Shown: one piece after another, positions 1-64,000 of the stretch | How the letters are laid out: each line of letters opens with the position of its first letter | How positions within the stretch are numbered: the first letter of the stretch is position 1 | Assembly: GCA_021904315.1 (NCBI GenBank) | Contig: CM038922.1 | Span: forward strand, 5,803,347 to 5,867,346 | DNA: 64,000 nucleotides | DNA from: Sphagnum magellanicum | Taxonomy: Eukaryota; Streptophyta; Sphagnopsida; Sphagnales; Sphagnaceae | Direction: 5' to 3' | The notes under the pieces: model-generated | The model's database searches: none | What the model was told of the DNA's origin: nothing | Seen by the model: only the letters and a program-made list of their open reading frames with translations | Program-made: the position numbers and the translations under genes

Positions 1-1202
1 GTCTTTTGCTTCTCAATTTTGTTGTGTAGACTCTGCATGGAAAGTTCATTTTTTGGGCCTTGGAACCTAGAAGCAAAGGAATACCATAATTTCTGTAGTT
101 TAACTTTTGATTAAGCTACTCACCAATGTGAGTTAGATTGTCACCAGAATTTAGTCTCAACAGATATGAACACCCAAAATTAGTTTTGGGTTTGTAAGAA
201 TCTTGGTAAGTAGAAAATTGTAGACAGGCTGCAAAACTTAGTAATTAGAGTTTCATTACAAGTGTTTTGGGAGCTTTTGCCACTATCACTACATTCAGAG
301 AAGGTCTATCCATCCATTTGGTTCTTTTGGCAACAAGCACAGTAGCATTCAATTGCTGGGTCTTTAAATTGTGGAACAGGCAAGTCCCTGCCCATTCTGT
401 TGGGTAAGGTGCCAGTAAGGCTGTTAGGACAAGCTATGCGGCAGACCCCACATAATGGGCAAGGGTGAGGCTATTCCATGACATTATGGTATTATTGGTT
501 GACAAATTCAACGATTCAAATAAAAATTCATGTAGAACAGACATTTTGTTCACTACTGCAAGTGTATTATCATCATTGGAAGATTATGTCATATAATGTG
601 GCCAAGAAAATGACATTACCACACTAATGTATTACATTATGCTTCCCCCAGGGTGCCTTCTGCATCCTATTGAGTCACGAGGGTGGCAAGTAGGCTGAAC
701 CCTAGGGATGGATTGGGTGACAAAATGCACCCTAGGTGTGCGTTCCTTGTTTTAAAGGAGTTCAGTTTCTGGTTCTGCCTTCCCAAAGTGCAGAATTTAC
801 ACATGGCAAGAGTGTGAAATATTCTACACTATCAATTACCTCCCAATAGGCAGAAAGGGCATTGGAGTTGAATTGGACCCATGAAATTTTTTCACTATTT
901 CAACAAGAACACATTAAGTTGACAAGGCCTCAATACTTTGCATTTTGTGGGTTGTATCTCCAGTTGTGTACTATGGAATGATCATGCCCTGCCCAGTATG
1001 TACTAGTGAGCCCACACTCAGTGCTGGCTCCCTTGCATAAAGGATCATAGGCACCTAGTGAGAAACAGTTCTCTGTAGACCCAAATCTGCCACACTGGCA
1101 GTTTATTTGCCTGGTGGACCCTATGTAGCAGGGTCTGAAGAAGGGCAGAATAAACATGTGCAATCCTTTACATTGGGTAAGGTGCCAATCAAGCCTGTTA
1201 GG
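1..1202. other. Gene-free stretch with a small MITE
   Basis: I see no supportable gene here. The open frame at 930-1220 has no recognisable motif. The only structured item is the short palindromic element at 386-465, listed separately. Fragments resembling that element's ends (a GGTAAGGTGCCA-like string) recur near 1179, which suggests decayed copies of one family. Confidence 0.5.
386..465. mobile_element. Small MITE-like palindrome
   Basis: The left end reads CCCTGCCCATTCTGTTGGG. The reverse complement of the right end reads CCCTTGCCCATTATGTGGG. About 80 bp therefore lie between imperfect terminal inverted repeats. A relative with the same CCCTTGCCCATTATGTTG end lies at 27135-27210. No clear target duplication was found, so the superfamily is not assigned. 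Confidence 0.4.
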
Positions 1203-1313
1203 GTGAACAAGGGAACACACCCAACGTCATGCCTTTAGTTTTTCATGCATCTTGGTGAACTAGGGAACGCACCCAACGTCATGCCTTTAGTTTTTCATGC
1301 ATCTTGGTGAACA
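1203..1313. repeat. 52-bp tandem duplication
   Basis: The string beginning GGGAACACACCCAACGTCAT at 1211 recurs at 1263 (period 52) with almost no change. Both copies include the downstream end of the PPR relic on the - strand, so the duplication happened in that relic. Confidence 0.8.
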
Positions 1314-1944
1314 CTCTCTGAGAATCCTCTGTGCTCCCACATTTTGCATACATGTCAACCAAGCTATTCCTCACAAAGTCATCTGAATCCCATTGTCTTT
1401 GAATGATCTGCTCGTGAGCAGACCTCCCCTCTTCCAAGTGAAACTATGCTGGTACATGCATTCAGCACCCTCACAGAAGTAACTGTGTTTGGTTACACAT
1501 CCTCATGTTGCATTTGTCAAAATATGTTGAGTGCCTTTTGTGCTTGCCCACATTTCACATGTCCCAATTCCATGGCCTGATGGAATTGGGGTCCAAGTGA
1601 CCATATTCCGTGATGGCATCTTGTTGAAGACTCTCTGAGCATCTTCCATGCTCCCACATTTGGCATACAGGTCAACCAGTCTACTCCCCCGCAAAAGGAT
1701 CAGCTTCACAACCACTTTGAATGATCTCTTCAGGAGCCTGCCAGCCATCTTCAAGTGCTTCTGAACTAGCACATCCATTGAGCACCAGAACAAAAGTGAA
1801 TATGTCAGGATTTGAGCCTTTTTGTTGCATTTGTTGGAAAAACTTGACTGTCTTCAAATGTTGCCTAGCCTCAACATATCTTACAAGCCTTCTATTCCAT
1901 GTAAAGCTGTTCAATTTTGCACTCCCTGCTGCCATGGCAGCCAC
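1230..1944 (-). pseudogene. Pentatricopeptide repeat (PPR) gene relic
   Basis: Read on the - strand from 1944, three pieces of PPR repeats follow each other but need frame changes. The first (1944 to about 1690) contains KFFQQMQQKGSNPDIFTFVL and then a CASSEALEDG segment. The second (about 1690-1503) contains LVDLYAKCGSMEDAQRVFNK and MPSRNMVTWT. The third (about 1480-1230), in another frame, contains EEGRSAHEQIIQ and LVDMYAKCGSTEDSQRVFTK. These are PLS-class PPR repeats of organelle RNA-editing or processing factors. Stops and frameshifts between pieces, and the lack of a continuous N-terminus or an E/DYW tail, mark it as broken. The organelle role is family knowledge, not seen here. Confidence 0.75.
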
Positions 1945-3878
1945 CTTTGCTCACACTCATAAAGGGTTTTGTCAGTTAACAAGCCAGAGTGCATTCTGCA
2001 TCCTCTTATGCTTGAAATCTGGGTACCAATTTTGTAGTCATGGGATTGTTGGCTGGAGGTGGTCAAAAGTAGGGGCATTGGAGCTTGAGTTGGGAGTAGC
2101 AGATGGTAGTCACACTGGTGAGGTTTTACATTCCCATCATGAGACTCCAGAGATGTTCAGCACATTGAAAACATTCTCTCAGACTTGAAGATGTGTAGGG
2201 TAAAGGCCGAAGTCAAAGGCATTACTGAAATAAGGGTTCACATGAAGCAGTAGGCAAGTGCAGACCTGATTTTGGTAACAACCTCAGTCAAAAGCTTTAT
2301 CTGGCATAAAGATCCACTAGAAATTTTCTTCAACAATAGGCAATTTTACAAGGCGCAAGACCAAAATTGAAAATCCCACTCTGCTGCTGGCAGAAAAATT
2401 ATGTTGCCATAACATAGCATGTTGTCCAAATACACTAGGCAGTTTCTGGCAGATCTGTACAATGGGCCAATTGTATGGAGATTTCTATAGTGGAATGCTT
2501 GATCAGCTTTTCAGGCTTTCAAAGGTGTCATCTGGCATATCTCCTGGTGCAACAATACATAGTCTCTCATTTGGGTCCTCTTCACCATTGGGTGCAAAGC
2601 ATGAGGGAAGGACAACTCTGCTATCTTTCTTCCATAGTCAGCAAATTTCAGTGGCTTCAGTCTAGAGCTCAAATAATTCAATTGCTTTGAATATATTACC
2701 TTTCAAGCTCTTCTTCCCAAGGCAACAACTGGTGGCAAGAACAATCACAAAAAATGTTATAACAAATATTTAGCTCTTGCAGCATAACAATTCTTTCTCC
2801 GCTTCAGTGGTCCCCAACAATTTTTGAGGCTTCTAATTTTACTGTGTTGCTTTCAGAGATGGCTGAGGGTAAAGACATACACATTCAAAGAAAAGCAGAA
2901 GAATTTCAAATATAACACAAGAACAATTGGTCCTTCCATTAGCACTACTACTCTTAAAGATCAATTGTTCATTACCTGTAGTAGGAATGAAGGTCTCGGC
3001 CACAATCCATCACTGCAAGTACACAGCAAGACACTGACGTCCATACACCCCTATTAGAGAATATCTTCAGTGACACACATTAGATTGAGGATCTCACAAT
3101 ACTACTGCAAACCCTTCAGGTTCTACATACAATGAAATAAACCACAACTGATGGGTACACCCAGGTCACACAGGTATAGTCCCTGTCAGATTTCTATTGA
3201 CAGCTACTACTGCAGGTTGCACTGCAAATTCAACTTTCATTACACATTTACTTTCTGGAGTCAGACAACACTCTTAACCTTCAACATCAGAAATTAAGTC
3301 AGTGACTTCCAGTTTCCCTTATGAGCTTTCATGGTATAGCAATGAATATAAAAAAATTGTACAAGACTTTCCTCATGAGAAAAACTTAGATGTTATCTAG
3401 TATGTCCCGTTTAAGTGCATGGTCATGATGCCCCTCAGGATGCTGACATCGCCTTGCTGAGTTTTCTTGTTCGTTTCTTTTATAATCAGGACATTTCTTA
3501 GCCCTGGAATCTCACCCAAGTGCCATTAAGAGAACACAAAATGGATTGTGACGAAATGATACACTGACTACAACAATCACATATCAGATAAGCAACACTG
3601 AAAAGCCAGGAAAGTGAGAATAACAAACAGGAGCAGAACCATAGGTCTACCGTGAACATCCAATTTTGGGAATCCTTATGATCAAATGGCAAAGTCTCAA
3701 AAAAATGCATATTGACACACTTCAGGAAGATATTCTCACTAAATAAGAACTAAAACAAATCAAGGCGCCACCCGAAAACCTCATAGCGTGTGCACAATAA
3801 AGTACCCTTATTCCCTATGCACACATGGGAAGCTGTTAACACTTCATTCTTTTTCCTCTAAACATGAGAAAAGGCTTC
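1945..3878. other. Spacer between PPR relic and sulfite oxidase
   Basis: No gene is firmly supported. The 3' untranslated region and polyadenylation sites of the upstream sulfite oxidase gene must start below 3879. One exon-like frame (2503-2640, - strand) is listed separately. Confidence 0.4.
2503..2640 (-). other. Exon-like open frame, unidentified
   Basis: The - strand reads an open frame containing RVVLPSCFAPNGEEDPNERL, then an APGDMPDDTFESLKS tail and a TGA at 2503. The composition looks protein-like rather than random. There is no start codon and no clear upstream exon, and I do not recognise the family. It could be the last exon of a decayed gene or chance. Confidence 0.2.
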
Positions 3879-6800
3879 TTACAAGTTGGAGACCAATGGG
3901 GGAGGAGCTAGAATGTGAATACGATGCCATGAATTATTCAGAACACCCCTTAAATTCCAAATCTCATCAACACTTTGGGGCTGCACATTTGATGCACTAT
4001 CAACCTGCACATGCCACCACATGGCATGATAAGAAACATGCAAGAAGAGCTATAACTTATGGATAGATTGATGGTAACAGGCTGTTCGCATGCCAGCAAT
4101 TTGAGCACACCCAACCTTTACAATTTGGTAGACCAGCATGATTGACTTTGGGTGGATCAAAACCATCTTAGAACAAGTTCTCAAGATAAACACCAAATCA
4201 ATTTGTCCAGTTAGAATTAAAAAGTTTCAACCATATACAAACAAACATCATGTCCCCCTGGCCTTCTTGTATTTCTCTTCTGTTGCAAATGCACAACTGG
4301 CTAATGGCACATCCCATGTACTCCATGTCTTTCCAGTCCTTTTGCAGAATGATTAGCAAAGAGAAATGCAGTCTAAACAAATGATAGATGAGTGGATAAC
4401 AGCAATCCAGACTGGAGACCTGGAGAGAGAGGTCAAATACCGCTTTCACAATGACATCCACAGGGGGGAATACTTTGATATACTTAAGCTCCCATAAAAC
4501 CCAAGCCCAATTAGGGCGTTGAGGATCATGGTCTTCTCCAGGAAAATGCTCCCTGGGAAGGCGAACTGCCTCCAGCCATGTCTTGCCACCATCTACTGAC
4601 AGATCCACACGCTCAATACCACGGCCACCACCTGCAAGTGCATAACCACGGAAATTCACCTGCAATACAACCAGCCAAGGTGCTTTGAAGACTGGAACTG
4701 ACCAGCGACCACAGTTCTCAAACACTGGAAGTTAAAAGCAAGAAGATCAGAAGTGAAGCACTGACCATTGTTCCATCCTCAACCACAATACCATCTCCTG
4801 GCTCACAAATTGCACTCTGCCAATGGCCAACTTAAAAGTTAATCAGCACTAATAGGAGAAGAACATGAACAGTATGCCTGTGCCCACAATAGAGAGCATT
4901 GTTCAGTTTCACAAAGTTCCATTTCTGTGAGTTTTTCAGAACTTGGGAAACCATGTTGAACAAAGGTTTCCAAACTAAAAAGGTAGAAACTCTAAATACT
5001 ACCAAACTACCAAACCTGACTCTTCTCTAGCAGGGATGCCTAGAAGAAGAAAAAAAAGATTGAAAACAGCCAGAAGAATTACCTGGACAGGAAAATCCAT
5101 CAGAGGACGTCTGGATTGCCAATCGATGTTGTGCCAGTCAATTGAGGGTGGAAACATCTTGTAGTCTTTTTGCATGAAGAAGCCCTATATCAGACAATAT
5201 ATGATAGCTCAGAACATATGAGATTCCTTGATTCCCCAAAACAAAGCTATAGCAGGGCCTGAGAAATATTGCACTACCTGGCACTCAAATTCAGATACTA
5301 TGATGGTTTCTAACCACTTAACAGATCGGGCACCAATAACACCGGGAACCACCACTCGCAAAGGAAACCCATGATCTCGATTCAAGTCCTGTTTGACACA
5401 AAGCAAAACATAGCCCTTTTAACCCCAGTTACAGTACCCAAGACGGTTGCAATTCACAGATGAGGTCTTGTAAGACCTCAGAGGATGGACTTGTAATAAA
5501 GATGTTTCATTAAAATAGCAGCATCTATGCAACTGCAGAAGCAGTACTGTATACCTTGCCATTCATCTCATAGGCCAGTAAGATGTCTGCCTCTGGAGTT
5601 GTGGCATGTAGCAATGGAACCGATGCTTTGTAAGGCCCCCCTTCTTCCTCCTTCATACAAGAACATACCACCAAATCATAAATAGTAACACTCTCTCACA
5701 TCCTCTCTCATTTCTCTTCCATTGTGAGTTGTCACATGACATTCTTGCAGTTGTCCTCCACTGTTCCTGTTCATGTATACCTGTTCACACTGGTCAACCT
5801 CAATATTAACTTTTCTCATCAATTAACTCTCAGTATTCCTCTCTGTATTTAATAGAATTCCCTTTCAGCCCCCTCCAAAATTGTGTATAGACTACATTAT
5901 TGTGAGAAACTTGACACGAATGAGATTACCTTGCAAACATCACAGCTGACAAACTCCACATGCCTGCCACCTAAGGTTGTAACTCCTGTGCAATGTGGTA
6001 CACCTGCCAGAGTAAGCACATCGGAAAGCCTAGCTCCTCCCCAAGCAGCTGTGAAACATAAAACCACAAAAATAAGTCAATACAGGTCTTTGCAAGTATC
6101 TTTTGTTAACACAAACAGAAGAAGAGAAGAAGCTGAAGCTTTAGGCAGCATACAATGCAAGACCTGAATCATGAAATAGCATAACCTGGTGCATAGGAAA
6201 CTGATGTATGTCAGAAACCTAAATACAATAAATAGACCTGGCAGAGTCAGAATTACAACCGTGTTATTCATGCTACAAACCTCAAGTTCAAAGGGATGCA
6301 CGACCTGTTAAATGGGGGAAAGACATGTTGGATATGGGAATGCAGAGAAATTACCTGTACCAAGAGCTGCAGCACCCCAACCAACTCCTTTGACTTTCCT
6401 TCTAGTACTCATTTCTGTCCTTCGATTTCCTGCACACTGAACTTGCCCCTGAATCAATATTGCTAAAACCTCTAGTACCACACATGCTACTATTAACAGA
6501 TAATGGAGCTTCAAAAGAGTCATGGACCATCCTAATGTCAGACAACTGGATAAGTCAAGTAACAGCTGCCTTGAGCCTCCTAAAGGGAATGCTAGCCTTA
6601 GCCCATCTCAGAATAATAGAATAACATGGGCTATAAAACTTGCTTCTGTGCTTCCCTGCCATTCAGACTTGACTTCAATTGCCAAATTTACTTCATGCAC
6701 CGGATTCAAAATGACTGAAAGCTTCCCTATTTGTGACCCTGATTCTCTGTGTTGAAAGATGAGGTCCACTTAATTTTATGATGAGGTAGGTGGTGCAACA

Positions 6801-8006
6801 GAGTGTCCCCAAACTACCTGCAAGGTTGCAGTAACCACATGTTTTGGCAGCTGCCTGCACACAATGATGTGAAAAATCAGGGAAAGAAAAAAAGGTCCTC
6901 TTGTTTCAAAGTGCAAGCACAACCCACCCTTATCACCTCATAAACAATAAGAATTCATCACGCCCTGCAGAATGTTCCAGTTGTGATTCAGTACACTTAC
7001 CGCAAGTATTCAAGTGACAGAGAAAGTGGTTTTTCCACCAGTCCAGTGAGCACCAAATGATACCTGGAAGATGAGCATGACCTTTCAAAAATTGATTCCA
7101 AAAACAAACAAACAAATAGCTATGAATTATTGAGTTGTTCTCAAATCCATAAACAATTTTTCACTTGGTCTATTTCTCCAACCTGCTACAACATTTCCTT
7201 GCCTAGCTCTGAGGGAAAAAGAAAGAAAGACAGAACACGAACGTGGAAGGCTCCATAAGGACAGGAATAGGTCCATGGTTTCTTTTGTAGAACTTGTCCT
7301 CAGGAGTAATGTAGGACCGACTGAGTGCAAATGGTGATGGCTCTGCATTGAAAGGCTCCTGTATAGAGAAACAATGAAAGCCCACAAAGAAGTTCTCAAT
7401 TTTCCAAAAGCTTCCCTCCTCAAATCCCACAACTCTGGTTCAGGTTTTTCTTTCATTAGGTTGCAAATGATGCTTATCCATTCAGTTTTGCTTCCCACTG
7501 TCAATCCAACCCTGCAAATTCCAAAATGGCTTCTATACAGAACGCTTATTACACTATCAGGAGGTCCAATGTCAGCCCATTTATCACATGCATTGCACAT
7601 GTGGAGAGACTACGGTTGCATGATTTTTGTTTGCTTGCGCAGACCAAAGCAATGTAAAAACTCAACACTAAAAAATTCCACAGAATCATGATGGACAGTC
7701 GTTTTCTCAAGTAATATACAATCTAAGCAAAGAAGAAGACACTCCCGCAGTTTCACTTGAATACATGTACAATCATGCTGGCAACTGCAAGGCGAGTATT
7801 CTTTGCGAGTATAAGCAAAAACCCCAATGTCTGCACATTTTTCCTTGGAAGGAAACAAAAAAGTTTACCGGAAACAATAACTGCCGCAACGTTCGGTCTC
7901 AGACTCTCACCTTGGAATTTATCTGCAAGCTAGGGTCGCGGCGTGGCTCTTCCTCGTAAGTCTTGGGGCCCCGTAACTTACTCTTGTTCCGTTCAGGAAT
8001 CTCCAT
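3879..8006 (-). CDS. SOX: Sulfite oxidase, peroxisomal, 12 exons
   Basis: This molybdenum-cofactor enzyme oxidises sulfite to sulfate in plant peroxisomes. Exons: 7911-8006, 7243-7358, 7001-7063, 6818-6854, 6355-6436, 5930-6048, 5555-5650, 5278-5388, 5083-5184, 4766-4816, 4441-4659, 3879-4004. All introns are GT-AG and every junction keeps frame (1218 nt, 405 aa; the Arabidopsis enzyme is about 393 aa). The start gives [10 protein letters not shown]. Exon 2 has [10 protein letters not shown]. Exon 5 starts with CAGNRRT, placing the Mo-ligating cysteine near residue 105. Exon 8 has [20 protein letters not shown]. Exon 11 has [19 protein letters not shown] of the dimerisation domain. The last exon has [13 protein letters not shown]. 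The protein ends in SNL, the PTS1-type signal of plant sulfite oxidases. As in plants, no heme domain is present. No lesion was seen, so the gene is probably functional. Confidence 0.95.
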
Positions 8007-8334
8007 AGCCGCAGCAGAGCCGCGACAATGGACCACAACAACAACACACGCAGCAGATTTGCACGAATTTCACAATTTCAAAAACAGAAAAAAGACAGAA
8101 GAACAAGAACAAGTGTACTAACAAGCCAGGAACATGGATAGAAGAAAAGAGACAGAAGGAAAGGAGCCAAGGAAGGGAATGGCAAAGCAATCCGCCATCG
8201 CCAGAACACGAGAGCAACAACAACTTCGCATGCAGATAAGGGAAAAGCTTCGAAGGACTGCTGACTCGGGAGAGAAGCAAGCGAGAATCGAAGTCCCAAA
8301 ATCGAGGGGACACGGCTTAATCGAGGAGCAGAAT

Positions 8335-8409
8335 CACGTGTCGAGGAACTACGAGATCTCGATCTAGGCCTCGAGTTTTGCACGTGACGACCATAAACCC
8401 TAACCCTAA
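8335..8409. promoter_or_regulatory. G-boxes and telo-box upstream of SOX
   Basis: Two CACGTG G-boxes lie at 8335-8340 and 8381-8386. A telo-box (AAACCCTAACCCTAA) lies at 8395-8409. All are 330-400 bp upstream of the SOX start codon. Telo-boxes and G-boxes are common plant promoter elements. That they drive SOX is inferred from position only. Confidence 0.45.
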
Positions 8410-9416
8410 TCCTCCGGCGCCTCCGGTCTGTCTCCCTCGCCTGCTAGTGTCTTGGGGGACCTGCCGATTAGAACACACACACGGCTGTCCTATAAAGTAG
8501 AATCGCAGCTCCACAACCGTCCCATCTCCAGGATTGATGTTAGTAAAGTTTGGGCCATTCTTCCGTAATGTGGGAGCTAAGGAGGTTATCCTGTATCGGT
8601 CGCTGATGATGATTTATGAGAAATTTGTTTTGTTTTCGTTTTTTCTCTCCTTGCTTATATTTCTGTCTGTTATTTGTTTCACGTCGAAGCCGTTGGAGTA
8701 ACCATGAGCGGACGCTTCTTGCAGCAATTTGAATAGAGATCTTAAAAGGCTGGGTTGCCGATATTGAGGAGCTTTAAGTTGCTTTGTGTTGTCCTGGTTC
8801 TTTTTATGAGGCTTTTGAATGCTTATGGTAGTGCGTGTTTTGATCACTGGGCCTATTTCCTTCTGCTGTGTTGCAACGAGTTTCTATAGGTGACTCTGAC
8901 CAAGCTTGGTTTTCTCTTAATGGCTGCTTTATACGTGTTTTGTATGGAAACTGTGAACTTCTGCTTCAGGTTTCTGTTTTTAGGTTTCTGAAGCAGGAAT
9001 AAGCATACGCGTCTGTAGTTCTGAGGGTATGTTTTTGGGGTCGAAATGCTTGTGCCAAGAGGCGTTACCACTTTGTTTTCTTCGCAAAGTGGGTGTCGGT
9101 GCGAGCAGAAAGAAACTTTGATGGGGCTTCGGATTTCCGAGGCGCTAGCTACCAGTCTCAAACCAATGCCGGTGCTTTTTCCTATGAGCTGGTGTTGACC
9201 TGTCTACTGGAACATCGAAATCTCGCGTATAATTTTCTTCTACAATATTATGCATAATATCCCTGGAACTTCAGAAAAGGAGTTCTGTCAGGGGGGGCGT
9301 CGTCAAAAGCAATGAACTAACTTTCATAGTAAGGAAGGAATTGTTTCTAGTTACTTGAGGTAACCCTAAAATGTAGAAATGCCGCCGAAGAGCCCCCTCT
9401 GGAAGGCCCCTCTGGG
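8410..9416. other. Spacer upstream of SOX
   Basis: This is moderately GC-balanced sequence with several short open frames on the - strand (for example 8853-9161) that match nothing I recognise. It may hold distal promoter sequence. No gene is supported. Confidence 0.4.
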
Positions 9417-9584
9417 ATTAGGGCTAGGGTTTTTACCTTGAATGATGTAACGACCAAATGAATTTGAAAGGTGGTTAAAATGGGAAAATGCATGTCGCAA
9501 ATTAGGGTTAGGGTTTTTACCTTGAATGATGTAACGACCAAATGAATTTGAAAGGTGGTTAAAAAGGGAAAATACATGTTGCAA
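9417..9584. repeat. 84-bp tandem duplication
   Basis: Two copies, 9417-9500 and 9501-9584, each start ATTAGGGYTAGGGTTTTTAC and differ at only a few positions. The GGGTTAGGGTTT starts resemble plant telomere repeat, but the rest of the unit does not. Confidence 0.85.
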
Positions 9585-12385
9585 ATTGAGCCGTCTTCAA
9601 CCTCAAATGCATTATTAAATAACATGTGCAAAGGAATCTCAAAACATTCAAAGCCTTTGTGTGATAGAATGTACAGAAATGTTAAAGCCTTTCAAAGCCT
9701 GTGTGAAGGAACGTTGAAAAACATGGGATTTATGAAATATATGCAATTGATGTAATCAGAATATTAAATTTTTGAGTAAAATAAATTTTGAAATCAAAAG
9801 GATTCAACTACATAGAATATCAGATATGTTTATAATTAGAAAAAGAAATTCTTATCAACTTTTATGGTTTTAAAAGTCTTGCTCACCTCAATTTGCAAAT
9901 ATTGGTGTATTGCCCACAAATTATATCCTTTCTTTTCCTTCTTCCCTTTTCTTACATCTTATATGTTTCCTTTTTGCTCTTTCTAAAGTTGATAACAAGT
10001 CATTCATCCTCTTATCCATGTGATTTGATTAATGACACTGATTTGAAAATAAGTTCTAACACTTACAACGTATTCATGCGATGTCAAAAACACACAGGAT
10101 TCATAATCTTTTAAAGATTGCTTGAATGTTTTGATTCATATAATAAGGTAGAGCTTCAACACATGCTTGTAGAATAATTAATGAAAAGAAAGAAAATTCA
10201 TTTCCAATTTCTGAATATTCCAAAAAGCTTGTTTTTTTTCATAATTGTTTTTCTTTGAAAAAAGTAAATTTACCAATTATAAAGTCTCACAAATAATATA
10301 ATTAATGTTAAAGATACCAAGGTATTACAATGATAAATAGGATGTAAATATAAAAATGATATCCATGTACAATAGAATTATGTAATAGACAAGATGAATT
10401 ATTTTTCCAGTAAATCATATTTGCAAAAGGGACAAGGATCATCAAATGAGTTCAAAAAGACATGCACACATGCCAATAATAATTTAAAGGGTTACCATAA
10501 GTTGCAAAGATTTTAAATTCATATGATAGAAAATCAATAATTTTTATATTGTAAATTTATTAGGATTTATCATCAAGAATTGGCATGTGTAATGAAAATA
10601 ATGTTGATAGATGCCCATACAATTAATGATGGTCCAAATTGAATATTTAGTTAATGAATTTCAAAAAATAAAAATAAAAAGTCACAAACTTAATCAATTG
10701 TGAATACATAATGCTTTGTAAACATTCATTGTAAATTCTTATTCAGTTTTTTATTTTCATTGGCTCATTTTAAGCGTAGTCAATTTTACTTTATTGACGT
10801 TGTGTTATCATATGAGTAATGGAATTTGTCATTTATTGTGGGATTTGGGTCTTTTTTTAGAATTATCCAAAGTGTATACTTTTGAAATTATTATGTTATT
10901 ATGTGCAGCTTGTCTAATTGTATTGAATATAATTCAATTTTATTTATCATAGGCGCGTTGAAGATTGATTTTACAAGACAACAAAATGTTAAATGTGGAT
11001 TTCAAAGCTAATATTATTCACAACTATACCTCTTTGACCATTATTCAATCAATTTTCTTTTGTATTATTGCATATTCAATTTTTAAATTTTTTTGTGTCA
11101 TCTTATTTAAATAATTTGACAAATGTACATTTTAAGTATTTAATTTATTTTCCCTCTCTTTTGAAGGATGAATTGGACGTCATTTGAAACATGTTTGTAA
11201 AAATATGAAAGTGTTGATATCACTTGACTTATGTTATATAATAATGATCTAATGCACAAAACTTAATCAAATGTTCAAAAACATATTAAAATAAGTTTTT
11301 ATTCAAAAGAAAAACTACATTAAAAAACATTGAAGAAAATAACACACTTTTTTTTTGGTCTATTAATTTATTCAATTATTTCTTTTCACATAGAAGGTGA
11401 ACATCACTTGTTGTGTAACATTTTAAATGAATGCAAACCATATGGAAGGAGATAAAAATATGTGGATGATGCCCAAACATAAAAAAACACATGAAAAAAA
11501 ATGCTCCATTCAAAACCACAATCTATTGAATTTAACACAACTCTAAACAACTCTAATATCTTTAATTTTATTGTCAACCTTCATTCTTATTTTGTGTTTG
11601 AAACATATTGTCATTCAATCATTATGTGTTTTCGCATTTGTTACTTCTTTCTTTTGTGCATATAATTTTCAAAATAATATTTACATAATTACAAAAAAAA
11701 ATCATTCAAATTTATAAATTTTATGAAACAAATTTTAAAAAAAACGAGATTGAATACCATGCATGCATAGTATCAAAACAATTCCATCATGACAAACTCC
11801 AATTTGAAATTATTCAATGTACAACAACATATAAAACTTAAACTTGTCCCAACTAAACCAATTCCAATGAATCATTGTCATTGGAATTTTCATATGTTCC
11901 CAATGCTGTTCCCCATGATATTCTCCAAGTTCCCAATGTGTTTCCCTAGTGTATTCCCAATAGCACCACATTTTATATGGATGGTCCTTTGCCAAAGTTC
12001 TTCCCTTCTCCCCTAAATAGGTGAGCTAAAAAGGGGTGCACTCCATCCATCCATCCTCAAATAGAAATTTGTTATTTTGGGAGCCTCTCAAGTTTCAGTG
12101 TTTTTTAGGTGATGGGCCAATCAAAATATCCTCCTAAAATTATGGATTTCATGCATAAAACCAAAAAACATCAACGCCAGCTATGCCCTAGAAATCTACC
12201 ATTTTATGAGATCTGAATTCTAGAAATTCCGTAGATTTGTCCTTCTTCTGGATTGCGCTTCAATCCTTCCTTCGTCGCGCAAGCTTCCCTGGTGCACTGC
12301 AGTGTGCTCTTGGCGCTTGGCTTTCAGCTTCTTCTCTCTCTCTCTCTCTCTCGCTTCACAGGATTCGTTTTAGCTCTAGTGGGAA
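9585..12385. other. AT-rich spacer upstream of NOL
   Basis: The sequence is very AT-rich with poly-A and poly-T runs and no supportable gene. The last few hundred bases should contain the NOL promoter and 5' UTR. A CT-repeat tract at about 12333-12352 sits 35-50 bp before the NOL start codon, where plant leaders often carry such tracts. Confidence 0.5.
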
Positions 12386-15300
12386 ATGGCTGCACTTTCT
12401 GTGACTACTGCAGTAGGATTACAGCAATTCGGAGGAGCTCTGAGACCTGCACCATTTGTTGCCTCTTCAGTCGCTTATGGCGGCTTCTATTGCAAGCAGC
12501 AGCAGCAACAACAACAGAGTTTGTTTCAAGTCTCCACAACAATTGTTGGAGCCCACTTTCTTCGCCGGAAGCAATTGCATGAAAGGAGCAGCAAGAAGAT
12601 GGGAAGAGCTTTGATCTGTGCGGTTGCTCCAGTGAAACAAGAAGAAGAATCATCATCGTCGTCATCATTATCATCATCTCCTGCTGTGAAGCAATCTTCT
12701 GGAACCAGCAGCAGCGTAGATCCATTGAATGTACTCATCACCGGTTCCACCAAAGGTTAGCACACGTGGTGCCATTTTTGTAGTGCACCAGGTTTGGATT
12801 TCGTGCTTGCCTTCCTCACATTACTTTCCTTGATTAAGAGAGAGTTTCATCGAGAAACCTCCATCTGTAGTACAGATATGTGTGTTTTTCGATACTTTCT
12901 TGAAAATGATTTTCATTCTGGATCCTCCTGTGGCTGTGGGAATTGTAGGAGTGGGGTTAGCACTTGCCAGAGAATTCCTGCGGTTTGGGGACAACGTCGT
13001 CATCTGCTCAAGATCAGGCAAGTACCTTGCTGTTTCATATGAGGATCTTGTTAGGGTTTCAAGAATCAAAACCCTATCACATTTGTGCTTCAGATACTAA
13101 ATTATAGAAATTGAACCTTATAGAATTGGAAGTCTTGAACCTTGGCAGAAAATATCAGGGATGACGAAAAAGCAGCAGTCTTCAAAACTGCTACCGGTGC
13201 CCACCAATTTGTTTTTTGGGCCCCCCATTGGCAAATGTGGGTGCATCAAATATGGCACACAATTTACATGTTCACAAGACCAGCATGATGTATGACCTCT
13301 AGAAACACAGCTAACAATCTGCATTCCATATCTGAAATCTTCTGACATGGCATGACCTGCATAATCTGCATTCTGTCCATGGTGTCAGTTGGATAGTTAT
13401 CACCCAGTGGTTTTTGGTCACTGAAAAAGCTCTTTTAATATCCTATTATTCAGCGGAGCGGGTTGAGAACACTGTGCAGGATCTTAAGAAGGAATTTGAG
13501 GAGCAAAAAATATTGGTATGCTTTGCAATTTCCAGGTGCACTGTTTATGAAATTATATACAATGCTAAGAATCATTAAATATGCAATTTCCTAATTTTCC
13601 AAATGCAGATTATTTACTTGGATTAATTAACGTTTGGTTGATGATTGACAGGGAATGGCTTGTGATGTACGAGATTCCAAAAGTATACAAGCACTGGTGG
13701 ACATGGCAAAGAGCAAGCTTGGTCACATTGACATTTGGGTTACAATCATTTCCTTCTTCTCTGACAGTAATGCTTCATTTCATTTCTTGTGCAGTGTTTT
13801 GGCCATCTGAGTTTGGCAGTAGAATTTATTGATATGCCACCTTTTGTTGTCAAATTTGCAGCCTTGATAACCAACTCCAAAGGGGTGGGCATACCTAAAG
13901 CAAGTGTATAAGGGGATCATGACTTTTCTAGGTGTGAAAATAATAAGTCTTTTGTCCTAGAGAGTGCTTGTACTAAGATCAACAATTTTTGCTTCTTCAA
14001 AACTTTCATGCTTTTCTTGGACTTATTCTTTTGCTTCTATTCCAATGTAAAGCTTAAATGGGAATGTGTGAATTTGGCTTGGGATGGCTAACAGATAAAC
14101 AATGCGGGCACAAACGCTTATACCTATAAGCCGCTAGTGGAGTTTACTGATGCTGACATCATGTAATCTTCTGTCACATGTAGCTTTGGGACATTGTAGT
14201 GTGACCTGCATACACTCTCAACAGCAAAGCAAGGATGGCACTGTGTTTAAGGCATTCAACTACACAGTTATCCACTAGCTTTTGACATGTTTCTTGACCT
14301 CTGGGGGAAGATGAAAGACCATTAGCCCCATTATTTCTTCACTAACTTCTAAGCCGCCAGTCACTCCTTGTCAAAATTTCAAGCAGCTGTGCGATTTTTA
14401 AGTGGCCAGAGTCTCAGATTTGCTGTTGTTTGTTGATTGTGTTGATAGGCAAATTGTGGAAACAAACACTCTTGGTGTAATGCTCTGTTGTCGGCAGGTA
14501 TCACTTTTTTGCAAATTCTCCTTCTCTAATCCCATGTTGCTTGTGTGCTAACAAACATCATGAGTGAAACTTCCCATTTCTTTTGGAATTGTGACAGAAA
14601 CTCACAAGGCAGATTTTGTAGAGTGGTTTGCCTGAGGTTTTGGGCTGATTAGTACATACTTATCTACGACTGCAGTTGGGAGCTGATAAAGGCAGTGGGT
14701 AGTCATGGCAGTTCATCACTGCTATTTGCGATGATGATGATGGTCTGGCACTTTGTGAGTGTACCTCATAAAGTTATGACTGCACTCTTTCTTGTGTTAC
14801 CTTCCAGGTGTCGTGTTGTGGAGATTTCTCTGCAATTTCATAGATATGCTCCTTCTCTAATTCAGAGGTGTTAGTTTCTTTCCTTAGTTCAGGGAGGTCT
14901 ACATCTTACTTTTGCAACTGATTGATAATAGATACTTGACAGCCTTGTCAAACCATTTGGTTGTATGCAATTGCATTGGGATTGGAGAGTGGTCAGCTAC
15001 TGGCACTGGAATGAAGGGTAGGCTTCTATTTTTTTTTCTAATTTTCAGCATTCAAAGGAGCTTTGTGGCCATGAACCTTGCAGCCAGTTTAGATGGAGGC
15101 AAGAAGGGAGAAAGAGTGACCAATGTTATGTCCCTTTATTGCTTGATGGTCACAACGAATGGCTAATATGAGGACCTCCTGATAGAATGATTTGTGAATG
15201 CAGTGGTTAAGAGAAGATTGTTAATATAGTGGCATCCCAAAAGTTTTGATTACCAGGCAATTAGGTTAATGCGAGAGCAGAATAGGGGAGGCCACATTTT

Positions 15301-17515
15301 CAACATGGATGGTGCTGGAGCTGATGGCAATGCAACTCCAAGGTTGGGGAACACACAATCTGTGCACCCATCAGATTGTCCACAACAACTGTGCTGTTGT
15401 ATTAAGTTCTGTTACTTATATGCTGAAGGTGATGGGGTTCGGATGGTGTCTGGATGTGCATGACAAGGTTAAATTTGCATGATGTTTTCTTAATTGCCAC
15501 TTGGAGCCACTGGCACATGTTCCCCTTATGTGACATATGGAGCCATCAATGGATTATGACCTGTGGCTAGTAATGTGCTTATGGGGTCACAGGTTTGCGG
15601 CTTATGGAGCTACAAAACGCAGCCTTGCCCAGTTCACTAAGTCTTTACAGGTTTGGAACTATCTAATAGCCTATTGTAAGAGCTATCACACAATCTAAAG
15701 TGTATGAACTCAGGGGCTTCCAGATCATGGGCAGAGCAAATGGGGAGCATGTACTGTACATTTAAGACCATCGGAACATGTTCATCTCTAAAAGTAAACA
15801 TTTGCTCCAGTGGAAACAATAGACAGTTTATTTGAAGGGACTCCAGCCTTCTCGTGTCTAGGGAGCATCTCCTATGCCACTTTGCATTTAAGGAACTACT
15901 ATTGAGGTTTTGTACATTGATGTCTGCTCCTACTTGTTCTTCACATGGTAGATTAGAGCATTCACCATCTCCTTGTATATACAGCTATCACAGCCAATGG
16001 AGTTAAAGATGAATTGTCCATGTGTATCTGATGAGCCCATTAGTCATGTGTCATTCTACTTGACCTTGAAGATAGCATTTTACAACTTGTTTGTGTGTAT
16101 TGACCTGTGTTCAGGCAGAGCTAAAAATGCAAGGCATCAAGAAAGTTGTAGTTCACAATCTCTCTGTGAGCCTCTGTCCCTGACTGTTTCATTTTCTTGT
16201 TGAAGAAAGTTTGGAGAGTCACAGGGTGAGTATCTTATTACCTCAACCCCACACACAAATCATAGTAGCATCTTGTCTATCATCCTGCAGTCGAAGTACA
16301 TCAATATACTTGCCTGTCATTCTACTTAATTTAAGTGGTCATGTGAGGGTCCACTAGGAAAGATTATTGACCAACAGTATTCCCCGCTGACATGATTAGT
16401 CCAATGGCTGTTCAGTGTTTAACATACAAGAAATTTGTTGAATAGCTAAGGTTTCAGGTGTAAAGGACAGAGTCTTAGATTGCTGAAATCCTTATGCGTT
16501 CACTAATGATTTGGGTTCACTACTTCAGGCAAACATATTGTTATTTGAAGGTAGACTTATTTGTGTTTTATGTGAATAGCCAGGTATGGTGACCACGGAC
16601 CTTCTCATGACTGGGGGTGACACCCGCGTGGTAAATATCCACATGCGACTTCACATCATGGCTTGAAATGATCTAGAACTTACATGCTCATAGATTTTCA
16701 ACAGTATCAATGTGCCTATTAGTATGGAGCATGTTTCAGCTTCAAGACATTTTGGATTCTGCAAATAGTAGACTCCACTGTGTGGATTATGGGCCATTGC
16801 TTGTGGGGTGGTGACAGGCAAAATTTTTCATCAATGCATTGGCAGAACCTGCTGACAAGGTATGGAATGACTTGTCTCCAATGTTATTGAAGTCACACTT
16901 CTTAGTGCTTACTTAACACTTTCTTCAGATCATTGTTCTGCACTTGTGTATTGTTTCTCATCCATGCCACACATCTGCCTTTGCCTTTGACTGTGTCTCT
17001 ATAGAATTCATGGCCATCACTTAAAAGATGGGCTGTGGGAGAGTTAAGTCAACAATGTTTTTATCTCGCCCAAGTTGCAACCAACACTCATCAGTGAGAT
17101 GCAATTTTGTCAGAGATTGTGCAACTTATTTGTGGATTGTTCCAGGTTGCACAATATTTGGTGCCAAGGATCCGGTTGATTGCTAATGACCGTAAAAGCA
17201 ACAGCACTTACACTCGTTTTCTTACTGGATTCAAGGCCTACACCAAAATTCTTGCAGTAATTAATACCTCAATCCTGAACCTGTCCTTGCTAATGTTTGC
17301 TCTTTCTATCATTTGTCATGTAATAACTTTTGTCCTATCCTTTGTGAGAATGTTACTAACAGCACATTTAACCCCATTTAGATGTCATTCCAGGTCTTTT
17401 TTTGTTTGTGCTACTACTGCCTTTTAACTGCAAGCAAAGTTTGACCTGGGTGTTGTCATTTTGGCAGAGGTTGCTCTTCAAAGCAAGGAAGGACCGATAT
17501 CTCCCTGAGGATTAG
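12386..17515 (+). CDS. NOL: Chlorophyll(ide) b reductase NOL, 13 exons
   Basis: A short-chain dehydrogenase that reduces chlorophyll b to 7-hydroxymethyl chlorophyll a, the first step of chlorophyll b breakdown; in known plants it works with NYC1 at the thylakoid. Exons: 12386-12755, 12949-13017, 13454-13515, 13652-13738, 14095-14162, 14449-14497, 15257-15342, 15593-15650, 16115-16165, 16580-16630, 16818-16859, 17146-17256, 17468-17515 (1152 nt, 383 aa; Arabidopsis NOL is about 348). The first 100 or so residues are rich in Ser and Gln and look like a chloroplast transit peptide. Then come NVLITGSTKGVG (cofactor site), INNAGTNAYTYKPL, LGVMLCCRQ, GGHIFNMDGAGADG and YGATKRS (catalytic Tyr/Lys). 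PGMVTTDLLMTG and RFLTGFKAYTKI follow, and the protein ends RYLPED. Intron 2 starts GC, not GT. No lesion was seen. Confidence 0.94.
13018..13453 (+). other. GC-AG intron in NOL
   Basis: Exon 2 must end in phase 1 at 13017 to join exon 3 at 13454. The junction reads CAG|GCAAGT, the usual context of rare GC donors. No GT nearby gives the correct frame and the conserved ICSRSAERVE sequence. The acceptor is a normal CAG. Confidence 0.85.
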
Positions 17516-19466
17516 TCAGTGTGTATTAAAAGGGTGGCAATTGTAAATTCATTCCTCAGGTTGGCTACCAGAAACTCTTTGGCATTGGTACTGGAACCTC
17601 TGCTTGTTGAATGCACCTGGGTTGTCATCTTGGACAGATGTCTAGGAAAGGAGCAAGTGAGAGGATCTTTCAGAAGCATGCTTATATCTTCAACCTTGGG
17701 TGATGAACCTGTATACTAGTTTTTAGCAATGTCGTGCACAACAAGGTGGCCGCTACTCATGCACTTCAATCTTCTCTCAATCAATCACAACTTGACAGGA
17801 ATACCTTTATTGTCACACCAGATCTGTCTCCTGGTATTGGGTCGAGAGTTGAGACATGTTTTGTTAAGTCCATGGCAATTTTGGAAAAAGGTAAGATCAG
17901 TTAGTATCTTCTTGAATTGCATCATTTGGGAACTCTTGAAAGCTCTTACCTTGTAGGAATGTTCAGGGCATGCAATGTGGATGATGGTGAATGAATGAAT
18001 TTGTTATGGATGGATAATAAAAAATTTATGGATGCAATTGTATTTATGTAGATGAAAAAAAGATGTTCGTGGATGAATTTTATTCAAGAACAACGAGCTA
18101 AAGTTAATGAATGAATTATCTTACTTTTGTTATTAACCATAGGAATCTTAGTATATGTATAATCACGGATGATGGGTTAGGTTATGGGATGTTGGATGAT
18201 AGTAGCCTGGTTTTATATCCAATTCTAGTCCCATAGGAGGTTGGTTACAAGGTCAGTCCGGTTGTATGTTCAATTCTATTAGTATTGAAAATGATGGAGC
18301 TTTAAGAAGGAAAAAAAATTCAGTTTTTTTTTCCTGAAACCTTTGTCATTTAAAAAAAACTTACATTGAAAAATACCTAAGTTGATGTAGGATTTTAAAA
18401 ACTGATGTAGATTTTGAAAGTTTTAGAATATTTATTTATTTATTTATTTTTGAAAACTTATGTCATTTTTTTAAATCAGTTTCTTTTTCCAGTTTTCTAA
18501 AAGCTACATCATTTCCAAAATATCTACATCAACATAGGTTTAATTTTTTTAATAAAAAGGTCAAGTTTTTTCATTTTTTTCATTTCCAGCCTAGAACTTA
18601 CATTATTTATTAAAAACCTACATTGACATAGGTTTTTTATAAAATGACCTCCGTGTTGGAAAATAACAAATTTTTTTGTCCAATTTTGTTTTCCTGTCAT
18701 TTCAGGAAAAACCTATGTTGATGTAAGTTTTTTTCTAAAATGATGTAGGTAGGTTTTGAAGAAAAAAAAAGTTCAATATTTTAAAAATATTTCTAACATG
18801 GGAAAACATATGTTTTGTTTACGAGCCAAGGTTCCCCACTCTAAAGGTTGTTCCCATGTGGGATGTGAGGAACATGTAGAAACATGTGAACATGTGTTCT
18901 TACCTAGGAAAATGTGAGTTCCCAATGAGTTTTCGAATGTCATGTCCAATGTCATGTATGTGCCACATAGGCAACACATCATCGCCTTTGCCAGTGTGGG
19001 TGTCATAAGTGTGTGACCATTTTAGGTTCCTACAATAAATGTGCCCCAAAACTTGAAATGTTTTAAGGTGCACATAAATTTTGCAACCCAAATTTCACCC
19101 CCAATCTCTAAACCTAGTCCCCTCACCCTTGCACCCCAAATAGCAACCCCCAAACTGATTTTGAAAAGAATTCACAAGAATCATGGGATTCAAATCAAGT
19201 TAATGGGGGAGGAATTGTGATGATTATAATGAAAAAAAAAAGTGGTATTGCTTGTTTATAAGTATTATATTTTTAAACCATTACAATTCTAGATTTTATC
19301 AATCTCATTTATTTTGTATTTTTACATGGTCAAATAGGACTATGTAAAGGAGTAAAAAAATGGAATGGCACTGTCACAATATTTTGATACTGCTTAAAAA
19401 ATTTGGACCCTCCTAAATACTTTACTCCATTGAAGAGTTTGCAATACATACATTTCAAATGCGGTA
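17516..19466. other. Spacer downstream of NOL
   Basis: No gene is supported. Between about 18300 and 18790 the motif ACCTACATYRACATAGGTT and its reverse recur several times in AT-rich DNA, forming a cluster of weak inverted repeats that may be a decayed foldback element. Confidence 0.4.
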
Positions 19467-20742
19467 GTGCCTTGGCAGCTTTGACACAAATCATATTATT
19501 TTTAAAAATGTTATAGAAATTTTCAAAAAAATTGTGAAAGAAAGTATTGAATTTTCAGGACTATTCTATTTGTTGAAATGAAAATTTCAAAATCAATTAA
19601 TTATTTCACAGACATGTGTTTGCCAAGGTACTGTGGTATACACTATTCTGTTGGTATTAGAATGGGGTCAACTTGGCTGATAGCCATGGTCTTATCCCCT
19701 TCCTAGCCACCTCTTCCTCCTCTTCACAAGTTCTATGGAATCTTAAAACATTTCTCCTCTTTCCTTCTCAATGTAATTCCACAACAAATGGACATTGTAA
19801 CGAACACATGCAATTACATCTAGTTGCACCAATAACCTCTCTCAGTTGCCTGAAGATTTTCGAACTCCTAACATTAATATACTAACTTCCTTCTCATCCT
19901 CAAATAATACTTTAATTGGCCACTTCAAAACACGTGTGTCAAATAAATAAATAACTAATTAATTTTAAGATTTCATTATGAAAAATGATATATTTCAAAA
20001 TATTCCATCAGATTCTTTAATTTCCTTCAAGAAAAATTCATTTCTGATAAAGAAACATTTTTTGAAAATTTCAACATTTCTGAAAATAATATAATTAGTG
20101 TCAAACTGGCCCAGGTACTACACTAGGTCAAGTACATCCCAAGGATTACTGCTACCAAAAGTATGAACAGGTAAATGCCAAGAATCCTTAAGATCCAATT
20201 TGTGAAAACTGTACAATAGATTGGGCTTTCCTTTGTGGAGCTCTTGTCAACTTTCTTGATCCATGGAGTGGGCAGCACACCCAAACATTCATTTCATTGT
20301 GAATATGTTTTTGAGGTAGTATTCATTTCCTCATTTGTCCATTTATGATAACAAGTACCTAATAACATTATGCAATTGTGTGATGTTTGAAACTACAATA
20401 AATACAAGTTTGGAAAGGCCTAAATTCACATGCACACCTTTCACAAAACTAAAATGGTAAGGTTTGTAGTTTTGCCAATTGAGTTTCTTTGATAAGAAGA
20501 AAGGGCCTCATTCCCAAAAGAGTCACACCATATTGTAAGCACCTTTGCAACTTCAAGACTAAATATATTATTTGTAGAAATGTTGAAAATTTCAAAAACA
20601 TTTTTCAAAGGAAAAAAAACTAATTGTGAAAGAAAATAGAGAATATTTTGGAATAACCTAGTCACAAATATTCAACATGGAATGTTCAAAATCAACGAAA
20701 TATTCAGCAGACATTTGTTGAAGCTGCCGCTGTACTTACGTA
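19467..20742. mobile_element. Cluster of related MITE ends
   Basis: Near-identical termini recur in both orientations. GTAGTGCCTTGGCAGCTTTG occurs at about 19465. Its relative CAGTACCTTGGCA is inverted at about 19625. GTAGTACCTGGGCCAGTTTG is inverted at about 20105-20127. A GTAAGCACC...CAACTTCAA / GTAAGTACAGCGGCAGCTTC pair occurs at about 20535 and 20742. Each terminus is followed by an AT-rich AAATGTTRAAATTTTC stretch. This fits two or three degenerate copies of one MITE family (copies near 19467-19637 and 20535-20742). Exact limits and target duplications are uncertain. Confidence 0.45.
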
Positions 20743-21108
20743 TAAGGCACCCAGCAATAGCTACTGTAGCTTAAGTAAAATTTAGAACTGAAAACAGACA
20801 TTTGTAAATGGACAAAAAAAGCATCGTAGTACTGAAATATTGTCAATGTCGAGCTTTAAAAAAAAATGACCTCACAAAGGAGCCAAAATAAAAAGCAGAA
20901 AAAATCCATTCCTCAAACACACCTTCGACAAGTCTCCTCAACATAATGCATTGCACAAAGGAAGGAAATTTGCCACAGGCTGAAAATTTGTAATATACCT
21001 CATACCAAATAAGCAAATACTGAACAAGACGTGAGGTCATTGTGTAAGGATGTCCATATGCACCGAGTAATGAGTATGGGCTACAACCTGGAATGATAAA
21101 AAAGCTTG
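20743..21108. other. Downstream region of ACL5
   Basis: No gene is seen. It should contain the 3' UTR and polyadenylation site of the thermospermine synthase gene on the - strand. Confidence 0.4.
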
Positions 21109-29681
<8,573 letters not shown>

Positions 29682-32600
29682 TTTTCGGTTGCTATATAAC
29701 AAGGCTAGTACCGTTACACACCAGTGTAGAACACAGTCTTCTTCTTACCTTGAAAAACTTCCACGTCCCTCCTCAAGCTATCATGTGAGCATGCATGCAG
29801 CAGCAGACAGCAAAATTTAGCACATCTGAAAACAATCTAAATCTCCCCAATCTAAGAAGAAGAAAAGAAGCATGAGTTGAAAAAAGTTTGCAATGTTCAG
29901 GGAGCTGGATTCCGACTGCAAGTACACAGACAGCAATTGACGGTGAGTGCAAGATGATGCAAAAGAGATGAAATTGTTGTCTAGAGATCTAGAGCAGCTG
30001 CAGCTGGATCATGAAATGTGCTTTGTGAATCTGAGAGGTTATTAGGGAGATTTGGTAGGGTTATTTGTAAGCAGAAGAGAAGAGAAGAGAAGAGAAGAGA
30101 AGAGAAGATGAGAAGAGGTAGTGGCGGTGTGCACTTGTTGCTAGCAATGTTTTTTTTTTTTTTTTTTCCTGAAATTTTGTGAAATGGAGATTTGTTTTTC
30201 AAATTGGAATGAAAAATCTAAAAATCGCCATATTATATACTGAGTTCCCTCTGCAGGAAGCCAAAAATATAGAAGAGGCTATACATTTTATTTTTTAAAT
30301 TTCATATTTTGAGGCCAAGCAGCTCCCAAATGTCATAATTTCCCCAAAGCTTATTCTCTACAAGTTATCAAATTTAGCTGCTATTTTTGGTTCACTAATT
30401 CATGAATTCATTCAACAAGGGTAGTGCTTTTTGGTTTGTTTTTTTTTTAAGGGCGAAATCTCATCAAATGGCAAAACTTTTTTTTTAATTGGAAAAAACA
30501 ATTAGTGCATTTTGAGTTTCTTAATTGCCAAATTTCTGAAGAAAAGCCTTCCAAAAAACTACAAATCACCAAATTCTATCTTAAGTTTGAGCAAGTAGTC
30601 AAAATATAGAAGGATGCTAGATTTTTTTTTTACTTTCATATTTTCTTATTGCCACTTGAGCAACATCACAAAATTGAAAAAGAAAAACACAGATCAAGAG
30701 TAAAATTTCCCCTCTATTCCTTTGTCTGTCTGTCTGTCTGTCTTTTTCTCCCTCTTCTTACTAACTAACTATTTTTGGGCTTTGCAAAATTTAGGAGATT
30801 GCAGATTCTTTTCAAAGTTCAGTTGGGTTACAAATTGAACCATGACCTGTTTCCAAATCAAGGATAGCAAATGTTTATTATTTTGGGAGAAATTTTTTAA
30901 GGAAATGTTCTTGAGTTCTTCAATGTCCATTGAAGACTTGACCTGATTTTTGGGGTTTAGAGACAAAGTACATAAGTTTTTTGGAGTTTGGGGACAAAGT
31001 ATAAGTTTGGAGTTTGGAGACCAACCTAGCATTTAAATAACTCTCTCATTTTTTTAATTTTTTTTTTGGGGAGTTTGGAGATGAGCATAATTTTTGGAAT
31101 GCAGACGTTTTGGAATTTGAAGACAAGCATTTTTTGAGTTAGGAGACAAACTTTTTTCTTGTAAGGGAAAGGGGGGAGTTCTTATACAAAAAGTGCATGC
31201 ACATTGATTATGATGAATATATATAGTTTCAAAAGTGAATCCCCCAAAATGAATTCCTGGCCAGTTTTTTACAAGTTTATATGTACAAAATAACCATGAT
31301 GACATTGAACAGTTACACTACTACCTTACCCTAAGGTCAGTTTTATCATTATATAATTCTCAAAATAGTGAAATGAAATTTTGCGAAAATATGAAGTTGA
31401 CATGTTGAAAATCATCATAATTATCGTAGGCTACACTCTGAATAATTTCACTACTCATATCACAATATTATAGTAGATGATGGAAAATTATATAATTTCA
31501 AAATTAGAAAACGAATTCATTTTTTGAAAAAAAAAATTATTCATGTTCTCAATGTGGAAACCAACCCTGGGCTACGGTAGCCTAGAGAGGATAGAGAGGA
31601 GAGAATGATCAATGAACAGGCTACTTGTCTGTGTAGATAATGGGATTGTCCTCTGATGAGGGTATGTTCAAACACAGTCATGGGAAATGATCTGGAGTTG
31701 TGTAACTGCAAAGATGGTCGGGACATTCTAAATGCATGATGACATTTGGTGAAAAAGCAGCCTAGAGAGTACACAGATGCAATGTCTCTTCTCTTCTTCC
31801 AACTGGGCAGTAGCCAACACAATGGAACTCAAGTTGGGTGCCAAATAACTTAGTCCAGTAATGTGATTGACAACAAGTAACAAATGAAAGCAGCTAGGAA
31901 TGGTTTGCAAGGTGGGGGAAGAGTTGGATGCAAAAATAGAAACCTCTCCAAACGTATCAAAAGAGGAAAGGTTTTTTTTCCCATTTTGGACCTCTTTTAA
32001 AAAATTTCTGAACTTTATTGCCAAATTTGGCTAAACCTTCTTATGGATGATTACCATTTCAAATACATCACAAAATTGGAAAAGCAAAAGGAAAATAAAA
32101 TATGAGATTCCACATGTAGTCCATGATGAATATGCTTTTGGGGCGTCGATACCCAAATAACTAGGCTCTATATTTTTGTTTGGTTTGAACTTAAAGAGGG
32201 AAGGGGGGCGGGGTACGGAAGTCACGGAGATAACCATCACCTATGATTTGCTTTATGATGTCATTTACCATCTTCCAATGCAATGCAACTTATCTCCTTC
32301 CTCTCTCTTATACATTGTGTCCATACGATTTTTTGAGGGAGTACAGATATTCCAACGGATAATGGGCATGATAAGTTTTTTTTCATTGAATGTTGAACCA
32401 CTGATGTCATGTTGGATTCAATAAAATATTGTGTGTTTGGAATCTGGATCCCACAATTGGGCATGTGTATAACCAACCCTCTTTGACAAATTAGCTCTCA
32501 GCCAAAATACAGTTTTTCGTTTTGAAATCTCCCATATGCCCTAAACTCTACAAACTTCATACAACAGTCCAGAGTGAAATCAGATTGCACATCCTTCTTC

Positions 32601-33030
32601 ATACTTCAATCCAAACTTATCTGGCCAGACTTATTCCACTTTTATCTTATAATATGCCTAGCTTTGTTGCCTTCAAGCCAGTGTTGTTCAACATCGCTGC
32701 ACAATTTCCTGGGCCCTATTTCCACAGGTCACAATTTGACATCTTGGGTTGCCGCCACCCTATGGACAATATCAAGATAGCAGCAGAAGGTTGATGAGTT
32801 CCTACTTCATTACGCCATCCACCAAACAACTTTTATACTTTGCAAAACTTTTGACCCATACACCCAAAAAATCTCACTACTTTCCAAAACTTTGGACTTT
32901 GTTGTTTGGGGCCCTCTTTGTTGGTCAAGAACTGAACTTGTGCAGCACGGAGTGCTTGATTAAAATGATAAAATAGAACAAAGGCTTTCGATTGGATGTT
33001 TCAAATCAGACTCTGTGATGTCATTGCCAG

Positions 33031-33090
33031 CACCCCACCGCCCAATCCTTGCATTGGACGGTGGGATGCAATGATTGGGCGGTGTGGTGT
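33031..33090. repeat. GC-rich hairpin beside the zinc-finger element
   Basis: The left arm contains CCACCGCCCAATCCTTGCAT. The reverse complement of the right arm reads CCACACCGCCCAATCATTGC. The loop is very short. It ends 38 bp before the 9-bp target duplication of the 33137-39977 element and could be a separate short insertion. Confidence 0.65.
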
Positions 33091-33127
33091 GACAATCACA
33101 AGTTTCATTCTCATTCCCAACACAACA

Positions 33128-33136
33128 CATTTAGGG
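33128..33136. repeat. Left 9-bp target duplication
   Basis: CATTTAGGG directly precedes the left terminal inverted repeat and is repeated exactly at 39978-39986. Confidence 0.8.
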
Positions 33137-33475
33137 GGCTGGAGTGAATTAGCACCCACCAATGCACCAGTTGCGGATGAGCCCGTTGAGGCCGTTTTCT
33201 GGATGGACAAAAATCCCATCCTCCCTGCCCGATTTTATTTTTTTTTTTCCACCTCCTCTCTACCCCAAAATTTTCCCCCGTCCTACCTACCACCTACCTC
33301 CCCCCTCCTACCTACCACCTACCAACCCCACCCCCCCCCTCACTCCATCGCCAGAGCTCCAGAGACCTCGGGCGGCTGTGGAGTGGGAGCTGGAGCTGTG
33401 GCTGTGGAGCTGGAGCGGAGTTGCTGGAGTTGGAGCGGGACCCACGCGCACACGAAAAGGTAAGAAGTCTTCTTC

Positions 33476-33740
33476 TTTTTCTTTCTTGCTTGCTTGCTGC
33501 AACGCAGCAAGCTCTGGAGCCAGGCTCCGGAGCTTGCGTTGCGTTGCTTTGCTGCAACGCAGCAAGCTCCGAAGCTTGCGTTGCTTGCTGCAACGCAGCA
33601 ATTGCAGCAAACTCCGGAGCTGGCTCCGGAGCTTGCGTTGCTTGCTGCGGCTTGCTTGCTGCTGCAACGCAGCAAGCTCCGGAGCGTGAGAGCTTGCTGC
33701 TGCAACTAAACCCTGCAACGCAGCAAGCTCTGGAGCGTCT
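33476..33740. repeat. Palindrome-rich GC array in gene leader intron
   Basis: Repeats built from GCTTGCTGCAACGCAGCAAGC-like and AGCTCCGGAGCT-like palindromes occur about six times. Both strands have long open frames here, but these are translations of the repeat. The array follows a good splice donor (AAAAG|GTAAGA, 33459/33460) and precedes an acceptor-like TTTAG at about 33860, so it probably lies in a leader intron of the zinc-finger gene. Confidence 0.75.
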
Positions 33741-33875
33741 CTTGCAGTAGAAGAAAAAGAAGAACCCTGAACCTTTTGCCCCATCCTCTATATTTTTTAT
33801 TTTGCTTTGGTTTAGCTGATTAGAATTAACATTTAACAATAACTAGTGGTCTTTTGTTTAGGGTTGGAGGTTGGA

Positions 33876-35361
33876 ATGGGTAAGAGAAGAAGACTCAGGA
33901 AAAGCGGTGGTGGTGAGCTGGAGGTCAATATGCAAGATGTTGCATCAGATGAGGCGATTCTTCCAAGTGTTGCTGAGCTGGAGGTCAATATGCAAGATGT
34001 TGCATTAGATGAGGCGATTCTTCCAAGTGTTGCTGTGGCAGATGTGATGATTCTTTTGCCATATGTTGCTGGAGGAGATGAGGGAGTTGTTGAGTCACAT
34101 GTTGCTGCATCTGATGCAACAATTATTCAGCAAAATGTTGCATCAGATGAAGCAAATAGTGAACAAGATGTTGCATCAGATGAGGAAATGGGTGAGCAAA
34201 ATGGTGCTCTATCACAATTGAAATATAAAGATAGCATTAGTATAGATTGTTTTAGAATTTGTGGACATCAGATTAAATACAGATTAAGAAAATTGTACAA
34301 GTTTTTTTAGGTTTAATTATATCCGCACCTTCCATCATTTGTTGGAAGGTGCGGGATTTTTTTTGTCAAATTTTTTTTATGCAATACCTGAAAACAATGA
34401 TTTGTAATATCTACATTTTGTTTTTTGATCTTTCTTTTTTTGGCTTAGGTCCAGAAGTTGAATCTGATAAGGCAGCTCTGCCACTTGCACTTCTTTGCCC
34501 ACCGAATTTGGCTCGGAAGGACAAGGAATGGACGCATGTTGGGTCCAAATGGAGGTGCAAAGTTGGTAATTGCACTACTGCATATTGTGCAAAATGGCTG
34601 TTGACGAAACACTTGAAGGAGGTGCATGGGTTGGCGGCTGAAAAGTCCAAACCTGGGAGGCCTTCAACTGCTGCAAGAGGTCCTCGACATCAGGACCATG
34701 CCAAGATGAATGCTCGCATCTTGGGAAATGCGATGGCTGTGCAGAGGCGGAACAATCAAAAGGTGGCTAATCGCGCTCGTGCTAAAGCACAACGCGAATG
34801 GGAAAACCTGGTAGCTGTTGCAAAACAGTGTCCACCATTCCCAAAACCAGGTTTGGTGAAATTAGCTTCAAAGAAACTTTTGAAAGTGTTGGGGCTTACT
34901 GCCTGGGGTGTGGGCAGTGTGCCTCGAGATGCAGCATCGCGAATAGAGAAAGATGAACACTTACAAGGGATTATTCGATCCACCCGTTGCGCATATGCAC
35001 GACAACTCAAGACGGCATGGGATGCCAAATATTGGGATCGAGAGTCCAATAAAACAAGTCGGAGAAAACAGTTGGCAGTTGTTTTGGATTTTCATGAATC
35101 TAGAATGATTCATGGAAGGTAAGAAACAATCATAAGCAATGTTTATTGTTTTTTTATTGCATTTCATCCAAGGTGTGTTAGGGTTTAACTTGGTGGTTTT
35201 TGGGTGTTTATAGGGTTCAGGGCCAAACACAGGAAGAGTTTGTGGCAACTTCAGTTCAAGTGGAAATGCAACGTCGGCATTTATACACTGCTCGTCATGC
35301 AACAAAGGCTGCAAATGCAGCTACTGCGTACCGAGCTAAACACGGGATTGTAGATTGCTAG
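33876..35361 (+). CDS. Transposon-borne C2H2 zinc-finger protein, 3 exons
   Basis: Family not recognised. Exons 33876-34191, 34449-35118 and 35214-35361 join in frame to 377 aa with GT-AG introns (GTGAGC and GTAAGA donors). The start gives MGKRRRLRKSGGG, a basic possible nuclear signal. Residues about 14-53 are two nearly identical 20-residue repeats (ELEVNMQDVA...), followed by more acidic ASDE-containing repeats. Cys142, Cys147, His160 and His165 form C-x4-C-x12-H-x4-H. KPGRPSTAARGPR at 173-185 has the GRP core of an AT-hook. The remainder is basic and probably helical (RRNNQKVANRARAKAQREW, then FVATSVQVEMQRRHLYTARH) and ends GIVDC. It has no DDE triad. It is inside the TIR element, so a DNA-binding role for the element, or a captured host factor, is inference. 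A 5' non-coding exon ending at 33459 is likely. Confidence 0.7.
33915..34034 (+). repeat. 60-bp in-frame tandem duplication in exon 1
   Basis: Positions 33915-33974 and 33975-34034 differ at one base (C to T, a Ser to Leu change). The duplication adds exactly 20 codons, so frame is kept. Confidence 0.95.
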
Positions 35362-35703
35362 ACACTGATATGGGTTAGGGTTTAGGGTTATACAGTTAGT
35401 TAGGTTTTATAGCCCTTTTACTTTTTGGACTACCCAATTTTGAACTACCCAATATAATAGCATCTTCTATTCACACTTGTTTTATGGTATATGGTTAAGC
35501 ATATGTCTTCTTTGTCATAATTTTTTTAGTACTTGAGATGTAAGAATCAAACCAAAGATCAAAATGAACATTGTGCAATACTTACATCTAATATAATAAC
35601 ACTCACATCACTTGAAGAGTTTCAAAACAATATACACATTTTAAACATATAAAATACCTACATCATTTTCTATTATAAATCTCATAAGGAGATTTTCAAA
35701 TAT

Positions 35704-36080
35704 GCAATACCCACATATACGTCCTAAAATAGTCACAGGCATATTACATTCAGTGCAATACCCGCATCTAAGTCCCATAATAGTCGTTGCAATTTTTGGC
35801 ATCCCTTGCAATACCCGCATCTAAGTCCCATAATAGCCGCTGGTATTTTTGGCATCTCTTGCAATACCCGCATATGGGCCACCCATAGTTGTTGACATTC
35901 GTCATTCGTTGCAATACCCGCATATGGGTCCATGGTTTTCGTTGGGTTTTATAACATTTCTTGCAATACTCGCATATAGTTTCCATAATAGCCACTGGTT
36001 TTTTTTGTGTCTCTTGCAATACCCGCATATAGGTCCCATAATAGTTGCTGATTTTTTTCATTCTTTGCAAAACTTACATT
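35704..36080. repeat. About 52-bp minisatellite, array A
   Basis: GCAATACCCGCAT-like cores begin at 35704, 35755, 35808, 35861, 35911, 35963, 36016 and 36067, a period of 50-53 bp. Between the cores are variants of AAGTCCCATAATAGTCGTTG. The core is the reverse complement of the core of arrays B and C, so array A points the other way. Confidence 0.9.
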
Positions 36081-36197
36081 TTGTCATAAAATTAATTTAG
36101 AATAATATTTAATTTAGGTATATAAAAAGACATATTTTGGGTATCCATAGCATTTATTTGTTATTTTGAAATGACATTACATGCGAGTTTTGCATTC

Positions 36198-36850
36198 AGG
36201 GTTTAGGGTTTAGGGTTTAGGGTTAGGTTTTCACATAAGGTTTGCTTCTTACCTTTGTGTGATAACTCCAACCTAATTTTCCTAATCTCTTTGAAGAAAA
36301 TATATAATAAGATTGTATTAGGTCCCATATGTTTAAACCCAAAAAATTTCCCCCCAATTGAATATAAAATATTTTTGATAGTACATGAATTATCAACAAA
36401 TTTTAACATATAATTAAATAATTAATAGACCATTATTTCAGATAATTTAAATGATTAATTATCAAGAATTAGATAATCATTTATTTATTTGGAATAATTA
36501 ACTATTCATTTGGCTTAACTTCATTTATTTGGATAATAAAAAGTTGGATCTAAAAATCAGATTAACTTTATTTGATTGATTAACTTTAATATATTTTTAT
36601 TTTAATAAGTGATTAAAATCACTATTTAAGATAACTATTTCATGTTATAGATTGCATGTTCAGCTTTTTCATGAAAAATTCATACACCAAAATAAGTTTG
36701 ATCACAATTGCCATTATACTATTTGTTCCACAAACAATACAATTTTTTTTCAAATTCATGAAACAAAATAAGAATCATGGGTTTAGGGTTTAGGGTTTTA
36801 GGGTTTTTTAGGTTTAGGGTTTAGGGTTTAGGGTTTACCCTAAACCCTAA
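36198..36850. repeat. Interstitial telomere-like tracts and 5' copy of a duplicated block
   Basis: TTTAGGG repeats occur at about 36198-36226 (four units) and 36779-36835, the second tract then turning into CCCTAAA units at about 36837-36852 as a small palindrome. Between them lies an AT-rich block of about 540 bp (about 36225-36780) that recurs at about 37578-38040. The TTTAGGG unit is the common plant telomere type. Confidence 0.85.
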
Positions 36851-37577
36851 ACTCCTAATCAACAACCCCAGCCTCACACCTTTGTTAACATATTATTTTG
36901 AAATTAATTAATTATTTTAAAATGACCCAAAATGTAGATATTACATTTAGGGTAGGATTTTCATTTAAAAAAGCCTAAACCCCACAACCGTATTTTTATA
37001 GTGGCCCAAAATGCAAGTATTGCATGTAGGGTAGGATCTTCACTTAAAGAGGGCTTAAACCCCCCATGCGTACTTTCGAGGTGACCCAAAATGTAGGTAT
37101 TGCATTTAGGGTTCAGTTTATATCATTATTTATATATTAAGTGTTATGAATAACAATATATTTGGACCAATATTTAAACCAATATTATACATCATGAAAA
37201 ATAAAGTTTACATAAGGATTTATGTTATATATGTATAAAATATAAAATATTTTTGACCCACTATATGAATATATTAACCAAGAAATTTTTTACTATATAT
37301 CAAAGAAATAAAAATAAAAATTTCAATTAAACATAGGATTAATATATGGGAGAGATCATTTTTATTATTATGTGAAATAGAAAAGAAGAAAGTAAATAAT
37401 TACGTGCTTTGAATTTTTTTTAAACATAATTTAAAATCTTGTTAAATTAAAGACTTTATAGTTATGTTTTTAGTATGAATATACAACTTTAAAAGGGGAA
37501 AAAAAATATGAACATCTTTGAAAAATATTTAAGCTTGAACTTTTTATTTTTTGATCTTGACAAACTTCGTATTACAT

Positions 37578-38100
37578 TTAGGGTTGGGTTTTCATATAAG
37601 GTTTGTTTTTTACCTTTGTGCGATAAATATTTATGATAATTAATGAATTATCACAAAATTTGTCATATAATTAAATAATTAATAGACCATTATTTCAGAT
37701 AATTTAGATGATTAATTATCAAGAATCATATAATCATTTATTTATTTAAAATAATTAACTAATCATTTGGCTTAAATTTATTTACTTGAAAATAAAAAGT
37801 TGGATTTAATCAGATTAATTAATTTGATATTTGATTGATTAACTTTAGTATATTTTTGTTTTAATAAGTTATTGAAATCACTATTTAAGATAATTATTCC
37901 ATGTTATAAATTGCAAGTTCAACTTTTTCATGAAAAATTTTTACACCAAAATAAGCTTGATCACAATTGTCATTGTATTATTTGTTCCACAAACAATAGA
38001 ACCTCTTTTAAAATTCATGAAAAAAAATAAGAATCATGGATTCCTAATCAACAACCCCAACCTCCATACACACTTTTGTTAACATATGATTTTGAAATTA
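37578..38100. repeat. 3' copy of the duplicated AT-rich block
   Basis: This is a direct repeat of about 36225-36880, recognisable from TTTCAGATAATTTARATGAT through ATTTGTTCCACAAACAATA to AATAAGAATCATGG and CAACCCC. It diverges by scattered substitutions and indels. A shorter third relative is at about 39050-39160. Confidence 0.8.
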
Positions 38101-38560
38101 ACTAATTATTTTAGAGTGACCCAAAATGCAGGTATTGCATTTAGGGTAGGATCTTCATATAAAAAACCCTAAACCCACATGCGTACTTTCGGAGTGACCC
38201 TAAATGCAGGTATTGCATTTAGGGTGGGATCTTCATATAAAGAACCCTAAACCCCACATGTGTACTTTCGAAGTGACCCTAAATGCAGGTATTGCATTTA
38301 GGGTGGGATCTTCATATAAAGAAACCCTAAACCCCACATGCGTACTTTCGGAGTGACCCCAAATGCAAGTATTGCATTTAGGGTGGGATCTTCATATAAA
38401 GAACCCTAAACCCCACATGGGTACTTTCGGAGTGACCCTAAATGCAGGTATTGCATTTAGGGTAAGATCTTCATATAAAGAAAGCTTAAACCCTACATGC
38501 GTCCTTTCGGAGTGACCCAAAGTGCAGGTATTGCATTTAGGGTTGGGTTATTTCAAAGTG
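38100..38560. repeat. About 79-bp minisatellite, array B
   Basis: ATGCAGGTATTGCATTTAGG cores begin near 38128, 38206, 38285, 38365, 38444 and 38524, a period of 78-80. Each unit also has GGGATCTTCATATAAAGAA and a CCCCACATGCGTACTTTCGG block. Older copies of the same unit lie at about 36930-37110 and three more at about 39410-39605. Confidence 0.9.
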
Positions 38561-39409
38561 ACTTTGCATATGCATATTGTGTTTAGGGCTAGGTCTTCAC
38601 TTAAGGGTATCCAAACCATTTAGATGGGTTTTTTTGAAACGTGGGTATTACATTTAGGTTTGTTTTTTCATTTCAACTTGAAATACCCAAACTTATACTT
38701 ACCTTTACCAACTAGAATTTTGGGGTTTCGTTGCAATACCTACATCCGTACTTACTTTTACCAACTAGAATTTTGGGGCATAATTTCAATACTTGCACTT
38801 GTACTTACTTTTACCAAACCCTAACAAAAAAAAATCTTAGTGATATATGCCCTAAACCTAAAAAATTATACAAGCTATACAAATCATATAATGCAAAATA
38901 AACTAATTTAAAAGAACATAGGAAAAAATTTAAAAACTAAAATTCAAAGGTTTTAAACTATAAATATTTATTAAGTGAAAGAAAATACGTTAATCTTTAA
39001 AAATAATCAAATAAATTTCATATAAAACCAAAAGAAAAGATATGTGTTTTATCTTTGTGTGATCCTTCCAACCTAATTTTTCCACTCTTTTTGAAGAAGA
39101 TATAAAATGCAATTGTATTACTTCACATATGTGTAAACCCTAAAATTTTCCCCCCAAATTTAGCCTACTCTAGATTAATTACTATACATTTGTGAAAAAC
39201 TTATTAATTAATTTGTGTCTCAACCCTAAACCTAAAAATTTCCCCCCAAATTTAGCTTACTTTAAATTAATTACTATACATTTATGAAAAACTTATCAAT
39301 TAATTTATGTGTCTCAACCCTAAACCTAATGGTTAAGTTAGTAGGGTATGTAATTAATAGAGTAGCTAGGTTAGTAGGGTAGGTGGTTAGTATAGTAGCT
39401 TGGTTAGCG

Positions 39410-39605
39410 GTGTGACCCAAAATGTAAGTATTGCATTTAGGGTATGATCTTCGTATAAAGATGTTTAAACCTCACATGCGTATTTTCGAAATGGCCCAAA
39501 ATGCAGGTATTGCATTTAGGGTAGGATCTTTGTATAAAGAAAGCTTGAACCCCACATGCGTACTTTCGAAATGGCCCAAAATGCAGGTATTGCATTTAGG
39601 GTAAG
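39410..39605. repeat. About 78-bp units, array C
   Basis: Three further units of the array B repeat. They share ATGCAGGTATTGCATTTAGG, the GATCTTYGTATAAAGA segment and CCTCACATGCGTATTTTCGA-like spacers. They end where the 33-bp array begins. Confidence 0.85.
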
Positions 39606-39636
39606 GTTTTTAGGGTAGGGTATGTAATTAATAGGG

Positions 39637-39780
39637 TAGCTAGGTTAGTAGGGTAGGTGGTGAGTACAGTAGCTAGGTTAGTAGGGTAGGTGATGAGTAC
39701 AGTAGCTAGGTTAATAGGGTAGGTGGTAAGTACAGTAGCTAGGTTAGTAGGGTAGGTGGTGAGTGCAGTAGCTAGGTAGA
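39637..39780. repeat. 33-bp tandem array near right TIR
   Basis: TAGCTAGGTTAGTAGGGTAG recurs with starts at 39637, 39670, 39703, 39736 and 39769, an exact period of 33, about 200 bp inside the right terminus. A partial, older copy is at about 39360-39400. Confidence 0.92.
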
Positions 39781-39977
39781 AAAGTGAACAGGGTAGCTAT
39801 GTGTGAGGTCAGGTCCAGGGAAAAACGAGCAGGAACCAAAAAAAAAAAGTACAATGGTCAGCAGCAAAAAGAAATGGACTGTCATGAACCCCATCCGGCG
39901 CCAAATGAAAAAACGCAACCCATCCAGTGGACAGAACGGCCAACTGGTGCATTGGTGGCTGTTAATTCACTCTGGCC

Positions 39978-39986
39978 CATTTAGGG
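39978..39986. repeat. Right 9-bp target duplication
   Basis: CATTTAGGG directly follows the right TIR and exactly repeats 33128-33136. Confidence 0.8.
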
Positions 39987-40443
39987 ACAGTTAGGACTGG
40001 TTTGGGTGAACCAGCACCCACACTCAAACCCAGTTTTTTGGGGTTGGCTTCGAGAGGCCTTGGGTAAAGCAGCACCTACAGGGGGTACCACCCTCAAAAC
40101 TACAAATTATTTTGCGATTCCTCTAAACACTGCAAATATCCTGTCTCAAGACAAAATCAGGGCTTCCTAGTACAAATTTCACATCTTCCCGGAGGATTAT
40201 AGCCACTCCCTAAGGACCTACCTCAAGAAGGCGAAGATTTGAGTGTAAGATTGAGTTCTTCCTGGCCTATATCATGACCTAAGTAATAGCTACCTAGCAG
40301 CCATTTTTTTTGGGATGAAAAATAGACAAAAGACAGATATCAGCAATGACTGTACGACATGTCCAATTAGAAATTAGAGCAGGCCCTAAAAGTGACACCA
40401 TCACCTAATCCTCTTGGCACCATGTGGCACCATCATCAGAGCC
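39987..40443. other. Spacer between two transposons
   Basis: About 460 bp of sequence with no gene. It separates the zinc-finger element from the 20-kb Mutator-like element and probably represents pre-insertion DNA or another decayed element. Confidence 0.4.
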
Positions 40444-40454
40444 CCAAAACCTTG
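40444..40454. repeat. Left 11-bp direct repeat (target duplication)
   Basis: CCAAAACCTTG directly precedes the left TIR and recurs exactly at 60433-60443, directly after the right TIR. Confidence 0.65.
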
Positions 40455-40885
40455 CAAGGCATTAAATACCCCCTAATGAGCTCTGTCCGGCATTGTTTCA
40501 GCGTCCGTGCCCCACCGCCTGACCGCACTTTCATGCTTCCACATCCAAAGCAGGCCCTGTCACTAGACTCTATCCTTTCAACCTCCATGTCATCCAGTGA
40601 CCCCACCTTCGCCTTTTCCATATCATTAGACAGCCCCACCAGTTTTCGTCGTCCGTCCACCCTTGCATCCTCCGTCCACCCTTGCAGACCATCATCACAC
40701 TCATTTCATGTTCGTCGTTGAACCTTGCTTCATCAGTCGTCATCGATTGCAACACCATCGACACGATCTGTAGCATGATTTGCGCTTTGTAACAAGGTAT
40801 GTGTTCTACAAGAAATGGTGCTCACAAATCATGTTTGAAACTTCCTTTTCTAGATGCAAAAGGATAAGCTCCATGTTTGCATTTG
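40455..40885 (+). repeat. Left long TIR of the MULE
   Basis: This is the inverted partner of 60022-60432. The outer end reads CAAGGCATTAAATACCCCC, against TGAGGTGCTAAATACCCCC at the other end. An internal CCGTCCACCCTTGCA motif is tandemly doubled in this copy only. Confidence 0.8.
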
Positions 40886-43800
40886 AAGCAAAAAAATGAA
40901 GGTTTAGGGTTTAGGGTTGAGTTGTGACATTTTTGTCATGTACTTTCAATACTACGAGTGTTGCATTGACTAGTGAAGTGATGAGTTTAACAAATTTAGT
41001 ACTAAAGCACACAACAATCTTGTGTTGCATTTACTTGTGTTGCATTATTAAGTTTGGCCAATCATGGAATGAGCTTTTCCTAGAAAGAACACGTAGTCTA
41101 TAGCTAGAAGCTTTGTTGAACAACACAATTCAGTGCCTTTTCAAATCACTATGGACTTTGCACAAATTGAGCCGAACATCATAGTTGTGGACAATGCCCA
41201 TGCCATTAAGTCCGTTGTGTTGGGGACTGAAGACATCCTACAACTTGATGACCTTGAAGTCATGGCGATGGCAACAAACAAAGGAGGGCATAGGCATTTA
41301 CTTCAAAGGGTTTTGCGATAATTGCTCAAGAAAACCCCTACATGATTCGCCTCCTTGGTCGACATAAATACATCGATATTGTAAAGTTAGTAGGAATAGG
41401 ATGGCTAGAAGGGGTGAGTCTCCCATTTCTTTTTCTTTTTCCTTTTCATTGTGTGTGTTGGAATGTAGTTGCTTGGAGCTATTGTTTCATTGTTGGGAAA
41501 ATCCAAGTATAGAACATACTTAAAAACCCTGATTCACCAACAATCCATCTAAAATCTAGAAATATTGAATGACCAAGAGTCAATGGGTGCTTGATTTCTC
41601 TCCTATTTAGTACGTGCTTTTGTTGTCCTTTTTGTGTAAGTTGTGTTGTAAGTTGTTGATTGCCATGTCCAAAATATGTGATGAGTGAGATGTTTGGTTT
41701 TGAGTTATGGAGCATGAATAGTAATTATTGTTTGTTGTTATATTTTCTTTTTGCAAGTCAAATGAGTTTTAAACTTTTTGTATTCGTAAAGGTACATGGT
41801 ACTTTTTACTAGAATTCATAATTGTAGTAATAAAACAATTCTTGGGCTTTTCTCATGCATGCCTAAGCATACTAAGGTTAATTTATGTTGTCAACAATCT
41901 TGTTGATTTCAATAGAGTCCTAGTTGAAGTTCAATTCTAAGCATAGTAGAACTTTGTTTATGGTTTAAGATTTTTGTGTTTTACTTTTAATACAAGAAGA
42001 ATTCAATGTAGGTAATAGCTTCTTATGATTTTTTCTTCATTTTTTGTTTGAACATAATCTTTTGGTTACATTTTGATAAACAATTCAATCATATTAGTTG
42101 AGAGAAGAATCTCACCTTTATTAGGTAAAGAATCATGTTTAGATGTTTGTACATGTTTAGTCTCTATTTTTGTATGCATTTATGTTTGTTTTACAACTAC
42201 CTCCAATCCCTCAATTAATTAAGGTTGAATAGAAGGAACACCAAGATTATTAAATTGACATTAGGTTTGGGTTCCACATAATCCCTTTCAAATCCTATAA
42301 GGTACCTACTTTCTTTTCCCTTGTTTACATTTCTTATTACAGTTGAATTTTGTGAACTTATTACAGCTGAATCTTGTGTCATTGCAGCAATGTTGTGGGT
42401 ACTGATCCAATTTCCCTTCAAACTAGTAACTTGTAGTAGCTATTGTTATTGTAATAGCAATCCATTATGCCCATGATCCTTTTAGTCGATAATTAAAAGC
42501 CAATCCTTGCAAGAAAAAACAAATAAGCAAATGGAAAACACAACCCAATTGTTTGATTAGTGTGAAACTAAAATGGCTACATGTTATGATGGAGTTGAAT
42601 TAGGATGTCCAAGATAATGGAAGATAACCAAACACATCCTATACTAACCTTCAAGCTATGTGAGCCACAAAAGAAGTGCAAGTCTTAAAAAATTAAAACA
42701 AGAGGTTTAGAATTGTGTTTTAGTAGCTTTATAGAAATTGAGATGTGTTGTACTTGTGATGAGATTTGTGTCTCATTACTTCCTGTTTTAATATCGTGTT
42801 GCTATAATTGTGGCTGATCTAGAGAAGTCAACTCCATTTTTAGTTTATGCACAAAAAAATCCAACAAAACATGTGGATGAGATATTGTGTGTTAAGTTGT
42901 AATGTCACCTATGAAGCATAACATTACCATGTCCAAAGTAAATATAAATCCTCGAGTGTCATGAACCAAATAGATTATTTATTGTTGGAAACCAACTTGC
43001 ATGTGATCAAATTTAACAAAATTTCATGTAGACAAGATTGCCATTTCCAAAATATGTTCAACACAATAATGTATAGAAGTTGGTTTTTATTATCTCCTAG
43101 AGAACCAAATGTAGTTGTGATGGTTGTTTTGTTAAGTTATGCCCTGAGGTATTATGTGTGTTGCTATGTCAAAATGCATGGTTATTGATGTAATGGGAAA
43201 TGATAACTAGTGATATTGCCATTATAGGTATTTGAAGGTCCGCAAGGGAACAACAAGATTTACAATTTCACAGTGCAACAAAGTAGAAATCATTGTGTCA
43301 CCTTATAGCTTGAAGACAAATATGAGCAATTGGCCCTCGAAGTATATTTTGACATTCGACATGTTGATGTGCTTATAGGTAATAAGCCATCATTTGGATG
43401 CAAGTTCTATGGCAATCTTTTCAAAGACAAAAGTACTTTGTCTTACCACATAATGATGAATTTGTGCCATGATTACACATGCAATGATCTACTCAAAATG
43501 TATCCAATGATGACAAAAGTTGAGCTTAAAGAGCTCAATAATTTAGGGGAGAAGTTTGGGAAAACATTCCTAAATCGAAGCAAACGAACAATTGATGATG
43601 TGATAGAACATGCCATAAAAAGGGTTGCATGACCAAAAATTACAAAAACAACCATCTTGTATGACACCTCCAAGACCCATACATCTAAAGGAGAAAGAGG
43701 TATATGAACTAAGTAGTAATGAAAACTTTTCTTCAAGTCATAATGTGAAAGCAGGTACAATTTTTCATCTCTCCTACATTTTATTTCCTGGTTGGAATTT

Positions 43801-46800
43801 GACATTTGTAATGGCAACTATTGGCACGTTTCTTTTCTAAAAAAATCCATGAATTGGATCTTTCTAGGTTCTACTACAAACAATCAAGGAACAAAAAATA
43901 ATGTTCCACAAAAGCAGTCACTAGAACATGTAAAACCTAATAGTAAACTGTATACTAGGCAAAACAAAACAGTCCAGGCCCCTTGTCATTATTCCCATCT
44001 AGGTTTATGCCACTAAGGAATACAACCCATTTCATAAAAGCTGATGTAAAAGTAAAGGCAAAAGCAATTGTAGAAAGTTTCATAATTAAAAGGTCTTGTG
44101 AACTGCCTCCTCCCCTAGCAGAAGTGAAAATCAATGGACTTTATTTTTTCTATCATAAATAAACATTGTGATGGATAGAAAGATCTTGGAAAAGCCTAAA
44201 AAAAACTATGGCGCTTTTGATGAAAATGGAAACAAAAGCTACTTTGGGCAACATGCTAGTTTCTGCATTTGGCCAGTGGTACCTTCATCTGCCTATAAAT
44301 ATTATAAGGTTTGCAAAAACAAATTCTTTGGTTCTTGCTTTTAAATAGTGTTTTCTTACACTTTTCTTTTTCCATGCAAGTTAGTGGAGGGATTGAAAGG
44401 ACAAGCCACATTAGTGACATTGTCAAATAATCCCTCAATGCATGGACATCTAGAGGGGGTGGAGATAACACAATGAACATGTTTAATCAAATTAAGTGCC
44501 TCTAGGAATACCTACAATACCTACAATTGAAAAAGGGTATGATGATAAGAAGGTAGGAGCTATAGAAACTTTGAAAAAAAAAGGAGGACTATGTTTAGCA
44601 GGAACTGTTCAAATTTTACAAACATGTCAAGGCCACAAAAGAGAGGGCAAAATGGGGTTGGTCACCATTATACCATTTGTTGAAACGATTTCCTATCCAA
44701 GTTGGACCTTAGTGCCTTTGGGAGCACACTAAAGAAGAGTTATAAAACATCATGTTAGAAATGGATAAGGAATTATATCCATTGTCACTAAACATTGTAT
44801 GCATTCACATCATCTACACATTCAAGTTGTTTTGTAGAAGCAGTTTTGGAAGACTATCCACTTGCTAGGCTTTCTTGGATTTGATCTTTAACAACAGGAG
44901 TTAGTTGTTGAGAAGACTCTAGGGTTCATGTCAAAGATTGCTCATAGAGCAATCTCAAACATGTAAAAAGTGGGAATGACATCAAAGTTGCAAGCTATGT
45001 GGTGCACTTCCATAGATGGCCATGATGAAAGAACTCATTTGGAGCTTGTATTTGATTTAATTTGTTGCCATCCGAGTTGCCAATATCTCACTATTTTAAT
45101 AGAAAGCAACATTGCAAGGTTCCCTTGCATTACATAAACCTCACCTTTGAACTTGGCACCTTCATGTGGTTTTTGAAGTTTTGCTTGTTCGAGAAGAGAT
45201 AGACATTGGCTAGGTCTTCCTTGGGAAGCTTTCCCTTACAACTAATGGAACTATTTTAGACAAGCATCTTAAATGCACCACTAGATTGGTTGAAATCATG
45301 GATTGTAAAGTCCTTGTTTTGCATGTGAAGTTCAACAATGTTAAACCCCTTTTGGCAATTGCAATAGATGTGAATAACACCTCAAAAGGAAATGACAACT
45401 CCACAACAAGTACTATCTCACCATCTAGGACTATGTTTTCCAAGTCTATTGTGTTTAATGTTCTTTCAATCCATGGCGAATACTAACTTGATTGAACTGT
45501 TAAATATAATGTCCTAAAAAGATTAATCATGGTTTTACCACGTTTTATAGGTGCCGATTCATCAAATGCACTTGATCTTGTGCCCCTACAAGCTGAAGAC
45601 TCCATTCCAGTAGATGTCTCCTCTTAGGTGTTACAAAAAAGAAATTGTGAACATACGCCACTTGGGTTGTTTAGTAAGATTATCAATTCTGAGAATCATA
45701 GGCAGGGCACGAAGGAGGAATTTGAGCTTGATCTACAATCCTATTTCAACAATCCAAGCCTGGCCATTTTGTTGTAGTCAACAACAATGTCAATGGCTTA
45801 CACTGGATTTAAATGGACACCTTCACTATCCTTGGGATTGCGACCTCATAGGGATTCCTCTCATAGCCCTCTAAGACCAATACGCAATTTGAACTATGAA
45901 ATGTCAAAACAAATAACATCACAATTGCAGCCAATTTTAAACATGCAAGGCGTAGTTAAAGACAATGACCCTAATGGTCTATTGTCTTCCCGATTGCTAT
46001 TGCAAAGCATGAGGAAGACATAACAATTGAACGATTGGACATTCTAGTTGTAATAATTCATGTAGAATAAAACAATTTTGTGTTAAGGACTTAGGGTTTA
46101 CTTGCTTCAATCCATGTATTGAGTCTCTATAGGATTGTATACCTTTTTTCACATAGACAAGCCCAACTAGCAGACAGTTCATGAACAAGATGTACAACAC
46201 GATTATTTATCAAAATTTTAACTTTGCAATGCAGTTTTTTTGGCATTGTTTTTTTTTTTTTGGAAAGGTTCATTTGTCATTGATGATATTTTTGACCTCC
46301 AAGCATAGACATTAGGTTTTATATGCCAATTGTCAACATGTTGCAATATTGAATTTTGTTTTTCAATCTTCAAGTAAAGCCATCATTGACACTTGTATCT
46401 AAAATTACAATTATGAGACAAGTTGGTGATAGTGGTCAAAAATTTCATTAACTCCAAAGGTGGGACAAAGGATTCTATAGTTTCTTTTGTTTTTTCAAGT
46501 GATTATTTGAAATTGAAAATTGATACATACATTACCCTCCTCAACTATAGTGAGGGCCACCTTTCCACTTATGCTATGGATTTTTTTAGGTTGTGGTTTA
46601 TGCACAAACATCTTTCATTCTATGATTTATAGATCACACACTCCCATATGTGGGACATTGTCAAGAACTAGGAAAAAAAAGGAGGGAATCTGAACATAGT
46701 GTCACTTAGTTCATCCGCAAAAAGATTCAGTTACTTACAATAATGAAAGCAGTATTTATCCCAATCCAAGATGTTAATCACTAGAGTCTTTTGATTTTGA

Positions 46801-47182
46801 GTGCATAACATTTGTTTCATTATGATCCTTTCAAATCTACAAACCTTTTTCACAATGCCATCTTACATTGGTTTTTTGCAAAAGTATGGGTAATTACAAA
46901 AGGAAACTTTTCAAGGTCACGTGCATGGAAACAAACATTTTCAAAATCTAGTTGGGTGTGGCTTGATGGTCCATGGTAATAATCAAATTGGGATTGCAGC
47001 TTTTATGTTATGAAATTCATACAAAAGTTTTGTAACTACATGGTAGAAGACATGGAATCATCCATTGAAGTATGTGCATTTAAGCCCTTAAGTGTAAATT
47101 GTTTTCTGTCCATGCGCAAGTTTTTTTGCAAATGTACTAAACACAACTATATGTTGTTCTACATGTTTTTCTACAGATGACC
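40886..47182 (+). other. Left body of the MULE with unidentified coding relics
   Basis: No intact gene. Protein-like fragments occur on the + strand: 41133-41321 (contains NIIVVDNAHAIKSVVLG), 43225-43632 (contains FGCKFYGNLFKDKSTLSYH and KVELKELNNLGEKFGKTF, extending upstream through one stop), 45240-45486 (contains LDKHLKCTTRLVEIMDCKVL) and 45780-46023. Each is open only once a stop or frame change is allowed, which suggests decayed exons. I cannot name the family. They may belong to a second MULE gene or to captured host sequence. The rest is AT-rich DNA with no features seen. Confidence 0.35.
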
Positions 47183-47756
47183 CTTTTAACAAGGTTTTTA
47201 TATTCCCATTGAGGTTAATTCAACTCTAGATTTTTTCAGCAATAGGTTCCTAAAGCAACAACATGTACATACAACACAAAATAAAACTTAAGCTACTACA
47301 AATCCTAAACTAACATGTACACAAATTGCTCAAACTTGAAGGAAATAGGCTAAAAGAAGAATGATCCATGTTCCATAATTCAAAAGTGGAAACACATAAT
47401 CATGAATGAGATCCAAAAGTCCTTCAATAGGTTTGTCCTCCTAGTCTTATACTAGCCAATTCAAAATACAACAGTCATAACTGACTGTTATAAACAGTCA
47501 TTAACTAATACCTAGACTAACAATCCAAAATTTCAAAAACAATAAACCAATTTTGTCAAATATAGATTCTACAAATTACCTGTTGACTAACTTGTCAACC
47601 TATCTTCTTAACCCAATCATTACCTACCAAGTTTAGTAATTGGTTAGGTTAATACTATAGGTTAGTTTAAATTATAACTTATGACACTTGTTAGGTTTAA
47701 TAACCTACTTATACTTATCAACCTATCAAGTCATTTGTTACCAAATATGGGTAAAA
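47183..47756 (-). repeat. 3' LTR of the gypsy relic, - orientation
   Basis: On the - strand this follows a polypurine tract (TTTCAAAGGGGGACAA) and begins TTTTACCCATATTTGG. It is the inverted counterpart of 53489-54092. It is rich in short TTAGGTTAATA-type strings. The outer limit is set by where similarity to the other copy stops. Confidence 0.65.
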
Positions 47757-50700
47757 TTGTCCCCCTTTGAAATCTACATTTCGTCCTCAAAATGTTAACT
47801 CAAAGGTCCAAGTTAAATTTAGCCTTTCGTAACTGATTGATTGATGATTTCTTTTACAGGTTCAACACCTGCTGCCTCCACAAGTTCAACTTGACTCAAG
47901 ATTTGAAGACTGGTTGGTGCTACAATCTTCTATCGATCAAGTGTGTTTTCAAAGGTCACTATGAATGATGTGTATACCTTCGAAGCATGTGGGGTATTTG
48001 ATATCAAAATAACCTCCTGAGCTATACCTATTTAGTGTGGTATCATAGGTACATTAATAGATAAGAATTCCAAAGACTTTAATTTATTGTCTAGTATAAT
48101 ATATGAAGGATTAACAAATTCATCATGTTTCTTTTCAGATCTTTCATTACCTTCCGCAAGTTGATTGATAATAATGGTTACTAAAATAGGTATAGTAAAA
48201 GTCTAAACAAATAAAGGTATGATTTCTAAACCTATTCTCAATGCACTAATTGGTTTAGTAACAAGGTGGACCACAAATGGCGTTGTTGGAATTCTGCTCC
48301 TGATTCCAATTTTCCATAGACACAAAACTTGGGGGTTTGTATTTAAAATCAGGGAAAACAATTTTGTAAGCTTATAGTTCGAATTGATAATTTTGTTTTT
48401 CATAGTGAACCAACTCCATACTGTCTTAAATCTGCTCCTCTATGAACTCCTAAATAGTTTGCCACCACACCTTCCACTTGGGGTTTTTATTTCCCAAGGT
48501 TTTCTAAAGTAGTATAATTGCACTTAACATAATTAAGTAGTTTTGATGAGTACATAATAGGTTGATCTATTTTGCCTATTAGGTTCTAGGCCAATATTGC
48601 CCCTATTGCTAATTGAAATGCATCAATGTGAACATGAAATTCTTGTTCCCAGTTAGGACTAATAAGTATAAGAACTTGAATGTATTGATTTTTGATATCC
48701 TCCCAAGTAGTTTAACATTCAATAGTCCATTCAAACATTTTAGGTTTTTGAGTAACTTGGTGATTGGTGCCATAACAGAGGCAAAATTCTCGATAAAACA
48801 TCTATAAAATTTAGCCATTCCATTGAAGACTTGAATCTCTTGAGGTATTTTGGGCACTGGCATTTTGACTAAAACTTCTATTTTCTTAAAATAAGGTCTC
48901 TTCCCTTCTTTGGAAACTATGAATCTTAAAATAATTCTACAACATACCATAAATATACATTTATTTGGATTCAAATTAATGCCATACTCTTTACATTTTA
49001 GAATTTTTTTTTGAGTTTTTCCAAATGAGTGGATAGGTCATTAAAAATAATAAAATCATCTAAATTTGTTTTCATGAACACGTCAATGTATTCACAGAAA
49101 GCTTTGGTGATTACCCTTTGATAGGTAGGTGGTCCATTTTTTTCCCCAAAAGGCATTACAACCCATATAAAAGCCCTTTAATCAGTAACAAAGGCGGTTT
49201 TGTATTGGTCTTCCAATATTATGGAAATCTAATGGTATCTAGAAAAACCATTTAGAAATGTATAAACCTCATGTCCGACTATAGTGTTAATAACTTCATC
49301 AATAAAAAGTAATGGGTATCGGTCCTTTTTAGTAACTACATTAAGCTTCCTGAAGTCCACACAAATTCTGAGTTTTCCATTTTTCTTAAGCACTACAATT
49401 ATAGGTGGTAGCCAAGTAGTGTCTTTAACAAGTTTAATAAAACCTGCAACAAGCAATTTGTTAATATTATGTTTGACAATGGTTGCATAATTAGGATTTA
49501 ACTAGTACCTTACTTGATGAGCAAGTGGTATCAATGTGTCCAATTCAATCGAATGTTGAATTATGTCAAGTGGTATCCCCTTCAAATCTTTGTAAGTCCA
49601 AGCAAAGATGTCCTTGAACTCCTTTAGCAATTCAATCAATTGATAATTGACAACAGGTTCCAAATCCACATTAATTCTAACATGTTACAGGTTTTTTTCA
49701 AAACCCAAATTGATCTTGGTCAATTGTTCTTTTTCAATGACAATATAACCTACAATGCAAAGGTTTTGAACTTTGATTCAAGCAAGCATCTTGTCAATTT
49801 CCATTTCTCCCACTTCAAGTTGGAAAAATGTATCCGGTAAATGTTGTTGGAAAGTATCAAGGGGTACAACTATCTTAACAAGTCGTACATGTACGGATTT
49901 AATAGGTACATCAAACGAAACAAGTGGCTTAGACACATGTTCAACAAGTTTATTAGCCTGTCTAACTAAATTCAAACCTGCTGATGTAATCAACTTAATA
50001 GGTTGATTTAACCAAACTGATGTAGGGATAACTATAATTCCTATTGAAAATAGTCCTTGTTCTATGGCAAACATCAAATCCTCTTCTTTGTCAAATATTT
50101 TGGAATGGAAATCATAACAAACTAATATTTCCAAATGTTTGGTTGGTGCTTCAAGTTTCTTAATAACAAGTATGGTTTTAACTGTACCAGCTCCTTGTAT
50201 AGTAATAATGTTGTTGCCCCAATCATGGGACACTTTAACATCCCTTAGCCAAGGACAACTTAATGACACAAAATGGCTAGAATTTAACAAACTATTTTGA
50301 ATTATAGTAAAAGTCACTACATAGGGAATTCCATGAACAAGAATTCTAAGATCCTTAATCAAACCTAAGGGTTTTGCAATGGTTTGATAAGCTAGATGTA
50401 AATTATAAGGTGCAAGTTTTGGTTTTGATAAACCTAATTGTACCCTCAGTTTCTCTGTAATAATATTAACTCCAGAATCACCATCTAGAAGCACGTCTTC
50501 AATGAAGTTCTTCCCTACTTGAACATGTATTACTACCATTTGATGATCAATGGCAATTGATGCAATTGTCAATTTTGGTGAAATAGGTTTTGATGGTACC
50601 AAGTTAAAAATGTAATGTTTGATATCAAGAATCACCTGCAACAGTTGTCCCAAGTTCAATGTATACTTGGTTTCCAAGACTTATTTACTAATATCTCTTA

Positions 50701-52714
50701 GAATTTCTTCTAAAGTCTTCTCTATAGTAACTTGTTCTGAAATGACAAGTTATTGATTCACTTCACTGGTTCAATTGCTTACAGTCAATAGAGTCATGGT
50801 TGGATTATTAGGCAATCCAGCCTAATTACTTTATAATGAACCTTCATTAATAGTAGCAAGTTGTTTTTCAACCCCATTATGTTGTAGTTGTCAAATAGTT
50901 TCAATGAAAGAATCATGTAGATGTTATTCTTATTGCCATTCTTCAACCCATTTAGTTTTAACCGACTCCCTCTCCTTGAACACCTAGTGTTCTGATTGTT
51001 GACTTCGAGTGGTAACAACAACTACATTAACTAGCACATTGTTAGTTTTAGGCAGTTTAGGTGTTGTCATGGCATTAAAACTAACACGTTTAGTTCTAAA
51101 CATGTTCTATACTTCAATTTTTCTAGGTCATTTTCCATATCTATGTTCTATGTTAGAACCAATTATATAGGGATAACCAAGAGGTATTTTTCCTAATTTA
51201 ACAAGTTGGGTTTTTGTCCCTACTATAGGTTTTGTAGACTTAACTATAGTAGTTAACACAACTAGTACCTCTCTTTTCCTATCATGATAAATTTCCACTA
51301 AATGATCAATTTTACCATAATCAGTATAGGTTAATGTTGATTTAACTATAACAATTGGTACTATAGGTTTAACTACTATGTTAGCCTCTGATGTAGTTAA
51401 TAAAACATTGTAACTCAAATTAATAGGTCCACTTTCTTCACATATTATAGCAACTTCTTTATGCTCAATTATAATATTTCTCATCATACTTACAATTGCT
51501 AATCTTAGGTAAGGTAATAAACCTGCCCTAAAACAATGGTGAGAAAAACATCTATTGTTTTAATTTTAACCTGTATTAGGTAATTTCAACAAGTGTTCAT
51601 AGTAAACCTCGACACGTTCGGCGATTTGTTGTTGTTATTTCACAATTGCATATAGACCTCTTCATCTTTCTTTAAAATTTTGAATCACTTTCAAAATGCT
51701 TGTTCCAACTCTTCAAAAATGCAGTTTGGATGGTCTAGAATGTAGTTTTCACCCCAATTTAAGATATTATCCCTGAAAGTAAAACCAAACAAGATGATGA
51801 TATCAACCTCCATTGTTTTGCCATTAGCTTTAATGGCCTTCTTGAATATTCTAATGTGAACATTTAGGTCAATGTCTTTGACATAGGTTGGGTATTGTAA
51901 TTTCATGTATGGCAATTTGGTTGCTACTTTTGAAACAAGTTGCACAACAAGTGGATGATACTATGGTGGTATAAATAGATGCAGATCAAGTGCTGGCCAT
52001 CCAAAAGATGCAACAAGTCGATTAAAAGGTGGCCCTCTCGGCAGATTTCCTCCAAATGAACTTCTTTTAGGTGAATCTTTAGGTTGTCCTCCATCCAGTG
52101 GTTGATGATCAAAAAGTCTGGGTACATAAGTTAGTAAACTAGTAGCAACCTGTATAGTGGTTGGCATTGATGTAGTAATAGGATGTTGAATAGGTTGTTT
52201 ATCCTTGCTAGTCACTAATTGAACCATTGTAGAAAACTAATTTCCAATAGAGTTTGGTATATATGTTGGTGGTACAATAGGTTGTTTAGGTATTGGGTAC
52301 ATATTTCTAGGTACATAACCTGTATAATTCATAAAGATCGAGGAATCAAGTCCTTTTGTTCCAGTTGGATATGTTGGATACAAACTAAGATTTAGAGGCA
52401 CAAAAGGGGTTATGACATTATAACACATTGGGTATGTTGAAGTAGGTAACATGCTAATTTTTACCTGGTACAATTGGTGTAATAGGTTGTGACCAAGTTG
52501 TCTTATAGTTAACAAGTATTATTGTATGAGCTATACTAGGATTCATGGCTTGAGTTCTTAATACAAACACATTGGGTATTGTTATTGTAATGGTTGGAAA
52601 AATAGGTCGATGAATAATTATCACCTCCTCCTTCAGTAACTGCCTTAATCTATCATCAACAAATGGGTAGTGATTAAACATGTGTCCCATTTGATAACAA
52701 TATGAGTAGGTCAT
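47757..52714 (-). pseudogene. Ty3/gypsy gag-pol relic, integrase absent
   Basis: On the - strand, in order: a gag-like segment with a degenerate zinc knuckle (CYQMGHMFNHYPF, about 52700-52650); a gag capsid piece (NILNWGENYILDHPNCIFEE, about 51760); an aspartic protease in a 299-residue open frame (49778-50677, VLLDGDSGVNIIT active-site region); reverse transcriptase (KKNGKLRICVDFRKLNVVTK, FIDEVINTIVGHEVYTFL, 49229-49456); the RT C-terminal end (MPVPKIPQEIQVFNGMAKFY, 48609-48974); an RNase H start (VHIDAFQLAIGAILA, about 48630-48590); and a short pol tail (ILSQVELVEAAGVEP, about 47890). The roughly 700 bp left after RNase H cannot hold an integrase and none is recognisable. Many stops and frameshifts make it dead. 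Confidence 0.8.
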
Positions 52715-52949
52715 AGTTCCAGCACCTTGGTTTCCTCCTAAAATTAGTCTATGATGTGGAACTTGTGATCTTTCACCTGGACCAGGTACTAATTTGATTG
52801 GCCAAGTGCCTTGTGGATAAATAACTCCCTATCGAACAATTGTGGGTGTTGTTTTGGGTTCAACACGTTCTACATGTGGTATAGAAACTGATTGATTAGG
52901 TAGTCTTTAATCAACATAACAAAACTTCTCCAAACTATTGAGTAGGTGA

Positions 52950-53488
52950 ACTCATTCCATCTCTGTGGTACAACCTATTACTAAACTAGTTAATCCACTA
53001 AGAGGTGGAACAAGTTTAGAAATCATACCCTTACTTGTTTAGACTTTTATTATACATGTTCTAGTAACCACTATTGTTAGTCAACTTGTGGAGGGTAGTG
53101 AAAAATCTAACAAGAAATAGGATGAACATGTTAATCCTTCATATATTATACTAGATAGTAGATTAAAGTCTTTGGAATTCTTATCTACTAATGTACCTCT
53201 GACCTCACACCAGATAGGTATAAGTTAGGAGGTTACTTTGATATCAAATACCCCGCATGCTTTGAAGGTATACACAACACCCATAGTGACCTTTGAATAC
53301 ACACTTGATTGACAAAAGATTGCAGCACTAATCAATCTTCAAATCTTGAGTCAAGTTGAACTTGTGGAGGTAGTAAGTGTTGAACTTATTAAGGAAATCA
53401 TCAATCAACTAGTTATAGAAAGTTAAATCTAACATGGACCTTTGGGCTAACATTTTGAGGACGAAATGTAGATTTCAAAAGGGGATAA
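52950..53488 (+). pseudogene. Second pol-tail fragment, + orientation
   Basis: This + strand copy of the gypsy pol tail lacks everything upstream. It is homologous to 47757-48290 on the other strand. It ends with the tract TTTCAAAAGGGGATAA just before the + oriented LTR. It meets the 5' end of the - oriented gag region head to head. Confidence 0.7.
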
Positions 53489-54092
53489 TGTTACCCAAAT
53501 TTGGTAATAAATGATTTAATAGGTTGATAATATAAACAGGTTGTTGAACCTAATAAGTGTCATAACTTGTTATTAAACTAACCTATAGTATTAACCTAAC
53601 CAGTTATTAAACCTAGTAGGTAATGATTAGGTTAAAAAGATAGGTTGAAAGGTTAGTCAACAGGTAATTTGTAATACTCATACTTGACAAAATTGGTAGT
53701 TGGACAAGTAGTTAAGCAGGGTGTATTTTTTTGGAAATTTTGGATCATTAGTCTAGGTAGCAGCTAATGACTGTTTATAATGGATAGTTATAACTGTTGT
53801 ATTTTGCATTGGCTAATATTAGATTGGAGGACAAACTTGTTGAAGGAGTTTTGGATTTCAGTCATGATTATGTGTTTCCAGTTTTGAATTATGGAACATG
53901 GATCATTATTCTTTCAATCTATTCCTTCAAGTTTGAGCAATTTGTGTACATGTTAGTTTAGGATTTGTAGTAGTTTAAATTTTATTTTGTGTGTTGTATG
54001 TACCTATTGCTACTTTAGGAACCTATTGTTGAAAAAATCCAAAGGTGAATTAACCTTAATGGGAATAGAAAACCCTTATTAATAGACCCCCA
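53489..54092 (+). repeat. 3' LTR, + orientation
   Basis: It begins TGTTACCCAAATTTGG immediately after the purine tract, so the canonical TG start is kept here. It is inverted relative to 47183-47756. The outer end is set by loss of similarity near 54092. Confidence 0.65.
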
Positions 54093-54095
54093 CAT

Positions 54096-56296
54096 GGTTT
54101 TCGAGGCATGATGCATTGGCAACTCAAGTCACATTAATGGAAATGTTGGTGCAAACTATACAAGGTTCCCAAGATAGTTCTACAAAGTGGGTTATTGATG
54201 TGGAAGAATAACATGAAGGCACTAAATTGACTTTTGTAGCATTTATCAATGGTGTTGCAACTCGAAGAAGTGGCAAAACTCGAAAGCATGTCCATTATGT
54301 TTCAGAGTCCGCAAGCAAATTTTAGTTTACATCTTGTCCTTGTCTTTAAGTGCCTCTAGCATTTGTTATATTTTGTTGTCCATTTGACCATTGGCTATAT
54401 GACTTTTCACTATGTTTTTGTAGACTGGCTCAAAGTAGCAAACATTTGTAATTGATGCAATGTTCTGATCTTTTCCCTGAATTGTATGTTTTTCATACCT
54501 TCACTGATTTCAAAACATTTAACATTTGTGCTTCATAGACATGCAAATACACATGTTTGCCCTTGACTTGAACTATGAATTAGGTGATAGGGTATTGCAT
54601 TTTTTGAAAACATGATGCATAGTGTTCTAGCAGATATGCAAACCAACTAGTTGTTTTAACAACAAGTATGCAAATAAGTTTGGTAGCAATGAACTCTCTT
54701 AAGCAGGCAACCACTATAAAAATTGCCAAAATAATAAAAACATCATGAACTAAAGAACATCATTGTAATATGGTGGTTTATGTGTTTCAGATGGACAAAC
54801 TAAGTTCCATAGTTACATATTCAAAACAATTTTAGGCTCTTGATGGGAGTATATTATGAGAACTTGATGCATACTAATCCAAATTTTGAAAAAGCAAGCA
54901 TGGATTCTTTGTTGGGGGACCTTGTACAAACAGTTATTAGGAAATGCACATTTGTCACCAATAGTGCATTGTGAGGTTTAAACAATTGATATTTGTTGCT
55001 AACTAAATAGATTTCTACAAGCGCAAACATCCAACTACATGTGAATAAACATGGTTTCTTTTTCTTTTAGATTGTGAGAATTAACACCTCTAGGTTTAAG
55101 CACACCTCTATGCCTTTTCAAACTATTATCACCAAAATTCATTGGGAACAAATGCTAGTCATTCAGATGCTCCAACCCAGCCAAACCTCATGCAAGCATG
55201 TCCTATTGTTTGCCTTCGACAACTTTCAACAAATAGAACAAATGTTGTTGCAAGGTTGGAATTTCCGTTGATGTGTTTAGTCATTCATGCCACATTAGCT
55301 TAATCAAGTTGCTAATGTTGCTTGTCTGTTGGAGATCATGATGTTCTATATCATGAGAGGTGGGGAAGTCCTTGATCTATGGAAGGATGTGTTGCTCCTC
55401 AAAAAGTGGGTCTTCAAAAATTAGCAAGTTTGTTACTAAGGATCCCCTTTGCACCCCATGAAAAGTATTTGTTTTCAAATAATCGCACCATCAAGAATGG
55501 TTGGATGGAGCACGTAACTTTTTATAACTTGCTTGCAAATAATCCCTTGTGCTGTAAGTGGGCAATCACACTGGGGGTGAAAGCACATTATTGGGGGGCT
55601 ACTTTGGCCACTTTCACAACATGTATATAAAATATATTTTTACAAAACATATTACATTTAATTTTGGGTTTCACTTTTAGTGTTTGGGCTTAATATTTTG
55701 ATTTTCACAAAGTTAATGAAATCCAATATTATTTGAAAAAAATAATTAAATTTTAAAATTTTAAATTTAAGGAGTAATGAGTATATTTATGGTATATATA
55801 GTATAATAAAACATGTTTTTATTTTTGGAGTATGATAGGTTTAGGTTTGAATTAGTCAACCAAAAAATGTTTGAAATGAAAATTTTAAAAATGACCACCT
55901 CACATATCTTGTCGTTTTCCGCTTGAAAGTGATAGTTTATCAAAATGTTAATTTATCACATACTTATGGTCTTTGCCCCAAAAAACACCCATTTGTGATA
56001 TGATAATTATCAAACTCTTCACATGGCTCACAAATTTATTCCAATCATATGGAATCACAATGTTAATAAATACTACAAATTTCATAAATACTAAAAATCA
56101 TTTCACTCATTTTTTGAGTATATTTGCATTTTTTAGTACATAATGATGTACATTTTTTTTCCACAAATATACTTTGGAGTCACACAATATAAGTTGGAAA
56201 ATGAATTTTCCTTGCGATTGAATTCTTTGTGTTATAATCTACCATATTATGTAAAAAGTTTGGAAAAATATGTTCCAATATTATCATGGTTGAAGT
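54096..56296 (+). other. MULE body right of the gypsy relic
   Basis: One protein-like stretch (about 54121-54325, + strand) contains TLMEMLVQTIQGSQDSSTKW, one stop, then TKLTFVAFINGVATRRSG and a TAG end. Another fragment (55379-55630) ends near a GTGAAAGCACATTATTGGGG string that resembles, inverted, the sequence at 56340-56375. Neither family is recognised. The rest (55630-56290) is AT-rich and empty. Confidence 0.35.
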
Positions 56297-59128
56297 TCAA
56301 ACATGGACACCCCTAGAAAACAATACAATGTGATAACATTTTTGGCCCCCCCGTAGTGTGCTTTCACCTTTGGGGCCATTCAAAACTCGGGGCATGCACA
56401 ATCCACACCTTGGGTGGATGATTGCAAGATGCCACAAAAGTAATGTCATCTTCATCTTGTACAGCAAAACATTGGTGGGATGGGATGTCACAAGCCCAAA
56501 GCATAGCAATAGTGACAATTCCTTCACATTATTTATTCCTGATGTACTCAAAAATCTTTCACTAGACACCATACCTATATTGAGTAAAGACATCACCGAC
56601 TAGGTGGTAAATGAGCCAATCCATTTGACGCCCTATAAGTTTTTCTCATGATTAATATGAAATCCGCTTAAAGTTGTTATGGAATGATTCCACTATAGAA
56701 TTTGTGTCCTACCTTGCATGTGGTATATTGCGATTTCCAACACACCACATTCTCACTTTTGCAATCAATGTTTTTAAAGGTATTGAATGAAAAGTCATGC
56801 ATTGGGAAAATTTGTTGCAAGCATTTCAATTTCTTGTTCTGCCCAAAAATTAGGGTCAACATCAATGGGACATCCTTGAGAATACATAATCCTCCCAAGT
56901 GCTAATAGGACATTAGATATTTCTTGTGGATTTACAATCTTCCTAATGGCATTTTCAACCCATTTTTTTCAGACATACCATAAGCACAATAGAACTTGGG
57001 CATCTAGCCAAACATTCCTATGTTGAAATAACCAAAAAAAATTACAAGAATAACATGAGATTTTGAACACTAAAGCAAACCTACAAGTTTCTACAACATT
57101 CCTAAAAAATTATATTTTGTGCAATGGTGGGAAGATATGAAACAACTCCTTAAAATTATAATGGTCATATATATATGTATAACTATACATGGAAACCAAA
57201 GTGACATTTATAATGAATGGAGATGATCTACAAACATTAATAATATTTTGGAGAGAGATGCCCCAAACAATAATGAAATGGATGGAGTAGGATATAAACA
57301 ACCATGTACATTGCCGACCAATGACCATGTGCTAGGAGGTAGGAAAGTGACATATCATACCTCAAAACATTGATTTCAACTTGTGCATTGTCCACAATGA
57401 TAGTGTTTGGCATCCAACCACTAGGCATTTGTTGTGATAATGTTCTCGATACAAGGTCTAGGTCACACTCTCAAATTTTCCCAATTACTATGAATGCAAT
57501 TGGTATTCCATTTTGCCATTCATCGAACACCATCATGGTGTAGAAACATAGAAAGCATGTTCAAATTAATTAGTATGAAAGCACATTTGTATTCCATGAA
57601 GATCAAATTTGTGCTATAGAAAGATATTGTGTTGGAACTGGGAAAATGGGAGATGATGACATACCTTGGTTTGATTCATTCCAAATGTAACATCAAATGA
57701 AAAACAACTCCCATGTCCAAATTTTGCCATCATTTCCAATTTCCAAGTGGTTTGAATCCTTAATGTGAAAGGGGTTTCATCTTATTTCAATAAATTGAGA
57801 TCCAAAGGGGCATGTTCTAAATAAAAGAACACTAATTCTAGGTATTCTGAAACCCATATTCTCACACTAATTGGGTCCTTAGGATGGTTTTGCCATAATT
57901 TGTTGACCCTCTTTTTGGCTAGGTTTCTAACATCTAATGGTAGGACAAATATATCACAAGTGACAAGTTCATTTCGTAATGCTTGTTCCTTGACATATGC
58001 TTTGACGTGTCATGACTTATGTATGGGACGTCCTTTGCTTTATAAGTTGCATGAGGTGTGCTTTCATGGCATTAGATAGTTGTGAACCCAATGCATGTTG
58101 GTATCCAATCACAATTGTCCCATGGCAAACCACTCCTTCATTGTTTGTATGTTCTACATGGAGGTAGATCAATTAACATAAGCTCTAATTTAGATACGAT
58201 TTTTTTACAATGAAAGACCTTTGACACCTACACTTAATTGACATTCCAAACATCATCTTCCCTATCCTTGTGCTCTACCTTGACAACCGAATGGCTTCAG
58301 GGATCTTCATCAACCGTTTCTTTCCCTTTGTTCTCATGGATGCATCATTGACCTTCCTTTGCTTTTGTTTTTATTAAGTAGATAATATAAGCTTCTACAT
58401 TTCCTCTGGAAGAACATGGGTTCTGTCTTTTGGTTTGAAGCTACAAGAAAACCTATAAACATAACAACAGTTATGAAGTGAAATTGCCATGGACATTTTT
58501 CAAACTATGAAATTGCGATAAAATTCATCATATTGTGATATTTAGAAAGAAATTTAGGTAGAAATGAAGACATTGCATGATTCAATACATTGAACATCCA
58601 TAAAATGATAACATTGGAATGAAATGGATGAATTGTGCATTTTATAATCCGCACTTATAAACAAGAACAACAAAATTTACTTTTGGGTATGTCAACATGC
58701 CTAGGGTAGATGACCTAAAGTGGTCTTTTGTTCTTGTAAACTTGCAAGGGAAATCTAGATTGTTTTGTTCCCCTTCAACAAAATCCTTTAGTCAACTCCA
58801 TGGTATCACTACAATTTCAACTTCCCTATACAAACCAAGGCCACTTGTGAGATGTGGCAACCACATGAAATCATTTTTAAAAAAAGGTTCAAGAGGAGGA
58901 TCTTGAATTATGGCTTTCAATTTATGGAGAAGGTCCCTTTCCCTTGAAGGAACAACATATTCCTAAACATCTTCTGTGATTGTTGGATCATCCACTGGTC
59001 TTGACATTTGGGCTTGACATTATTTTGAGGATCTTAGGACCATCCAAGTTAACAATGGAATCTAGGCTTTTAACCTTGTCTTTTAGTTCTACATCATCCA
59101 ACACCATTGTGTAGCTTGGGCTTGCCAT
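56297..59128 (-). pseudogene. MULE transposase, decayed
   Basis: Read on the - strand from the ATG at 59128 (MASPSYTMVLDDVELKDK), with frame changes: RERDLLHKLKAIIQDPP and DFMWLPHLTSGLGLYREVE (about 58920-58830); CRCQRSFIVKKSYL (about 58230, zinc-binding region); FTLRIQTTWKLEMMAKFGHG then FDVTFGMNQTK (about 57770-57670, first catalytic Asp); VFDEWQNGIPIAFIVIGK (about 57530); WMPNTIIVDNAQVEINVLR (about 57410-57360, second catalytic Asp); and a C-terminal AMLWACDIPSHQCFAVQDED then VWIVHAPSFEWPQ (about 56500-56360). This order fits plant Mutator-like transposases. Several stops and frameshifts break it, and no clear SWIM cysteines remain. It moves DNA by cut-and-paste in intact relatives. Confidence 0.8.
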
Positions 59129-60021
59129 GGATTAAATTCAAACCAAAACCTCTAATGAATGCGAGTATCAAAAAATGAAATTGATACTTGTTTGAAGTAC
59201 ATAACCCTTAATTGGAAATGTGGTGTGCATATGGTACTAATGTTTGCAATTTTATGTAAGCTATATGAAAAAAACACCATCTCCACATTGAAATTTTAAC
59301 AATAAAAGTAAGGCTCTCCTAGAAGAGGTAGTTTGAATTATGGCAAGTGGTCTGTAGAAGGCAATGTAATAAAAAAACAATTGTAGTGTCAAGAATTTAA
59401 GGACAAATGTAACTCAAATTACATTCACACTGGAAGCAATTGGTCAACATTGGTTTCTTCTACTTCATTTTCAACTATTTTGAAGATACAAATTTGCTTG
59501 GAGCTTATGCATATGCAAGATGACAGTAGATTTGAAAAACAAAAGTCTTTGCAAAACACATTAACCTTTTCCAGAGCTTAGACATGTGAACCCCAATTGA
59601 TGAAATGTAAAACAATACATGGAAATATGATAGCTTCGACCGAAATGTAATGGACCTTGTAGAACAATTTGAACTTTTGTAGGTACATGGCAAGAGACAT
59701 CTTCCAAAGAAAAGTGATGGACCTTCCAAAACACCTAGAACTTTTGCAAAGTTCAAAAACATCTACCAAATATTGTCTAGAATAAAGGAACAAATTATAA
59801 TCTTACAACGTTCAAAAATATCAAATACAAATGTGTCAATTGTGAAGTTATTCATTGAGGAGCAAACTTTAAATGTGTTGAAATACAATGAAAAGTTAAT
59901 GGCGTAAGGGCCACCTTAGTTTGTGGTGTTTGGTGTGCCATGAAGCTTATCCATCTACATCTAAAATTAGGTAGATTTCAAATGCCTTTTCTTACTTTAG
60001 ATTACAATGGTTCTTGCTCAT

Positions 60022-60432
60022 GAGATGCAGACATGGAACTTATCCTTTTACATCTAAAAAAAAGGAAATTTCAAACATGATTTGTGATCACCATTTTTTG
60101 CAAAACATATACCTTGTTGCAAAGTGCAAATCATGTTGTAAATCATGTCGATGGTGTTGTAATCAACAACAACTGATGAAGCAAGGTTCGACAACAAATG
60201 TGACATGAATGTCGATGATGGTCTGCAAGGGTGGATGGAAAACAAAAATTGGTGGGTCCATCTGATGAGATGGAAAAAGGTGGGGTCACATGATGACATG
60301 GTCTTCAAAAGGGTGGGGTCAAGTGGTGGGGCATACTTTGGATGTGGAAGGCTTGAAAATGGAGTCAAGTGGTGGGGCATGGACACTAAAATAACATTGG
60401 ACAAAGCTTGTTAGGGGGTATTTAGCACCTCA
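60022..60432 (-). repeat. Right long TIR of the MULE
   Basis: This is the inverted partner of 40455-40885. It contains a local doubling of GTCAAGTGGTGGGGCAT (about 60318 and 60363) that is not obvious in the left copy. Confidence 0.8.
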
Positions 60433-60443
60433 CCAAAACCTTG
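60433..60443. repeat. Right 11-bp direct repeat (target duplication)
   Basis: CCAAAACCTTG follows the right TIR directly and exactly repeats 40444-40454. Confidence 0.65.
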
Positions 60444-60841
60444 AGGTGAAAGTTTTGGCATTTTCATTAAAACCTAAAACTTCCTTTTCACCAACAATGT
60501 TGCCATCATTGAAAAGCTTTTTACTACTTGGTCTTTTAGCACACACTTCAATTTGTTAACAACATGTGATGTAAGCTTGTTTACTTGTCACCAACATTAT
60601 AGTGTTGTTGAAATTTGAGTTATTTTATTTGCATTATTTAAGTATTAGAAGTTAGAATAACAACCTGTAGACTATAAATTTTAATCTTCATAAATGATTA
60701 TGGCCAATGTGTGGATTTTGAGAGCTTATGGTTGATTAATAAATATTAGGGACTTAGAAGACCTCCAGAGTTTAATGTGGTAATGGGACCAATGTCTAGT
60801 CTAATGGTGTTTCCTGGGAAATTTGAAGGTTCAAAGTGGGG
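60444..60841. other. Spacer right of the MULE
   Basis: AT-rich sequence. Nothing recognisable was seen. Confidence 0.4.
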
Positions 60842-61265
60842 GTGCACATCACAAGAATTTGCCAAAAAGGGAGTGAGGGATACAAGGCATCCCTGGAATC
60901 GCATATGTTGTTCAATTACGGGAACATTTTTTTTTTGAAAAAAGTCATCAAAACGTTTGTAAGTAAAAGTTTGTTCCTTTCATTTCATTTGTTGAAGCTT
61001 TCTATCTCATTATTTTTCTCTTTAATGATTTTTGATATTGTTGTTAAGTCTTTTGATGTGCACATCACAAGAATTTGCCAAAAAAGAAACTAGGGATACA
61101 AGGTATCCCTTAGAGATGCATGTGCCATTCAATGTGGGAACATTTTTTTCTTGAAAATGTTGTCAAAAAGTTTGCTTTTGTCATTTCATTTGTCGAAGCT
61201 CTTTGGTTTTTTATCTTTCTTTCTGATGATTTTTATTATTGTTGTTGAGGCTTTTAAGATTGAGG
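60842..61265. repeat. 216-bp tandem duplication
   Basis: GTGCACATCACAAGAATTTG starts at 60842 and again at 61058. Similarity continues through GGGATACAAGG, GGGAACATTTTTTT, CATTTCATTTGT and TGATTTTTATTATTG-like blocks. The copies differ by substitutions and small indels. Confidence 0.88.
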
Positions 61266-61303
61266 TACTTTTTAAATAAGCAAGCACTGGCAACTTGTTG
61301 ATT

Positions 61304-61475
61304 ATGGTTTGTTAAGGTTTTTAAGGTTTAGTTGCCACTTTGAAAGTTGCAACCTATCAATCATGGTTTGTTAAGGTTTTTAGGGGTTAGGTGCCACCTT
61401 GAAAGTTGTAGTTTTTTCATCATGGTTTGTTAGGGTTTTTAAAGTTTAAGTGCCATTTTCCACATACTATTGCAA
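61304..61475. repeat. 59-bp tandem repeat, three copies
   Basis: ATGGTTTGTTAAGGTTTTTA starts at 61304, 61363 and 61422 with a period of exactly 59. Each unit includes a GTGCCACCTTGAAAGTTG-like segment, incomplete in the last copy. Confidence 0.88.
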
Positions 61476-64000
61476 CCTTTTAAAGATTTTAGATTTAAAA
61501 ATGGCTACTTTTAAATCTTGATGCTTGAATCTTGAGTGTTTAATGTCAAATGTTTACTATTGAACCCTAAGTAATAACTCTTGATTGTCATGTGTTGTAA
61601 ATTTCCAAATCCATATCCTAGGAATGAAACAAAGCCCACATCCTAAAGGTACAAAAGCTTTGAAGCACCATGTTGATCTTATATAATAGCTTACATTTGG
61701 ATTATGAGATTATATGTTGTCATATGTCTCTTGGTTCCAAATTCCAACTTCCAACTTCTAAAATCATTATTCCTAAATCCTAATTTTGGTTTGTCATAAT
61801 TTTTTTCATCTTACTTGCTCAATGGTTCATATGTTCATTATTGATGGCATAGTGGTTTAGCACTTATTGAATCCAAAATCCAATGTCTTGAATGGACTTA
61901 ATCATTGATTTGTTGTTTCTTTGCATTCATAATTCTAAGGGCCTCACCTTTCAAATTTTTGTACCTAATTCCTAAGAAATTAGAATGTTCAAAAATCCAA
62001 ACTTTTGAGTACAATTTATTGTTCAAGATTTTTTTAATTCCTCAAACTTCATTTATTTATTATCATAGCATAACATGGCATTGTTCTAAATAATAGAAAA
62101 AACTATTGTCTTGATTTCTTTCTATGCATTAGAAAATGCACCAAAAACAATCCTTGTCATTGTTTACATGGTGTTTAGGTAAATATTTGTGATCCTAAAG
62201 GAATTTTCTTTCTACACTTAATTCCTAAAATATCTAAAGCTCTGGAATCTTGAGTCCTTAATGTTAATTGTCATTTTTTTAATATCCTTCACCATCTCAA
62301 TGTTTCACATGTTGATTCCTAAATCTTGACATTCATTGCTTGTATTTTGTTTTAACATATTTGGATTAGAAATTTTGGGATTTGGGTATTTTTATTTTTC
62401 GAAGCCTTCATCTTTTGTACCTACTTCTTAAGATTTTCATAATTAGACTCTTAATTTTTGATGATAAAATTTTCAATTTTCTATCATTTAAAGGCATATG
62501 CTTTCAAAATTTGACAATCCTTTTTTGTTGACTTGTATTATATCCACCATCACCCATTTGCAAATTCCCAAGAATTTCAAGTTCAAACTAATTTACCTTC
62601 TATTGAACTACTTGAGGATGGGGTTGGTCCATCTTATTCATCAAGACATTATGCTTATGTTTCTCCTAATGAGAAATCACAATTGTTCATGTCTAATGAA
62701 GCTTGTGACACTAAAACAAAAATGGCTATTAATGACTTGTCTAATGCAACTTTTTTCAATCACATGGGGAAAAAAAAAGTTGTGTTAGACAAGTTGTTAA
62801 TATTTTATTTTTTAAGTGTGAGGAGGTATCTAGGTAGAATGCTAAAAAGAAAAATAAAATGATACGTCAAAGAAGTTTTAAGATGCTTGGACATCATCGT
62901 GCTTACCATGGGCTAAATCCATGATCAATGAAAAGGGTGTAGTACACCAAGTTAGATGTAAAATCTACACATCTAGTGAAGCAAAAGAAAAGCTTTTAGT
63001 TATAAAGCTAAACAATTGTCTAAGACATGTTGGACATTAGAAATGTTTAATGTCCTAACCAAATGTTGATGTTGGTTCATACTATTTCAACAAGAATTTA
63101 GTGCATATGAAGAATGAGCATGTATGCCTTGCTAATGTTTGCCTTTCCATCCTAAACCAATTGCAAATGATGTCCCCATTAACTAAAAACAAAAATATGT
63201 GTAATTTATTACAATCTATCAAATTTTAGCCCATGGTGAGATATGACTGAAACTTCTAAGCCTAGTTCCAAATGTTGAGAATAAAAAAAATTATGTCCCA
63301 AAAACATTGCTTTAATATGTTAGGCTAGGGCATGGTAAAATTCATGCATGTTGTTTTGTTGGAAACTATTAGAATTGCATTTGTAAGTATATGTACTCTA
63401 AGGTGGCTCATTTTTTGATAAAATAAGAGTTCACAAAAGTCCAATTTATAATGTTAAATTTTTAATTTTTTTGGTATCATGGGGTCAATGGTAATAAAGT
63501 CATGTATCAAAAGCAATAAAGTCCACATTAATATCAGCACACCTACATATTCCAAATGTACCTTCTGAAAAAAAAACTCAAATTTTGAAGACAACAACTA
63601 TTTTAAGGACTAATGAAAATATGACTCAATTTTGACCATTCAAAAGTCCCTAATTACACTTTGGCTATGATTTTTGAAGGAAGATTTTTACATAAAGTTT
63701 ATTATTTGATGTTACACCATATGTTGAATCATTATAATAATTTGGAATGGAATTCAATATGCACCTTTTTATTTTGTATCGTTATACTATATTGATTAGT
63801 TCATATTTTTGTATTTCAAAAGTCCCTTGTGAAAAGTGGTTTCACTTATATTTTTACATATGTATTTTCATAATCAAGTTTTTAATGTATAATTAATTTC
63901 AAATTCTCAATTTGATATGTTTTATTATTCATTATAGGTGTCGAAAGACAAGGCACTCTCCAAAAATGAGCATTATGATTTAAAAAGTGAATCACCTTGC
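61476..64000. other. AT-rich right end of window
   Basis: No gene can be named. The open frame 62533-62862 (+, up to 109 aa) has a protein-like first 85 residues (for example NLPSIELLEDGVGPSYSSRH and FMSNEACDTKTKMAINDL), and it is listed among the findings. The remainder is AT-rich with simple runs and shows no features. Confidence 0.35.

What the first reader, a model, noticed from the sequence alone, without database searches (positions are those of the whole stretch)
33137..39977. TIR element that carries an intact zinc-finger gene but no visible transposase
Inverted ends (about 33/37 identical) flanked by a perfect 9-bp duplication define a transposon. Its only gene encodes a 377-aa C2H2 plus AT-hook-like protein with clean reading frame across three exons, while neighbouring mobile elements are riddled with stops. 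An intact gene suggests recent mobility or selection. I do not recognise the family.
Basis: partly seen in the sequence, partly recalled or inferred. Interest (0 to 1): 0.78.

Follow-up and report, generated by a model that had tools for sequence, protein, structure and literature searches.

The report
Moss transposon carrying its own zinc-finger gene
A peat-moss genome contains a family of jumping DNA (Mutator-like) whose short copies, including this one, have lost the transposase but mostly kept a zinc-finger gene that evolution has preserved and whose possible DNA targets are repeated many times inside the element.

Summary
In detail: element 33137-39977, perfect 9-bp duplication, intact 377-aa three-exon gene. 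The genome (Sphagnum; by assembly size probably S. divinum) has at least 40 loci with this left end. All 20 copies fetched at about 10 kb have both ends and a 9-10 bp duplication. At least part of the zinc-finger gene was found at 36 of 40 loci.

The missing transposase exists: two full-length copies (12.6 and 13.1 kb) carry the zinc-finger gene plus, on the other strand, a MULE transposase (PF10551, E 4e-9). The window copy is an internal-deletion derivative joined inside tandem repeats; 14 of 19 short copies share that join.

The gene is no passenger: approximate dN/dS between diverged subfamilies is 0.21-0.30, and nonsense changes are about a third of neutral expectation. Recent changes are mostly C>T/G>A, most frequent at CHG sites, as expected of methylated copies.

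A 14-bp motif (RTGYRGRTATTRCA) occurs exactly 17 times in the element, 0 times elsewhere in the window, and persists in diverged subfamilies and in intron 1. Likely reading: an element-encoded DNA-binding protein acting on its own arrays, like VANC of Arabidopsis VANDALs but with another protein and motif. Binding and function are inferred.

The parts
33128..33136 (.). target-site duplication, left copy (CATTTAGGG)
33137..33173 (+). left terminal inverted repeat
   Evidence: 38-nt arms, 89% complementary; the outer 33 nt of the left end match with 0-1 mismatches in the 20 copies fetched, which were picked by left-end similarity
33876..34191 (+). zinc-finger gene exon 1; contains a 60-bp (20-aa) repeat present 1-4 times in different copies
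34192..34448 (+). intron 1, with one exact copy of the 14-bp motif (34403-34416, minus) and a stem-loop (about 34321-34357)
34449..35118 (+). exon 2: C-x4-C-x12-H-x4-H finger, GRP tripeptide, C-terminal part
35214..35361 (+). exon 3 with stop codon
35574..36028 (-). motif array A: 7 motif copies at about 50-bp spacing, minus orientation (35703-36028; 6 exact, 1 with one mismatch), plus one with one mismatch at 35574
36932..37104 (+). motif array B (about 80-bp unit), 3 motif copies, one with a mismatch
38126..38535 (+). motif array C (79-bp unit), 6 motif copies, one with a mismatch; the join left by loss of the transposase falls inside it (about 38262-38387)
39422..39594 (+). motif array D (about 80-bp unit), 3 motif copies, one with a mismatch
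39941..39977 (-). right terminal inverted repeat
39978..39986 (.). target-site duplication, right copy (CATTTAGGG)

Best explanation
The element is a non-autonomous, internally deleted copy of a two-gene Mutator-like (MULE) family of Sphagnum. Shown: full-length relatives (12.6-13.1 kb) carry the zinc-finger gene on one strand and a MULE transposase on the other, separated and flanked by tandem arrays of a 14-bp motif; the short copies lack the transposase through a join within those arrays. Inferred: short copies are moved in trans; the zinc-finger protein is the element's own DNA-binding accessory protein and recognises the RTGYRGRTATTRCA motif, of which the copies examined hold 10-25 exact instances. 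Its most likely job is to open or un-silence copies of its own family (VANC-like), with helping the transposase as the nearest alternative.
For: Ends and TSDs in 20 of 20 copies. At least part of the ZnF gene at 36 of 40 left-end loci: window, 19 of 20, 2 of 3, 14 of 16. MULE transposase PF10551, E 4.4e-9, above the curated cut-off, in L018, with a 98% identical tail in L027. 14 of 19 short copies share the el18 ~5530/~10849 join. Long-term purifying selection on exon 2 (approximate counts): dN/dS 0.30 (L045), 0.21 (L049), 0.30 between the two. Nonsense C>T at 0.35 of expectation (bootstrap 0.11-0.73). Finger residues C37, H55, H60 invariant in 42 of 42 sequences, C42 in 36 of 42. Motif: 17 exact in the element, 0 in the other 57 kb, 0 in 200 shuffles; kept in diverged copies, 10 and 21 exact; kept singly in intron 1 (19 of 22 exact, 3 of 22 with one mismatch).
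Against: No binding, expression or methylation data. Tandem repetition inflates the motif count, and repeats can be kept alike by unequal exchange without selection. Two loci (L025, L033) carry a captured rhomboid fragment in place of the ZnF gene, so the gene seems not to be needed in cis. Missense changes among young copies are near neutral (0.85, 0.65-1.13), and ratios between close copies scatter from 0.31 to 1.94. The AlphaFold model of exon 2 is poor (mean pLDDT 53.9), so the finger rests on spacing and conservation. L027's transposase has 3 stops in one piece, so it is broken; L018's 5' exon is unresolved, so no copy is shown to be active.
Confidence: 0.6

Rival explanations
1. The zinc-finger protein is a transposition helper: it binds the arrays to bring the ends together or load the transposase (as TnpA of En/Spm is recalled to do), and has nothing to do with silencing.
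For: Motif arrays flank the transposase gene and reach to about 0.4 kb from the right end; two-ORF MULEs with C2H2 proteins exist (Spectre, Mutyl MutB; PMC6446971 passages).
Against: With up to one mismatch, no motif lies in the first 1.2 kb of the window copy or the first 1.4 kb of L018, unlike classical subterminal sites at both ends; one site is in an intron.
Confidence: 0.3
2. Captured host gene riding along (Pack-MULE passenger) with no role for the element.
For: The family does capture genes: a rhomboid fragment with introns stands in place of the ZnF gene in L025 and L033.
Against: Found at least in part at 36 of 40 loci and in both full-length copies; approximate dN/dS 0.21-0.30 between subfamilies; the gene goes with the motif in diverged copies; many homologous clusters (47; 419 at E <= 10), the three with an organism name all Sphagnum.
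Confidence: 0.07
3. The arrays are ordinary minisatellites and the motif similarity is an accident of repeat turnover; the ZnF binds elsewhere.
For: Tandem and telomere-like repeats are frequent in the element (23 rows); choosing units by motif match makes core conservation partly circular.
Against: Two arrays with unlike flanks (17/40 identical) share the core (13/14, partly circular), and a non-tandem intron copy is kept in diverged copies.
Confidence: 0.2

Closest known systems
VANDAL MULEs of Arabidopsis with VANC (Hosaka et al. 2017, PMC5735166, passages seen; Sasaki et al. 2023, PMC10398659, abstract and outline seen)
   Same: MULE superfamily with 9-bp TSD; element-encoded non-transposase protein; short motif in tandem repeats of non-coding regions, including introns
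   Different: VANC carries DUF1985/DUF287, not found here; the VANC21 motif YAGTATTAY occurs 0 times in this element; VANC motifs diverge quickly, this one persists in the two diverged copies read; anti-silencing is not tested here
MULEs with a C2H2 protein: Spectre of arthropods, Mutyl (MutB) of fungi (PMC6446971, passages seen)
   Same: MULE transposase plus C2H2 zinc finger, 8-10 bp TSD
   Different: plant host, a protein with no Pfam match, motif arrays, and many transposase-less copies that keep the ZnF gene; no sequence comparison with those proteins was made
Pack-MULEs (PMC13317346, passages seen)
   Same: gene-fragment capture seen in L025/L033 (rhomboid)
   Different: the ZnF gene is a standing part of the family, not a captured fragment

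Membership tests
Mutator-like elements (MULE) | target-site duplication of 8-11 bp | tested here: met
   20 of 20 copies, 9-10 bp, 14 perfect and 6 with one mismatch
Mutator-like elements (MULE) | MULE-type DDE transposase in full-length members | tested here: met
   PF10551 E 4.4e-9, 37.1 bits against cut-off 27.6, in L018
Mutator-like elements (MULE) | terminal inverted repeats | tested here: met
   38 bp, 89%
VANDAL / VANC anti-silencing system | VANC protein with DUF1985 | tested here: not met
   no such Pfam match in the window exons 1 and 2 or among the families listed for the 46 aligned members
VANDAL / VANC anti-silencing system | short motif in tandem repeats of non-coding regions | tested here: met
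VANDAL / VANC anti-silencing system | protein binds the motif and causes methylation loss | not testable with these tools
   needs EMSA or ChIP and methylome
C2H2 zinc-finger protein | Cys2His2 spacing and beta-beta-alpha fold | tested here: inconclusive
   spacing C-x4-C-x12-H-x4-H, three ligands invariant and one in 36 of 42; strand-strand-helix in a low-confidence model; no Pfam hit passing its cut-off, best C2H2 model E 0.16 in 5 of 46 members
Pack-MULE | internal gene is a captured host fragment | tested here: not met
   for the ZnF gene: whole gene, selected, family-wide; met for L025, with the same insert in L033

The most novel reading that the evidence does not exclude
A moss MULE family has independently evolved a zinc-finger-based, sequence-specific anti-silencing system: the protein binds a 14-bp motif arrayed through the element, counters CHG methylation on its own family, and keeps paying off in copies that have shed the transposase, so protein and motif are held together over long subfamily divergence.
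Probability: 0.33. Interest if true: 0.82.

Novelty: new variant of a known kind. Interest (0 to 1): 0.56.

Why it matters
Transposon-encoded anti-silencing with its own DNA targets is known to me only from VANDALs of Arabidopsis and relatives (recalled; the listings, 15 of 101 papers, and 124, 4 of 4, showed no other transposon system of the kind). A second system, in a lineage that split from flowering plants hundreds of millions of years ago (recalled) and built on a different protein, would show that this counter-defence evolves repeatedly. It also gives a clean test pair, one small protein and one 14-bp motif. Even without that function, it accounts for a MULE family of 40 or more copies in which most copies read lack a transposase.

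Tried and rejected
Rejected: (1) host gene at a conserved place: the gene moves with the ends. (2) Non-MULE superfamily: settled by PF10551 in a full-length copy. (3) Self-targeted insertion: the window TSD CATTTAGGG equals the tail of the array unit, but none of the 20 other TSDs read does, so it is taken as coincidence. (4) VANC21 motif identity: YAGTATTAY 0 copies.

Led nowhere: viral and bacterial contig scans for the protein, TIR and motif (no related locus); PDB sequence search (one chance-level match); AlphaFold of exon 2 (pLDDT 53.9), so no fold search was run. One genome search was answered (50); unanswered as busy: 3, 9, 14, 22, 29, 34, 39, 43, 51-53, 57, 59, 61, 63, 65, 66, 68, 71, 73, 76, 79, 81, 84, 86, 88, 90, 92, 95, 98, 102, 105, 107, 109, 111, 114, 116, 118, 120, 122, 125, 127, 129, 131, 136. 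Hence no genome-wide TIR, ZnF or PF10551 census and no empty-site search. One search failed (stop codons in a wrongly framed reference) and one search failed (search term too short).
Full report
What was checked. Inverted arms 33136-33173 and 39941-39978 are 38 nt and 89% complementary, and the 9-mer CATTTAGGG stands at both sides (33128-33136, 39978-39986). The gene re-derived by enumerating splice pairs has exons 33876-34191, 34449-35118 and 35214-35361 and encodes 377 aa.

Host. In a protein search 47 clusters were found; the three that carry an organism name are Sphagnum (S. balticum, 94% identical, and S. jensenii twice). With an alignment query 419 clusters came at E <= 10, of which the best 120 were listed, all at E 1e-91 or better. 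The window lies in a genome of 438,994,042 bases in 31 contigs; the published S. divinum assembly is 439 Mb (PMC9946827, passage). The species is therefore an inference. That paper's main text has no occurrence of 'mutator' or 'mule', and a passage names CACTA as its most abundant classified repeat.

The family. The first 264 bp of the element match 40 loci (44 rows, four of them second pieces; a lower bound, 40 of 460 candidates scored). I fetched 20 at about 10 kb, 3 at 4.5 kb and 16 at 1.7 kb; with the window that is 40. Both ends and a duplication were found in 18 of 20 directly (13 perfect, 5 with one mismatch). The other two proved longer: L018 is 12,566 bp (9 of 10 bp duplication) and L027 is 13,054 bp (9 of 9). 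The diverged copy L045 also has both ends, with an 8 of 9 bp duplication. The ZnF gene is in the window, in 19 of 20, in 2 of 3 and, at least in part, in 14 of 16: 36 of 40. Of those 14, L036 shows only the start of exon 1 (at the end of the stretch), L041 only exon 3, and L037 exons 1 and 3 at low identity without an exon 2 match; L047 and L048 show none in the 1.7 kb looked at.

The transposase. L018 and L027 share a 3.7-kb stretch, 98% identical, with no match over 250 bp in the other 19 loci compared. On the minus strand it encodes a MULE transposase: PF10551, E 4.4e-9, 37.1 bits against a cut-off of 27.6. A C-terminal SWIM-like CxC...CxH is visible but scores below Pfam's cut-off (E 0.76). 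The DDE candidates ISMDATFG, FLVDDAPQE and NQDTQASIESYH are my reading of the sequence, from recall of the family. The first 5' exon was not resolved. Three pieces (273, 91, 313 codons) are open in L018; L027 has 3 stops in the last. A 274-aa piece has 217 homologous clusters, several of the 120 listed with PF10551 and PF21056.

How the short copies arose. Mapped on L018, 14 of 19 short copies, the window among them, run to about position 5530 and resume at 10849-10856, with overlaps of 46-202 bp (126 in the window) in the 79-bp repeat. L026 and L028 run to 5802 before resuming at 10860, L016 resumes at 11996, and L010 and L021 differ again. So the transposase stretch is missing by a join within the arrays that flank it, perhaps more than once; repeat-mediated deletion is the inference.

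Gene capture. In L025 the ZnF gene is replaced by a rhomboid-protease fragment with introns (PF01694, E 1.3e-11); L033 holds the same insert, judged by its peptides. L025 has both ends and a perfect duplication; L033's right end was not read. That this form occurs at two loci argues against a strict need for the ZnF gene in cis.

Selection. Of 270 substitutions from the consensus in 17 main-group copies (window included), 240 are C>T or G>A. Rates per site and copy are CG 0.028, CHG 0.065, CHH 0.014, the mark expected of CHG-methylated DNA; methylation itself was not measured. Among these young copies pN/pS is 0.74 and context-corrected missense is 0.85 of expectation (0.65-1.13, not different from neutral), but nonsense is 0.35 (0.11-0.73; 0.3% of bootstraps at 1 or more). 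Main group against the L026-L028 group gives 0.60-0.66. Between more distant copies exon 2 is clearly constrained: L045 dN/dS 0.30 (46 syn, 56 non, 222 codons), L049 0.21 (59, 59, 196 codons), L045 against L049 0.30; L045 and L049 themselves hold 1 and 3 stops, so the constraint is ancestral. These are simple counts with a Jukes-Cantor correction. The nine other comparisons in the same call scatter from 0.31 to 1.94 on few changes, and L031 exons 2-3 give 1.49 on six changes. Six of 20 copies examined keep the whole frame and all splice sites, two more keep the frame with one splice site changed, and twelve are broken.

The motif. RTGYRGRTATTRCA occurs 17 times exactly in the window element, 0 times in the other 57 kb and 0 times in 200 dinucleotide shuffles; with one mismatch allowed it is 23 inside and 2 outside. 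It sits in minus orientation in a roughly 50-bp array after the gene and in plus orientation in 79-80-bp arrays further on; the two contexts share the core (13/14, partly circular because units were picked by it) but not the flanks (17/40). The 19 short copies hold 11-23 exact sites, the full-length ones 24 and 25. The diverged L045 and L049 have 10 and 21 exact sites in the 6.9 and 6.7 kb read. A lone, non-tandem copy in intron 1 is exact in 19 of 22 copies and one mismatch off in 3, and is present in L045 and L049. Of 125 homolog sequences 70 begin with what I take for intron-1 read-through; 45 of these read CN[TI][CY]I, which the motif encodes, 5 read it in another frame, and 20 fit neither pattern. 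That is compatible with the motif, not proof at the DNA level.

Mechanism. ZnF gene, arrays and ends form one standing unit; the transposase is the part most often missing. A DNA-binding-type protein kept with an array of one short motif in its own non-coding DNA is the anatomy of VANC/VANDAL (PMC5735166 passages; PMC10398659 abstract). It is not a VANC: no DUF1985, and a different motif. Whether it removes silencing, helps transposition or represses is not shown.

Literature. MULEs with C2H2 proteins are tabulated (Spectre, Mutyl; PMC6446971 passages). No paper of the library holds all of Sphagnum, MULE, transposase and zinc finger (117 papers hold three, and the 10 listed have no 'Sphagnum'). 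The listings showed no title describing this family; most subscription journals are not in the library.

Noticed in passing
window 23601-23632 (minus): A lone end GGCCAGAGTGAACCAGCACTCACCAGTGCACC, 6 of 32 mismatches to the element's TIR, with no partner found in the window: possible relic of a related family.
   Followed up: partly
window 39999-40035: Another TIR-like stretch (GGTTTGGGTGAACCAGCACCCACACTC...) starts 12 bp right of the element's TSD; no partner seen in the scan.
   Followed up: no
window 34321-34357: A strong stem-loop (CCGCACCTTCCA...TGGAAGGTGCGG) in intron 1, largely kept in diverged copies L045 and L049.
   Followed up: no
window 33907-34035: 60-bp in-frame repeat in exon 1, present 1 to 4 times in different copies.
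   Followed up: partly
L025, L033: MULE copies with a captured rhomboid-protease fragment with introns.
   Followed up: partly
L025 8094-8473 and L016 6242-6591 (oriented): Short pairs of TIR-like ends (6-9 mismatches) 350-380 bp apart close to the right end of the big element: possible miniature relatives; no clean duplication.
   Followed up: no
window 36198-36224, 36779-36837: Telomere-like TTTAGGG runs inside the element.
   Followed up: no
L011 (C20:2885396): One copy lies on a 4.7-Mb contig whose size fits the small chromosome 20 described for Sphagnum (PMC9946827 passage); inference from size only.
   Followed up: no
window 4198-4725 (minus): Frame with the Mo-co oxidoreductase dimerisation domain PF03404 (E 8.8e-15), probably a host sulfite-oxidase or nitrate-reductase type gene.
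   Followed up: no
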